IMG/VR virus record: IMGVR_UViG_3300046691_000179
Coordinates: 1-41,574 of that record
Strand: one strand, 5' to 3'
Source of the DNA: a virus
Length of the DNA: 41,574 nt
The notes under the pieces: generated by a model
Database searches by the model: none
Seen by the model: only the letters and a program-made list of their open reading frames with translations
What the model was told of the DNA's origin: nothing
Made by a program: the position numbers and the translations under genes
Part shown: in pieces, positions 1 to 41,574 of the stretch
Layout of the letters: each line of letters starts with the position of its first letter
Numbering within the stretch: the first letter of the stretch is position 1

Positions 1-127
1 CTGATCCTTGTCGCTGGCCGTTATCGTGTGGGCCTGTCCGTCGACCGGTCGGCATGACCCGCCCTGCTGCGCATAGGTCAGAACTGGCGCCAGCAATCCG
101 AGAGGGGCGGCGCCACCTGGTCGTTTG
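1..127. repeat. Direct terminal repeat, left copy (assembly overlap)
   Basis: These 127 bases are identical to 41448-41574 at the other end of the window. The copy lies inside the methyltransferase gene, which reads through it without interruption once the ends are joined. A length of exactly 127 matches a common largest k-mer in short-read assemblers, so I read it as the overlap of a circular contig rather than a biological terminal repeat. The unit genome would then be 41,447 bp, either circularly permuted or cos-ended. Confidence 0.9.
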
Positions 128-1206
128 ATGAAGCCGTTGGCTGTGATCGTCGGCATCTGGCCGCGCATGTCGACGCCCGTAGCGCCCGAGTTGAAGCGCT
201 GGATCGAGGGCGCAACGAGCGCTTTTTCACCACGATGCGCCGCAGTGATCACCCTTGCCGGTTCCGCGATATCTTCCAGGCGGCCGCCATGCGTCAGATT
301 GACAAGGAATGGTCGCTTCGCTCTGATGACGAACCTATCCATGCCGCGAGCGATCCGGGCATGAGAGTTGACTGCCAGCGGCCGCACAGCCCGAACGCCG
401 TGCTTTTCCCATATCTCATCTGCCGTATCGAAGATCGAAGGGCATGGGATACTCCAATCGATGCAATCCGCCACGATCAGCCATGGCTGCTTGCGGCCGG
501 CGATAACGTCCGCATCATCCGGTGCGCCATGGGTAGGCTTCGGCCAGACGATCTTCAGCCCGTCGAATCGGACAATCACGAACAGCCGCTTGCGGATGGT
601 CGGCGCACCATAGTCACGGGCGCGAAGCTCGCGCTTCTCGATCTTGCCGCCAAGCTTGCGCAGCTCCCTGCACCACTTCTGGAACGTCTCGCCCTTCCGC
701 TCCGGATCGGGCATCAAGCCGCGCTCCGTCTCGACGAGCGGTCCCCAATATTGGAACTCCTCGACATTCTCCATGATGATCACGTCGAGCTTACCGCCGC
801 TCTTCTGGATGCGTTCGACCCAATGGACGATGGTCCAAGCCAGGTCGCGGATATTACGCTCGACAGGCTTTCCGCCCTTGGCCTTGGAAAAGTGCTTGCA
901 GTCCGGAGAGAACCAGCCGAGGCCGATATGTTCGCCGGCCAGATGGTCCAGCGGATCTACCTTGTAGATATTTTCCGAAAGGTGGATGGTCTCCGGATGG
1001 TTGACCTCGTGCAGCGCCAATGCGGGCTTGCTATGGTTCAGCGCATAATCCGGCGACCGCCCGAGAGCTTGCCTGATACCTTCGGATGCACCGCCGCCGC
1101 CGGCGAAATTATCGATGATCTTGCGCAAATGCGGCGCGATATCGCTTCCGTAGATCGGCGCGGTGCTGGACGCCATGAGGCTGTCGAAAAGCTGTTCGGT
1201 GTACAT
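1..1206 (-). CDS. DNA cytosine-5 methyltransferase, N-terminal part (gene continues across the circle junction)
   Basis: This is the first 402 residues of a C5-cytosine DNA methyltransferase that transfers a methyl group from S-adenosylmethionine to cytosine. Translation shows motif I FAGGGGASEG (about 34-43), the motif IV region GWFSPDCKHFS with the putative catalytic Cys103, motif VI ENVEEF (about 146-151) and motif VIII RARDYGAPTIRKRLF (about 195-209). The loop reads SPDC rather than the usual PPC, as in some phage enzymes. The frame stays open to base 1 and continues in the piece ending at 40761, giving about 630 residues in total. ATG 1206 overlaps the upstream stop as ATGA. It probably protects phage DNA from host restriction; no cognate nuclease is seen. 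Confidence 0.92.
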   Translation of the reverse strand, partial: MYTEQLFDSLMASSTAPIYGSDIAPHLRKIIDNFAGGGGASEGIRQALGRSPDYALNHSKPALALHEVNHPETIHLSENIYKVDPLDHLAGEHIGLGWFSPDCKHFSKAKGGKPVERNIRDLAWTIVHWVERIQKSGGKLDVIIMENVEEFQYWGPLVETERGLMPDPERKGETFQKWCRELRKLGGKIEKRELRARDYGAPTIRKRLFVIVRFDGLKIVWPKPTHGAPDDADVIAGRKQPWLIVADCIDWSIPCPSIFDTADEIWEKHGVRAVRPLAVNSHARIARGMDRFVIRAKRPFLVNLTHGGRLEDIAEPARVITAAHRGEKALVAPSIQRFNSGATGVDMRGQMPTITANGFIKRPGGAAPLGLLAPVLTYAQQGGSCRPVDGQAHTITASDKDQ

Positions 1207-1505
1207 CAAGCCCCCAAGTGTCGCGGCGGCAGGCCGCATGCGATTCTGTCCATGCGGCCGCGCGCGGCTGCGATCCCGATCAGATCGGTCGGGCCGCCGT
1301 CGTCGCGGCGTGGATTGCGAAGAAAAGAAAGCTCGGCATCGAGATAGGCGATGCCGAGATGAAAATTCGCCAGTTGCAGGCGACGGCGGATATGGCTTTC
1401 GTCGCGCAGCAGCAGTGAAAGCGAGCTGCGCAGAAGCCATCGCGCGCGCTGCTGATCGGTTTCGGCGTCGTCAAGCTGATCGACGAACGGAGGGAAAACG
1501 CTCAC
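1206..1505 (-). CDS. Hypothetical protein, 99 aa
   Basis: Small basic protein of unknown function between the PAPS-reductase-like gene and the methyltransferase. It starts at GTG 1505, overlapping the upstream stop as GTGA, and its own stop overlaps the methyltransferase ATG. These 4-base overlaps are the normal gene spacing in this operon and are the main support that it is real. Its centre (about 20-60) looks helical with many Leu and Arg; I see no catalytic motif. Confidence 0.6.
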   Translation of the reverse strand: MSVFPPFVDQLDDAETDQQRARWLLRSSLSLLLRDESHIRRRLQLANFHLGIAYLDAELSFLRNPRRDDGGPTDLIGIAAARGRMDRIACGLPPRHLGA

Positions 1506-2587
1506 GCGCCCTCCTTGATGCGGCTAGCATCTTTCTGCCGGTTCAGTTCGATCAGTTCGGCGTAGCGAGCGTGGACGCTATCGCGATCGAGACACGCGGA
1601 TTGAAAGCCGAACATGGCACTTATGCCACGGCGCACGACAGACAGAATGTCGGCCTCGACATCGCTCAGCATGCGCGTTGGCCAACCCTTGACGTACAGC
1701 ATGCTGGGGGTGATCGCGCTCTCAAGCCGCACTCGCGCGGCGGCCTTAACCTTAGCCTCGGCAAACATGGCCTGTTGATCGACCGGTAAGAGATGCGGGG
1801 CCACATCCCCCAGCCACCGAGACCCCTGAAATGCAAACGTGCTATCGCATTCGAGCTTCACCATTCTTCGGTAAAGTTCGTGCGCCTCTTGCTGCGCGGA
1901 TGCGGCAGTCATATCCGCAATGTTTGACATGATGCACCAGCGGCAGGAAACGCGGCTCATGCCATATTCCCGATAGGCCGGATGCGGCGCTATGCCTTGC
2001 TGATCGATCTCAGCGAAGACTTCGTCGACGCTCCAATCGAGGATAGGGCGCCATGTCCAAATTTGACCACCGGCGTCTTGACCGGCGATGGTAGCCTTCG
2101 CCCGGGCGCTACTTTCCGCGCGGCGAACACCGGTCACATTGATAATGGTTTGCCCCTTGAAACGGCGCTTCAGTTCCGCCGTGATGGGGTGGGTTTTCAG
2201 TTCCGATGTGCAAAAACGCATTCCCGGCGTGGACCAGCAAGGCACCAGGGTAACCGTGGAAAGATCCTCGTAACGCTGGACGCTGGATGCCCATCGGCTT
2301 TCCCATCGCTCCATCAGGCCGCCGGCCTTACGGCGGACTACAATCAATTCGACGCCCAGATGTTCTGCAAGACGCTGACAAACGGGAAGAGACTCTTCCC
2401 ATTCGCCGGAGCCGAGGTCCGCATGTACCAGTACGTGCGGCCCTACATGGCCGAGCTGGTCAAGATAACGGAGTGTTGCCAGCGCGCAGGCCTGGCTGTC
2501 CTTGCCGCCAGAGACGCCAATGGCGACGGGAGCACCGGCTCTAATGAGGTTGTCGATTTCGATTATCGAGCAGATAGCGGTAGTCAT
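1502..2587 (-). CDS. PAPS reductase / ATP-pyrophosphatase family protein
   Basis: 361-residue protein of the adenine nucleotide alpha-hydrolase superfamily. The PP-loop motif SGGKDS near residue 27 binds the ATP pyrophosphate. Two cysteine clusters (CWSTPGMRFC and SRVSCRWC) could hold metal or an Fe-S cluster. The superfamily includes PAPS reductases and DndC-like enzymes, and phage members are common but mostly of unknown substrate. I chose ATG 2587 because it overlaps the stop of the ParB/MT-A70 gene as ATGA; an in-frame ATG at 2635 would overlap that gene by 52 bases. Lying between two methyltransferase genes, it may help modify or protect phage DNA, but sulfur metabolism is equally possible. 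Confidence 0.8.
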   Translation of the reverse strand: MTTAICSIIEIDNLIRAGAPVAIGVSGGKDSQACALATLRYLDQLGHVGPHVLVHADLGSGEWEESLPVCQRLAEHLGVELIVVRRKAGGLMERWESRWASSVQRYEDLSTVTLVPCWSTPGMRFCTSELKTHPITAELKRRFKGQTIINVTGVRRAESSARAKATIAGQDAGGQIWTWRPILDWSVDEVFAEIDQQGIAPHPAYREYGMSRVSCRWCIMSNIADMTAASAQQEAHELYRRMVKLECDSTFAFQGSRWLGDVAPHLLPVDQQAMFAEAKVKAAARVRLESAITPSMLYVKGWPTRMLSDVEADILSVVRRGISAMFGFQSACLDRDSVHARYAELIELNRQKDASRIKEGA

Positions 2588-4128
2588 TCCGCCTCGCTTT
2601 CCGGCGAGCCCGCCTGATTGCCCCAGAAATCCCACTTGCCGTTCAGCCTGATATCGCCGGGCTGCAAACTGTCCTTGCGCTGGAAAAGCTCCAGCTTGCG
2701 CATGTCGGGATAAAGCCGCTCGATCTCGTCGGCGAACCAGACCGGCTTTCGGCTATGCTCGGTTTTCGGTTCGCTGTAGAGGCTGTCCGGCTTTGGCGTA
2801 TAAAGATCGATGCCCGGAAAGTTGCCGCGCTTGCAGATCAGCAGGTGTTCGGTTCGATCACGCACCCATCGGCCCATGCCGATATTGACCTTGTCCCATG
2901 TGATGGCGCTGACATAGTCGAAGCCCCACGCCTCGATGATCTTCAGCGCATGGTGAATCCGGTTCGTGGTGGCCCAGAAATAGAGGACGGCATCCTGCGT
3001 GAACGGGCTGCGCTCGCCTGCGCAAAGCATCATCAGCTCGTCGACTGACATGGATGGATAGCGCAGGCCCTTGTCCTGCCCGGTCTCGTCGCTCCATGCC
3101 TCCTGCTGCCATGGCACGTCGCAGTAGCCGACCGCGAAGGCCGCGCGCGGCATCTCCCCCGCAACCAGCGTGCCGCGCTCCGCAATGGCATTGATCAGCG
3201 AGGTACGGATCATGCGGGAGTGCTGCATCTTCTTGGTGCGGCCCTCCTTCACATCCGCCGCCTTGCGCTTCTCCTCGTCGAGCGCAGCCTCGACATAGAG
3301 CACTTGCCTGTCCTGCGGGATCTGCTTCAGCCGGTCGAGGAACGATCCATTATCGAGGCGAGAACCGCGCAGACGGTGCAGCGCCATGTCCATGATCTTC
3401 TCGCCGCGAGCCGCGTCGCGCTGAATGGCTCGCTCGCTCTGCCCGGTCGCTTCCGCCGTCGCCGCCGTGAAACGCTTGGCAGAGGGTTCGCCAACTTGGC
3501 GAACCCTCGTATGCTGGTTTTCGCCCAGCTCGGTTTCCGGATGCTTGAGCAGATAGATTTCCTTGCGCCGGAAGATGAAGAGTGCCCGGTCGGCCGCCGT
3601 CAGCTCGGCGCGGCAAAGGTTCTCGTCGATCTCCCAAAGCTCACGGTCAAGGTCGTCGCCTTCCTCGTGAAAGCAAAGCACTTGTTTCCAGCCGAGTTGC
3701 ATTGCGGTTTGCAGGCGGTGCAGGCCGGCCGATAACGCCACCCTGGCATCATCGAGCTTGCCGAAGACCGTGATCGGGGTCTTCTGCCCGATCTCCCGAA
3801 AAGATGGCTTCAGCGCGTCAACCTTGGCCTGATCGGCGCCACGCAACCGATATCCGATGTCGATGGTGTCGATATCCCGCCAGATCGCGACCCGCGCTCC
3901 CTGGGGAATCGTCGCTTCGGCTACAGCCGGCGCCGGAAGCTTCTTCCTCGCCAGGTCGCTCGGATACCAAAGATCCGCATCTTTGCTGTCGCGGCGGAGC
4001 ATGCCCTTGACGTTGAGCTTGATGCAGGTCCGGCGCTCATTGTGATCGGCGCTGCGCACCTTGCCGTCGCGCAGGGCAGTGTGCATGATCGCCTGCACGC
4101 GCTGCTGTGCCGTGAAGACCGCATTCAT
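2584..4128 (-). CDS. ParB-like domain fused to MT-A70 adenine methyltransferase
   Basis: 514-residue two-domain protein. Residues about 90-155 resemble the ParB/sulfiredoxin fold, with the phrase SAGLHRLQTAMQLGW. Residues about 330-500 match the MT-A70 N6-adenine methyltransferase family: NIGMGRWVRDRTEHLLICKRG-like core, SRKP, and KLELFQR near the end. The expected catalytic DPPW reads DVPW (in YCDVPW), so the first proline is a valine; activity should be checked. The start overlaps the upstream stop as ATGA. The ParB part probably guides or regulates DNA methylation, since such fusions are frequent in phages. Its place next to a m5C methyltransferase suggests a modification cassette expressed early. 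Confidence 0.85.
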   Translation of the reverse strand: MNAVFTAQQRVQAIMHTALRDGKVRSADHNERRTCIKLNVKGMLRRDSKDADLWYPSDLARKKLPAPAVAEATIPQGARVAIWRDIDTIDIGYRLRGADQAKVDALKPSFREIGQKTPITVFGKLDDARVALSAGLHRLQTAMQLGWKQVLCFHEEGDDLDRELWEIDENLCRAELTAADRALFIFRRKEIYLLKHPETELGENQHTRVRQVGEPSAKRFTAATAEATGQSERAIQRDAARGEKIMDMALHRLRGSRLDNGSFLDRLKQIPQDRQVLYVEAALDEEKRKAADVKEGRTKKMQHSRMIRTSLINAIAERGTLVAGEMPRAAFAVGYCDVPWQQEAWSDETGQDKGLRYPSMSVDELMMLCAGERSPFTQDAVLYFWATTNRIHHALKIIEAWGFDYVSAITWDKVNIGMGRWVRDRTEHLLICKRGNFPGIDLYTPKPDSLYSEPKTEHSRKPVWFADEIERLYPDMRKLELFQRKDSLQPGDIRLNGKWDFWGNQAGSPESEAE

Positions 4129-4322
4129 TGCGCCGCCCTCCCCTCGAAACGGACAATGCCGCGCAGGATGGTTTGCGGCCGCCTGCCCTTGGCAACGCGC
4201 GCCGCGATCTCCTTCGGGTCGTAGACAAAAGTCGCGCTGGCGATGGCTTGTCGCAGCGGTTTCGGGAGGGAATCGAAAGCCCGCATGGCTTCCGCAGGCG
4301 ATGCGCTCGTACGCTTCGTCAT
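4125..4322 (-). CDS. Hypothetical protein, 65 aa
   Basis: Small basic protein beginning MTKRTSASPAEAMRAFDSL, with a motif DPKEIAARVAKGRRP. Unknown function. ATG 4322 shares its A with the upstream TGA (TGATG) and its own TGA overlaps the ParB/MT-A70 start (ATGA), so it is translationally coupled on both sides. An in-frame ATG 60 bases upstream is less likely because it would overlap the previous gene. Confidence 0.65.
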   Translation of the reverse strand: MTKRTSASPAEAMRAFDSLPKPLRQAIASATFVYDPKEIAARVAKGRRPQTILRGIVRFEGRAAQ

Positions 4323-4597
4323 CACTCGCACCTCATCAGTCGATCCAGAAATTCCCGGCCCTTGCCGACCATCCAGACGCACTGGTCGTCGCGCACGTCG
4401 CGGCGCACGAAGCCGCTGGCGACGGCACGGTCTATGGACATGCGATCAGCATTGAGCATCATGCGGTAAGGCTGGGACGAGAGAGCCACGCGGCGCAGGA
4501 AGGCGACGCCGCGCGGACCAAGGGATGCGCCGTTGGCGATCGTCGGATAGGAGACGGTCGTCGGCTTGCCGGCGTAGGGGATGCGGCGGGGTCTCAT
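4322..4597 (-). CDS. Hypothetical protein, 91 aa
   Basis: Basic 91-residue protein. The C-terminal half (SIDRAVASGFVRRDVRDDQC followed by VWMVGKGREFLDRL) has the look of a small winged-helix, with a helix, a short hairpin and a final helix, but this is only an impression. The start at ATG 4597 overlaps the upstream stop as ATGA. It belongs to the leftward early operon behind cro. Function unknown. Confidence 0.65.
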   Translation of the reverse strand: MRPRRIPYAGKPTTVSYPTIANGASLGPRGVAFLRRVALSSQPYRMMLNADRMSIDRAVASGFVRRDVRDDQCVWMVGKGREFLDRLMRCE

Positions 4598-5067
4598 GGC
4601 GTCACCGCCTTCAAACCCTTGATCAAATCTTGCAGTTGCGCCGCCAATGCCTCAGCGACGGGCAGGATCTCCCGGCGCTCGCGAAAATCGTAGCCGTCCG
4701 GGGCGTACCGGATCAGCATGGAAAGCAATTTCCCCTGCGCGTCGGACAGGGCTCCGACATCTTCCATGTCGGGCTCATCAGCCGTCGTCGTGTCAACGAC
4801 AATCCTGAAGCCCTGCATCTGCACGAGATGTTCGGAGATCAACGGATATCCGATGATGCGCTCAAGATCGGCGACGATGTCGATCGGCATGAACGAGCGC
4901 TCATGCTGCACACTGCCGTACTCCGACAGTTTGCTTTCAACGACGCGAGTATCGGCGGCAAAATTGGAGCCGCCGGCTTCGCGAACCCCACGCTGCGTTA
5001 CGGTCTTGAGACTGCGACGCTCCTGATCCGACGTTGGTCGGATGGTATCCGGTTTTTTTTGACGCAC
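4594..5067 (-). CDS. Phage regulatory protein, CII-like (tentative)
   Basis: 157-residue protein. The segment around residues 50-85 (YGSVQHERSFMPIDIVADLE and GYPLISEHLVQMQGF) resembles proteobacterial phage CII-like regulators, in which a helix-turn-helix region is followed by a phrase like FMPVDVVADLE. I take GTG 5067 as the start because GGGGAGG lies 5 bases upstream; the longer reading from ATG 5154 lacks a ribosome site and has an atypical N-terminus. It sits in the leftward early operon where a lysogeny regulator is expected. Assignment is by resemblance only. Confidence 0.55.
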   Translation of the reverse strand: MRQKKPDTIRPTSDQERRSLKTVTQRGVREAGGSNFAADTRVVESKLSEYGSVQHERSFMPIDIVADLERIIGYPLISEHLVQMQGFRIVVDTTTADEPDMEDVGALSDAQGKLLSMLIRYAPDGYDFRERREILPVAEALAAQLQDLIKGLKAVTP

Positions 5068-5158
5068 GAATTCCTCCCCAAAAATCAAGGGAATGTTTTT
5101 CGGAAATATTCCGGTGAATGATGCCGCCGCTATCGGTATCTTCGTAGAGTCCAAGAGA

Positions 5159-5362
5159 TCACGGAGGCCCGCATGACCTGGTTACGCAGAAACGGAAAAG
5201 TACGCCGGGGCTCAGAGGTCCGCGGCCCCGGCGCAAGATGGCGCAACCGGCGAACCGGATGCGCAGGGAAAGCATGCTGCGCCGGAGAAGGGCTAAACTC
5301 GGCGCGGCTGATCGGTGGCTTCGGAGACGGCCAAAGCCACCAGATAAAACGAGGATCGTCAT
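5159..5362 (-). CDS. Possible small basic protein, 67 aa
   Basis: Arg-rich ORF starting MTILVLSGGFGRLRSHRS. Its only support is that ATG 5362 overlaps the cro stop as ATGA, the operon's usual spacing. Composition is atypical and no motif is recognised. About 90 bases separate its stop from the next likely start (5067). It may be a chance ORF in a stretch that is otherwise noncoding leader for the next gene. Confidence 0.35.
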   Translation of the reverse strand: MTILVLSGGFGRLRSHRSAAPSLALLRRSMLSLRIRFAGCAILRRGRGPLSPGVLFRFCVTRSCGPP

Positions 5363-5544
5363 TCGGCGGCCTCCTGAATTGCCGCGAGGTGCTCAAGAAG
5401 CTTCTGCGCGGGACCACTCGGCTTAACCTTGCCGCTCTCCCATTTTGAGACGGTTCCCTGATCGACACCCACAAAATCGCCGAGCGCGTGCTGGCTCCAG
5501 CCGCGCTTTTCACGAATTCGAACAATATCCTCAGGCGTTGTCAT
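5359..5544 (-). CDS. Cro-like XRE-family transcriptional regulator
   Basis: 61-residue helix-turn-helix protein. The XRE fold is clear: IREKRGWSQHALGDFVGVDQ followed by GTVSKWESGK, so the recognition helix is around residues 28-38. It is divergent from the CI-like repressor across a 71-base operator region, the classic Cro position, and would repress the repressor promoter and early promoters during lytic growth. Its ATG lies only 6 bases beyond the -10 hexamer of the leftward promoter, so the mRNA is probably leaderless; I see no ribosome-binding site. It is first in the leftward operon. Confidence 0.85.
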   Translation of the reverse strand: MTTPEDIVRIREKRGWSQHALGDFVGVDQGTVSKWESGKVKPSGPAQKLLEHLAAIQEAAE

Positions 5545-5550
5545 AGTCGG

Positions 5551-5579
5551 AATATGCGTTACGCATAATCCACTGTCAA
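5551..5579 (-). promoter_or_regulatory. Leftward early promoter (pL/pR-equivalent for cro)
   Basis: On the minus strand a consensus -35 TTGACA (5579-5574), a 17-base spacer and a -10 CATATT (5556-5551) precede cro. Operator O1 (5553-5567) overlaps the spacer and -10, so the repressor would block polymerase. The same arrangement, nearly base for base, recurs at 7535-7563. The predicted start of transcription coincides with the cro ATG. Confidence 0.75.
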
Positions 5580-5613
5580 TGCCTAACGCATATTGTTCTA
5601 TGCGAAACGTAGA
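5553..5613. promoter_or_regulatory. Operator cluster O1-O2-O3 between cro and the repressor
   Basis: O1 is the perfect 15-bp palindrome TATGCGTTACGCATA at 5553-5567. O2 at 5578-5592 (AATGCCTAACGCATA; 13 of 15 matches on the other strand) and O3 at 5599-5613 (TATGCGAAACGTAGA; 11 of 15) are weaker copies. Centres are 25 and 21 bp apart. O3 abuts the repressor start codon and O2 overlaps a possible repressor -10, so occupancy order could give lambda-like autoregulation. Confidence 0.75.
5566..5594 (+). promoter_or_regulatory. Possible repressor promoter (pRM-like)
   Basis: The plus strand has CATATT (5589-5594), identical to the -10 of both strong early promoters, with a poor -35 (TAATCC, 5566-5571) at 17-base spacing. 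A weak -35 is what an activator-dependent maintenance promoter would show. It overlaps O2 and would start about 15 bases before the repressor ATG at 5616. Confidence 0.4.
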
Positions 5614-5615
5614 GC

Positions 5616-6242
5616 ATGACTGACCCGATAAAAATTGGTAAGCGCCTTAAGGAAGCGCGGCGTCATGCTGGCTTCGCCACAGCGATAGAGGCTGCGGCGT
5701 CTTTGGGGATTCGGTATCCTACGTATGCTGCACATGAAAATGGCAGCCGAGGCGTCGTGCGCGCTGCCGAGCAGTATTCACGACGGTATCGCGTATCCCT
5801 CGACTGGTTACTGCGTGGAATCGGCGCAGGGCCAGGAGAGGTCGATGAAATCGTTTCTGATCGAGCGATTGATGTCCCGCTACTGTCAACTATCAGCGCC
5901 GGCGACCTGCAACGCGATGATATCGCCGATGAGGCAAAAGGCGTAATAACGGTCGGTCAATTGCCTGACGGAGATTGGATAGCGCTTGAAGTTGTCGGCG
6001 ATTCGATGGACCGCATATCCCCGCCCAACTCGGTCATTATCGTGAACCGAGCGGATAAGCGCCTTGTTCCAAATGCCTGCTATGTCATAGCTGACGAAAA
6101 CGGCGAGGCTACCTATAAGAGGTATAGGCCGAGTCCAGATCGCTTCGAGCCGGTTTCAACGAACAGTTCACATGAACCCATCTTTCCGGACAATATGCCG
6201 CCTGTCGTCGGCAGGGTGAAGATGTCTATCCTTAAAATGTAA
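5616..6242 (+). CDS. CI/LexA-type repressor (XRE HTH + S24 peptidase)
   Basis: 208-residue prophage repressor. The N-terminal helix-turn-helix (about 5-65) is followed by a LexA-like self-cleavage domain. Visible landmarks are the Ala-Gly cleavage site in STISAGDL, the catalytic serine in VVGDSMD and the catalytic lysine in ATYKRYR. RecA-stimulated cleavage during DNA damage would therefore induce the phage. It should bind the TATGCGTTACGCATA-type operators flanking it. Transcribed rightward, convergent with the DnaQ-TerB gene. The ribosome site is weak (GTAGAG), consistent with low repressor levels. Confidence 0.9.
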   Translation: MTDPIKIGKRLKEARRHAGFATAIEAAASLGIRYPTYAAHENGSRGVVRAAEQYSRRYRVSLDWLLRGIGAGPGEVDEIVSDRAIDVPLLSTISAGDLQRDDIADEAKGVITVGQLPDGDWIALEVVGDSMDRISPPNSVIIVNRADKRLVPNACYVIADENGEATYKRYRPSPDRFEPVSTNSSHEPIFPDNMPPVVGRVKMSILKM

Positions 6243-6290
6243 GCATCGCTCGCTGTCGGATGCATCTATGTATCAAGGAGAAACTTGTGA

Positions 6291-7340
6291 TCAAGACCCC
6301 CTGATCGCGCCAACGATGGTGCGCAGTGTGGCTTTCTCGATCTCCGAGAATGTGCCGTCAGCAGCGATAACGCGCTTGACCCATTCGCCCAATCGCACCT
6401 TCAGTGATTCGTCAGTTCGGATAGTAACTGCTAAGGCCGCAATATCTTTTACAGATGGTTTCATTTCAAACATTGACGCTGCGAGGTCTTGTTCTGCCAG
6501 TGGGTCATCGGGCAGCATGAGCCTTTGCCGTTCCTCAGAAATCAAATCTTTAATGACCGCAATTTCTGTCTGATCCAGATGACCATCAGCCCAGGCCAGC
6601 CTCATCAGAACCGTGCTAAACGGCATCAATGCTGACATTAGGCTGTCACGTTCACTATCCGACCAAATCGGTTTTACCGTCTTTGCGACAACAGGCTCCG
6701 GCTTCGCCACCTTCTTTTTCGAGCGACGAGGAAGGGGAAGGCCTGGGTGTGTCGGCGGATCGCGCAGATTAAGCGGCTTCGTTAGAACCTCTTCCTTCAG
6801 GCCAGGATGATCAAACCCCGCGAGCCATAAATAGACGCACATCGCGAGCCACGCATCTTCAAGCGCCCCATGTCGAGACCCCCGCCGGGAAAGCCCCATT
6901 TTAACCAAAACTGCATCAAGACCGGCACGCCCTTCATGTGCGCGCCGATACTGCTGCATAGTGCACTGAAAGGCCCGGGCATTCAGGACCATGCCGGCAC
7001 TATCAAATTCCTGCCTGATGAAGCGCTCATCGAAGGATGCATTGTGCGCCACGATGATATCTGCGCCTTCGAACCGTGGTCGAAGCAACTCCGCATAATC
7101 TCGAAAGCTCTCTTGATGTCGTAACAGCCAATCGTCATACCCATGCACAGCCTCGGCTTGCGGATGACTTTTCTTGCCGGGATCGAAAATGAGGTGCGTC
7201 AATTCCGCATCTAATCGACCCTGACGCAATGCAGCGCCGTCTAATTCGACAATACCCAAACTTACCACGCGATCGGATGAGTAGAGCCCTGTCGTCTCGA
7301 CATCCACAAATACCATTCTATCTGCAAGTTGTGGCACCAT
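6291..7340 (-). CDS. DnaQ-family 3'-5' exonuclease fused to a TerB-like domain
   Basis: 349-residue protein. Residues about 10-175 carry the DEDDh exonuclease motifs: VFVDVETTG (Exo I), AHNASFDERF (Exo II) and HGALEDAW (Exo III), as in the epsilon subunit of DNA polymerase III. After a Lys/Pro-rich linker (about 195-215) the C-terminus resembles TerB, with two similar helical pairs LAWADGHLDQTE and VIAADGTFSEIE that could bind metal. I chose ATG 7340, which follows GGAGGGGAAAA; a GTG 30 bases upstream has no such site. Its location between the two operator clusters suggests expression linked to lysogeny control. It may act in repair, replication or exclusion. Confidence 0.85.
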   Translation of the reverse strand: MVPQLADRMVFVDVETTGLYSSDRVVSLGIVELDGAALRQGRLDAELTHLIFDPGKKSHPQAEAVHGYDDWLLRHQESFRDYAELLRPRFEGADIIVAHNASFDERFIRQEFDSAGMVLNARAFQCTMQQYRRAHEGRAGLDAVLVKMGLSRRGSRHGALEDAWLAMCVYLWLAGFDHPGLKEEVLTKPLNLRDPPTHPGLPLPRRSKKKVAKPEPVVAKTVKPIWSDSERDSLMSALMPFSTVLMRLAWADGHLDQTEIAVIKDLISEERQRLMLPDDPLAEQDLAASMFEMKPSVKDIAALAVTIRTDESLKVRLGEWVKRVIAADGTFSEIEKATLRTIVGAIRGS

Positions 7341-7511
7341 TTTTCCCCTCCAGCCCAACGCTGTAGTCACCTCAACATTGCTTCCGACAGAAGCGCAAGT
7401 GATCGCTTCATCTGCAATTGCCTACGTGGTGACCGCGATAGCGAATCGGTCTCTATATTTTGCGTTTACCCGTCGGAACATTTAACGAACATAAGTATGC
7501 GCTTCGCAGAA
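7341..7511. other. Leader region of the DnaQ-TerB gene, no gene seen
   Basis: About 170 bases between the DnaQ-TerB start and the right operator cluster. I find no convincing ORF. Minus-strand AATATAG near 7455 could be a -10, and the minus-strand CATATT at 7515-7510 inside operator O4 could be another with a poor -35, so the leftward promoter of the exonuclease gene may also be repressor-controlled. Confidence 0.4.
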
Positions 7512-7561
7512 TATGCATTACGCATAAAATCGCATTGACAGCTGATTATGCGTAATGCATA
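7512..7561. promoter_or_regulatory. Operator pair O4-O5
   Basis: O4 TATGCATTACGCATA (7512-7526) and O5 TATGCGTAATGCATA (7547-7561) are exact reverse complements of each other, with centres 35 bp apart, and differ from the cro-side palindrome O1 by one base pair exchange. O5 covers the spacer and -10 of the rightward promoter. They are the second cluster for the CI-like repressor and Cro. Confidence 0.75.
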
Positions 7562-7563
7562 TT
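7535..7563 (+). promoter_or_regulatory. Rightward early promoter
   Basis: TTGACA (7535-7540), 17-base spacer, CATATT (7558-7563). The hexamers are identical to those of the leftward promoter and the spacer is very similar (GATTATGCGTAA versus the cro side). Predicted start is near 7570. It would drive the rightward genes from 7663, including the beta clamp and perhaps the DGR. Confidence 0.75.
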
Positions 7564-7606
7564 CTTGCTGTCCGGTCGATCTCCTCCCATCCCGGATGCC
7601 GCGAAC

Positions 7607-7636
7607 CGCCGCTGTCCCTTTCCCCGGACAGCGGCG
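7607..7636 (+). promoter_or_regulatory. Strong hairpin in the rightward leader
   Basis: Perfect 11-bp stem (CGCCGCTGTCC pairing with GGACAGCGGCG) with an 8-base pyrimidine-rich loop, about 40 bases after the predicted transcription start and 27 before the first ATG. There is no U-tract after it, so it is not a standard terminator. It could be an attenuator, an antitermination site or an mRNA-stability element. Confidence 0.55.
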
Positions 7637-7662
7637 TGCGGCGGGAAGGACCGGAGCAAGCC

Positions 7663-7854
7663 ATGAAAACGAAATCTGAAACCACTGCCACCGATGCGCG
7701 CGATATCCAGCTCATGGTCAAGTTGACCCTTGAGCGCGGCAGTATGACCAAAGAACAGGTCCTGAACGCCGGCATCAGCGAAGCGAGCTTTATACGCAAC
7801 TCGCCCGCCGTCGCCGCAAGCGTGCGCGCGGCGAACATGGAATTTGCTGCCTGA
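7663..7854 (+). CDS. Small hypothetical protein, 63 aa
   Basis: First gene of the rightward early transcript, beginning MKTKSETTATDARDIQL. Residues about 20-45 (VKLTLERGSMTKEQVLNAG) could form a helix-turn-helix-like segment. ATG 7663 is preceded by GGAG 7 bases upstream; an upstream in-frame ATG at 7555 lies inside the promoter and is excluded. Function unknown; early regulators of this size are frequent. Confidence 0.65.
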   Translation: MKTKSETTATDARDIQLMVKLTLERGSMTKEQVLNAGISEASFIRNSPAVAASVRAANMEFAA

Positions 7855-7858
7855 CCAG

Positions 7859-7915
7859 TTCCGCTTCGGTTTCCGCCATGTCCCACCCCTGACATCGGCG
7901 GTTTCCCAAACGGAA
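7859..7915 (+). ncRNA. Structured leader element A (repeated motif)
   Basis: Five bases after the preceding stop codon. Outer 5-bp stem TTCCG/CGGAA, then an internal loop CTTCGGTTT on the left and TTTCCCAAA on the right, then a long inner stem (CCGCC-ATGTC paired with GACAT-GGCGG, one bulged C). The same architecture recurs at 8352-8395 with the outer closing pair changed from T-A to A-T, a compensatory change. Followed by AGGAGA and the ATG at 7938. Probably a cis-acting RNA of the next gene; class not recognised. Confidence 0.6.
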
Positions 7916-7937
7916 GCAGGTCAAGGAGAGCGACCCG

Positions 7938-8348
7938 ATGAAGCCCACTTTATCCCAAACCACGCATGCCACCGACATCGAGATCGGCGCCGCGATCCGA
8001 CACCATCGGAAACAGGCTGGCCTCAGCCAGGAGGCTGTTGCTTCCGCGCTCGGGATCACCTTTCAACAGGTGCAGAAATACGAGAACGGCAGGAACCGCG
8101 TCGCGGTCTCCACGCTTATTCGCATCTGCCATATCCTCGGTATCGTCCCCATGAACGTGATCGGCAGCTATTTCGATGACGAGCCCGTCGAGCCGACTCC
8201 GTCCAGTCGCATGGCGTTGCGTCTTGCCGAGGCCGAACAGCGCCTTGCCGATATCCGCGCGATCGCCTTCCCGAAGACGAGGCCTGTCGTCGCCGGCATG
8301 GACCTATCCAGCCATCAGGACATGACGACGTTTCACCTCCCGCAATAA
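7938..8348 (+). CDS. XRE-family transcriptional regulator
   Basis: 136-residue DNA-binding protein. Residues about 15-70 are a textbook HTH_3 domain: IRHHRKQAGLSQEAVASALG then FQQVQKYENGRNRV. This form is very common in Rhizobiales. Residues after about 90 are a helical tail, AEAEQRLADIRAIAF. ATG 7938 follows AGGAGA 8 bases upstream and leader element A. It may be the third switch regulator, acting on later rightward genes. Confidence 0.85.
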   Translation: MKPTLSQTTHATDIEIGAAIRHHRKQAGLSQEAVASALGITFQQVQKYENGRNRVAVSTLIRICHILGIVPMNVIGSYFDDEPVEPTPSSRMALRLAEAEQRLADIRAIAFPKTRPVVAGMDLSSHQDMTTFHLPQ

Positions 8349-8351
8349 CCG

Positions 8352-8395
8352 ATCCGCTTCGGTTTCCGGCCTTCGGGCCGGTTTCCCAATCGGAT
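8352..8395 (+). ncRNA. Structured leader element B (repeated motif)
   Basis: Second copy of the leader fold. Outer stem ATCCG/CGGAT, identical left internal loop CTTCGGTTT, right loop TTTCCCAAT, and an inner stem CCGGCC-TTCG-GGCCGG with a stable UUCG tetraloop. It starts four bases after the preceding stop and ends 13 bases before the ATG at 8409, just upstream of an AGAGGG ribosome site. Loops are conserved while stems differ, as expected for a functional RNA. Confidence 0.6.
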
Positions 8396-8408
8396 GCAAG
8401 AGGGCACC

Positions 8409-8645
8409 ATGAACCACTTCACTCCAGCACTCGGCAACGGCGACATCTTTAGCCGCGATCATGAGATGAAACATGAATTGGCGGATACGAGACCGCCCTC
8501 CTATGAAGCACGGCGCTCCGGCGTCGAGGAATTGATTGCGCTTCTCGTTGAAGCGCATCTTTGGCGGATGCGCCTGATCGAGCTGACGCTTGCCGGTATC
8601 ATCTTCTTCTGGCTCGGCTTCTCTATCGCGGCGAGATGCCTGTGA
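8409..8645 (+). CDS. Small membrane protein, 78 aa
   Basis: The N-terminal 50 residues are polar and the C-terminus has one hydrophobic helix (LTLAGIIFFWLGFSIAA). It is probably anchored in the inner membrane by its C-terminus. ATG 8409 follows AGAGGG and leader element B; an in-frame ATG at 8394 would lie inside the RNA fold. Unknown function; early position suggests takeover or exclusion. Confidence 0.6.
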   Translation: MNHFTPALGNGDIFSRDHEMKHELADTRPPSYEARRSGVEELIALLVEAHLWRMRLIELTLAGIIFFWLGFSIAARCL

Positions 8646-9013
8646 CGGACGCCACTCGCCCCATTCCCAAAAACATCACCGGACGCGCGGCCATGCATGC
8701 CGCAGCAAGGGATATCCCCAGCATGAACAGGGCAATTGCCGACGTCATGGTCGAACGCCATCGGCAGATCGAGGCCGAAGGCTACACCGCGCAGCATGAC
8801 GACCAGTACCGGAACTGCCAGCTGTCATTGGCTGCGGCGGCTTACGCGATGAACGAAGCCTATCCGATGGATAATCCCCCGTGGTTTTGGCCTTGGCCGC
8901 GTCAGGCCTGGAAGCCCAAGGACGAGCGCCGCGATCTCGTGCGCGCCGCAGCACTTCTCATCGCCCGCATCGAGCAGATCGACCGCAAGGGAGCGCAAAA
9001 ACATGGCGCCTAA
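8636..9013 (+). CDS. Conserved phage hypothetical protein, about 125 aa
   Basis: Soluble, helical protein. The phrase VMVERHRQIEAEG, then LAAAAYAMNEAY, then WKPKDERRDLVRAAALLIARIEQIDR is typical of a widespread phage family of unknown function that resembles all-alpha MazG-like pyrophosphatases in outline. Start is uncertain: ATG 8636, or GTG 8642, which overlaps the previous stop as GTGA. Both keep the conserved region. Confidence 0.7.
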   Translation: MPVTDATRPIPKNITGRAAMHAAARDIPSMNRAIADVMVERHRQIEAEGYTAQHDDQYRNCQLSLAAAAYAMNEAYPMDNPPWFWPWPRQAWKPKDERRDLVRAAALLIARIEQIDRKGAQKHGA

Positions 9014-9143
9014 TCTCTCCATCGCAGCCAGCAGACTGCGGCAGGCAAAGCGCAACGGCTTTGTCGGCATCTTCCTGATCATCCTTCTCAACGACCTGCT
9101 GACCGCCTCTGCTGTCGCATTCGCGCTTTTGGGAGGGCACTGA
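9003..9143 (+). CDS. Small single-span membrane protein, 46 aa
   Basis: Too short for most ORF lists. Starts MAPNLSIAASRLRQAKRNG and continues into a hydrophobic segment FVGIFLIILLNDLL, then an Ala-rich tail. ATG 9003 overlaps the end of the preceding gene and its stop is followed after two bases by the next ATG. A basic N-terminus before one membrane helix indicates an inner-membrane protein. Function unknown. Confidence 0.5.
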   Translation: MAPNLSIAASRLRQAKRNGFVGIFLIILLNDLLTASAVAFALLGGH

Positions 9144-9145
9144 CG

Positions 9146-9355
9146 ATGAGTACTTGCCGGTGCGGACTAATCGTTCATGACGGAAATGCGATCGATATCG
9201 AGCGGCTGTATCGCGCTGCCGCCGATGGCGAACCTCGTCGCGAGATCCTTCAAATGATCTACGACATGTTCGGCAGCTCTTGCCAGCTCCGCCCCCCCCT
9301 CGACGAAATGCGGCTTGCCGATCGTTGCCAGCAGGGAAATCGGGCTCATGGCTAA
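9146..9355 (+). CDS. Hypothetical protein, 69 aa
   Basis: Small soluble protein with cysteines at the N-terminus (MSTCRCGLIV) and in the middle (SSCQL and DRCQQ), perhaps metal-binding. ATG 9146 lies 9 bases after GGAGGG. Its end overlaps the start of the beta-clamp gene by 8 bases, so the two are probably coupled. No family recognised. Confidence 0.55.
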   Translation: MSTCRCGLIVHDGNAIDIERLYRAAADGEPRREILQMIYDMFGSSCQLRPPLDEMRLADRCQQGNRAHG

Positions 9356-10496
9356 GCGGCAGACCTATTTCCGCGTCCACCGCAGTCAGCTCCTGCCGGC
9401 GCTCGATGCTGTCTTTGAGGCGGTCGACAAGCGCGCCAAGATCCCGATCCTCGGCAATGTGTTGCTACGTCCCGAAGGCGATGATCTCCGCCTGCGCGCC
9501 ACGGATCTCGACATCGAGATCGAGACCGGTTGCGAGCTTATGGAGATAGTCGAGGCCATGGCCTTTACCGTCAAGGCAGCCGACCTGCGCGACATTGTGC
9601 GCAACCTTCCCGAATCTGCCGAAATCGAATTCATGCAAGGCTCCTATAACGGTCAGATCCGTATCAGCTCAGGCCGCGCCGGTTTCTCGATTTTCAGCCT
9701 GCCCGAGAGCGATTTCCCGTCGATGGCTTCGGCACTCAAGGGCAAGTCTTTCGAGATCTCCATGCCCGAGGTGACGACAGCCATCGCTAAAGTGGCGCAC
9801 GCGGTTCAGACCAGCGAAATCGGCCGGCCGTGGATGATGGGCATCTATATGCACCCGATGGAAGATGAGCGCATCGGCATTGCTGCGCTCGATGGCATCA
9901 GCCTTGCCGCCGTGCAGATCCGCACGGGACAACTTCTCGATTTCCCCGGCATCATCATTCCGCTGAAAACGGCGACCGCCATCCGCAAGCTGTTCGGCGA
10001 AGTGACTGAGCCGGCGAAGATCGAGATCGGCGAGAACCTGATGCGGATCGAGTGCGCCGGCGTCACGCTCCTATCGAAGTTGATCGACGGCATTTTCCCG
10101 TCCGGCTACCTGACTGCCGCACCTGCGGACTACGAGCGCGAGATCTTCGTAACTGTGGCCTCGATGAAGGCCGCCGTCTCGCGTGTCTGCCTGGTGGCCA
10201 CCGAAACAGGCAAGGACGGCATCAAGCTCACTCTTGAGCGGGATCTGATGCGGGTAGAACTGTCGAGCCGCGAAGGCGAGTCGGCGGTCGACTATGTGCC
10301 GATCCAGTACGAGGGCGACACTGGTTTTTCCATCGGCCTAAACAACAACGCGTTGCGCGAGCTGCTGTCCGCGATCGGCACACAGGATGCCATCATCCGT
10401 TTTGGCGGCTCACTGCCCAATGCCGTTTTCTATCCGTCTATCGGCACCAACGAACTTTACGTCATTTCACCCATGAACGCGCGGGGTGCTGAGTGA
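9348..10496 (+). CDS. dnaN: DNA polymerase III beta subunit (sliding clamp)
   Basis: 382-residue phage-encoded beta clamp, close to the bacterial length of about 370. The sequence follows the family through all three repeated domains: VHRSQLLPALDAVFEAVDKR with KIPILGNVLL at the start, RATDLDIEIE, LPESDFP, DGISLAAVQI, and ending near LPNAVFYPS. It would encircle DNA and tether a polymerase during phage replication or recruit host Pol III. ATG 9348 lies after GCAGGG; an in-frame ATG at 9315 would give 11 extra residues. Together with the DnaQ-like gene it gives the phage two Pol III-type functions. Confidence 0.9.
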   Translation: MAKRQTYFRVHRSQLLPALDAVFEAVDKRAKIPILGNVLLRPEGDDLRLRATDLDIEIETGCELMEIVEAMAFTVKAADLRDIVRNLPESAEIEFMQGSYNGQIRISSGRAGFSIFSLPESDFPSMASALKGKSFEISMPEVTTAIAKVAHAVQTSEIGRPWMMGIYMHPMEDERIGIAALDGISLAAVQIRTGQLLDFPGIIIPLKTATAIRKLFGEVTEPAKIEIGENLMRIECAGVTLLSKLIDGIFPSGYLTAAPADYEREIFVTVASMKAAVSRVCLVATETGKDGIKLTLERDLMRVELSSREGESAVDYVPIQYEGDTGFSIGLNNNALRELLSAIGTQDAIIRFGGSLPNAVFYPSIGTNELYVISPMNARGAE

Positions 10497-11044
10497 TGAT
10501 GAACCTCGACCAAGCCAGAACCCTTCTGCCCGAAGCGCGCCACCTTGCAGGCCTCGCCAGTGATCAGTTTGTCGAATCCTACAACACCAAGTCCGGGAAG
10601 GCTGAAATCTGCGTTGTCGATCGGCTGACCGGTGAAGTCGAGCCGATTGCCTTACTGACGATCGATTGCTCCTATGATGATCGGCAGTTGATTCTCAAGG
10701 CGCCGGAACTCCTGCGCGCGTTGGTGGCACTGATCGATGCGGCATCAGCCAAGATCCGTAGTCTTGAGCCTCCTACGAACCGGCAGCAGGGCCAGCAGGA
10801 GAAAACCCCACAGACGGAAGACTTGGCAAGGGATTGCGGCATCAAGTGCAACGACCGCCGTTTCCGCCGCTTCCTCGTCGAGCGTCACAACGTACCCGAC
10901 GTCGCCGACAACGAACGCATCGCCGTTTCCGTCCGCAATATCCTGCGGGTCAAATCACGCAGTCATCTGAACACCGATCCTGCCGCAGCCACCCGTTGGC
11001 TCGAATTCCGCGCGTCTTTCGAAGCTTGGAAAAGCCACGGATGA
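10496..11044 (+). CDS. Conserved phage protein, 182 aa, unknown function
   Basis: Two parts are visible. The N-terminus (about 1-90) is an acidic alpha/beta segment. The C-terminal 75 residues are basic and aromatic (DCGIKCNDRRFRRFLVERHN, then TRWLEFRASFEAW), suggesting nucleic-acid binding. ATG 10496 shares its A with the stop of the clamp gene (TGATG), so it is coupled to it; a GTG at 10493 is also possible. Probably part of the replication group. No named family recognised. Confidence 0.65.
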   Translation: MMNLDQARTLLPEARHLAGLASDQFVESYNTKSGKAEICVVDRLTGEVEPIALLTIDCSYDDRQLILKAPELLRALVALIDAASAKIRSLEPPTNRQQGQQEKTPQTEDLARDCGIKCNDRRFRRFLVERHNVPDVADNERIAVSVRNILRVKSRSHLNTDPAAATRWLEFRASFEAWKSHG

Positions 11045-11143
11045 CATCTGGTGGCAAGTCATCGTCGCATCCCTCGCCTGGGCAGCCTTTGCGATCCTCA
11101 TCGCGCTGATGCCCATCATCTCTCGCAAATGGAGAAACCGGAA

Positions 11144-12472
11144 ATGAGTCGAATTTATCTGGCGTCATCATGGCGCAACCAATACCAACCGGATGCCGTC
11201 GCGATGTTGCGGGCCGCCGGCCATGAAGTCTACGACTTCCGCAATCCGCCCAATGGTATTCCGGGCTTCGCCTGGTCGGAAATCGATCCTGAATGGAAGG
11301 CGTGGAAAGCTTCGCAATATCGCGATCTATTGACAACGCACCCGATCGCTGCGCGCGGATACATGAACGATTTTCGCGGGATGGAGTGGGCCGATACCTG
11401 CGTGCTTCTGTTGCCTTGCGGCCGATCAGCTCACCTTGAAGGTGGCTGGTTTGCCGGTCGCGGCAAACGCCTGATCATCTGGACACATGACGGTGAAGAG
11501 CCGGAGCTGATGGCGCTTATGGCAAATCACATCGTCACGAGCGGCGAGGAACTGCTCTGCGCGCTTGGCAATGGCGCACCCCGTCACAGCGCAAGCCAGA
11601 AGGAGCGCGGCGTATCGAGTATTCGCATAACACGGCCAGATCCTACAGTCTCGATCCTCGTCGCTACCGCAGCGAACGCTATCTCGATCCGCTCCGGAAC
11701 CGTGATCGAGACCGATGACCGTCGGTATCGCTTCGAAACCGATACAGTCGTCAGCCATGGTGACCTGGCGCCGGGACATGATTATGGCATCGGCTTCGAC
11801 CAGACCGGAAACCCCATCGCTATTCCCGCCACATTCAATCCGCTGGAGTCCGGCTTGTTCGCCGGTTTCCATTTCGCTCCGGGCGGATGCGCAGAAGCGC
11901 GCAGCGGTGGGGATACTGTCTCAGCCATCAATCCCTTTTCGCTCTGGGATCTCGACTTTCGTCCCAATTGCCCAGATCCGCGCGGCATGACCTTGGTCGA
12001 AAAAGACGACCATCGGTTCTGGGCCGACATATATCTTCTTGGCACGAACCACAAAGAGCAGGGTACAAGCCGGCATGGCGCCGAGATAGCCGATGGCAAC
12101 TCCTTACCGGTCCTCGATTATCGTACTGCCGTCGACATTTATGCCGACCATGGCAAGCGTCTCCTGGCCTATGACGAATTCCAGACAGCCGCCTTCGGCA
12201 CCACCGAACAGTCATCCGCCGATCACGACCCCAAATCGACCGGCCTCGACGCAGCCCGCACCAGCCGCGTCGGCCTAATGCAGGCGACCGGCAATCTCTG
12301 GGTCTGGGGTACGGACGGTGATCCCGACGACCCGCGCCCGTCGCTCTTCGGCGGATCGTGGCTCGACGGCTCGGACGCCGGCTCCCGGTGCGCGCACTTG
12401 GTCTACTGGCCGGAGAGCTCGAACGAGAGCGTCTCCGCGCGCGGCGGCAGCGACCACCTGAACCTTGCTTAG
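11144..12472 (+). CDS. DGR target protein 1: nucleoside deoxyribosyltransferase-like domain fused to a variable C-type-lectin-like domain
   Basis: 442-residue fusion. Residues 1-142 match phage nucleoside 2-deoxyribosyltransferase-like proteins: RIYLASSWRN (Tyr5), GHEVYDFRNP, EWADTCVLLLPCGRSAHLEG with the putative catalytic Glu99. From about residue 158 to the end it is homologous to the next gene: beta-rich NPFSLWDLDFRP, DPRGM, FWADIYLLGTNH, TGLDAARTSRVGLMQATGNL and the variable tail FGGSWLDGSDAGSR. That half is the CLec/formylglycine-enzyme-like fold used by DGR targets. The frame is open through the junction, where AGGAG (11601-11605) may be the relic of a former ribosome site. ATG 11144 follows GGAG. 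Confidence 0.85.
   Translation: MSRIYLASSWRNQYQPDAVAMLRAAGHEVYDFRNPPNGIPGFAWSEIDPEWKAWKASQYRDLLTTHPIAARGYMNDFRGMEWADTCVLLLPCGRSAHLEGGWFAGRGKRLIIWTHDGEEPELMALMANHIVTSGEELLCALGNGAPRHSASQKERGVSSIRITRPDPTVSILVATAANAISIRSGTVIETDDRRYRFETDTVVSHGDLAPGHDYGIGFDQTGNPIAIPATFNPLESGLFAGFHFAPGGCAEARSGGDTVSAINPFSLWDLDFRPNCPDPRGMTLVEKDDHRFWADIYLLGTNHKEQGTSRHGAEIADGNSLPVLDYRTAVDIYADHGKRLLAYDEFQTAAFGTTEQSSADHDPKSTGLDAARTSRVGLMQATGNLWVWGTDGDPDDPRPSLFGGSWLDGSDAGSRCAHLVYWPESSNESVSARGGSDHLNLA
12334..12454 (+). repeat. DGR variable repeat VR1
   Basis: 121-bp repeat at the 3' end of target gene 1, matching the template at 13889-14009. I count 11 mismatches, of which 10 are at template adenines (changed to C, G or T) and one is at a template C near the left edge. 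Encodes residues about 398-437. The 14-base all-G/C tract at 12435-12448 corresponds to the initiation-of-mutagenic-homing region of known DGRs. Confidence 0.93.
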
Positions 12473-12491
12473 CCAGCGCGAAAGCGCGGGC
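12472..12491 (+). other. GAAA-loop hairpin downstream of VR1
   Basis: Starting in the stop codon, GCCAGCGC-GAAA-GCGCGGGC forms a stem of 7 pairs with one A-G mismatch and a GAAA loop, 18 bases after the repeat. Hairpins or cruciforms of this size with a four-base GAAA-type loop are known to promote retrohoming at VR in the Bordetella phage DGR. None is present at the template. Confidence 0.8.
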
Positions 12492-12524
12492 CTGATTTCC
12501 CAACCGTTTCAAAGGACCAAGATC

Positions 12525-13457
12525 ATGACGGCAGCAGTCGAACTTAAGCAGACTACTATTCACATCCACCGCACCGACCTCGCATATCCCATCCTCGTCG
12601 CCGGTGGCCACACCGCAATCGCCATCCGGGCCGGTACGGTGGTCGAGACCAAGGGCCAGACATACGCCTTTGATGCCGACACTCCCGTTACTCTCGGCGA
12701 GCTGGCGCCAGGACAGGACTATGGCGTGAGCATCGGTCAGGACGGAAAACCCTTCGCTGATATACTCGGGCCACCGAACCCGCTGGACGAAGGGTGGTTT
12801 GCCGGTTTCCATTATGCGCCAGGTGGCTGCGCCGTGGGCAACGCCGGTGGCGATACCATCCCGGCGATCAATCCATTCTCATTATGGGATGTCGATTTCC
12901 GACCGTCCTGCGCCGATCCGCGCGGCATGGCGCTGATCGAGACGGATGGAGGAAAACGCTTCTGGGCTGACATCTATCTGCTTGGCGCCGACCATCACGA
13001 ACACGGCACCAGCCGATACGGCGCAGTCATTGCCGATGGACGTGACCCGCCGATCCGCACCGATGGCAATGGAAAATACGCCAAGCTCGACTACGCCACG
13101 GCTGTCGAGATCTATGCCCACCACGGCAAGAAGCTGCTCGGCGCCGAGGAGTTCTTTGCCGCCGCCTATGGCGTCAAGGAGCGTTGTTCCCGCGGCAAGG
13201 AGCCGACCGTTACCGGCGCACTGGATGATGGTGCCGAGCGCTTCATCAGCAAGCGCGGCCTTTTCGATGCGACCGGAACTATGTGGCAATGGGGCACTGA
13301 CGGCCACCCCGACGACCCGCGCCCGTCCTTCTTCGGCGGGTCGTGGCTCGACGGCTCGAGCGCCGGCTCCCGGTGCGCGGTCTTGGGCGACTGGCCGGGG
13401 CTCTCGAACGGGAGCCTCTCCGCGCGCGGCGGCAGTGACCACCTGAATCCTGCTTAG
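12525..13457 (+). CDS. DGR target protein 2: variable C-type-lectin-like protein
   Basis: 310-residue paralogue of the C-terminal half of the preceding protein, without the deoxyribosyltransferase domain. Shared landmarks are RAGTV, LAPGQDYGVSIGQDGKP, FAGFHYAPGGCA, NPFSLWDVDFRP, DPRGM, FWADIYLLGADHHEHGTSR, the helix HGKKLLGAEEFFAAAYG and the variable tail FGGSWLDGSSAGSR...SARGGSDH. The last 45 residues form the ligand-binding face in such proteins, with variable positions displayed on a stable lectin fold. ATG 12525 follows AAAGGA. The ligand is unknown; no signal peptide is seen, so it would reach the cell surface only as part of a particle or by another route. Confidence 0.9.
   Translation: MTAAVELKQTTIHIHRTDLAYPILVAGGHTAIAIRAGTVVETKGQTYAFDADTPVTLGELAPGQDYGVSIGQDGKPFADILGPPNPLDEGWFAGFHYAPGGCAVGNAGGDTIPAINPFSLWDVDFRPSCADPRGMALIETDGGKRFWADIYLLGADHHEHGTSRYGAVIADGRDPPIRTDGNGKYAKLDYATAVEIYAHHGKKLLGAEEFFAAAYGVKERCSRGKEPTVTGALDDGAERFISKRGLFDATGTMWQWGTDGHPDDPRPSFFGGSWLDGSSAGSRCAVLGDWPGLSNGSLSARGGSDHLNPA
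13319..13439 (+). repeat. DGR variable repeat VR2
   Basis: 121-bp repeat matching the template. I count 17 mismatches, 15 of them at template adenines; the two others are a T to G and a C to T. Identical outcomes to VR1 occur at template positions 13917, 13920, 13945 and 13984, while others differ. The G/C-only tract is at 13420-13433. Confidence 0.93.
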
Positions 13458-13476
13458 CCTGCGCGAAAGCGCGGGC
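13457..13476 (+). other. GAAA-loop hairpin downstream of VR2
   Basis: GCCTGCGC-GAAA-GCGCGGGC forms an 8-pair stem with one G-T pair and a GAAA loop, at the same distance from the repeat and stop codon as the VR1 hairpin. Conservation of both fold and position supports a role in target recognition. Confidence 0.8.
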
Positions 13477-13503
13477 CATTCCTGAAACGGACGATCGCCA
13501 ATC

Positions 13504-13881
13504 ATGACACGCGACGAACATGTGAACGCCCATGACCTGGCGATCGTCGAAAAATACGAGGCAGCTGTGACCTATCTCTATCCGATCATCCAGAATTGCC
13601 CGCGCCGCCATGCGACGCTGCGCGACCGGCTGATCGGACTGATCTTCGACCAGGTCGGCCTGCTTTATCAGGCCGCGAAATCGAAGCAGGCTTCGCGGCT
13701 TTATGCAGCGGACGCCAATCTGGCGACGCTGCGTTTCTGGCTACGCTTCGCGGCCGATCCCAAGCTGAAGGTCATCTCACACCGCCAGCATGCGGTAGCA
13801 CTGCGCTATCTCGCTGAAGCGGGAGCGATGCTCGGCCAATGGATCAAGGCTTCGAAGGGTAACGGGAGGTCGGGGTTATGA
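13504..13881 (+). CDS. avd: DGR accessory variability determinant (Avd)
   Basis: 125-residue basic helical protein between the second target gene and the reverse transcriptase, the usual Avd place. The C-terminal half matches the family: DANLATLRFWLRFAADPKL, then RYLAEAGAMLGQWIKASK. Avd is a four-helix-bundle protein that forms a pentamer, binds the reverse transcriptase and template RNA, and is required for mutagenic retrohoming in the Bordetella phage. Its stop overlaps the next ORF start as ATGA. The ribosome site before ATG 13504 is weak. Confidence 0.88.
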   Translation: MTRDEHVNAHDLAIVEKYEAAVTYLYPIIQNCPRRHATLRDRLIGLIFDQVGLLYQAAKSKQASRLYAADANLATLRFWLRFAADPKLKVISHRQHAVALRYLAEAGAMLGQWIKASKGNGRSGL

Positions 13882-15200
13882 CGTTTTGGCGCCCGTCCAT
13901 CTTCGGCGGATCGTGGATCAACGGCTCGAACGCCGGCTCCCGGTACGCGAACTTGGACTACTGGCCGGAGAACTCGAACGAGAACATCTCCGCGCGCGGC
14001 GGCAGCGACGACCCTTTTCAGGCTCGGCGATGGTCAAGGCCACGTCGGCCATCTTCCACGGACGCAGCGGCGATCTCGCCCCTCGCGTCAGGGTGGTCGG
14101 CCCGACCGTCCGGCTTCGGCGAATACATTGCAAGGTCCGGTACAGCGGGGAGTAGCGGCGATTCTGCCGTCGAAACCCGCGACCGGCATCTGGAGATAGA
14201 TGTCTTGGGAAAGAAGTTTAGAAACCTTATCGGCCCCATCACTGCGGACGCGAACATGCGGCACGCCTTCCGTATGACGTCCCTCGGCAAGCGCCTGACG
14301 CCCGGCTTCCTTGAGTTCAAGGAATTCTCGGCTCTCAATTTGGCCGACCTTGGCGCGGCGATGCGCGATGGTTCGTATCGGCCAGGCGCACCACAGGAGT
14401 TCCGGATATTCGACCCGAAAGAACGGCTGATATCGGCACTCCCGTTCAAGGATCGCATTGCCCAGCACGCGCTTTGCGCGGTGATTGGGCCGATCTTCGA
14501 GGCTACGCTTCTTCCGAACGCCTATGCTTGCCGCGCCGGCAAAGGAACACATGCCGCCGCGATCGCGGTGCAGGCCGACATGCGACGCCTGACGCGCGGC
14601 GGCGAGCCGCTCTATGTCCTCAAGACGGATTTCTCGCGATACTTCGCCAGTATCGAACATGGGGCGCTCTGGCGACTGATCGAGGCGAAGATTTCCTGCC
14701 GTGGCACGCTACGGCTGATCGAAACGATGTTGCCGCGTGATGGTATCGGGATCCCGATCGGGAACCTCACATCGCAGATCTTCGCGAATGTCTACGGCGG
14801 CGTTGTGGATCGCCACCTCCAGCAGGATCTCGGCGAGCGCTACTGGTATCGCTACATGGACGATATCGTTGTGCTCGGTCATTCCCTGGACCATCTGCGG
14901 CGGGTGCGGACATCGATCGAGGATCTGTCGCGCGACCGTCTTGGCCTGCGGTTTTCCAAATGGAGCATTCAGCCGGCAGGGCGCGGCGCGAACTTCGTCG
15001 GCTATCGCATCTGGCCGACACATAAACTGCTGCGCCGTGACAGCGTCGTGCGGGCCAGACGCAAGATCGCGATCTATCGCGCAGTCGGAGAGCACGAGCG
15101 GCTGGAGAAGTTTCTGGCGGCGTGGACCGGGCACGCAAGCTGGGCTGACAGCAGAAATCTGATGAAGAGCATGGGACTTCCAGCGAAAGGTCGCGCCTGA
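13878..15200 (+). CDS. DGR reverse transcriptase
   Basis: RNA-dependent DNA polymerase that copies the template RNA with adenine-specific errors. Motifs, numbered from ATG 13878: SALPFKDRIAQHAL, KTDFSRYFASI (Asp251), GIPIGNLTSQ (the DGR form of motif 4, xGxxxSQ rather than QGxxxSP) and YMDD (326-329). The ORF is 440 residues, but its first 45 codons are the template repeat and the next 60 look unconserved. TTG 14205, preceded by GGAG 9 bases upstream, would give 331 residues, near the usual DGR enzyme length. ATG 13878 overlaps the Avd stop as ATGA. Which start is used is unresolved; the catalytic domain from about 14211 is clear. Confidence 0.93.
   Translation: MTFWRPSIFGGSWINGSNAGSRYANLDYWPENSNENISARGGSDDPFQARRWSRPRRPSSTDAAAISPLASGWSARPSGFGEYIARSGTAGSSGDSAVETRDRHLEIDVLGKKFRNLIGPITADANMRHAFRMTSLGKRLTPGFLEFKEFSALNLADLGAAMRDGSYRPGAPQEFRIFDPKERLISALPFKDRIAQHALCAVIGPIFEATLLPNAYACRAGKGTHAAAIAVQADMRRLTRGGEPLYVLKTDFSRYFASIEHGALWRLIEAKISCRGTLRLIETMLPRDGIGIPIGNLTSQIFANVYGGVVDRHLQQDLGERYWYRYMDDIVVLGHSLDHLRRVRTSIEDLSRDRLGLRFSKWSIQPAGRGANFVGYRIWPTHKLLRRDSVVRARRKIAIYRAVGEHERLEKFLAAWTGHASWADSRNLMKSMGLPAKGRA
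13889..14009 (+). repeat. DGR template repeat TR
   Basis: Donor copy of the 121-bp repeat, invariant by design, just after the Avd stop and inside the 5' end of the reverse transcriptase ORF. It holds 23 adenines, 16 of them changed in at least one variable repeat. Several are in AAC codons, which cannot mutate to stop codons at the first two positions. The G/C-only tract is at 13990-14003; the sequence then diverges from the variable repeats at 14010, and no GAAA hairpin follows. Confidence 0.93.
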
Positions 15201-15568
15201 TGAGTCGCCGCGAGCGTATCCGCGAAAAGATCCTAGCCCGGATCGTCATCGACCCCGTGACTGGCTGCTGGCTCTGGACCGGCCCGACTTCGGGCAATAC
15301 CGGACGCGGTGCCGGCTATCCTCGCATGTCCCTGGGGGGGCAGACCGTCGCGGTTCACATCGCCATGTGGACCAACGAGCACGGCTATATCCCAGGCAAG
15401 AAGGAACTGGACCACGTCTGCCGCAACCGCCTCTGCGTACGGCCGGATCCGGAACACCTGGAGCTGGTTACCCGCAAACGCAACATCCTGCGGCAATGGG
15501 AGGCGCGCAAGGCCGCGACACTGATCGGCCACAACGGCGGCCCGCCGCTTGCTTGCGAGGAGGCCTGA
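15200..15568 (+). CDS. HNH endonuclease
   Basis: 122-residue nuclease coupled to the reverse transcriptase by a TGATG overlap. The core ELDHVCRNRLCVRPDPEHLELVT holds the HNH beta-beta-alpha-metal motif, and the N-terminus GCWLWTGPTSGNTGRGAGYP is typical of phage HNH homing-type proteins. The C-terminus ends in GHNGGPPLA, a tail also seen at the portal protein. It may be a free-standing homing endonuclease or may act in the DGR or integration. It is distinct from the HNH protein near the terminase. Confidence 0.85.
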   Translation: MSRRERIREKILARIVIDPVTGCWLWTGPTSGNTGRGAGYPRMSLGGQTVAVHIAMWTNEHGYIPGKKELDHVCRNRLCVRPDPEHLELVTRKRNILRQWEARKAATLIGHNGGPPLACEEA

Positions 15569-15569
15569 G

Positions 15570-15854
15570 ATGACACCGTCGCCTCTCGACTCTCTCCCTG
15601 TTTTTGCGAACGACCGCGCCATTGCCGAGGCGCTTGTTGGCAAGAAGGATGCATCGAAATGGCTCCATGAGCGCCTACCGGCGCTGGAGCGCGTGCCCGG
15701 CTTCCCTAAAATAGATGCGTTGCATGGCGGACGCCCTGTTCCCTTGATCAAACTTTTCTACGACAACTACTTTGCCCTGCCGGCGAACGGCAAAGGGCTA
15801 CCAGACGGAAAAGAGGATGAGGGAGCATGGAAGAAATCGAAGCGCCCGGCCTGA
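15570..15854 (+). CDS. Excisionase-like winged-helix protein
   Basis: 94-residue protein immediately before the integrase. The phrase ERVPGFPKIDALHGGRPVPL resembles small excisionase/AlpA-like proteins adjacent to integrases in Rhizobiales prophages: a helix-turn-helix preceding a PKIDxLHGGR wing. ATG 15570 directly follows the HNH stop; ATG 15549 would overlap that gene. The end overlaps the integrase by 28 bases. It would bind attP and direct excision. Recognised from motif and context only. Confidence 0.6.
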   Translation: MTPSPLDSLPVFANDRAIAEALVGKKDASKWLHERLPALERVPGFPKIDALHGGRPVPLIKLFYDNYFALPANGKGLPDGKEDEGAWKKSKRPA

Positions 15855-17035
15855 AATGGATAAAGAGGGCCAAAGGCAAGACACCTTATTGGGTCGCCGA
15901 CGAGATCGACGTTAAGAACGGCTACGTGCCGAAGACGGCCAATCTCAGCGCCATCAAAGGCGATCCGGATATGCTGCGCGCCAAATGCAATGTCTTGCAG
16001 GCGGAAATGATGCTCTGGCGTACGGGCTACCGCAGCGAGGCGCTGAACTACGACGGTACGGTCAAATCGCTGCTGAAGATCTACCAGCATCACGAGGAAA
16101 GCCCGTATCGCTTGCTGCGGCCCAGCAGCCTCGTGCCGTACAATCACTATCTCGCAAAACTTGAAGCGCACATCGGGACGCGTCGAATCGACGCCATTAA
16201 TGGCGTCGATATCATGCGGTGGCATAAATTATGGTCCTCGGACGGCAAGCACCTGGCCGCCGCCGCAACTGCACGCGCCGTCTTTACCGCAGCCCTATCG
16301 TTCGGCGTCATGACCAGAACAGCAGGAGCCGCAGACATGCTGGTCATCATGCGGGAAACATCCGAAAAGCTGCCGGGACCACGGCCGCGCGACACGAAAA
16401 TGACGGCGGACCAGATCATTGCGGCTCGCAACGCCGCACACGCAGCCGGACGTCCATCTATGGCGCTTGCCTACGCGCTCGCCTTCGAAACAGTTCTTCG
16501 GCTCTGGGATGTCATCGGACAGTGGTGGCCCATGGATCGCGGTGGCGTGTCCGACATTCTTAACGCTGAGATGGGAACCAAGTGGTTCGGTCTAAGGTGG
16601 GATGACATCGATGACAACTTGCAGCTCGACTACACGCCATCGAAAACTAGCGACACGAGCGGACGCCGGATTGTCTATCCGATGAAAGATGCTCCGATGG
16701 TGATTGAGGAGCTTGCGCACTGGCCGCCAGACAAACGACGCGGCCCCATCATCATTTCAGAGGAATCCGGCTTGCCATACGAACCGCAGGACTTCCGCAG
16801 GTTGTGGGGAAAGGACCGCAAGGCGGCTGGCATCCCATCGAATATATGGGCAAGAGATCTGCGCGCATCCGGCATTTCCGAAGGCCGCGCGAGCGCTGCG
16901 TCTGTGGATGATGTTTCCAAGGTTGCTGGCCACAGCAGCCGACAGATGACAAACGAGGTCTACGATCGCGCTCACATCGAGGCTGCCGAGCGCGTAGCAA
17001 AGAGCCGAAAAGAGCACCGCGAAACAAAGCGGTAA
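15827..17035 (+). CDS. int: Tyrosine site-specific integrase
   Basis: 402-residue phage integrase. Residues about 1-170 are the arm- and core-binding region. The catalytic domain shows the first arginine in FETVLRLWDV, lysine in PSKTSD, box II as RDLRASG, GHSSRQM and the tyrosine nucleophile in TNEVYDRAH about 25 residues from the end. Box II has Arg where His is more usual (HxxR), as is common in alphaproteobacterial prophage integrases. ATG 15827 is preceded by GAGGGAG. It integrates the phage into the host chromosome; the att site probably lies just downstream. Confidence 0.92.
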   Translation: MEEIEAPGLKWIKRAKGKTPYWVADEIDVKNGYVPKTANLSAIKGDPDMLRAKCNVLQAEMMLWRTGYRSEALNYDGTVKSLLKIYQHHEESPYRLLRPSSLVPYNHYLAKLEAHIGTRRIDAINGVDIMRWHKLWSSDGKHLAAAATARAVFTAALSFGVMTRTAGAADMLVIMRETSEKLPGPRPRDTKMTADQIIAARNAAHAAGRPSMALAYALAFETVLRLWDVIGQWWPMDRGGVSDILNAEMGTKWFGLRWDDIDDNLQLDYTPSKTSDTSGRRIVYPMKDAPMVIEELAHWPPDKRRGPIIISEESGLPYEPQDFRRLWGKDRKAAGIPSNIWARDLRASGISEGRASAASVDDVSKVAGHSSRQMTNEVYDRAHIEAAERVAKSRKEHRETKR

Positions 17036-17156
17036 CACGATTGGTAACGCGCGGTAACGCGCAGGCGATAACCGCTTGAAATTATTCGAGCGATCGAGAA
17101 ACGAAATTTAATCCCTCCTTATCATCAAGGGATTGAATTTGTTTCCGCGCGTTACC
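17031..17156. repeat. Candidate integrase arm-type sites / attP region
   Basis: GGTAACACG (17031-17039), GGTAACGCG (17043-17051) and GGTAACGCG (17053-17061) are direct repeats at 10-12-base steps starting in the integrase stop codon, and CGCGTTACC (17148-17156) is an inverted copy. Such short repeats flanking a gap at the integrase 3' end fit arm-type binding sites. The crossover core is not identified. Confidence 0.5.
17104..17140. terminator. Bidirectional terminator-like hairpin
   Basis: Thirteen-pair stem (AAATTTAATCCCT with AGGGATTGAATTT, one G-T pair) and an 11-base loop, lying between the convergent integrase and lysis operon. AT-rich outer arms supply U-rich runs on both strands. Probably ends both transcripts. 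It could instead be part of attP. Confidence 0.6.
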
Positions 17157-17167
17157 GGCGTTGCATT

Positions 17168-17497
17168 TCACGGAGCGGGTTGGCCACCCTTCATCCAGCG
17201 CAACATCGCCTCGAAGATCAAATCCGAAATCCACATGGCGCAGACACCGACGACAAAGGCGGTGGCGTTCATGGCGGCTACGTCGGCCATAGGCATGGGC
17301 CAGTTGATTGCCCGTAGATAAAACAGCGCCGGCTCGGTCAGGTAGGCCGCCGCCAGCGCTCCGCAGATCGGCGACGCGATCATCTCGCGCGCAGTATAAC
17401 GGCGCCGGGAAAGCGCCCTCAATGTACCTCCTGCCAAACCAGCTATAACGACGCCTGCTTTGATGCCCATCGCATCGAAAAAATCATGAATGCTCAT
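17168..17497 (-). CDS. Membrane protein at the end of the lysis operon, holin-like candidate
   Basis: 109 residues with about three hydrophobic segments (AGVVIAGLAGG, ICGALAAAYL, ATAFVVGVCAMWI). Last gene of the leftward late transcript. I prefer ATG 17497, after GGGGGC; ATG 17569 directly abuts the upstream stop but lacks a ribosome site and adds an atypical 24-residue head. Position and topology suggest a holin or pinholin, but a second candidate lies upstream. Confidence 0.55.
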   Translation of the reverse strand: MSIHDFFDAMGIKAGVVIAGLAGGTLRALSRRRYTAREMIASPICGALAAAYLTEPALFYLRAINWPMPMADVAAMNATAFVVGVCAMWISDLIFEAMLRWMKGGQPAP

Positions 17498-17569
17498 TGG
17501 CCCCCGCCAGAAATAGTGCTGTCGATCGAGGATCGGCGATGACCCGCCGATCCGAATATTATGGCCCAT

Positions 17570-17662
17570 TCAATTCGGGATAGACATCAGACCGGCGGTG
17601 ATCGCGCATGCGAGCGTGCCGGCCAGGAGCAGGAAGAGCGCAAAACAGATGCGTGGGTTCAT
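17570..17662 (-). CDS. Very small membrane protein, 30 aa
   Basis: MNPRICFALFLLLAGTLACA and a short tail. ATG 17662 overlaps the stop of the Rz1-like gene as ATGA. The single hydrophobic segment with LAGTLACA could be a lipobox-like or plain membrane helix. A longer in-frame ORF from 17821 is Arg-rich and is a shadow. Possibly a lysis accessory peptide. Confidence 0.5.
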   Translation of the reverse strand: MNPRICFALFLLLAGTLACAITAGLMSIPN

Positions 17663-17973
17663 TGTGGCCGCCCCACCTTCCCGGCCATGCGGTCGCGATC
17701 CCACGCCCTGCAATCGTCCGCCTGGCGGTCGCGGTTGTCTGCGGTGACTTCCCACCGCTGATTGATCCAGCGGAACTTCTCGCCGACCTTGGGGATAACG
17801 CGCTCGACATGAGCGGTGCATGCCTCTGGCATCGGCGGCGGCGGAGAGGATGCCTGTGCCTGCCCTTGCGCTTCGGCAGCCTTCTCCATTCGCGCATCAA
17901 GCGTCTGGCACCCCTTGGTGCTCATGAGAGCGAGCGCGACCGGGAGCATGAAGATCAGCGCTTTGCGTTCCAT
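17659..17973 (-). CDS. Rz1-like outer-membrane spanin (putative)
   Basis: 104 residues. The N-terminus is a signal sequence (LIFMLPVALALMSTKGC) ending at a candidate lipobox cysteine, followed by a Pro-rich stretch SSPPPPMPEA, a hallmark of Rz1 proteins. It overlaps the Rz-like gene by 19 bases. As an o-spanin it would be lipidated in the outer membrane and join the i-spanin to fuse the membranes at lysis. The lipobox is imperfect (Thr-Lys-Gly-Cys). Confidence 0.6.
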   Translation of the reverse strand: MERKALIFMLPVALALMSTKGCQTLDARMEKAAEAQGQAQASSPPPPMPEACTAHVERVIPKVGEKFRWINQRWEVTADNRDRQADDCRAWDRDRMAGKVGRPQ

Positions 17974-18377
17974 TTCTCATCCTCCTCGGTCCAGCGTCCG
18001 CCGTCTGGGTCTGTGTCTGCCTTGATCCTGGCATCGAGTGCCCGTTCTGCGTCCGTCTTTGCCCGCACAGCCGCGTCAGCGCGCTTCGATGCCTCGGTGG
18101 TCATCTGCTCCGCATGGAGGCGGTCGCCCCTCTCCTTGGCCAGTTGCGCGGCCAAGGCATCGCGCTCGAACTTGGTCACCATCTGCGACGTGGCGAGCGT
18201 CACTTGCTCGGATGCGTACCGTTGCTTCTCGCCGACCGCGATATCGCCGACAAACGGGATGACGCTGATGTAAGGAAAATGCGAGACGACTGGCAGGCCC
18301 TCGTAATAGAGGGCGCACAGCATCATGCCGGCGAGCGCCGCAGCGCCCATCTTGAGATAGTCGAGGATGCCGAACAT
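17955..18377 (-). CDS. Rz-like inner-membrane spanin (putative)
   Basis: 140 residues. One N-terminal membrane helix (GAAALAGMMLCALYY), then a long charged coiled coil (residues about 50-120, KFERDALAAQLAKERGDRL onward), the architecture of i-spanins. ATG 18377 shares its A with the upstream stop. Paired with the Rz1-like gene that overlaps its end, it would span the periplasm. Confidence 0.65.
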   Translation of the reverse strand: MFGILDYLKMGAAALAGMMLCALYYEGLPVVSHFPYISVIPFVGDIAVGEKQRYASEQVTLATSQMVTKFERDALAAQLAKERGDRLHAEQMTTEASKRADAAVRAKTDAERALDARIKADTDPDGGRWTEEDEKWNAKR

Positions 18378-18682
18378 CACTTTTGCTCCGTCTCGGTAGG
18401 TTCATCTGGGGCGATCGCGGCTGCATGATCTGCATCCTCGCGATAGGGGAGCGCCCGCCCTGTGCGCCAAATGGCTATGACATCCTGCGCGGTCGCAAAG
18501 CCGGTGTAGCCGAGGATGAGGATGCCGATCAGCATCATCCAGCCATAGGCAATCGTTTCGTTGACCCGCGTGTCGGGTGCGTTGATGAGGATGTGGAGCT
18601 GATAGCAAGCCCAGGCAACGACCGGGAAGATGATCAGACGGCGCCACATCCATGGAGGCTCCCCGTGCTTCTTCGGAGCCAT
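18377..18682 (-). CDS. Holin candidate, 101 aa
   Basis: Two membrane segments (LIIFPVVAWACYQLHILI and MMLIGILILGYTGFATA) and a polar C-terminus ending EPTETEQK. It sits between the endolysin (shared A, TGATG) and the Rz-like gene, which is the usual holin slot. Two-helix class II holins are of this size. Confidence 0.6.
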   Translation of the reverse strand: MAPKKHGEPPWMWRRLIIFPVVAWACYQLHILINAPDTRVNETIAYGWMMLIGILILGYTGFATAQDVIAIWRTGRALPYREDADHAAAIAPDEPTETEQK

Positions 18683-19314
18683 CAGCGCGCTACCTCGATC
18701 GCAGCGGCGAACTTCTTGGCGTAACCGGCGATATCGACGGCGCGGTCAGTTCCGTTGATGATCTTGCGGGCGCCCGTCCAATCGGTCACCGACGCGCTGA
18801 AGAAGTCGGCAAGCCTTTTGCCGGTGAAGCGGCCGTTGATCATGCCGTCGAACAGGATCTCGACAGCCTTGACGGGATCGAGCGCCTTGTCCGGATCGTC
18901 GACGATGCCGTATTTCGCGTAATTGTCCCGGCCGGTGATCTGCACCAGGCCGCGACCGCGATAGCGCCAGCCGTCTCCACTGGCCTCACTGCCATTACCC
19001 ATGCGGTTTGCGTAGGCGCGGTTTGCGATGCGCTGCGGCTGGTGGGCATAGGCGGACGCCTGAGCGGCCGTGAAGTATTTTGGGAAGGTCGCCAGCAAGC
19101 CGGCCGCCGAATAGTTCAGGTTTTCCGAGATGGCGCACATAGTGTTGTCCGTCTCGTGATAAGTCGTCGCCAGCATGTAGGCCAACCAACGGGCATCGAA
19201 GGGCTTTGCCTCCCATGCGTCAAGAATGGCAGACATGCCGTTGACCTGATTTGTCGACAGCCGCCCGCCGAACAACGACGAGCGCACCGCCGCGAAGAAC
19301 TTCGCGTGGTCCAT
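18682..19314 (-). CDS. Endolysin, glycoside hydrolase family 19-type
   Basis: 210-residue peptidoglycan hydrolase. GH19 landmarks are TTYHETDNTM with the putative catalytic Glu54, GDGWRYRGRGLVQITGRDNY and the helical C-terminus. It would cleave the beta-1,4 bond between MurNAc and GlcNAc. No signal peptide is seen, so it needs a holin for export. ATG 19314 follows AAGGA. First gene of the lysis cluster. Confidence 0.9.
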   Translation of the reverse strand: MDHAKFFAAVRSSLFGGRLSTNQVNGMSAILDAWEAKPFDARWLAYMLATTYHETDNTMCAISENLNYSAAGLLATFPKYFTAAQASAYAHQPQRIANRAYANRMGNGSEASGDGWRYRGRGLVQITGRDNYAKYGIVDDPDKALDPVKAVEILFDGMINGRFTGKRLADFFSASVTDWTGARKIINGTDRAVDIAGYAKKFAAAIEVAR

Positions 19315-19374
19315 AGTATTTTCCTTTTGATGGATTCTGCCGTTGTGATGCGGCGATGTTCAGCTCGGCCGAGG

Positions 19375-19746
19375 TTATGCCGGCCAGGTCATTGGAAACT
19401 GCGTTTCCAGTTCAGTCAGAAAATCGCTGACGCTCGGCTGCTCGCGCTCGCCGTTCTGCACCTTATCCAGCTCGGCATAGCAATAGCCCCAGACCTCATC
19501 GCGCCAGGCAACAAAGGCCTGCGCCTCGGCTGCCCATTGCGCATTCGTACTCCCGAGGTAGGTCGCGAGCGAAAGTGCACTTTCATAACGTCGATCGATG
19601 GCCTTGGCGTCCATCATCGCCGCAACGGAGCCGGTGTAGTCAGTGAGGCCAGGAACAGGCTCTCCGGTTTGGCCCAGCCCCATCGCTACAAGCTCATCAT
19701 CCGAGATGTCTAGAACGTCACCATCCACAGTCATGATTTTGGCCAT
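19375..19746 (-). CDS. Tail-fiber-associated protein, 123 aa
   Basis: Acidic protein beginning MAKIMTVDGDVLDISDDEL and ending SDFLTELETQFPMTWPA. The tryptophan-rich middle (AFVAWRDEVWGYCYAELDKV) is typical of small proteins encoded after tail fibers that act as assembly factors. AGGAG precedes ATG 19746, inside the end of the fiber gene. Assembly role is inferred from position. Confidence 0.6.
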   Translation of the reverse strand: MAKIMTVDGDVLDISDDELVAMGLGQTGEPVPGLTDYTGSVAAMMDAKAIDRRYESALSLATYLGSTNAQWAAEAQAFVAWRDEVWGYCYAELDKVQNGEREQPSVSDFLTELETQFPMTWPA

Positions 19747-19749
19747 GTT

Positions 19750-20844
19750 CTAGCTCCTCATCCCCATAAGCCGCGCATAACCAGTCAGCCATGTGCCGCT
19801 GGTCAAGAACAACGCAAATGCGTTGATACGCACCGTCGATTCACGGCGCGTCACGAAATTAAACATGCGCAAATCTCCGGCGCTAGCAACTCCGCAGGAG
19901 TTCCCGACAAAGGATGGAAACTGAGAGGCGCTACCAGGATCTATCATGATATCAGCCGCAACGCGGCCGGCACCGGCGATCAGCGTTCCGGTAAATACGA
20001 GATTTGCCGCAGCCGCCTGCCCCGTTGCCGGGTTAGCGGCGGCCTGAATCACACTTGAGATCAGGTATGAATAATCACTTGCTCCGACAGCGTAATTTGC
20101 GCCACCATCTACTGAAGTTCTTGCCGTAGTGAGAACTGCGGCAGATGGATTAAGCTGATACAGCTGTAATTTGAAGGCCTTATAGTTTGTCGACAACGGA
20201 AATGACGCAGAAGATAATCCCGCCAAGTTCACTTCATTACCGATCGGCTCCCACGCGGTATTAAGCGTGGCGCGCGCCGCAGCTGCATCCGCATCATCGA
20301 GCAGCCCCTTGATATAGGTCGATACGCCAAGCGTGCTTAGAACCGCGCTAGCATCCGCATCATCGACCATGCCTTTGATGAAGGTGGAGACACCAAGAGT
20401 TGAAAGAACTGTGCTCGCATCAGCGTCATCGAGCATGGCGCGCGCGAAGGTGGTCAATGTGGCGAGCGCTGCCGTGTTTGATCCAGTGAAATAAGGAACC
20501 TTGTCGGCAGCTGGCGTCAAGGCAGAGATCGACGAGACCGATGGCTTGTTCAACGCCTGGATGATCTGCGCCAACGTGGTCGCATTGGCCAGCACCTGGC
20601 GATCATAGGCCGTGTCGATGACCAGGGCGTAGGAATAGCTGCCAGTCGCACCCTTCCATTTCACAGCCGCCGTGATTTGCGTATCGCTGTCGACGGTCAG
20701 GATGGGCATGGAATTGCCGCCGGCTGCCTCGGCATAGATAATGCCGCCGACGATCAGGGCGGTTTGCCATGCAGTTCCAGCCCCCGTAACAACAGCCGAG
20801 CCGTTGGTCAGGGTGATTGTGCCTGTCGTATACGGTGTAGTCAT
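19750..20844 (-). CDS. Tail fiber protein with tandem repeats
   Basis: 364 residues. The N-terminal 90 residues (TGTITLTNGSAVVTGAGTAW) are the particle-binding domain common in phage fibers. Three tandem 21-residue repeats follow (about 132-198: LDDADASTVLSTLGVST-type), a trimer-forming shaft. The C-terminal 150 residues are beta-rich and likely bind the receptor. It is not a DGR target; its 3' end has no match to the template repeat. Confidence 0.8.
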   Translation of the reverse strand: MTTPYTTGTITLTNGSAVVTGAGTAWQTALIVGGIIYAEAAGGNSMPILTVDSDTQITAAVKWKGATGSYSYALVIDTAYDRQVLANATTLAQIIQALNKPSVSSISALTPAADKVPYFTGSNTAALATLTTFARAMLDDADASTVLSTLGVSTFIKGMVDDADASAVLSTLGVSTYIKGLLDDADAAAARATLNTAWEPIGNEVNLAGLSSASFPLSTNYKAFKLQLYQLNPSAAVLTTARTSVDGGANYAVGASDYSYLISSVIQAAANPATGQAAAANLVFTGTLIAGAGRVAADIMIDPGSASQFPSFVGNSCGVASAGDLRMFNFVTRRESTVRINAFALFLTSGTWLTGYARLMGMRS

Positions 20845-20856
20845 GATTTTCCGCCC

Positions 20857-23800
20857 TTATCGTTTCCACCAAAGTTGCGTGACGGTGGCGTTTACATTGA
20901 CGGCGCCGGAGTACACGACGAAGCCATACTGATACGTGCCGGCCGCTCCAGGGCGTGGCTCGATAAGCATCACCTGACCAGAATTTGTTTGCGTGCCGCT
21001 ACCCGTACCTGTGACGCTGAGACGGGCAAGCTCCGATCCCGTGGTGAAGTCCATGAGCTTGACGTAGGTCGTCGTGTTTCCCGTTACCTGAATTGTCCAT
21101 TGAATAGACGTCAGAACAGGATTCGGATTTGGGTTCGAAATCGTCCAGCGTGCGCCAAGATCCGTTTCGCCGCCAGCCACACCATTTCCCGTGCGATTAT
21201 TGCTTGCCGTGTCGGTGATCTGGTTGAAATCGAGGTTAGACGTCGTGACCTGAAGACTGCCTATCTTCGCGTTGGTAATGGCTGCGTTGGCGATCTTTGC
21301 GTTGGTGATCGCGCCATCCTGGATCTGAGCCGACGAAATCGTCGCATTGACGATATCTGCCCATTCTACCTTGACGTTTTGCAGTTTCAGAACACCGCCT
21401 TGGAACACCAGCGGCAGGTAGGACGTACCGATGCTGTCGGGATTGAGCACGCTGAACTGATCAGCCATGACCGAGAAGCGGGACTTCTGAATGCCGCCAA
21501 CAGTGTAGATTTCGAGGAACATCCCACTTTCGACATAGGAACTACCCGTCGAGGTCCTAAGCGCGATCGAGAAGCGGGCATTGACGCCGGTCTGATCGGC
21601 CGCAACAGAGAACTTCACCAACCCCTGAGCGGAGAGATCGCCGACCGTGGCCGAAAGCGTCGTCGCCTGCGCGGCGGCGGCATTGGCAACGCCGGTCACG
21701 ACTGCAATCTGAGTATCGGCCTGCGCCTTATTGTCCGCGACCGTGGCTGTCAGGGTGACGACCTGGCTCGCTGCGGCATTGGCAGCGTCGGCGACCACCT
21801 GAATATTCTCAGTGAAGGTCGCGTTGCTCTGTCCGACAGAAGCGACCAGGCTGCGCTGCGCTTCGTTCAGGACGGCGTCAGAGAACTGCGTGTTGATCAG
21901 CAGCTGCTCGACAAGCGGGCGCACGTCCAGCAGTTCCTTCTGCAGACCCTTGAAGCGATCGAGAATGTCATTCTTGACGTGCTGCAGATCAACGATCAGA
22001 TCCGTGACGACGACATTCGGCGTGGTCACCGGCAACCAGTCCGACCAGTTCGTCACCCGCGTTCCCGAAGGAATGAACCTGCCGCGCGCCTCATAATCGG
22101 TGCTGCCCTTGAAGTTGGCATTCAGGACCCAGCTATAGGGCGCTTCGTAGCGGGTGGAATCACTGTCGAAAACGATGTCGCCAGTTGACGCCAGGCGCAC
22201 CTGCACCCAGACGTTGCTGACATCCGTCTGATCGGGTGCGCAGCTGACCTTGATCGATGGGCGCCATGGCACGCCGCTACTGTCGTTGATCGTAGCGGGC
22301 TCAACCTGCCAGCCATACATCGGCTGCGCCGGCGGCATCACCGGCCCAAGCGGCGCGAAGACTGGCGGCTTGTAGTCGTGATTCTGATCCCAATCATAAT
22401 CGGAAGGATCGACTTCGGTGATATCAAGCGTGACATCGAGGTTGGCGGCGTCCGTCGCGCCGTCGACGCGGAACATCTTCGCGATGTAACCATTGCGGTT
22501 CGACGTCCAGGTGACGATATCGCCGGGTTCAAGCACCCACGCAGACGGCGGCAAGGAGATTGTATGTCTGCGTTCTCGTCGCGCCTCTGCAAGCGCCGAC
22601 TTCATGATCCGCTGCACTTGTGACGAGCGATAAACCATATCCATCTGGATATCGGTCATCAGGCGTCGATTGCCGTCGCGTACCTCGAAGTCTGCATTAT
22701 AAAGCGGCGGCGCGGTCTTGGTGTTCCATGCCTCGTTGGGCTCCGGATAGGTCGCCGAGACGCCGTTGATGCTGTCGGCAAGGCCGAGGAACGGCTTAAA
22801 GCTCTGCTCTTCCGTCGACAGGATATCGTCATCGGAGAAGGCAAAGACGGCCGCACCCGGTTCGCCGACGCGAATTTTGTAGATGCCGCCGGCCTCGATG
22901 ACACGACCGTGGCAACCGGTCAGCAAGGATTCGATCGTCGCGCCGATTTCGGTGCTGACCTGCACCTCTGTCCCGGTCAGATAGGTCGCTTCCGTGCCGT
23001 CAGGGCCATCAATCCCGGCGCGGCATTTGTTGATCTGCGCAATCCAGTCGGCGGCCGGCAGACGCGCTTCCGTCAGGCTTTGCAAGCCGTAGAGCCAGAT
23101 ACCGTTATAAGTGATACCGCGCAGAATATTGTAGATCTGGACCGCAGGCAGATCGTCACCGTTGCCGCCCCATGTCGAGCGGTCCCCCCAGCGCTGCGAT
23201 CCACTGCCACCGGCCGAGCTGTCGCGCGACACATCGTAAAGCTTCGCGCCCTGCAATTCGAAACGGAAGGTCGGGAAGCCGGTGAACAGCTCATCATTGA
23301 CCTGCGACGTGACGACGGCATAGGCGATGCCGCGACCGACGCGCGTCGAAGCATAGGGACGACCGCTGCTGGATACGGTGTTGACCAGGAAGGGATCGGC
23401 GACGGTTTGCGTGCCGTCATAGAACTTGATCCACATATGGTTGTTGTTGCCGGTATTATATTCGGTGACCGGATAGCCCCAATCGCCATAGCTCGTGTCG
23501 CCGGTGTCGACAGTGACCGGAGCGCCGTTGACCCATACGGCGGAAACCCCACTGATCGGAATGTCCGACAGGGCAATGACCTGCGTGAAATAGGCGTTCG
23601 GCGTCTTGCCGGTCGCGCCCCAGGTATTCGCATAGGCCAGCGAACCGGCTGTGCAGCGGCGGCCGAACGGAATGGAGCGCGGCACGTCGCCGCCGGCCTG
23701 CATCGTACCCTGCACGCCATTCGTCTGCGTCGCCGTGTCCGTCTTCAAAATCTGCTGCGCCAGCATCGAGACGCCGATGCCGACAGCCGCATTGAGGGCG

Positions 23801-23871
23801 AATGCGGAAACAGAGCCTAGGAAGCTAGAGCCGAGAACGCCCGCCAGCGCCGCAGAGGTAAAAACAGCCAT
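20857..23871 (-). CDS. Tail tip / host-specificity protein (J-like)
   Basis: 1004-residue central tip protein. The Ala-rich N-terminus (about 1-40) is followed by a long beta-rich body (PRSIPFGRR, ILRGITYNGIWLYGLQSL), a fibronectin-like middle (about 530-640), helical coiled segments with repeated VVTLTATVADNKAQ-type units, and a C-terminal beta domain. This layout matches J-type proteins of siphophages that join the tape measure to fibers and contact the host. Last gene before the fiber. Confidence 0.85.
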   Translation of the reverse strand: MAVFTSAALAGVLGSSFLGSVSAFALNAAVGIGVSMLAQQILKTDTATQTNGVQGTMQAGGDVPRSIPFGRRCTAGSLAYANTWGATGKTPNAYFTQVIALSDIPISGVSAVWVNGAPVTVDTGDTSYGDWGYPVTEYNTGNNNHMWIKFYDGTQTVADPFLVNTVSSSGRPYASTRVGRGIAYAVVTSQVNDELFTGFPTFRFELQGAKLYDVSRDSSAGGSGSQRWGDRSTWGGNGDDLPAVQIYNILRGITYNGIWLYGLQSLTEARLPAADWIAQINKCRAGIDGPDGTEATYLTGTEVQVSTEIGATIESLLTGCHGRVIEAGGIYKIRVGEPGAAVFAFSDDDILSTEEQSFKPFLGLADSINGVSATYPEPNEAWNTKTAPPLYNADFEVRDGNRRLMTDIQMDMVYRSSQVQRIMKSALAEARRERRHTISLPPSAWVLEPGDIVTWTSNRNGYIAKMFRVDGATDAANLDVTLDITEVDPSDYDWDQNHDYKPPVFAPLGPVMPPAQPMYGWQVEPATINDSSGVPWRPSIKVSCAPDQTDVSNVWVQVRLASTGDIVFDSDSTRYEAPYSWVLNANFKGSTDYEARGRFIPSGTRVTNWSDWLPVTTPNVVVTDLIVDLQHVKNDILDRFKGLQKELLDVRPLVEQLLINTQFSDAVLNEAQRSLVASVGQSNATFTENIQVVADAANAAASQVVTLTATVADNKAQADTQIAVVTGVANAAAAQATTLSATVGDLSAQGLVKFSVAADQTGVNARFSIALRTSTGSSYVESGMFLEIYTVGGIQKSRFSVMADQFSVLNPDSIGTSYLPLVFQGGVLKLQNVKVEWADIVNATISSAQIQDGAITNAKIANAAITNAKIGSLQVTTSNLDFNQITDTASNNRTGNGVAGGETDLGARWTISNPNPNPVLTSIQWTIQVTGNTTTYVKLMDFTTGSELARLSVTGTGSGTQTNSGQVMLIEPRPGAAGTYQYGFVVYSGAVNVNATVTQLWWKR

Positions 23872-23886
23872 GATGAAACCGAAAGG

Positions 23887-24321
23887 TCAGAGAGATCTAA
23901 GAAAGTGCAGTTCGACGGGCTCGTAGCCCCTGCGCGCGTAAAGTTCGGCCGGCGCCGGATAGCGTCCAAGGCCGACCATGCTGACATAGGCGCAGCCGCG
24001 TTCAGCGGCCCATGCCTCATAGGCCGCCAGCATCTTCAGGGCGGCCCGGCCGCGCCAGGCGGGATCGATCCACCAGACGATTTCCGACGCCACCTTGACC
24101 GGCGCCAGATGATGCGTCCCGGCTTGCGCCGCCAGAACGCCGCGCGCAACGCCGCCTTGCTCGAACACGAGGCAAAGGCGGTCCGGCTCAATGAGGGCCA
24201 TACGAAACAGCGCATCGGCCATCGCCGCCGAGAATGGGAACGGCACGCCGGATGCGGCGTGAAACGCCCGACACATGGTCAGGACACGCATCTTGTCGGC
24301 TTCTATCGCGCGACGGATCAT
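23887..24321 (-). CDS. GNAT-family N-acetyltransferase
   Basis: 144 residues. The acyl-CoA region WWIDPAWRGRAALKMLAAYE and the C-terminal RYPAPAELYARRGYEPVE fit the GNAT fold. ATG 24321 overlaps the upstream stop as ATGA. An enzyme within a tail operon is unusual but recurs in Rhizobiales siphophages. It could modify a tail protein or a host factor. Substrate unknown. Confidence 0.75.
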   Translation of the reverse strand: MIRRAIEADKMRVLTMCRAFHAASGVPFPFSAAMADALFRMALIEPDRLCLVFEQGGVARGVLAAQAGTHHLAPVKVASEIVWWIDPAWRGRAALKMLAAYEAWAAERGCAYVSMVGLGRYPAPAELYARRGYEPVELHFLRSL

Positions 24322-24995
24322 TTGTTTGCTGCCCGGACGTTCGAGCTGATGCGCTGCGCTTCTGCCGTCGTAACCTTGCCCGCCTTGCGGCCCCAGAAGA
24401 ATTCCCAATCGCCAACCGTGGTGGCATCCCGAAAGAAATCGTCGGTCGGGTCGCGCAGAAGCTGACTATCATGGGATCGAGTGTCGGGATTGCTGCGGGT
24501 CGTCTCCTGCGTGTGCGGAGCGCAGGTAAGCGTAATCGATCCTGCCTCGCCTTCCTTTGGCGTAACGATGTCCACGTCGTCGACATAGCCGACGAGGCGC
24601 GGGAAGGCCGCATCCACCATCTGGCGTGTATTCGGATCGAACAGGCCGCGATAGACCTCAACAACGGCCTGCTTCAGATCGTATCCGCGCACCAGGTTGG
24701 CGACGGCTTCATCGATCTGCGACATGGAGATGGTGGCATTCTGCACCGACAGGTTCGAGACCAGCGGAATGTCGCTGATCTGGATCAACGAGCCGCTGCC
24801 CTCGAAATTGCGTGTCTCGGGCAAGCCTGTATTCGGGTTCAGGACCTGCGCAGCGACATTACCAACATCCGACCAGAAGCCATATTCGAATGGTGCATCA
24901 CTATCGATTTCCCTCGCCTTGATCCAAAGGAAGTCACGGGCGACGAGGCGGCGTTCCTGCAATGCGTTGTGGTTGTTTCCGGTGATACTACGCAT
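24318..24995 (-). CDS. Minor tail protein (distal tail / hub region)
   Basis: 225 residues, beta-rich, with LIQISDIPLVSNLSVQNATI and a cysteine in ITLTCAPHTQ. In gene-transfer-agent-like tails the two genes after the tape measure are hub proteins of this size, so I infer that role. ATG 24995 shares its A with the preceding stop. No specific family is proven by eye. Confidence 0.65.
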   Translation of the reverse strand: MRSITGNNHNALQERRLVARDFLWIKAREIDSDAPFEYGFWSDVGNVAAQVLNPNTGLPETRNFEGSGSLIQISDIPLVSNLSVQNATISMSQIDEAVANLVRGYDLKQAVVEVYRGLFDPNTRQMVDAAFPRLVGYVDDVDIVTPKEGEAGSITLTCAPHTQETTRSNPDTRSHDSQLLRDPTDDFFRDATTVGDWEFFWGRKAGKVTTAEAQRISSNVRAANK

Positions 24996-25627
24996 CAGCG
25001 CGCCTCCATCCCTTTGAACGTGATGGGACCGCGTCCGGTCGCCATATCGGCCGGCGAGGAGAGCGAGTCCGGCACAAGCGACATGACGCAGGACGGACGC
25101 ACGAGACGTACATCGGCGTTGACGAGGGCGGTGGGCCAGAGATAGGGCCGGATTTCGAACTGTCCGGTGACGCCGCCGGCGCTCGCCGTTGCCGCCTCCC
25201 GCACACGATGCAGATCCGCGCTACCGATCTGGATGAAATCACCGACGCTTAGCTGGTATCCCGCAGGCAACCCCTTCAGCGCAACCGCGCGACCAGACGA
25301 CATGCTATCAAGCTTGCAGACGCCTGAGAACGCGCTACCGGTCGGCCAGGACCCATTGGGATAGGCAATGGGATAGCAGCGGCTCATGGGCGATGCGATG
25401 AACGTCGTCGCGCCATTCTCCAGGGCATCGAGACGCGCGCGCCAGGTGTCCAGCTCATTGGCGCTCATGCCGCGGGATTGCCATGTCGCCGTCCAAAGTG
25501 GAGAGCCCAGGTCCTTGACATAGGTTTTGCCGTTTGCGGAGCGGCTTTGCTCCTGGCGCCACTGCGGGGTGAATTCCGTCGTCCATCCGGGGAAGGACGC
25601 GAGAAAGTCGAGGGGAAATGATAGCAT
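24995..25627 (-). CDS. Minor tail protein (distal tail-like)
   Basis: 210 residues beginning MLSFPLDFLASFPGWTTEF. A beta-rich body includes ATWQSRGMSANELDTWRARL, the pattern of a phage distal tail protein in which a loop clamps the end of the tube. Sits directly after the tape measure gene. Assignment rests on position and general character. Confidence 0.65.
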   Translation of the reverse strand: MLSFPLDFLASFPGWTTEFTPQWRQEQSRSANGKTYVKDLGSPLWTATWQSRGMSANELDTWRARLDALENGATTFIASPMSRCYPIAYPNGSWPTGSAFSGVCKLDSMSSGRAVALKGLPAGYQLSVGDFIQIGSADLHRVREAATASAGGVTGQFEIRPYLWPTALVNADVRLVRPSCVMSLVPDSLSSPADMATGRGPITFKGMEAR

Positions 25628-25630
25628 CCG

Positions 25631-28600
25631 TCAAATCCCCTGCTGACGTGTTTTCTTGGCTATACGCATGGTGTTGACGACGCGGGAAGAAAATTCCTGC
25701 CTATCCTTGTCCATCTGCTGTTGCAGGCGGGCGACCGCAGCGACATCGGCGCCGCGATTGTCGATCTGTGGCGCGTAGGTAAACGATGCCCCTGCGGGAC
25801 GTGTGGCGTGTGCCATGGCGGCCGTGCTTGGCATTGACGGCGCGCGGACGATCCCGCCGTTTGCCAGCATAAGCTGACGACCGCTATTGATAGCCTCAAG
25901 CAAGGTTCGGTTCTTTTTGGTTGATGCAGCGTTAACGACGAACTCTCCGTTCGAAAGCATCGCCGGCACTTTGTCGGAACGAGGGCCACCGGGGCCGCGA
26001 ACGCCACCGCCGCCAGCAAGCTTCACCGGGCCACCGTCTTTCTTGAAAATGGACGCAAACCAGTTGTTGCTTCCGGACGAGCCGAACAAGTCGTCAATAG
26101 CCATATCGAGAAATTTGCTGCCGATTTTATCCAGAACGCCACCCAAGGCTTCGGCGGCCGACTTTCCGGCAACCATATCCTGAATGAAGCCCTTCGTGGC
26201 GTCCTTGCTGAAATCACGCCAATCCTCGACTTTCTGGCGTAGTTTGTCCTGGCTCTCGGCGAGGCGACTTGCACTGGCGTCAGCCTCGCCATATCCGACC
26301 GCCAGCGCCCGCATTGCAAGAGCCTGTTCTTGCGCTGCCGGCGTCAGTTTCGATAGATCGCCGGTCAGCAACTGCTGCACAGATGTGAGTTCGCGACCAG
26401 CCGCCGTTCCATGTTCCTGCGCAAGGTTCATCAACTCTTGCGCTTTTTGCAGCGTCGAAAGCGCCTTGCCATGGTCATTGATCAGCGGGTTAAGGATCGA
26501 GCGGAGGCCTGCTTCTTCCTTCATCTGCTCAAGGGAACGTTGCTCCTGCACCAGGGACTTGTCAAAATCCGCACGATCGTCGATGCGCTTCGTGCCGGCC
26601 GTCGACATGCCTGCGCGCTTTTGCCCATAGGCTACCACGTCGTCAACGGTCGCGCCGTTGCCAAGGATGGTCGGGTTGGCGCGAACCGCGTCTTTCGAAA
26701 GCACACTTGCGGCCAAGGTGCCGGGAGCGGCTTTCAGGACGTTCGCTGCGCCTTGAGGTCCAAGGAAATGCGCGAGCTGCAAGGCTACTTCGTCGACGCT
26801 GACGCCAGCCTTTTGCAGTATCTGAGCATTTTCGCGCGCATAGGCGTCGATCAAGGTGCGCGACCTATCGGCGTTGCTGCGCAAGGCAAGAATGGCCGGA
26901 TCCGTGAGCGTTGCCGCTTCATCGGGAAAGTATTTCTTAAAAAGGGCGAGCCATGTGCTTTTGATGAACTGCCCATCACCCATCGCTGACGAATTCGGGT
27001 TCTTGGCATTCGCGTTGCCGCCCGATTCCGCGTTGACGACGCGATCGGTAAATCCGGAAACCGCACCCTCGAAAGCCTGAGTGGATTTCTCGTTGGCAAT
27101 CTCGGTCTTCGCCTGAATGCGAGCCGCCACCTCTGATATGACGCCGCCGAAATCCTTGACGTTCTTGATGACGTCCTGCGTTCGCTTATCAAGCTCCTTG
27201 TCCGCCTGCGACTTCTGCGATTCTGCGGTCCGCTTGTTCAACTCCTGTTGCGCAGCCTGTTGCTGACGATAGTAATCACTATCCTGGGCGGAGTTTCCAG
27301 CCGGCCCTGCTGTCGTTTCCGGACCCTGCGTGCGAAGGCTTGGAAGGTCGCGTTTCAACACAGTTGCATAGCGCTTCAGGGATTCCATCTGCGGCAGAAG
27401 CTTGCGGAGACTAGCGATCATGTCATCGATCGGCCGGCTCGGCTTCGTGCTTGCAATATCGTCGAGGATCTTATTCAGTTGGTCCAGAGTAGCCTTGCCA
27501 TCCTGCGCCTTGCTGACGACATCGAGCAGGTCCTTGGCGGCCTTCTTGTCACTATCCGAACTGCGTGATCTTGCCGCGCCGGAACCAGTCATCGTCTGCA
27601 ACTGGCTCTGTATGTCTCCCAACGTATTTGGGCCGCTGACGCTAAACCAGTCCGACCAGCTGCGCCCGTTAAGGCGGCCTAGCTCATCATTGATATCCTT
27701 TAGGCGCTTGCGGGTCTCTTCCGGGGCGAGGTTTTTCAGGGAAGAGGAGGCATCGTCCACCTTGCTCTTCATGTCTCCGGCGTAGATGCCGAGATCCTGC
27801 ATCTCCTGTTTGAGACGGTCCGTGCGCTCACTGGCCTTGATTGCCTCATCACCGAAATAGCCAAGCGCAACGGTTGCCGCGACACCGATCACCGCACCGA
27901 TAGGCCCGGCTGCAGCGCTAAGGCCGGAAATCGCGGTTCCGACTGAAGCCGCCGTACGCGCGGCCTTGATGGCTTCGACGAAGCGGCCGACCGCAACGCC
28001 GGCCTGCGCCATCTTCAAAATCATACCGCCGATCGCGCGGCCGACCAAGGCAGCCGCGATCACCGACGCAACCTTAAGCGTCGTATCCGCGATCGTGTCG
28101 AAATTGTCAGCAAGGGCACTAAGTCCCTTCACCATGCGCTGCGATGCGCCGAGACTGGAATCCGTGGAGCCGATATATTTTGTCAACGCGTTGTCGACCT
28201 TGGTAAAGCCCTGCGCAATCGTCTCCGTCGAGTTGGCGGCCATGGCCTGAATAGAGGGTAGACCTTTGAGGAAGGCCTGAAAGAACTCCTTACCGGTGAC
28301 GGAACCGGCATTAACCAGGTTCTTGAGCTTGCTGACGGAACCGCCGGCCGCGTCGAGGCCATTGGCGACCGCCATCAGGATCGGCCGCGCACCCTCGTTG
28401 ACGGAGTTGAACTCTTCCGCCTGCACCCGAGCCTGCCCGAGCAGTTGCCCGAGCTGCGTCAAGGCGCCTGACGCTTCCGTTGAACTCGTTCCTGCGACCC
28501 GTAGGGCCGTGGCAACACCATCTGAGAACTGCAAAAGATCGTTCTGGGAAGCACCTAGATTGTCGCTAGCCTGCGCCGCCTTCCCGTAAAGGCCCGTGAG

Positions 28601-28960
28601 CGCACCGATCGGCGTGGCGTTCTTCTGCGCAGAATCATAAAGCTGGTTGAGAACGTTGACCTGCTTCGTGCCCGTTACCCCGGCAACCGCAAGGCTGTTT
28701 TTCGCGGACGTCCATGCGTCGGCGTATTTCAGCACCTCGTTGACAGACAGCAGGCCGCCGATGCCAGCGAGCGGCGCAATCAGCGATTTGGCGGCACTGC
28801 GACCGATACCGTCAAGCCGGCCGTTCATCTGGCGAAAGCGATTTTCAATCGCGCGCGCCTGCGAATTTGATACGTCGCGGGCCTTTTGCATTTCCCGCTG
28901 GTATTGCTTAATGTCAGCGCTCAACTGTACGACGAGCTTTTCAACGTCAGTGGAAGCCAT
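25631..28960 (-). CDS. Tape measure protein with embedded transglycosylase domain
   Basis: 1109 residues, the longest gene, setting tail length. The N-terminus is TMP-like (SADIKQYQREMQKARDVSN), with hydrophobic stretches around 290-350. Residues about 640-790 form a lysozyme-like domain: VVNAESGGNANAKNP with the catalytic Glu, then AMGDGQFIKSTW, typical of soluble lytic transglycosylases that open peptidoglycan for DNA entry. The C-terminus (LANGGIVRAPSMP, GGGGVRGPGGPRSDKVPA) matches TMP ends. No strong ribosome site precedes ATG 28960. Confidence 0.9.
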   Translation of the reverse strand: MASTDVEKLVVQLSADIKQYQREMQKARDVSNSQARAIENRFRQMNGRLDGIGRSAAKSLIAPLAGIGGLLSVNEVLKYADAWTSAKNSLAVAGVTGTKQVNVLNQLYDSAQKNATPIGALTGLYGKAAQASDNLGASQNDLLQFSDGVATALRVAGTSSTEASGALTQLGQLLGQARVQAEEFNSVNEGARPILMAVANGLDAAGGSVSKLKNLVNAGSVTGKEFFQAFLKGLPSIQAMAANSTETIAQGFTKVDNALTKYIGSTDSSLGASQRMVKGLSALADNFDTIADTTLKVASVIAAALVGRAIGGMILKMAQAGVAVGRFVEAIKAARTAASVGTAISGLSAAAGPIGAVIGVAATVALGYFGDEAIKASERTDRLKQEMQDLGIYAGDMKSKVDDASSSLKNLAPEETRKRLKDINDELGRLNGRSWSDWFSVSGPNTLGDIQSQLQTMTGSGAARSRSSDSDKKAAKDLLDVVSKAQDGKATLDQLNKILDDIASTKPSRPIDDMIASLRKLLPQMESLKRYATVLKRDLPSLRTQGPETTAGPAGNSAQDSDYYRQQQAAQQELNKRTAESQKSQADKELDKRTQDVIKNVKDFGGVISEVAARIQAKTEIANEKSTQAFEGAVSGFTDRVVNAESGGNANAKNPNSSAMGDGQFIKSTWLALFKKYFPDEAATLTDPAILALRSNADRSRTLIDAYARENAQILQKAGVSVDEVALQLAHFLGPQGAANVLKAAPGTLAASVLSKDAVRANPTILGNGATVDDVVAYGQKRAGMSTAGTKRIDDRADFDKSLVQEQRSLEQMKEEAGLRSILNPLINDHGKALSTLQKAQELMNLAQEHGTAAGRELTSVQQLLTGDLSKLTPAAQEQALAMRALAVGYGEADASASRLAESQDKLRQKVEDWRDFSKDATKGFIQDMVAGKSAAEALGGVLDKIGSKFLDMAIDDLFGSSGSNNWFASIFKKDGGPVKLAGGGGVRGPGGPRSDKVPAMLSNGEFVVNAASTKKNRTLLEAINSGRQLMLANGGIVRAPSMPSTAAMAHATRPAGASFTYAPQIDNRGADVAAVARLQQQMDKDRQEFSSRVVNTMRIAKKTRQQGI

Positions 28961-28987
28961 AGTTTATCCATTCGGGAGGAGTGTGGA

Positions 28988-29371
28988 ATGAAATCAGCCG
29001 CAGCGGCTTTGCCGATCATGATGCTCGCGGGATGCGTAACCCAACAGCAAGTAACTCAAGCGTACGCGAGTCAGACACCACCATCCGCTTCGGTTCGAAA
29101 GGCGGCTTTGGATTATGGCAAAACGCAGTTTTTTGACCCGTATTCTATGCGTGACGTGAGCATATCCTACGTCATGACAGGAAACCTGCCCGGCAAGTCC
29201 GTCGTATGCGTCCGGGCAAATGCCAAGAACCGCATGGGAGCTTACACAGGACTCTCATCGACAGGGTTGACTCTCACAAATGATGTTGTGACTGCCGCTT
29301 TCGTGGACGAGCCAGGATGCAACGACGGAAGACTTCGTTATGTCCCGTTCCCAGAGATGGAAAATCTCTAG
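28988..29371 (+). CDS. Lipoprotein moron on the opposite strand
   Basis: 127-residue plus-strand gene inserted between the tape measure and tail-chaperone genes, which run leftward. Starts MKSAAAALPIMMLAGC: a signal peptide with a good lipobox (LAGC), so the mature protein is lipid-anchored. ATG 28988 follows GGGAGGAG. The rest is soluble with two more cysteines. Its stop overlaps that of the tail chaperone on the other strand. Independent opposite-strand genes like this are usually expressed in lysogens, for example for superinfection exclusion. No family recognised. Confidence 0.75.
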   Translation: MKSAAAALPIMMLAGCVTQQQVTQAYASQTPPSASVRKAALDYGKTQFFDPYSMRDVSISYVMTGNLPGKSVVCVRANAKNRMGAYTGLSSTGLTLTNDVVTAAFVDEPGCNDGRLRYVPFPEMENL

Positions 29372-29511
29372 CCGTCGATCCACTCCCACAGTTCATCCTT
29401 TTCTTTCTCGGTCAGCCCCTCTTCGGAACTATTGGCGGCAATGAAGCCTTCCAAGGCCGAGAAATATTGGAATATCGACATTCCGCGAACTTGCTGCGGC
29501 GTATATCCCAT
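29368..29511 (-). CDS. Tail assembly chaperone, second ORF (g10.1/TAC-like)
   Basis: 47 residues, MGYTPQQVRGMSIFQYFSAL then GLTEKEKDELWEWIDG, matching short tail-assembly proteins after the chaperone in gene-transfer-agent-type modules. No ribosome site is seen before ATG 29511. The same frame is open upstream, past the end of the first chaperone ORF, and is at -1 to it, so it may be made as a frameshift extension. Ends inside the stop of the opposite-strand lipoprotein. Confidence 0.65.
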   Translation of the reverse strand: MGYTPQQVRGMSIFQYFSALEGFIAANSSEEGLTEKEKDELWEWIDG

Positions 29512-29543
29512 CGCCGCGCCGTTGCCATAAATCGCGCCAAATC

Positions 29544-29927
29544 TCAGTTTTCCGTTGGGGAGATCGTCGAGAGGTTCCCCTCTGGATTTGGCGCGACTGG
29601 CTCCCCCGGCTTTTCGTCCTCAACTCCGATGACGCCGGCCGAAAGGATCGCTTGCGCGAAATGTAGACTTTCCATGGGCGGCCGGTCTCTGACATAAGCA
29701 CGAACTTTCTTCAGAGCGTCAGTCGGCTTCATGCCGCCGCCGATCAGGCCGAGCCGGATCGTCTCGGAAATGTCGGCAATGCGCCAGCTTTCGTCATAGA
29801 GGCGGGCCAGTAGTGCGTATGGACCCGCGTTGCAGACTTCCTGCAACTCTTCCAGTTCACCCCACCCCAGGCGGAAGAGATAGTCGTCATCCGCCCAGGT
29901 CACCGTGATTTTCGCATCGCGGCTCAT
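29544..29927 (-). CDS. Tail assembly chaperone, first ORF (GTA g10-like)
   Basis: 127 residues: GWGELEELQEVCNAGPYALL, then TIRLGLIGGGMKPTDALKKV, the signature of gene-transfer-agent tail chaperones that precede the tape measure. It ends ACG GAA AAC TGA; GGAAAAC immediately before the stop is a possible -1 slippery site leading into the next ORF. It would keep the tape measure soluble before tube assembly. Confidence 0.8.
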   Translation of the reverse strand: MSRDAKITVTWADDDYLFRLGWGELEELQEVCNAGPYALLARLYDESWRIADISETIRLGLIGGGMKPTDALKKVRAYVRDRPPMESLHFAQAILSAGVIGVEDEKPGEPVAPNPEGNLSTISPTEN

Positions 29928-29929
29928 GA

Positions 29930-30376
29930 TCAGGGAGCCGGAGTAACGACGCGAACCATTTCGCCATCGCTCTGCATGCTGACGTTCTGCGTGGCACGTT
30001 GGCCGTTATTTGCACCGACCTCAAGACTTTCGACGTGCATCCGCCCGGTCCAAGTTATCGTTTTGGCCGGAAACTCCCACTCGACTTTAGCCGGCACCGA
30101 ATCGACATCGTCGAACGCATCCAGCCATGTTTCGACGCTTTCAGCCGCGAGAACGCCTTCGCCGGAGATCGTCATTGAAAGCGATGTCGCATCCCGGCCA
30201 AGCCAGTCAACCTTGTCCGGATCGTTGCAATCGGGAACCTGAATTTCTTCCAGAGCCTTGTTCAAGGTGATGGTGCGCTGCGTGAAACCGCAGGGCGCAG
30301 CGTAGACGATCGGGGTGGCGTCATTGCCAAGAAGGACGCGAATCTTCCCGCCCTTGATTGTGGTGGCCTGTGTCAT
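29930..30376 (-). CDS. Major tail (tube) protein
   Basis: 148-residue beta-rich protein: GKIRVLLGNDATPIVYAAPC, then TISGEGVLAAESVETW and ITWTGRMHVESLEVGANNG. This is the phage tail tube family as in gene transfer agents and related siphophages. Hexameric rings form the tube. Location between terminator and chaperone agrees. Confidence 0.85.
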   Translation of the reverse strand: MTQATTIKGGKIRVLLGNDATPIVYAAPCGFTQRTITLNKALEEIQVPDCNDPDKVDWLGRDATSLSMTISGEGVLAAESVETWLDAFDDVDSVPAKVEWEFPAKTITWTGRMHVESLEVGANNGQRATQNVSMQSDGEMVRVVTPAP

Positions 30377-30456
30377 GGGGGTGTCTCCTAAGTTGGCAGG
30401 GAAAAACAGCCGGCCGGGACGGACGGCTTACGGCGGGATGCCGATTTCGATGATAG

Positions 30457-30882
30457 TCAGGACTTGTCGACTGCGGCGCGGAAGCGCAGGGCCGCGTGCG
30501 ACGTCAGGCCGTCCGGATCGCGGAGAATGTCGCGACCCTCGTAGTCGAGAGAGACGAACGCATTGTCGGTCAACGGCAGCTCGGTTTCGTGAAGCGCATC
30601 TTCGACCGCGCGCGCAATGCGCTTGACTTCCGGCAAGCCAACAGCCCGCGACCACACATCGATCTGCAACATGAAATCCGTAGCGCGCAGACAATCGGCT
30701 AAGAGCGGCAATTCCTGATCCGGGCCGAGCGTGACGTACGGAAAGGTTGCTGTGATCGCACCGCTATTGTCGCGCGGTACGTGGTCATACACGCGGCCGG
30801 CGATCAGCGTTGTCAGGCGAGCATCGTTTTTCAGGCGCGCAACAATGGCGACCTGTAATTCAAAAGAAGCGTCTTCGCTCAT
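30457..30882 (-). CDS. Tail terminator protein (DUF3168-like)
   Basis: 141 residues. The signature is VYDHVPRDNSGAITATFPYV with LGPDQELPLLADCLRATDF and QIDVWSR, matching tail-completion proteins. It caps the finished tail tube. Eighty noncoding bases lie between it and the tube gene. Overlaps the upstream gene by 4 bases. Confidence 0.8.
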   Translation of the reverse strand: MSEDASFELQVAIVARLKNDARLTTLIAGRVYDHVPRDNSGAITATFPYVTLGPDQELPLLADCLRATDFMLQIDVWSRAVGLPEVKRIARAVEDALHETELPLTDNAFVSLDYEGRDILRDPDGLTSHAALRFRAAVDKS

Positions 30883-31325
30883 GAGGATGATGCCATGGAC
30901 CTGGCCGCGTCACGAACGGCCTTGCGAACCTGACGGACGGCGGATTTCTTGTTCGCTCGCCAACTGACGTAAAAGAATGGACTGGCCGGCATGTCGACTG
31001 TGCCAAACTCCTGCCAGCGAGCATAAAATGCTTCAGCGTTACCGGCGTAGATGGTGATGGTGAGATCGCCGCCCAGCGAAGACTTCACCTTGGCGACAAT
31101 GCCCGCGCCCTTGGGCGGCTTTCCCCATGTCCATCCGATACTATCGCGCAGAGCGCCTCTGCGGCGGTCTGGCGCCTCCTCCATCAACACAGGAGCTAGG
31201 CGCTTCATGAAGCCGACGATTTCATCGGCGGCCTGCGCCATCGCTGTCTTGATCTTGTCGAGGGTAACAGTCGGAAGACGTTTTAGTTTGCGGTCGAGGC
31301 GAGCAAGGTTAAGAATTTTGGTCAT
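30879..31325 (-). CDS. HK97 gp10-like head-tail component
   Basis: 148 residues. Pattern GALRDSIGWTWGKPP and EAFYARWQEFGTVDMPASPFF resembles HK97 gp10-type neck proteins (arginine- and lysine-rich, ends with a conserved EFGT..PASPF). I use ATG 31325, overlapping the upstream stop as ATGA, rather than the earlier in-frame ATG 31364. Confidence 0.8.
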   Translation of the reverse strand: MTKILNLARLDRKLKRLPTVTLDKIKTAMAQAADEIVGFMKRLAPVLMEEAPDRRRGALRDSIGWTWGKPPKGAGIVAKVKSSLGGDLTITIYAGNAEAFYARWQEFGTVDMPASPFFYVSWRANKKSAVRQVRKAVRDAARSMASSS

Positions 31326-31672
31326 CCGTCGGCAACCCCGCTCTGACATAGGAAATCGATCCACAGCCGATCATCTGACGGCGTGATATCGCGAATATTA
31401 AAGCTGACGCCGGTTCGAACATCGCGGATGCGCCAGTCTGTCGAGACCTGCCGCGTCGCCGACGAACGGCGTACGAAAATGACTTGCGTGTGCTGCCCCT
31501 GAAGTCGATCAGCCATGACACTTTCGCCGCCGCGCAGGTGCGCAAATCCGGCACGGCATTGAAACTGCTCTTGCCAGCCGCCAATCGTATTGCCCGCACC
31601 ATCATCAACCTCAATGCGCTTGTCGAAGGCAATCAGAAAGAACAGGTCACCCGCCGATCTCGTCTTTGCCAT
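31322..31672 (-). CDS. Head closure / head-tail adaptor protein
   Basis: 116 residues beginning MAKTRSAGDLFFLIAFDKR. The beta-rich pattern (GWQEQFQCRAGFAHLRGG, then STDWRIRDVRTGVSFNIRDI) matches SPP1 gp16-like adaptors. ATG 31672 follows AGGA and is placed inside the end of the upstream gene. Joins connector to tail terminator. Confidence 0.75.
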   Translation of the reverse strand: MAKTRSAGDLFFLIAFDKRIEVDDGAGNTIGGWQEQFQCRAGFAHLRGGESVMADRLQGQHTQVIFVRRSSATRQVSTDWRIRDVRTGVSFNIRDITPSDDRLWIDFLCQSGVADG

Positions 31673-31835
31673 GAGCGGGTTCCTTGTCCTTGAAAAAATC
31701 AACCGCCTTGCCGGCAGCGATGGCCTGATCGGCGCAATCACGCTTCACCAAGCATTGCATTCCGGCTTTGTATTCGACCGTAACAGCCCGTGTCGGCTTG
31801 TAGTCAAAATCGGCAATGAAACGAACGCGGGGCAT
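31647..31835 (-). CDS. Small conserved head-tail region protein, 62 aa
   Basis: MPRVRFIADFDYKPTRAVTV then KAGMQCLVKRDCADQAIAAG. A short beta-rich protein of this type is frequently found next to head-tail connector genes in Rhizobiales phages; exact role unknown. ATG 31835 shares its A with the upstream stop (TGATG). Confidence 0.65.
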   Translation of the reverse strand: MPRVRFIADFDYKPTRAVTVEYKAGMQCLVKRDCADQAIAAGKAVDFFKDKEPAHGKDEIGG

Positions 31836-32131
31836 CAAACGCGCAACCATCTGTAGGGATCTATGAGAAGGCGAGAGGCGGCAGGAAGGCCCTCCTTGCC
31901 GCCACGGTTCTCATAAAGGTCGTCCACGGCAATCATGGCGGCCGTCTTGAAGATCGCTTCCTTGCCCTGCGGCACGAGCGAGAGATTGCAATATTGCAGT
32001 ACAGCGCCCTCGGCCGCATCCATGTATGACTGGATGAGGGGATCGTCGTCATCGAAGTCGACGTTCAAATGTTGCTTGACTTCCTCAAGCGTATAGAGCG
32101 GGCCCACCCCGGTGATGACGACATTACCCAT
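31835..32131 (-). CDS. Head-tail connector protein (gp6-like)
   Basis: 98 residues. LYTLEEVKQHLNVDFDDDDP followed by a long helix DAAEGAVLQYCNL and AAMIAVDDLYENRGG is the HK97 gp6/DUF3199-type connector. Forms the ring below the portal. Confidence 0.85.
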   Translation of the reverse strand: MGNVVITGVGPLYTLEEVKQHLNVDFDDDDPLIQSYMDAAEGAVLQYCNLSLVPQGKEAIFKTAAMIAVDDLYENRGGKEGLPAASRLLIDPYRWLRV

Positions 32132-32155
32132 ATCCAGATCCTCTCAAGCCCGCGC

Positions 32156-32338
32156 TTATTCAGCCTTCGGTTCTTCGGCCTTCGGCTCTTCCGTGCGGTA
32201 GCCAAGCGCCCGCTCGACCGCCTCCTGACCCGACATATGCGGATCGTTCAGATCGATGCGGTTGCGATGATCCTCGGCCGCCTGATCAGCAGTTGCCTCG
32301 GTCATGACCTCCGTCACATTGGCCTTCTTGTTTGCCAT
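32156..32338 (-). CDS. Hypothetical protein, 60 aa
   Basis: Highly charged small protein between capsid and connector genes, beginning MANKKANVTEVMTEATADQ. The C-terminus has a duplicated EEPKAEEPKAE. ATG 32338 follows a purine-rich leader; the ORF extends to 32422 without a better start. Unknown role, perhaps a capsid accessory. Confidence 0.55.
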   Translation of the reverse strand: MANKKANVTEVMTEATADQAAEDHRNRIDLNDPHMSGQEAVERALGYRTEEPKAEEPKAE

Positions 32339-32405
32339 GGTAATTCTCCGCTTTCCGTTGCATGGATGCCGGCCCGGAACGGGCCGGCGAGAGCCGCGTC
32401 CCCAA

Positions 32406-33707
32406 TTACGGGTTGACGGCAACCTTCAGAGCACGCATCGCCTCGGGGTTGGTGACGCCGCCACCGACACGCTTGCGGGTGTAGAATCCCACAAAGGGCT
32501 TATTGGTGTAGGGGTCGCGCAGGACGATGATGCCGATGCGATCGACCACGAGATAGGTCGAAGCCATGTTGCCGTAGAGAGCGGCAATGTTGTTTGCGGC
32601 GACGCCCGGCATGTCCGGAACCTCGACGACAGCTTCACCGGCAATCGTCGCCGGCTGGCCGGCCGCATAGGAGGGCTGCCACAGGTAATTGCCCTGCCCA
32701 TCCTTCAGCTTGCGCGCACCCGACTGCGCCAGGCGGTTCATGAACAACTTGGCGCCGATGCGGTAGCTTGCCGGAAGGTCATAAATCAGATCGATGAAGC
32801 CATCCGAGGTAAAGGCCCCGGCAGCGCCGCTGTTGATCACCGGAATGGCGCCCCAAGGGTGCTTCGCCGCGTTGGCCGCGCCGGTGACATAGGTGAGGAC
32901 CCCGAAGGGCTTGTTGACGCCATCGCCGGAGATAAAGGCAATGTTTTCCTGACGCGCGAACTCGGTCTCGACCTCTCCGGCAAGCCACTGTTCAAGATTG
33001 ACCTCCGAGTCTTCAAGGAGGTTTTGAGAGGCGAAGGGATTGGCGTACATTTCGCCGGGCGTGAAGTCGAGGATGCCGAGCTGCGGCGTGCCGGTAGCAG
33101 GGCGTGCGGCGGTTTCACCGACCCAGCCGGAGACGACCGCGCGGTCATTGTAGACCTTGCGGATGCCCGCGCCGCTGATCGACTGCACCTGCGCATTCTG
33201 GCGGATTGGCGAGATTTCCTTCAGCTTGCTGGTGACGGTGCGATCCCATTCGATCGGGGCGAGATAACCGCCGTCAGGATTGGAGCCGACCGTCATCTGC
33301 GCGCGTGGACCATCCTTCTGCTTGGCACGGATACCGGCCTCGTCTTCGCCATGGCGGAAGAACTTGGCCCAGGTCTCCGTATATTCCGGATCGGATGGGG
33401 TCTTGCCACCACCACCACCGCCGCCGCCGAGGTTCGCGGCCGCAATCTTGGCGTTGAGATCGTCGATGGCTGTCTGAAAATTGCCGATGGCGGCGTCGAT
33501 GCGCTCGACCTTTTCGTCGAGCACGACGTCGGCCTTGCCCTTGAGCTTTTCGTCATTGGCCTTCTTGAATTCCTCGAAGGCCGCCTGGATCTGCGTAATC
33601 ATCGCCTTCGGATCGTTGGCATCCGCACGGATGCCATGGCCGACGATGGCGCGCGGGACAGTGAGCGCCGTCGCAGTCGCGAGGGCGCGGGGAGAAAAGT
33701 GCTTCAT
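32406..33707 (-). CDS. HK97-fold major capsid protein with scaffold domain
   Basis: 433 residues. The first ~92 are a helical delta/scaffold domain (AAFEEFKKANDEKLKG), followed by a run of eight glycines (about 93-100) and then the HK97 fold: GGYLAPIEWDRTV, GETAARPATGTPQLG, SGDGVNKPFGVL, LFMNRLAQSGARKLKDG and VVDRIGIIVLRDPYTN. The protease from the next gene would cleave off the scaffold, probably just after the glycine linker. Confidence 0.92.
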   Translation of the reverse strand: MKHFSPRALATATALTVPRAIVGHGIRADANDPKAMITQIQAAFEEFKKANDEKLKGKADVVLDEKVERIDAAIGNFQTAIDDLNAKIAAANLGGGGGGGGKTPSDPEYTETWAKFFRHGEDEAGIRAKQKDGPRAQMTVGSNPDGGYLAPIEWDRTVTSKLKEISPIRQNAQVQSISGAGIRKVYNDRAVVSGWVGETAARPATGTPQLGILDFTPGEMYANPFASQNLLEDSEVNLEQWLAGEVETEFARQENIAFISGDGVNKPFGVLTYVTGAANAAKHPWGAIPVINSGAAGAFTSDGFIDLIYDLPASYRIGAKLFMNRLAQSGARKLKDGQGNYLWQPSYAAGQPATIAGEAVVEVPDMPGVAANNIAALYGNMASTYLVVDRIGIIVLRDPYTNKPFVGFYTRKRVGGGVTNPEAMRALKVAVNP

Positions 33708-33722
33708 CGGAAGCTCCTCTTT

Positions 33723-34613
33723 TTAGGTTGCTGAGATGGATGCAAGCAATCCGGCGAGGCCGGACCAGTCTTCGCCAGCGCCCGGCGTGGCTTCAGGGGC
33801 AGCGCCTGGCGTGCCCTTGATCTTGTTGATGCGTGCGCGAGCGTCCGTCCGGTTCATGCCGGCGTTCACAAGGGAAAGCTCCAGCGCGCGCAGTTCATTG
33901 ACATCGCGGTCCCGTGATTTGGCGGTGTCGTCGACCTTCATGTTGTCGGCGGAAAGCAGGGCGTCGGCAAAGCCGCGCTCGATGGCCTGAGAGCCTGACA
34001 TGTAAGTGCCGTCGCCACCGTTGGCGGCCATCCACTTTGTCACCTTTTCGGCGGACTGGCCGGAACGCTGCGCATAGAGATCGGCCATCGCCTGGTCGAA
34101 AGGGGCGAGGTAATCGGCCGTCTCACGCAAATCGAACTGATTGCCGATCGCCAGAACCCAGCAATTATGGATCATCAGGAAGGACGCGGCGCCGATTTCG
34201 ACGCGGTCGCCGGCCATGGCGATGATAGAGGCGGCGGAAGCAGCCATGGCCATGATCTTCACCGTCACTTCCTGCGAATGCTCACGCAGGACGTTGTAAA
34301 TGGCGATGCCTTCAAACATGTCGCCGCCGGGACTGTTGACGTGCACCTCTACCGGCCGGTCACCGATGGCGCGAAGCTGCGCGGTCACCGACTTGGCGGT
34401 GATACCGCCGCCCGACCAATAGTCCTGCCCGATGACATCGAACATGGAAATGACGTTATCGCCGGTCGCCACCGCGCGAACACCGGCAGCTTCATCGGAC
34501 CACTTCTCGAACACGCTGATATTCGTGAAGGCGGAAACATCAAGAGTGGCCGGGATTGGCAAGGCGCCGGGGCGGGTGCGCGCGAATACGCGAGTGCTAG
34601 GCAGCTTTCGCAT
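33723..34613 (-). CDS. ClpP/S49-like prohead protease
   Basis: 296 residues. Serine protease motifs are VNSPGGDMFEGIAIYN, the serine in MAASAASIIAMAGD and the histidine in LMIHNCW. Matures the capsid. I chose ATG 34613, preceded by GAGGA, over an in-frame ATG at 34646. The C-terminal ~70 residues are an Ala/Gly/Pro-rich tail. Overlaps the portal gene by 17 bases. Confidence 0.9.
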   Translation of the reverse strand: MRKLPSTRVFARTRPGALPIPATLDVSAFTNISVFEKWSDEAAGVRAVATGDNVISMFDVIGQDYWSGGGITAKSVTAQLRAIGDRPVEVHVNSPGGDMFEGIAIYNVLREHSQEVTVKIMAMAASAASIIAMAGDRVEIGAASFLMIHNCWVLAIGNQFDLRETADYLAPFDQAMADLYAQRSGQSAEKVTKWMAANGGDGTYMSGSQAIERGFADALLSADNMKVDDTAKSRDRDVNELRALELSLVNAGMNRTDARARINKIKGTPGAAPEATPGAGEDWSGLAGLLASISAT

Positions 34614-35850
34614 TTTTGTCCTCACTATCGAGAGCCGGGCCGCCATTGTGGCCCATCATGGGGTTAGGTGGATCCTCACGCTTCGGAAGATCCATCACGT
34701 CGCGAACTTCATCGACATGCATCCACGGAGCGGAGCCACCGGAGCCGAGTGCTTTCGCGAAGAATTCGGCCTGGTCTGCGAGCGATCCGCGCAAAAGCGC
34801 ACCATCGTTGAACTTCGCCACGTAACGATCCTTGTCATCGCCACTGAGCAAGCAGCGCACAATGGCCTGCTGCCACGCCTCAAACCACGGATTGAGCGCG
34901 TAGGCGACGAAGAATTGACCCAGCGCATAGATGCCTGTGCCCCAGGCTGTCTCATCAACCATCAGCAATGGACGAGGAACGCCGGTAACGCGGGAAATCT
35001 CTTCCACCTGCATTCGGCGGATCTCGATGAGCTGCGCGTCCCTCGCTGACGTGCTGATGGACTTGTAGTCCATCCCTTCCTCAAGGATGAGGTTCTTGCC
35101 GGCATTGTCGGCTCCTTCCTTCTCCGCAAGGGACGCCTTGAGACGTTCATAGGCAGGATCTGAGAGCTTGCCCTTGTGCGTGAGGGCGCCGCCGACGAAG
35201 GTGCCGTTCTTGAACATGCGGCCGGAGGCGCGCTCCGACGCCAGCGCTAGTCCGATGGCATCCCGCGCCTGCTTGATCAGCGAAAGGCCGCAGATGCCAT
35301 CAAGTGACGGTCCGCGCAGATGAAACACCTGACTGCCGCTCAAGGTTTGCTGAACACCATTCTTTGGCGTGTAGATGTAAGAGACCGACCAGTCGCTATT
35401 CTGAACGGGCCGCATCGTTTTGCTGTCGACCGGGATCAGACGCGAAATCTTGCGACCGCCACGGCGAATATCGGTCGATTCCACAATGAGCGCATATCCG
35501 TCGCCGGTCGCGAGTGCCTGCAATTGCAGGTACGCCCTGAAGTCATAGGCGCTCTGCCAATTGTTCGGCTCTCGATGCAGCAGATTATAGAGCGGATGAT
35601 CCTTCGCCTTTTCCTTCGTCTCCGTATCGATCAACTGCAACGGCAACATGCCGATGGCATTCGATATCAACATGAACGAGCGAAAGAGCGCAGGGTTACG
35701 CATCGCGGTCGCGACCGTGACCGGCTCACCGGCCGCTGAATGGCCGCCGTAGAACAGGTAATCCGCCAGGCGCTCATCCGTCAGATCGAACGTTTCCGCC
35801 TTCGGCGACGTCGACGAATGGCGCGAGAAAATACGTTTCAGCAATCCCAC
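34597..35850 (-). CDS. Portal protein, HK97 family
   Basis: 417 residues. The family phrases MRNPALFRSFMLISNAIGML, LYNLLHREPNNWQSAYDF, GVQQTLSGSQVFHLRG and GVPRPLLMVDETAWGTGIYAL are all present. The dodecameric portal is the DNA gate. The C-terminus carries GHNGGPALD, shared with the HNH protein. Confidence 0.93.
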   Translation of the reverse strand: MGLLKRIFSRHSSTSPKAETFDLTDERLADYLFYGGHSAAGEPVTVATAMRNPALFRSFMLISNAIGMLPLQLIDTETKEKAKDHPLYNLLHREPNNWQSAYDFRAYLQLQALATGDGYALIVESTDIRRGGRKISRLIPVDSKTMRPVQNSDWSVSYIYTPKNGVQQTLSGSQVFHLRGPSLDGICGLSLIKQARDAIGLALASERASGRMFKNGTFVGGALTHKGKLSDPAYERLKASLAEKEGADNAGKNLILEEGMDYKSISTSARDAQLIEIRRMQVEEISRVTGVPRPLLMVDETAWGTGIYALGQFFVAYALNPWFEAWQQAIVRCLLSGDDKDRYVAKFNDGALLRGSLADQAEFFAKALGSGGSAPWMHVDEVRDVMDLPKREDPPNPMMGHNGGPALDSEDKNAKAA

Positions 35851-35851
35851 G

Positions 35852-37564
35852 TCAAACCATCCTTATGCCGCGTTCTTCGTAGACGGAGATGCCGAGCGCA
35901 TCGGGGTTTCTGCTCATCAGCATCCCGGCGTTGAAGCCGGCCACTAACGGATCGATCTTGGCGCGGCCGGCTGTCTGCTTGGTGATCAGCACAGCGCCGC
36001 CGCGAACCTCGACCTTTGCATTTGAGGTGCACCAGATCATCATGGCCTGGTCAGCATGGACAAGAGTGCCGTCCTTCAGTTTGCGTTCCATGCCCCATGT
36101 CGCCGGCGAGAGTGCAGCACCCTGCCGAATTGCGACGAAAAGCTCATCTGGAAGTCCACGGGATGCCAGTTCGTCGACTAGGGCGGCAACGCCATATGGA
36201 TCGAGACCGACGCCAGCTTCCTGCGGCAAAAGGCCCGCCTCATGGACCCGAACGATGATGTCAGCAGCCTCGCGAATGTCTTGCGTGGCGTCTTCGCAGA
36301 TCCGCAGATCACCATCCTTCTTGAAGTCCAGCAGATCGGAGGCAATATCCTTGCGACGTTCAAGCACGTCCGGATGAGCCCATGCAGCGCTCCACATCAA
36401 CCAGCGCTTGGTAAGTTTCTCGCGACCAATCAGCGTTAAGCCGAACAGATCGTCGAGGCCGCCGCCGTCGATACCGGCGACAATGACTTCCGATCTCTCT
36501 AGCAGCGCGTCCAACGTCAAGGATCTGTCGGTTGCGGACAGCCAGTAATCAGCGCCTCCCCAACGGTCGTTCATGAGCGCCAAGCCGATTTCGACATTGA
36601 AGTGCTGCGAGGCAATCAGCATCAACTGGCCGATACCCTCATGTTCGGCCTTGACGATCTCGTCTTCCAGGAAGGCTTCATCCACCGACTTATTCAGGTT
36701 CGGATTGACCATTCCCCATGTCTTCGGGTCTTTCCATCCCCCATCCTTCGACAAGCGCAGCGGCAGCTCGTACAGAACCGCGAGGATTGGCAGCTGCATT
36801 TTGCCATCGCGCACCTGGCGGGCAATATCCAGCTCCGCTTTGAACACGCCAGAGGGCGGGTCTTTCGACTGCGTCGTGATTTGCAATAGAAAGCCGTCCG
36901 GACGTGCCGCAAGCGAACCGCGGATCTCGACGAAGACCTCATGCGCCTTGGCCTTTTTCGAGAAGACATGCGTCTCGTCGATCAGGATGAAAGTCGCCTT
37001 GGAACCCGTAATAACGTCTGCGTCAGCCGCCTTGATGACGATGACGGCGAGCGATATCCGATGCGTCAGTGTCCGTTGGTGCTGCTGCAGATGGAAGATT
37101 TTCGACAGTTCCGGGTCAAGTCGGATAATGCCGGCCGCCTGCTTGAAGGCGATATCAGCGATCTTCTTCGTTGGCGCGATCAGCAGCAGCTCCGCTTCCG
37201 GACGATGGTTGAGGATTGCCGCCGTAACCATGATGGCGGCGGCGATGCTGCTCTTGCCGTTCTTCTTCGGCACGAGCATGAAGAATTCGCGGATCATCCG
37301 CCGCTTTTTCTTCGCATCGTAGCTGCCGAAGAGCGCGCGGACAAAATCGAAAACCCATTGACCGCAGGCTTCGCCGTAGGTCGGTTGCCCGATCACGTCA
37401 GGAACACGAAGGCGCTTGAATACACGGAGCGCCTTTTCGGCCTCGTCCTCAAATAGAGGCAAGTCCGGTACAAGCGAGCGACCGGAAGTGATGCGCTCTT
37501 CCCAATCAGGGCACGCGGTCACCCACCGGCTGCGAAATTGCCCGCTGTCAGTATGGACCGACAT
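35852..37564 (-). CDS. terL: Terminase large subunit
   Basis: 570 residues. ATPase motifs are the Walker A-like VPKKNGKSSIAAA and Walker B FILIDETHVF; the nuclease half has AGIDGGGLDD. Belongs to the HK97-type terminase group. With TerS and HNH it cuts and packages DNA. ATG 37564 is two bases from the TerS stop. Confidence 0.93.
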   Translation of the reverse strand: MSVHTDSGQFRSRWVTACPDWEERITSGRSLVPDLPLFEDEAEKALRVFKRLRVPDVIGQPTYGEACGQWVFDFVRALFGSYDAKKKRRMIREFFMLVPKKNGKSSIAAAIMVTAAILNHRPEAELLLIAPTKKIADIAFKQAAGIIRLDPELSKIFHLQQHQRTLTHRISLAVIVIKAADADVITGSKATFILIDETHVFSKKAKAHEVFVEIRGSLAARPDGFLLQITTQSKDPPSGVFKAELDIARQVRDGKMQLPILAVLYELPLRLSKDGGWKDPKTWGMVNPNLNKSVDEAFLEDEIVKAEHEGIGQLMLIASQHFNVEIGLALMNDRWGGADYWLSATDRSLTLDALLERSEVIVAGIDGGGLDDLFGLTLIGREKLTKRWLMWSAAWAHPDVLERRKDIASDLLDFKKDGDLRICEDATQDIREAADIIVRVHEAGLLPQEAGVGLDPYGVAALVDELASRGLPDELFVAIRQGAALSPATWGMERKLKDGTLVHADQAMMIWCTSNAKVEVRGGAVLITKQTAGRAKIDPLVAGFNAGMLMSRNPDALGISVYEERGIRMV

Positions 37565-37565
37565 G

Positions 37566-38045
37566 TCAGTTTACCGTCCCCGGAAAGCGCAGGTCGTCGC
37601 CCCATTCGCTGTTATCGCCGGCTGTCTCCGCTGCCTGCGCGGCGGCCTCCTTCTTGCCGACGCTTTCCTTCTTCTCCCGATTTGGCTCGCCGTCGCCGCT
37701 GAATGATGCCGCTGCCAGCATCTGGTCGTTGCGTTCCATGAGACGGCCGAATTCCTTGAAGGCGCCGACGTTGCCGGATTTGGCCATATCCCACGCCATT
37801 TCGAGGCGGCGCATTTCGAGCTGATCGCGAGCCGCTTCCCGCTTCTTCAGCTCGTGAAAATAATTCTTCCGCAAAGTCGGCAATGAGATCGCCAGAGCGT
37901 TCGCAATGCGTGGGTTCGCCCATCCCAGCGCTACTAACATCTTGACTCTATTGCGGGTTTTCTCCGTCGCCTCATGCGCGGGCCGACCGACCTTGCGGTC
38001 AGGCACGACGAAGGGGTTGCCGAAGAGGTCGAAAATCTCGTTCAC
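37566..38045 (-). CDS. terS: Terminase small subunit
   Basis: 159 residues. The N-terminal helix-turn-helix (LGWANPRIANALAISLPTLR) recognises the packaging site, followed by a coiled region and a Lys/Glu-rich tail. GTG 38045 is used, with weak AGAG. Directly upstream of terL, as in most siphophages. Confidence 0.8.
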   Translation of the reverse strand: MNEIFDLFGNPFVVPDRKVGRPAHEATEKTRNRVKMLVALGWANPRIANALAISLPTLRKNYFHELKKREAARDQLEMRRLEMAWDMAKSGNVGAFKEFGRLMERNDQMLAAASFSGDGEPNREKKESVGKKEAAAQAAETAGDNSEWGDDLRFPGTVN

Positions 38046-38118
38046 GGGAAAAAAATCTCTACGTGAGGGGGACGCGGGTCTAGGGCGGCGGCGGTTCCAG
38101 ACTTTCGACCGCCCCCCC
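38046..38118. other. Noncoding gap before terS, possible cos/pac region
   Basis: Seventy bases of very G- and C-rich, polymeric sequence (G-tracts and a run of eight C). The GGGCGGCGGCGG at 38083-38094 partly resembles the lambda cosN half (GGGCGGCG identical). It is next to the terminase genes, where a cos site is expected, but I cannot show it. Confidence 0.3.
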
Positions 38119-38355
38119 CTACCGCCGTGGGGGAGGTGGCCGATCGCCGTCCATCGCGGCTTCGATGTCGGCGGGCCTGTCGATCTCCTGGAGATCTTCG
38201 ATGGTGGCGTCGCGCCACTCGGTCGCGTCGAAGGTGACGTCCCGTCCGGGCCGTGGGCACGTGAAGAAGGTGGATGCTTTGAAAGTGTGCTCCACCTGCA
38301 GAACGAGACGTCGTCGCCAACCCAGGCGATATCGGTATCTGCCTGTCAGGGCCAT
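38119..38355 (-). CDS. Small phage protein, 78 aa, next to the terminase
   Basis: MALTGRYRYRLGWRRRLVLQ, then TFFTCPRPGRDVTFDATEWR and DATIEDLQEI. Basic N-terminus, acidic C-terminus. Similar small proteins with GxxRRRLVLQVE occur beside terminase genes in many phages; function unknown. Starts 4 bases after the HNH stop. Confidence 0.65.
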   Translation of the reverse strand: MALTGRYRYRLGWRRRLVLQVEHTFKASTFFTCPRPGRDVTFDATEWRDATIEDLQEIDRPADIEAAMDGDRPPPPRR

Positions 38356-38359
38356 TACG

Positions 38360-38728
38360 TCACCAACGAGCCTGAGCCCGTTCCTCTTTCTGTTTCAGCT
38401 TGTCGTGGCATGGCTTGCACAGGCATTGGAGATTGCTCTCATCCCAGAACAACGCCTCGTCACCGTGGTGCGGTATCTTGTGGTCGGCAACCAGTTGCGA
38501 CGTATCAGCCTCGATGCGACCGCATCCGCTCATCTGGCAGGTGAAGAGATCACGCACCAGCACGACCATGCGCAGCTTCTGCCAACGTGATGTCTTGTAC
38601 CACTTGCGCCAACCGACGTTGCGGTCACGATCACGGAAGCGCTGGGCTTCCGCCTCTTCCCTCGACATGGTGGCAATACGAGCGCCCAATGTCTTCAGTC
38701 GTGGTGTTATGGAGGAGAGCCTGCCCAT
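38360..38728 (-). CDS. HNH endonuclease near the terminase
   Basis: 122 residues. The HNH core is QMSGCGRIEADTSQLVADHK, then CLCKPCHDKLK, with two CxxC-type zinc pairs. HK97-like phages need an HNH partner of this type for terminase cutting at cos. I choose ATG 38728, preceded by AAGAGA, rather than ATG 38770. Confidence 0.85.
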   Translation of the reverse strand: MGRLSSITPRLKTLGARIATMSREEAEAQRFRDRDRNVGWRKWYKTSRWQKLRMVVLVRDLFTCQMSGCGRIEADTSQLVADHKIPHHGDEALFWDESNLQCLCKPCHDKLKQKEERAQARW

Positions 38729-38792
38729 ATCTCTTAAGACGACAAAGGCGACCTCTCGGCCGCCTGTCATCGTCTCATAGCTTTCGCACTGG

Positions 38793-38868
38793 CCCTGAAT
38801 CGGTGCCTCCCTATTGAGGCTGTCAGGGCGGGGTCCGACCGGTGTACCGACCCCGGAACTTTCGTTCC
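38793..38868 (-). promoter_or_regulatory. Multi-hairpin leader upstream of the late operon
   Basis: On the minus strand the intergenic stretch holds, in order, GGAAC-GAAA-GTTCC (38868-38855), a 7-bp stem CGGGGTC/GACCCCG with 13-base loop (38855-38829), and a 6-bp stem (TCAGGG/CCCTGA, 38828-38793) enclosing a second hairpin GCCTC/GAGGC. It follows a NusG-like gene. Candidate antitermination or attenuator element. Confidence 0.55.
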
Positions 38869-38933
38869 CACCAGCTACGGCGTTCTCAGGGGCTCACTAC
38901 GGGATCATCGGATAATCCGTGGCAGATTTGTAC

Positions 38934-39572
38934 TCACACCTTCTCGACGATTGCAAGAGGCATCAGCACCGGCGTCATGCCGCCGAAGACACCCATCTCG
39001 ACGACAGCGTCACCCTTGCCGTCGTCCCTGCACGAGATGATCTTTCCAACGAACGAGGCGAATGGTCCTTCATTCACGCGCACCGTCTCGCCCGCTTTGA
39101 AGATGACGGTCGGGCGCTCCCAATCCAGTGATCCGTCATCTGCCAACGCCTTGAATCTGTTGACCTCGTCATTCGAGATCGGGCGTGGATCGATGCAGCC
39201 GCCAAGCACGCCGATGACGTGATCCATACCTCGAATCCCTAGGAAAGCATCATCGCTCGGCATGAAGCGAACAAGCACATAGCTCGTCATAGCGGGGATC
39301 AATCGGGCCGGCATGACACGTCCCCTGCGTCGATATTCAGGCCCTTTTCGCATCGGCACGACAGCTTCGACGCCGACATCATCCAGGGTGTTTTTCACAG
39401 TTATCTCCCAACCGGACATCACGCGGATAGCAAACCAGGGCGAATCATCGCTGGCGCGAACCGTTGCGGCTGGCAGCAAGCCTTCCCTGATTCGGCGCAT
39501 GCGATCGTCAAACCGCTCACCCATACCAACCGCAATCGGAGCGCCGTCCAATTTATCATGCTGCATCGTCAT
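38934..39572 (-). CDS. NusG-family transcription antiterminator
   Basis: 212 residues. The NGN domain is visible as PWFAIRVMSGWEITVKNTLD and SYVLVRFMPSDDAFLGIRGM; the KOW motif follows in FKAGETVRVNEGPFASFVGK. The order NGN-linker-KOW is that of NusG/RfaH/LoaP-type factors. Sits at the end of the early leftward genes, just before the multi-hairpin leader and the late operon, so it probably lets RNA polymerase read through the late genes. ATG 39572 is preceded by GAGG and overlaps the previous gene by 17 bases. Confidence 0.82.
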   Translation of the reverse strand: MTMQHDKLDGAPIAVGMGERFDDRMRRIREGLLPAATVRASDDSPWFAIRVMSGWEITVKNTLDDVGVEAVVPMRKGPEYRRRGRVMPARLIPAMTSYVLVRFMPSDDAFLGIRGMDHVIGVLGGCIDPRPISNDEVNRFKALADDGSLDWERPTVIFKAGETVRVNEGPFASFVGKIISCRDDGKGDAVVEMGVFGGMTPVLMPLAIVEKV

Positions 39573-40764
39573 GGCCCGCCTCGCTGATTGTGGAGAGAAA
39601 CGCCGTCAACGCATCCTCGACGGCCTGGTCTAAGTCGTTTGCGTTCGGATCGATCGGCGGGAAGTAGGTCCACTCCGGCACGAATTCGATGAACGGCCAA
39701 CCTCTGCGCTCGTGTAACGCCGCCCAAGCATCGATGATCTGGCGGTCGTTGATATGGTGGGCGCCCTGAAATTCAGAAACGAGCAGCAGCAGATCCAGCG
39801 AGGTAACGAACGGCTCCTTGCGCCGCGCCATGTCGCGCATGGTGGTCACCAGCGGCCAGCCGTGCCCAAGGCGCTTGCTGTGCACCAGTGCCTCCCTGGT
39901 GGTCCTTCCAGCCGCGATCTCGCGCTCGTCGAACGTGGTGAAGATGATGCGGCCCTTGGGCTCCCTCGAAAGCGCCGCCAGTCGCGTGCCCATCCAGAGC
40001 TTGCCGCAGACCTTGGCAATGCCGCGCGTCGGCGCTGCCGTCACCTCTTCGGGCACATCGCGCCAATGGCGGTTCTTGAGGTAGACCGCAGCCGCCATGA
40101 TGTCTTCCGGCTTCGCCCAGCGCAGATATGCCGGGGTTCGCTCGACGCATTCGGCGCGCTCTTCCGGCGACAGTGCAAACCACGAATTTCGGGCGAAATC
40201 GACATCGCCCTTTTTCCAATTGGCGTACCAGAGCGTGAAATCGCGTTCGATCTTCTTTCGATCAGATCGCTTCAATCCTCCCTCTTCCGCGACAGCGCCC
40301 GCTTGGTGGGAGTCAGTATTTTTTAAGTAATCAGTATTTACTAGTGTCGGATTCACCGGCGACGGCGGAACCGGCGACGGCAATGCCGTCGCCGGCAAAT
40401 CCGTCTGCGGTAGAAATGCAACACTTTCGCGCTCGCTAACATTTTCAACGCGTTCGGCGTCGCGCGGCTCATCAAAGATCACCAGCACGGATGCGCCGAA
40501 CTTGCCGTCCGCGCGCTGCTGCTCGCGCTCTGCGTAGCCGAACTTCACCAGCTCGGCTACCATCCCGCGCGCCTTGTCGCGGCCGCAGCCACCGCGCTTG
40601 CAGATGTCGCCAATGACGACAGTCCAGTTGTCCGGCTTCGAAAGCAGGTAGCTCAGCAGCCACCGCGCCTCCATGGAAAGCCGACTGTCCTCGAAGACGT
40701 GATTGGGGATGGCCGCATAGCGCGCGTTGCGCACCCCGCGCCGTATGGTTGCCTCCTGGCTCAT
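39556..40764 (-). CDS. Winged-helix replication protein (O-like, putative)
   Basis: 402 residues. Residues about 10-90 form a winged helix-turn-helix of the phage replication-initiator type: AIPNHVFEDSRLSMEARWLL, then IGDICKRGGCGRDKARGMV. The middle is Pro-rich; the C-terminal half (from about 170) is a second helical domain, LWYANWKKGDVDFARNSW. Such proteins bind the origin and recruit the helicase. ATG 40764 overlaps the methyltransferase stop as ATGA; the longer ORF upstream is a shadow. Confidence 0.7.
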   Translation of the reverse strand: MSQEATIRRGVRNARYAAIPNHVFEDSRLSMEARWLLSYLLSKPDNWTVVIGDICKRGGCGRDKARGMVAELVKFGYAEREQQRADGKFGASVLVIFDEPRDAERVENVSERESVAFLPQTDLPATALPSPVPPSPVNPTLVNTDYLKNTDSHQAGAVAEEGGLKRSDRKKIERDFTLWYANWKKGDVDFARNSWFALSPEERAECVERTPAYLRWAKPEDIMAAAVYLKNRHWRDVPEEVTAAPTRGIAKVCGKLWMGTRLAALSREPKGRIIFTTFDEREIAAGRTTREALVHSKRLGHGWPLVTTMRDMARRKEPFVTSLDLLLLVSEFQGAHHINDRQIIDAWAALHERRGWPFIEFVPEWTYFPPIDPNANDLDQAVEDALTAFLSTISEAGHDDAA

Positions 40765-41574
40765 GCCGCCATCCTTTCCGGCACTGCCATGTGATTGCAG
40801 TTGGCGGCGACCAGCGCGGCGGCGACGGGCGGCGATACGCTGTTGCCGACGCATGACACCTGCACCGATTTCGAGAAGACATTCCCGTTCACATCGCGAT
40901 CGATGACGTAATTCCGGGGGAAGCCCTGCGCGTTGTAGAGTTCTCGCGGCGTCAGCATCCGCATGCCGATGTCGACGATGACGAAGGTGATGCCGTCGAA
41001 ATCGATCGTCACGAACTCGCGCTCGTCCCAAAGGCCATGCGAGCGCATGAAGTCCGCTACTTGGCGCGCACGAGCCGCCTGTGCCTCCGTGAAGGGCGGC
41101 ACGCCTATCACGGCCTCGACATGACCGAACCTGTCTCTGGTCGTCACCGTGCGGCATGGCTCGTCCTCGCAACCGCCATCCCCTATCCCGTAGTAAGATT
41201 GCAGGTATGGCATAACCAACTGGCTCTTGCCCTGCCCGTCCGCCATGATGGTGCCCGATGGCACGTCGATCGCATGACCGGTCGAAGTCCCGAACTGGCG
41301 CGCGACGTAGGCGGAGACCAATTGCTGATGGCTACCGCTCTGCGTAATGGTCGACGCGGCCTCGTCCATCGGCCTACCCGGATTGACGCCTCCTACACGG
41401 CGACTGTCGTTGTTGTGCTGGGCCATGAAAGCGCACAGAACCGCGTTCTGATCCTTGTCGCTGGCCGTTATCGTGTGGGCCTGTCCGTCGACCGGTCGGC
41501 ATGACCCGCCCTGCTGCGCATAGGTCAGAACTGGCGCCAGCAATCCGAGAGGGGCGGCGCCACCTGGTCGTTTG
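40761..41574 (-). CDS. DNA cytosine-5 methyltransferase, C-terminal part
   Basis: Continuation of the gene starting at 1206 and read across the circle junction; the stop is at 40761. Motif IX/X region: MRMLTPRELYNAQGFPRNYV, then CVGNSVSPPVAAALVAANC, the ending of m5C methyltransferases. The variable target-recognition domain lies before it, with repeated S-T-I-type segments (AASTITQSGSHQQLV, PSGTIMADGQGKSQLV). Joined length about 630 residues; bases 41448-41574 duplicate 1-127. Confidence 0.92.
   Translation of the reverse strand, partial: KRPGGAAPLGLLAPVLTYAQQGGSCRPVDGQAHTITASDKDQNAVLCAFMAQHNNDSRRVGGVNPGRPMDEAASTITQSGSHQQLVSAYVARQFGTSTGHAIDVPSGTIMADGQGKSQLVMPYLQSYYGIGDGGCEDEPCRTVTTRDRFGHVEAVIGVPPFTEAQAARARQVADFMRSHGLWDEREFVTIDFDGITFVIVDIGMRMLTPRELYNAQGFPRNYVIDRDVNGNVFSKSVQVSCVGNSVSPPVAAALVAANCNHMAVPERMAA
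41448..41574. repeat. Direct terminal repeat, right copy
   Basis: Exact copy of 1-127; see the left copy. Count only one when measuring genome length. Confidence 0.9.

Follow-up and report, generated by a model that had tools for sequence, protein, structure and literature searches.

A BPP-1-type diversity-generating retroelement with two Mtd-like targets, one of them fused to a deoxyribosyltransferase-like enzyme, in a temperate siphovirus-like phage

Introduction

The virus record IMG/VR IMGVR_UViG_3300046691_000179 (positions 1 to 41,574, the whole stretch of 41,574 nucleotides analysed here, called the window) contains a cassette in which one template repeat (TR) resembles the ends of two neighbouring genes. 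The questions raised by this locus are whether a diversity-generating retroelement (DGR) is at work in nature and what its two targets do. The genes of the window include terminase, portal, tape measure, tail-tip protein, repressor, sliding clamp and integrase; therefore, it is taken to derive from a temperate siphovirus-like phage, whose host is probably a member of the Rhizobiales (Rhizobium-type bacteria). The locus is very probably a complete, recently active DGR of the BPP-1 type with two paralogous targets resembling the tropism protein Mtd, the first of which (T1) is joined to a deoxyribosyltransferase-like enzyme.

Anatomy of the cassette

As seen in Table 1, all parts of the cassette can be read directly in the window. 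The cassette lies on the + strand between the clamp gene region and the HNH/integrase genes, with the head and tail genes on the - strand, and it begins with T1 and T2, which have VR1 and VR2 at their respective ends; avd, TR, the spacer RNA and the reverse transcriptase (RT) come next, and then HNH. A scan of 9000-15900 gave no sigma-70 promoter-like site. The clamp gene is the phage's own, and a homologue lies less than about 8 kb from the DGR in several related phages. In a DGR-less relative, L021, the HNH gene is found downstream of the deoxyribosyltransferase gene with one small ORF between them.

Table 1. Positions of the DGR components and of other features in the window
Feature	Position	Strand	Description
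PAPS-reductase-type gene	1502-2635	-	PAPS-reductase-type domain protein (PF01507), adjoins the ParB/MT-A70 protein
ParB/MT-A70 gene	2584-4128	-	one protein with ParB-like and MT-A70 adenine methyltransferase domains
Sliding clamp gene	9315-10496	+	DNA polymerase III sliding clamp
Target 1 (T1)	11144..12472	+	442-aa fusion: deoxyribosyltransferase-like, residues 1-143; linker, 144-157; Mtd-like variable protein, 158-442
VR1	12334..12454	+	11 mismatches to TR, 10 at A
G/C-only tract of VR1	12435..12448	+	14 bases, IMH-like
Hairpin after VR1	12472..12491	+	GAAA loop
Target 2 (T2)	12525..13457	+	free-standing Mtd-like variable protein, 310 aa
VR2	13319..13439	+	17 mismatches to TR, 15 at A
G/C-only tract of VR2	13420..13433	+	14 bases
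Hairpin after VR2	13457..13476	+	GAAA loop
avd	13504..13881	+	accessory variability protein; PF22296, NF033474
TR	13889..14009	+	template repeat, inside the RT reading frame
DGR spacer RNA	14063..14187	+	Rfam RF03022 Phage_DGR; 64.4 bits, gathering score 50
DGR reverse transcriptase	14205..15200	+	conserved part, TTG start; PF00078, phrog_1423
HNH endonuclease gene	15200..15568	+	PF13392; directly right of the cassette

TR, VR1 and VR2 are 121-bp repeats that align without gaps, and this alignment reproduces the coordinates given for them in the initial annotation of this DNA, as well as its count of 25 out of 28 mismatches at template adenines. With 23 A among the 121 bases of TR, the bias is strong in both repeats (hypergeometric p ~9e-8 for VR1 and ~1e-11 for VR2). 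The same pattern is seen in related cassettes, where 666 of 718 VR mismatches, or ~93%, fall on a TR adenine (58 VRs, hand-summed over the 34 cassette records with both TR and VR).

The protein and DNA elements that had been listed earlier were also recovered. Avd is matched by Pfam bAvd (1.8e-26) and, above cut-off, by NCBIfam DivGenRetAVD; the RT, which carries the motifs IGNLTSQ and YMDD, is of the DGR type and shares 55% identity with BPP-1 Brt. Both VRs contain the same 14-base G/C-only tract, CCGCGCGCGGCGGC, and the GAAA-loop hairpins stand directly 3' of both target stop codons. Across the family, 45 of 46 targets have a hairpin behind their stop codon whose four-base loop reads GNNA. 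Hairpins close to the stop codon have previously been reported for phage DGRs (PMC3240598), and by comparison with that report an IMH with G/C tract and downstream hairpin is present at both targets. The Phage_DGR spacer RNA between TR and RT is an element that the earlier list did not include.

Upstream of the conserved part of RT, its frame stays open across the spacer and TR (13878-14204), back to an ATG at 13878 whose ATGA (13878-13881) overlaps the avd stop. The distance from TR to RT is a multiple of three in 15 of the 18 distinct distances found in the family, and indels keep the frame. No protein-level selection was detected on the RT frame through TR and spacer (dN/dS ~0.8, the other frames giving 0.7 and 1.4). 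One plausible explanation of this open frame is that translation of RT is coupled to that of avd; overlap of TR with the RT ORF is already known (group 3, PMC3521204).

By analogy with BPP-1, an RNA spanning avd, TR and spacer would be the substrate of an Avd-RT complex that makes copying errors opposite adenines. The cDNA would then take the place of VR1 or VR2, with the G/C tract and the hairpin behind it as guides. A single DGR would in this way serve two Mtd-like paralogues, the free-standing T2 and the enzyme-fused T1, whose variable domains may bind ligands on the host surface.

Divergence from a sister phage

A comparison is provided by a sister contig of 6.6 kb, L004 (IMGVR_UViG_3300046810_000382), which starts inside T1. 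Outside the repeats, the window and L004 differ at 0/539 sites in T1 upstream of VR1, 6/794 in T2 upstream of VR2 and 6/1,835 in the region after RT. The divergence of the VRs, observed directly in the two sequences, is concentrated at adenines of the template: VR1 differs at 17/121 sites, 14 of them at TR adenines (p 6e-10), and VR2 at 20/121, 19 of them at TR adenines (p 2e-17), giving 33 of 37 differing sites for both VRs. In these natural sequences the VRs are thus 14-17% different, vs 0-0.8% for the target bodies and 2.5% for TR. The earlier impression that the cassette looks active is strengthened by this divergence, which falls almost entirely on template adenines in targets otherwise nearly identical.

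Three TR sites differ between the two phages, at columns 7, 22 and 109. L004 VR1 has all three L004 TR letters, a movement of TR markers into VR1 that can be seen directly, and its 8 further departures from the L004 TR are all at A. L004 VR2 shares only column 22 with that TR, a match that adenine change alone could also produce. From ~13,440 to 15,000 (13440-15000 vs L004 1646-3206) the comparison is a mosaic, with ~2-19% difference per 100 bases and 12% in RT; elsewhere outside the VRs both phages are >99% identical. The avd-TR-RT block of L004 has therefore been exchanged, and the sequences indicate that the DGR machinery is swapped by recombination while the targets remain in place. The simplest account of the VR1 markers is that, once the block had been exchanged, the new TR served to rewrite L004 VR1. 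Additionally, the column 109 letter of L004 is a T that interrupts the 14-base G/C-only tract in both its TR and its VR1, so an unbroken tract would not be strictly needed for homing if the rewriting account is right.

The natural sequences of this one sister contig support recent activity of the DGR in nature. The pair forms a natural experiment, in which the non-adenine markers of a new TR appear in VR1 and homing becomes visible without reads.

Cassette family and the two targets

Searches with T1, RT and the target alignment gathered ~40 related cassette records, whose named hosts are Rhizobium sp. BK602, where the element is in a prophage, Rhizobium sp. CG5 and a Hyphomicrobiales MAG. Two targets occur in 26/38 cassette records of this alphaproteobacterial family, a count of records that includes some near-identical phages and does not represent independent events. 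The suggestion in the initial annotation that two targets are less usual than one therefore holds for DGRs overall, where published figures for the multi-target share are 13-29% (PMC10743442, PMC6642488, PMC3521204), but not for this family.

With the VR left out, a tree of the targets separates a clade of T1 (22 members, support 0.997) from a clade of T2 (23 members, 0.948). The pair is therefore old, and it is the shared template that makes VR1 and VR2 alike; judged from this tree, T1 and T2 represent an old duplication that took place before the family radiated. In L042 a T2-type target comes first in order, and in L126 both targets fall outside the main T1 and T2 clades; rearrangement or separate duplication therefore occurs. 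The family thus offers many cassettes in which one template diversifies two old paralogues, a setting in which to ask why a phage keeps two variable proteins.

Two simpler explanations of the repeats can be weighed against these data. If VR1, VR2 and TR were the product of plain tandem gene duplication and ordinary divergence, the paralogy of T1 and T2 would follow; however, the target bodies share 58% protein identity, vs 86-91% DNA identity of the VRs to TR, the mismatches lie almost all at A, and the paralogues split ahead of the family radiation, which leaves this explanation with practically no weight. It is also very unlikely that the cassette is a relic whose VRs were diversified once and which is inactive now. 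A single genome cannot tell a relic from a working DGR, and three of the VR mismatches are not at adenines, but the strong VR divergence from L004 over almost unchanged target bodies, the uptake of the new TR's markers by L004 VR1 and the intact RT, Avd and spacer RNA all argue for recent activity.

The enzyme fusion in target 1

The initial annotation was right in describing a complete DGR with two diversified targets, and it missed the enzyme fusion and the Mtd homology along with the spacer RNA. The fused frame is read directly in the window: residues 1-143 of T1 form a complete nucleoside-deoxyribosyltransferase-like domain in frame with the VR1 protein. Profile matches of T1 are phrog_12607 (3.9e-56, the enzyme domain), phrog_11262 (1.8e-76) and Pfam mtd_2nd, and in the predicted structure an Mtd fold and a 2'-deoxyribosyltransferase fold are joined by a linker of low confidence. 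For the enzyme domain, Foldseek gives 7o62 with probability 1.0 but E 0.006, Pfam is below cut-off and the PDB profile search gives E 0.09.

Comparison with relatives outlines how the fusion is built. In DGR-less relatives the deoxyribosyltransferase is a standalone gene of ~145 codons, and every residue that is invariant in ten standalone relatives is kept in the fusion; Glu99 is the candidate catalytic residue. In the family's short targets an ATG stands no more than ~13 codons from the aligned start; T1 of the window and T1 of L046/L065 have none. In the window the aligned start is GTA after CAGAAGGAGCGCGGC, and the L011 counterpart is CAGAAGGAACAGGACATG. What used to be the T1 leader (CAGAAGGA..., as in L011) now encodes the linker, and the stop codon of the enzyme is gone. 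Having lost its own start codon, the T1 of the window is the C-terminal half of the deoxyribosyltransferase-like reading frame.

A second fusion was found in L046:5953-7161 (also in L065, L097 and L099), where T1 is joined to an upstream MazG-like domain (phrog_229, 1e-6) right after the DNA clamp gene; this domain runs straight into T1, with GTC at the ATG position. The two upstream enzymes are thus different, yet they meet T1 at almost identical positions. This suggests either that T1 can accept a partner at its N-terminus, so that read-through does no harm when the target has been inserted downstream of an early gene, or that fusion is useful. Other targets (L007, L014, L051 and others) also seemed to have long N-terminal extensions, but these were rejected as fusions; they are read-through of high-GC open frames, with an ATG at each aligned start. 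A second instance of the deoxyribosyltransferase fusion was found neither in viral contigs searched with the junction, where it is confined to one record, nor in 398 genomes of the Rhizobium sp. BK602 family searched with full T1, nor in plasmids searched with T2. No paper mentioning both DGR and deoxyribosyltransferase was found in an open library that covers a minority of subscription journals. A DGR target joined to a nucleotide-handling enzyme is an unusual architecture within a known kind of DGR.

Role of the targets

Sequence, Pfam and fold together identify T1 and T2 as homologues of Mtd. T2 matches the PDB entries 1yu0-1yu4 of Mtd (E ~1e-49) and its fold (Foldseek E 2e-23, TM 0.73), the predicted model being good at residues 8-248 and poor in the VR. 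Both targets align to residues 68-378 of BPP-1 Mtd, with the Mtd second domain (PF21916), the C-type-lectin domain and the C-terminal VR present; no stretch matching the N-terminal part of Mtd (~residues 1-67) was found in T1 or T2. Around 21 cassettes of the family, 137 flanking ORFs have integrase and DNA clamp as their commonest families, and the 25 commonest include no family of head or tail proteins.

The fusion might come from faulty sequencing or assembly, or belong to a gene in decay, with T1 normally translated alone: the deoxyribosyltransferase fusion is known from a single record, the old leader with AAGGAG persists six bases upstream of the GTA, which is one change from GTG, and L004 starts inside T1, so the sister phage leaves the fusion unconfirmed. 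However, a single base change would leave the stop codon of the enzyme unrestored, both halves are intact, and a second cassette, in two assembled contigs (L046/L065), has T1 joined to the MazG-like domain with its ATG lost, although a TTG with upstream AGAAGG could be a start there. This alternative is thus considered unlikely, and the fusion protein is presumably made and functional. By homology to Mtd, a proven tail protein, a role of T1 and T2 as tail adhesins is moderately probable. It fits this role that deeper RT relatives serve long targets with tail-fibre-like N-terminal parts, and that the BPP-1 cassette likewise lies near its attachment site. These same points weigh against a rather unlikely alternative, in which T1 and T2 are binders expressed early or in lysogeny, directed for instance at other phages or at factors of the host, and not virion adhesins. 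An enzyme partner would fit such binders, as would the missing Mtd N-terminal domain, the two separate fusions to nucleotide enzymes, family neighbours that, besides integrase and DNA clamp, include HNH, dNMP phosphatase and regulators, and the position of the cassette, which shares its strand with clamp, HNH and integrase genes while the tail genes are on the other. A narrower proposal is quite improbable, namely that the Mtd-like domains are early binding modules inside the cell, through which fused enzymes (deoxyribosyltransferase, or MazG-like in L046) would gain DGR-evolvable targeting, and are not tail adhesins. Even with the tail-adhesin role preferred, the fused T1 raises the question of what an Mtd-type protein without its N-terminal part does when it is made with an early nucleotide enzyme.

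Comparison with known systems

The DGR of BPP-1 (mtd-avd-TR-brt) is alike in its target-avd-TR-RT order, its spacer RNA, its G/C tract and its GNRA-type hairpin after the stop codon (PMC3240598), and besides the likeness of Brt already given, Mtd is 36% identical with a C-terminal VR. The window differs in having two targets instead of one, both lacking Mtd residues 1-67 and one being enzyme-fused. The BPP-1 cassette is located directly behind bbp9, whereas that of the window lies in a clamp-HNH-integrase region. Also, the RT frame of the window reads TR in the frame of the VR, which is not so in BPP-1.

Use of one TR for several paralogous targets that arose by duplication is shared with other multi-VR DGRs, which constitute 28.6% of DGRs (PMC6642488) and include the DGR of Rhodomicrobium vannielii with 2 VRs (PMC3521204). 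Unlike the multi-VR DGRs in surveys, the two-target arrangement of the window is old and conserved, with one target enzyme-fused. Phages nd4 and nd12 (tentaclins, PMC10743442) likewise carry a phage DGR with one TR and two targets; however, their two targets differ in topology, whereas those of the window are paralogues.

Follow-up and report, generated by a model that had tools for sequence, protein, structure and literature searches.

A phage-borne NusG paralogue and the covarying RNA element behind its gene: a candidate antitermination switch for the late genes of temperate Rhizobiaceae phages

The viral DNA analysed here (the window, 41,574 nt, corresponding to the whole record IMGVR_UViG_3300046691_000179) carries between its early and late leftward genes a gene for a NusG paralogue, directly followed by a conserved structured RNA element and an intrinsic-terminator-like hairpin. 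It is highly probable, in our view, that paralogue and nascent-RNA element together switch on the late genes by a processive antitermination specific to the phage. Direct support from the data exists for the family assignment of the protein, for the structured RNA, for the strict linkage and co-divergence of gene and RNA, and for the terminator and the order of the genes. The positions of the features are given in Table 1.

The record is a circular assembly with a 127-bp direct terminal repeat (1-127 and 41448-41574), and a C5-methyltransferase gene spans its ends. Pfam and PHROG searches identified an integrase, CI- and CII-like regulators as well as terminase, portal, capsid and tail genes, and the record reads as a temperate tailed phage. 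The early leftward block is ordered CII, MTase/ParB, PAPS reductase, C5-methyltransferase (across the record ends), Rep and the NusG-like gene. It is followed in the same direction by HNH, a small terminase-like gene, TerL, portal, protease, capsid and further genes up to the tail fibres at about 19.75 kb. About 21 kb of late genes in one direction had been predicted; the direction was confirmed, while the block from HNH to tail fibre extends from 38.73 down to 19.75 kb and thus measures about 19 kb. The start codon of the HNH gene is likely the ATG at 38728 and not the listed start at 38770, since the latter is situated upstream of the terminator and the ATG is preceded by AAGAG and lies 18 nt past the terminator stem. 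Between the HNH and small terminase genes, where a cos site is expected, a C-run is followed by a G-run (38107-38140). The rightward block of this temperate siphovirus-like phage contains a DNA polymerase processivity factor-like gene (9315-10493, +). A diversity-generating retroelement (11051-15197, +) with Avd, reverse transcriptase and an Rfam Phage_DGR RNA (14063-14187) was also found, and a tandem pair of tail proteins beside it, both assigned to PHROG 11262, are its candidate targets.

Table 1. Features at the early-late junction of the window, listed in the direction of transcription.
Feature	Position	Strand	Basis or remark
Replication initiation protein (Rep) gene	39556..40812	-	PHROG 270, E=7e-31; overlaps the nusG-like gene
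NusG paralogue (NGN-KOW, 212 aa, P0001), proposed late antiterminator	38934..39572	-	Pfam, PHROG, predicted structure
TTGCAA, conserved TTG motif inside the nusG end, candidate late-promoter -35	38951..38956	-	Conservation
Conserved structured RNA element (~156 nt), proposed recruitment/antitermination RNA	38776..38931	-	Alignments A2 and A3 with covariation
P1, 5' strand TCCGAT	38907..38912	-	Pairs with 38834-38839
Hairpins H2 (CGCC/GGTG) and H3 (GGAAC-GAAA-GTTCC) inside the junction	38855..38882	-	Two-sided changes on A3
P1, 3' strand GTCGGA	38834..38839	-	Pairs with 38907-38912
P5 stem-loop (outer GCCCTGA/TCAGGGC, inner GCCTC/GAGGC)	38792..38829	-	Found in all architectures
3' module AGTGC-N4-GCTATG, near-invariant	38776..38790	-	One exact occurrence in the window, 0.01 expected
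Intrinsic-terminator-like hairpin GGCGGCC-GAGA-GGTCGCC with T-rich tail	38747..38764	-	Strict terminator scan
First late gene, HNH endonuclease	38360..38728	-	HNH Pfam, E=4e-6; start re-assigned to 38728

The NusG-like open reading frame matched Pfam NusG (PF02357) with 52 bits at a cut-off of 22.2 (E=1e-13) and PHROG 6386 ('transcription antiterminator'), and the gene, which overlaps the end of Rep, is the last of the early leftward block. The AlphaFold2 model (mean pLDDT 84, residues 1-17 disordered) consists of an NGN plus a KOW domain, and its best PDB matches in Foldseek were NusG-family structures. The KOW domain (residues 163-211) was predicted as beta-strands, although such a prediction may miss fold switching. 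Judged from sequence and model, the protein is a member of the NusG superfamily with an NGN domain and a C-terminal KOW domain, and Pfam, PHROG, the predicted fold and the gene order agree with the original prediction that an NGN-KOW protein closes the early leftward genes. All four curated NCBIfam models scored below their cut-offs: housekeeping NusG (TIGR00922) with 67.8 of 135.7 bits, UpxY (NF033644) with 53.6 of 100, LoaP (NF033641) with 43.1 of 125 and RfaH (TIGR01955) with 17.7 of 144.5. Of the RfaH/LoaP-type factor that had been proposed, the NusG paralogue was therefore retained, but not the assignment to RfaH or LoaP. In the tree, 28 host NusGs formed a single tight clade on a branch of length 1.3, separate from the phage NusGs; two rows labelled host wrongly are a phage copy of genome G001 (L140) and a long, poorly filled row (L158). 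When phrog_6386 was searched over the order, most matches were housekeeping NusG. A rhizobial-type NusG together with the element was also observed in 'Nostoc phage Nsp-JY10' (L085, PP395642.1), which the tree places among Rhizobiaceae phages, and Nostoc as its named host may be doubtful.

Folding of the window sequence alone was marginal (MFE -61.2 kcal/mol, z = -1.84, 12 of 200 shuffles equally good) and too weak as proof of the hairpins, so that a comparison with relatives was needed. The covariance model R1 detected a sole copy in the window (E=8e-43, R1 E-values being rough because of a short calibration), and Rfam 15 gave no match over the element at gathering score. The element comprises a long-range closing helix, internal hairpins and a near-invariant 3' end. 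RNAalifold, applied to a plain MAFFT alignment (62 distinct sequences), recovered P1 as GCUGAU/GUCAGC in one group and as UCCGAU/GUCGGA in the other, with two pairs changed on both sides in 19 of the 62 sequences (GC to UA, UA to CG). In this alignment 95.6% of the cells were paired and 101 two-sided changes were counted, compared to 32.8 after shuffling and at most 21 after sliding. Two-sided changes were found in the diverse set A3 at all six pairs of P1, at 3/3 pairs of H2 and at 4/4 pairs of H3. When 66 diverse matches were aligned to R1, which makes this alignment lean towards that model, 96.5% of the cells were paired, two-sided changes occurred at 26 of 31 pairs, and two-sided cells numbered 280, compared to 72 after shuffling and at most 33 after sliding. 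The predicted hairpins after the NusG gene are thus real by comparison with relatives, and their place was given correctly; the lower bound of 38793 was not, as the element reaches 38776 and the intrinsic terminator lies beyond. Since the consensus energies of the two strands were nearly equal (-16.3 for the reverse complement, -16.7 for the sense strand), the strand was assigned by counting G-U and A-C cells, and the excess of the former on the transcribed strand (108 versus 19) indicates that the structure belongs to the RNA of the coding strand. The helix P2alt (GGGGTC/GACCCC), which is part of the window's own MFE structure, was rejected because it is broken in most relatives, with 23-31% pairing at three positions; P1 plus P2 were taken instead. 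Several architectures of the element were distinguished, namely the window type of about 155 nt, the Rivra type of 117-121 nt and another of 170-179 nt, and P1, P5 and the 3' module are common to them.

It had also been suggested to look for the same hairpins after NusG-like genes in related phages, and they were found across Rhizobiaceae phages and prophages. The nine relatives identified first (47-87% protein identity) have the downstream stretch in common. The core 18-mer of the element occurred in 75 IMG/VR stretches, all with a NusG-like gene directly upstream except for chance matches in coding DNA and cut contigs. A degenerate pattern of the 3' module was present in at least 120 viral stretches; in 76 of 83 newly read loci a NusG frame ended 117-179 nt upstream, and as the other seven comprised six loci cut at the locus edge and one chance match, all 76 evaluable loci carried the gene. 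Prophage loci gave the same picture from both sides: the RNA was present at 17/17 NusG-anchored loci of named Rhizobiaceae genomes, and NusG at 31/32 RNA-anchored loci, nearly all from 297 Rhizobiaceae genomes. The exception (L136, 1501-1651) is a weak, AT-rich match at which a NusG remnant was looked for and not found; it is either a decayed copy or a chance match. The gap between the nusG stop codon and the element was 0-3 nt at all 96 Rhizobiaceae phage and prophage loci with a resolved frame. Cultured phages carrying both NusG and RNA are phi3LM21, Rivra, PPF1, Mse-P1 and Nsp-JY10, and a blastn search of 50,697 phage records gave credible element matches only in records holding the closest NusG relatives. 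RNA carriers made up 32/297 genomes of the family sample, 2/297 of the order sample and 1/385 of the class sample, the carriers in the latter two being genomes already known to hold the RNA; the RNA appears confined to Rhizobiaceae. An element of 82% identity was additionally observed on the 50-kb Sinorhizobium medicae plasmid NZ_CP140896.1 (9091-9289), possibly a phage-plasmid, and single genomes held three (G002) or two (G116) copies, presumably in several prophages.

Gene and RNA were also found to diverge together. The distance matrices of element and NusG correlated with a rho of 0.72 over 75 non-redundant loci, a value reached by 0/500 permutations, and the corresponding rank correlations were -0.07 between element and Rep and -0.02 between NusG and Rep (Rep frames checked by eye). 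At the 25 loci with a homologous TerL, the correlation was 0.57 for element and NusG and -0.14 for element and TerL. Close neighbours have been shuffled while the NusG protein and the RNA have not, and the gene-RNA pair is a module. Its boundary is marked by Rep, which varies in sequence independently of both nusG and the RNA. Adjacency could explain part of the co-divergence of element and NusG; yet Rep, which overlaps nusG, does not co-diverge.

A strict scan of the 130 nt past the element detected an intrinsic terminator at 63 of 96 non-redundant loci, in most cases 10-45 nt behind the element, compared to 0.7/96 in shuffled sequences and 26/1440 in random stretches of the same loci. About one third of the loci were without a strict terminator; some of these were near-misses on the T tract, and a few showed none. 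At one locus (L113) a tRNA gene-like sequence, recognized by reading, lies just past the element in the terminator's place. The distance from the terminator stem to the start codon of the first late gene is 18 nt in the window, and the annotated late genes of Rivra and phi3LM21 likewise begin at most 20 nt from the stem, which leaves little room for a promoter between the terminator and the first late gene. A first late gene behind such a terminator can be reached only by read-through, unless there is a promoter that overlaps the latter. The late region contained no excess of further terminator-like sites, so that long processivity may not be required.

The mechanism we infer follows from this anatomy, in which the paralogue is the last early product and is succeeded by the RNA, the terminator and the late genes; binding, antitermination and timing belong to the inferred part, as does the origin of the late transcript, be it early read-through or a promoter overlapping the nusG end. 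The NusG paralogue would be produced last from the early operon, and RNA polymerase would next transcribe the RNA element, which starts at the stop codon of nusG. Once folded, the nascent RNA would recruit the paralogue to that same polymerase. There the NGN domain would bind the beta'-clamp at the site otherwise taken by NusG, and the RNA may remain attached to the polymerase. Thus modified, the polymerase would pass the terminator that lies immediately 3' of the element and continue through the late operon of about 19 kb. Before the paralogue has accumulated, polymerase would halt at the terminator and the late genes would be off. The switch would thereby do for this phage what Q, pR' and tR' do for lambda, from the same place in the genome, but by a LoaP-like protein-RNA principle. 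Processive antitermination by a NusG paralogue at an element of this junction, as originally proposed, thus keeps its place as the best account, now on much stronger evidence.

For the place of the antiterminator gene in the genome, the precedent is lambda Q. In both systems this gene ends the early operon and is followed directly by a terminator and then by the late genes. A late promoter in its last part is possibly a further common feature, for which a conserved TTG and no consensus -10 were found here. In contrast to lambda, the phage protein has the NusG fold and not the Q fold, and its target shows strong RNA covariation instead of being a DNA site only. Q loading is among the matters described in PMC7171158. 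LoaP binds to a hairpin of a leader RNA and suppresses the intrinsic terminator after it (PMC12691694). The LoaP system with the dfn/mln leader hairpin of Bacillus resembles the present one in combining a NusG paralogue, a specific leader RNA structure, a terminator just downstream and a very long target operon (PMC12691694), and by analogy the architecture fits, with RNA binding and read-through as predictions. The phage protein differs by its low score against the LoaP model, the RNA by being a multi-helix structure of 110-180 nt whereas that of LoaP is one small UNCG hairpin, and the pair by being phage-borne, in Rhizobiaceae, with the RNA directly after its own gene. RfaH is likewise a NusG paralogue for long foreign operons, and its ops site contains a GC-GGTA-GC stretch with a C3:G8 pair in the non-template strand (PMC5995543). 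The GC-N4-GC of the 3' module is shaped like it, which is to be taken as a lead only; the low RfaH score and a target that covaries as RNA set the phage system apart, and so may the KOW domain predicted as beta-strands, since that of RfaH is alpha-helical in its autoinhibited form. Either the RNA or the DNA form of AGTGC-N4-GCTATG could be the one that is recognized. The original prediction had left both an RNA and a DNA target open, and since the helices covary and G-U outnumber A-C cells on the transcribed strand, a LoaP-like RNA target is favoured over a DNA target of the RfaH/ops kind. GafYZ controls the Caulobacter gene transfer agent by antitermination (PMC11150451) and is comparable as an alphaproteobacterial phage-like late cluster under such control, but GafZ is described as being without similarity to known anti-terminators and its proposed loading is at a promoter DNA element (PMC11150451).

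Among the alternatives, a late promoter overlapping the nusG end deserves most attention. The absence of a strong late promoter had been noted, and no consensus promoter was found between 37.5 and 41.6 kb; the claim may nevertheless be wrong, as a conserved TTG is a -35 candidate. In the window this TTG is located 20-18 nt before the nusG stop, and in element-aligned loci it was found at most 2 nt from a fixed place in 73/75 cases (other fixed offsets: mean 1.6%, maximum 19%). It is kept whatever amino acids are encoded, across six dipeptide contexts (LA, IA, VA, LE, LV, ID) and in L134, where TTGACC lies inside an unrelated peptide. The leucine codon of PLA near the nusG end is almost always CTT (codon-identity excess 0.76), and CTT accounts for 19% of the leucine codons elsewhere in these nusG genes. 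The TTG resembles a -35 from which transcription would start near the 5' end of the element; the element would then be the 5' leader of a late transcript, with the paralogue recruited much as lambda Q, loaded by a DNA motif and early pausing with help from the RNA. Against this, no consensus -10 was detected downstream (score 3.81, shuffled 3.87), and the TTG could have another role. We regard this variant as a serious, if somewhat doubtful, possibility; it departs from the antitermination reading given above mainly in the start site and the loading step, and its likelihood overlaps with that of the latter and is not additional to it. Two other readings of the site were discarded: boxA, which the conserved TGCCTCTTGC before the nusG stop resembles, because outliers retain just TTG (ATTGC, GTTGC, CTTGA and the TTGACC of L134), and sigma54, because the -12/-24 spacing does not fit.

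The remaining explanations account for parts of the data. If element and terminator merely ended the early operon and fed back on nusG, with a late promoter further downstream, a terminator at the operon end and an element in the nusG 3' UTR would be expected, but the short distance from stem to late start in the window, Rivra and phi3LM21 speaks against it and a plain terminator needs no covarying RNA that tracks NusG; we find this quite unlikely. Antitermination by the RNA alone, acting on polymerase as HK022 put does and leaving the paralogue another or an additive role, would suit a large, conserved phage RNA that borders the late operon upstream and has a near-invariant 3' end before the terminator, and put RNAs, likewise cis-acting upstream of an operon and its terminators, work without protein factors (PMC9378689). 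However, put has about 70 nt and two stem-loops (PMC9378689), different in size and helices from the 110-180 nt found here, and the near one-to-one linkage and co-divergence with NusG are unexpected for a protein-free element, which makes this explanation very unlikely. A cos or pac element, conserved by its nearness to the terminase genes, is hardly credible: the element does lie close to HNH and terminase genes, where cos sites occur, but its G-U tolerance is that of a one-strand RNA, it follows NusG and not TerL, and the Rivra record was opened downstream of HNH and not at the element.

No description of a NusG paralogue-RNA system of this kind and no late gene control mechanism for temperate Rhizobiaceae phages were found in the open-access literature. 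On balance, we lean towards the more specific proposal that a NusG paralogue has taken the place of lambda Q, is loaded by its own large RNA of several architectures, which would be kept in the antiterminating complex, and moves with it between Rhizobiaceae phages as a cassette. If this is true, a structured RNA family absent from Rfam would be gained, a phage-borne lineage would be added to the NusG paralogues RfaH, LoaP, UpxY, ActX and TaA (listed in PMC12691694), and the dozens of co-diverged protein-RNA pairs would represent a natural experiment on the way in which NusG paralogues acquire specificity for an RNA. Being compact, the gene-RNA pair could also serve as a portable antitermination tool. 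Finally, temperate Rhizobiaceae phages would have a mechanism of late gene control, and in their hosts, the root-nodule and crown-gall bacteria, the pair looks like a new on-switch for virion genes.
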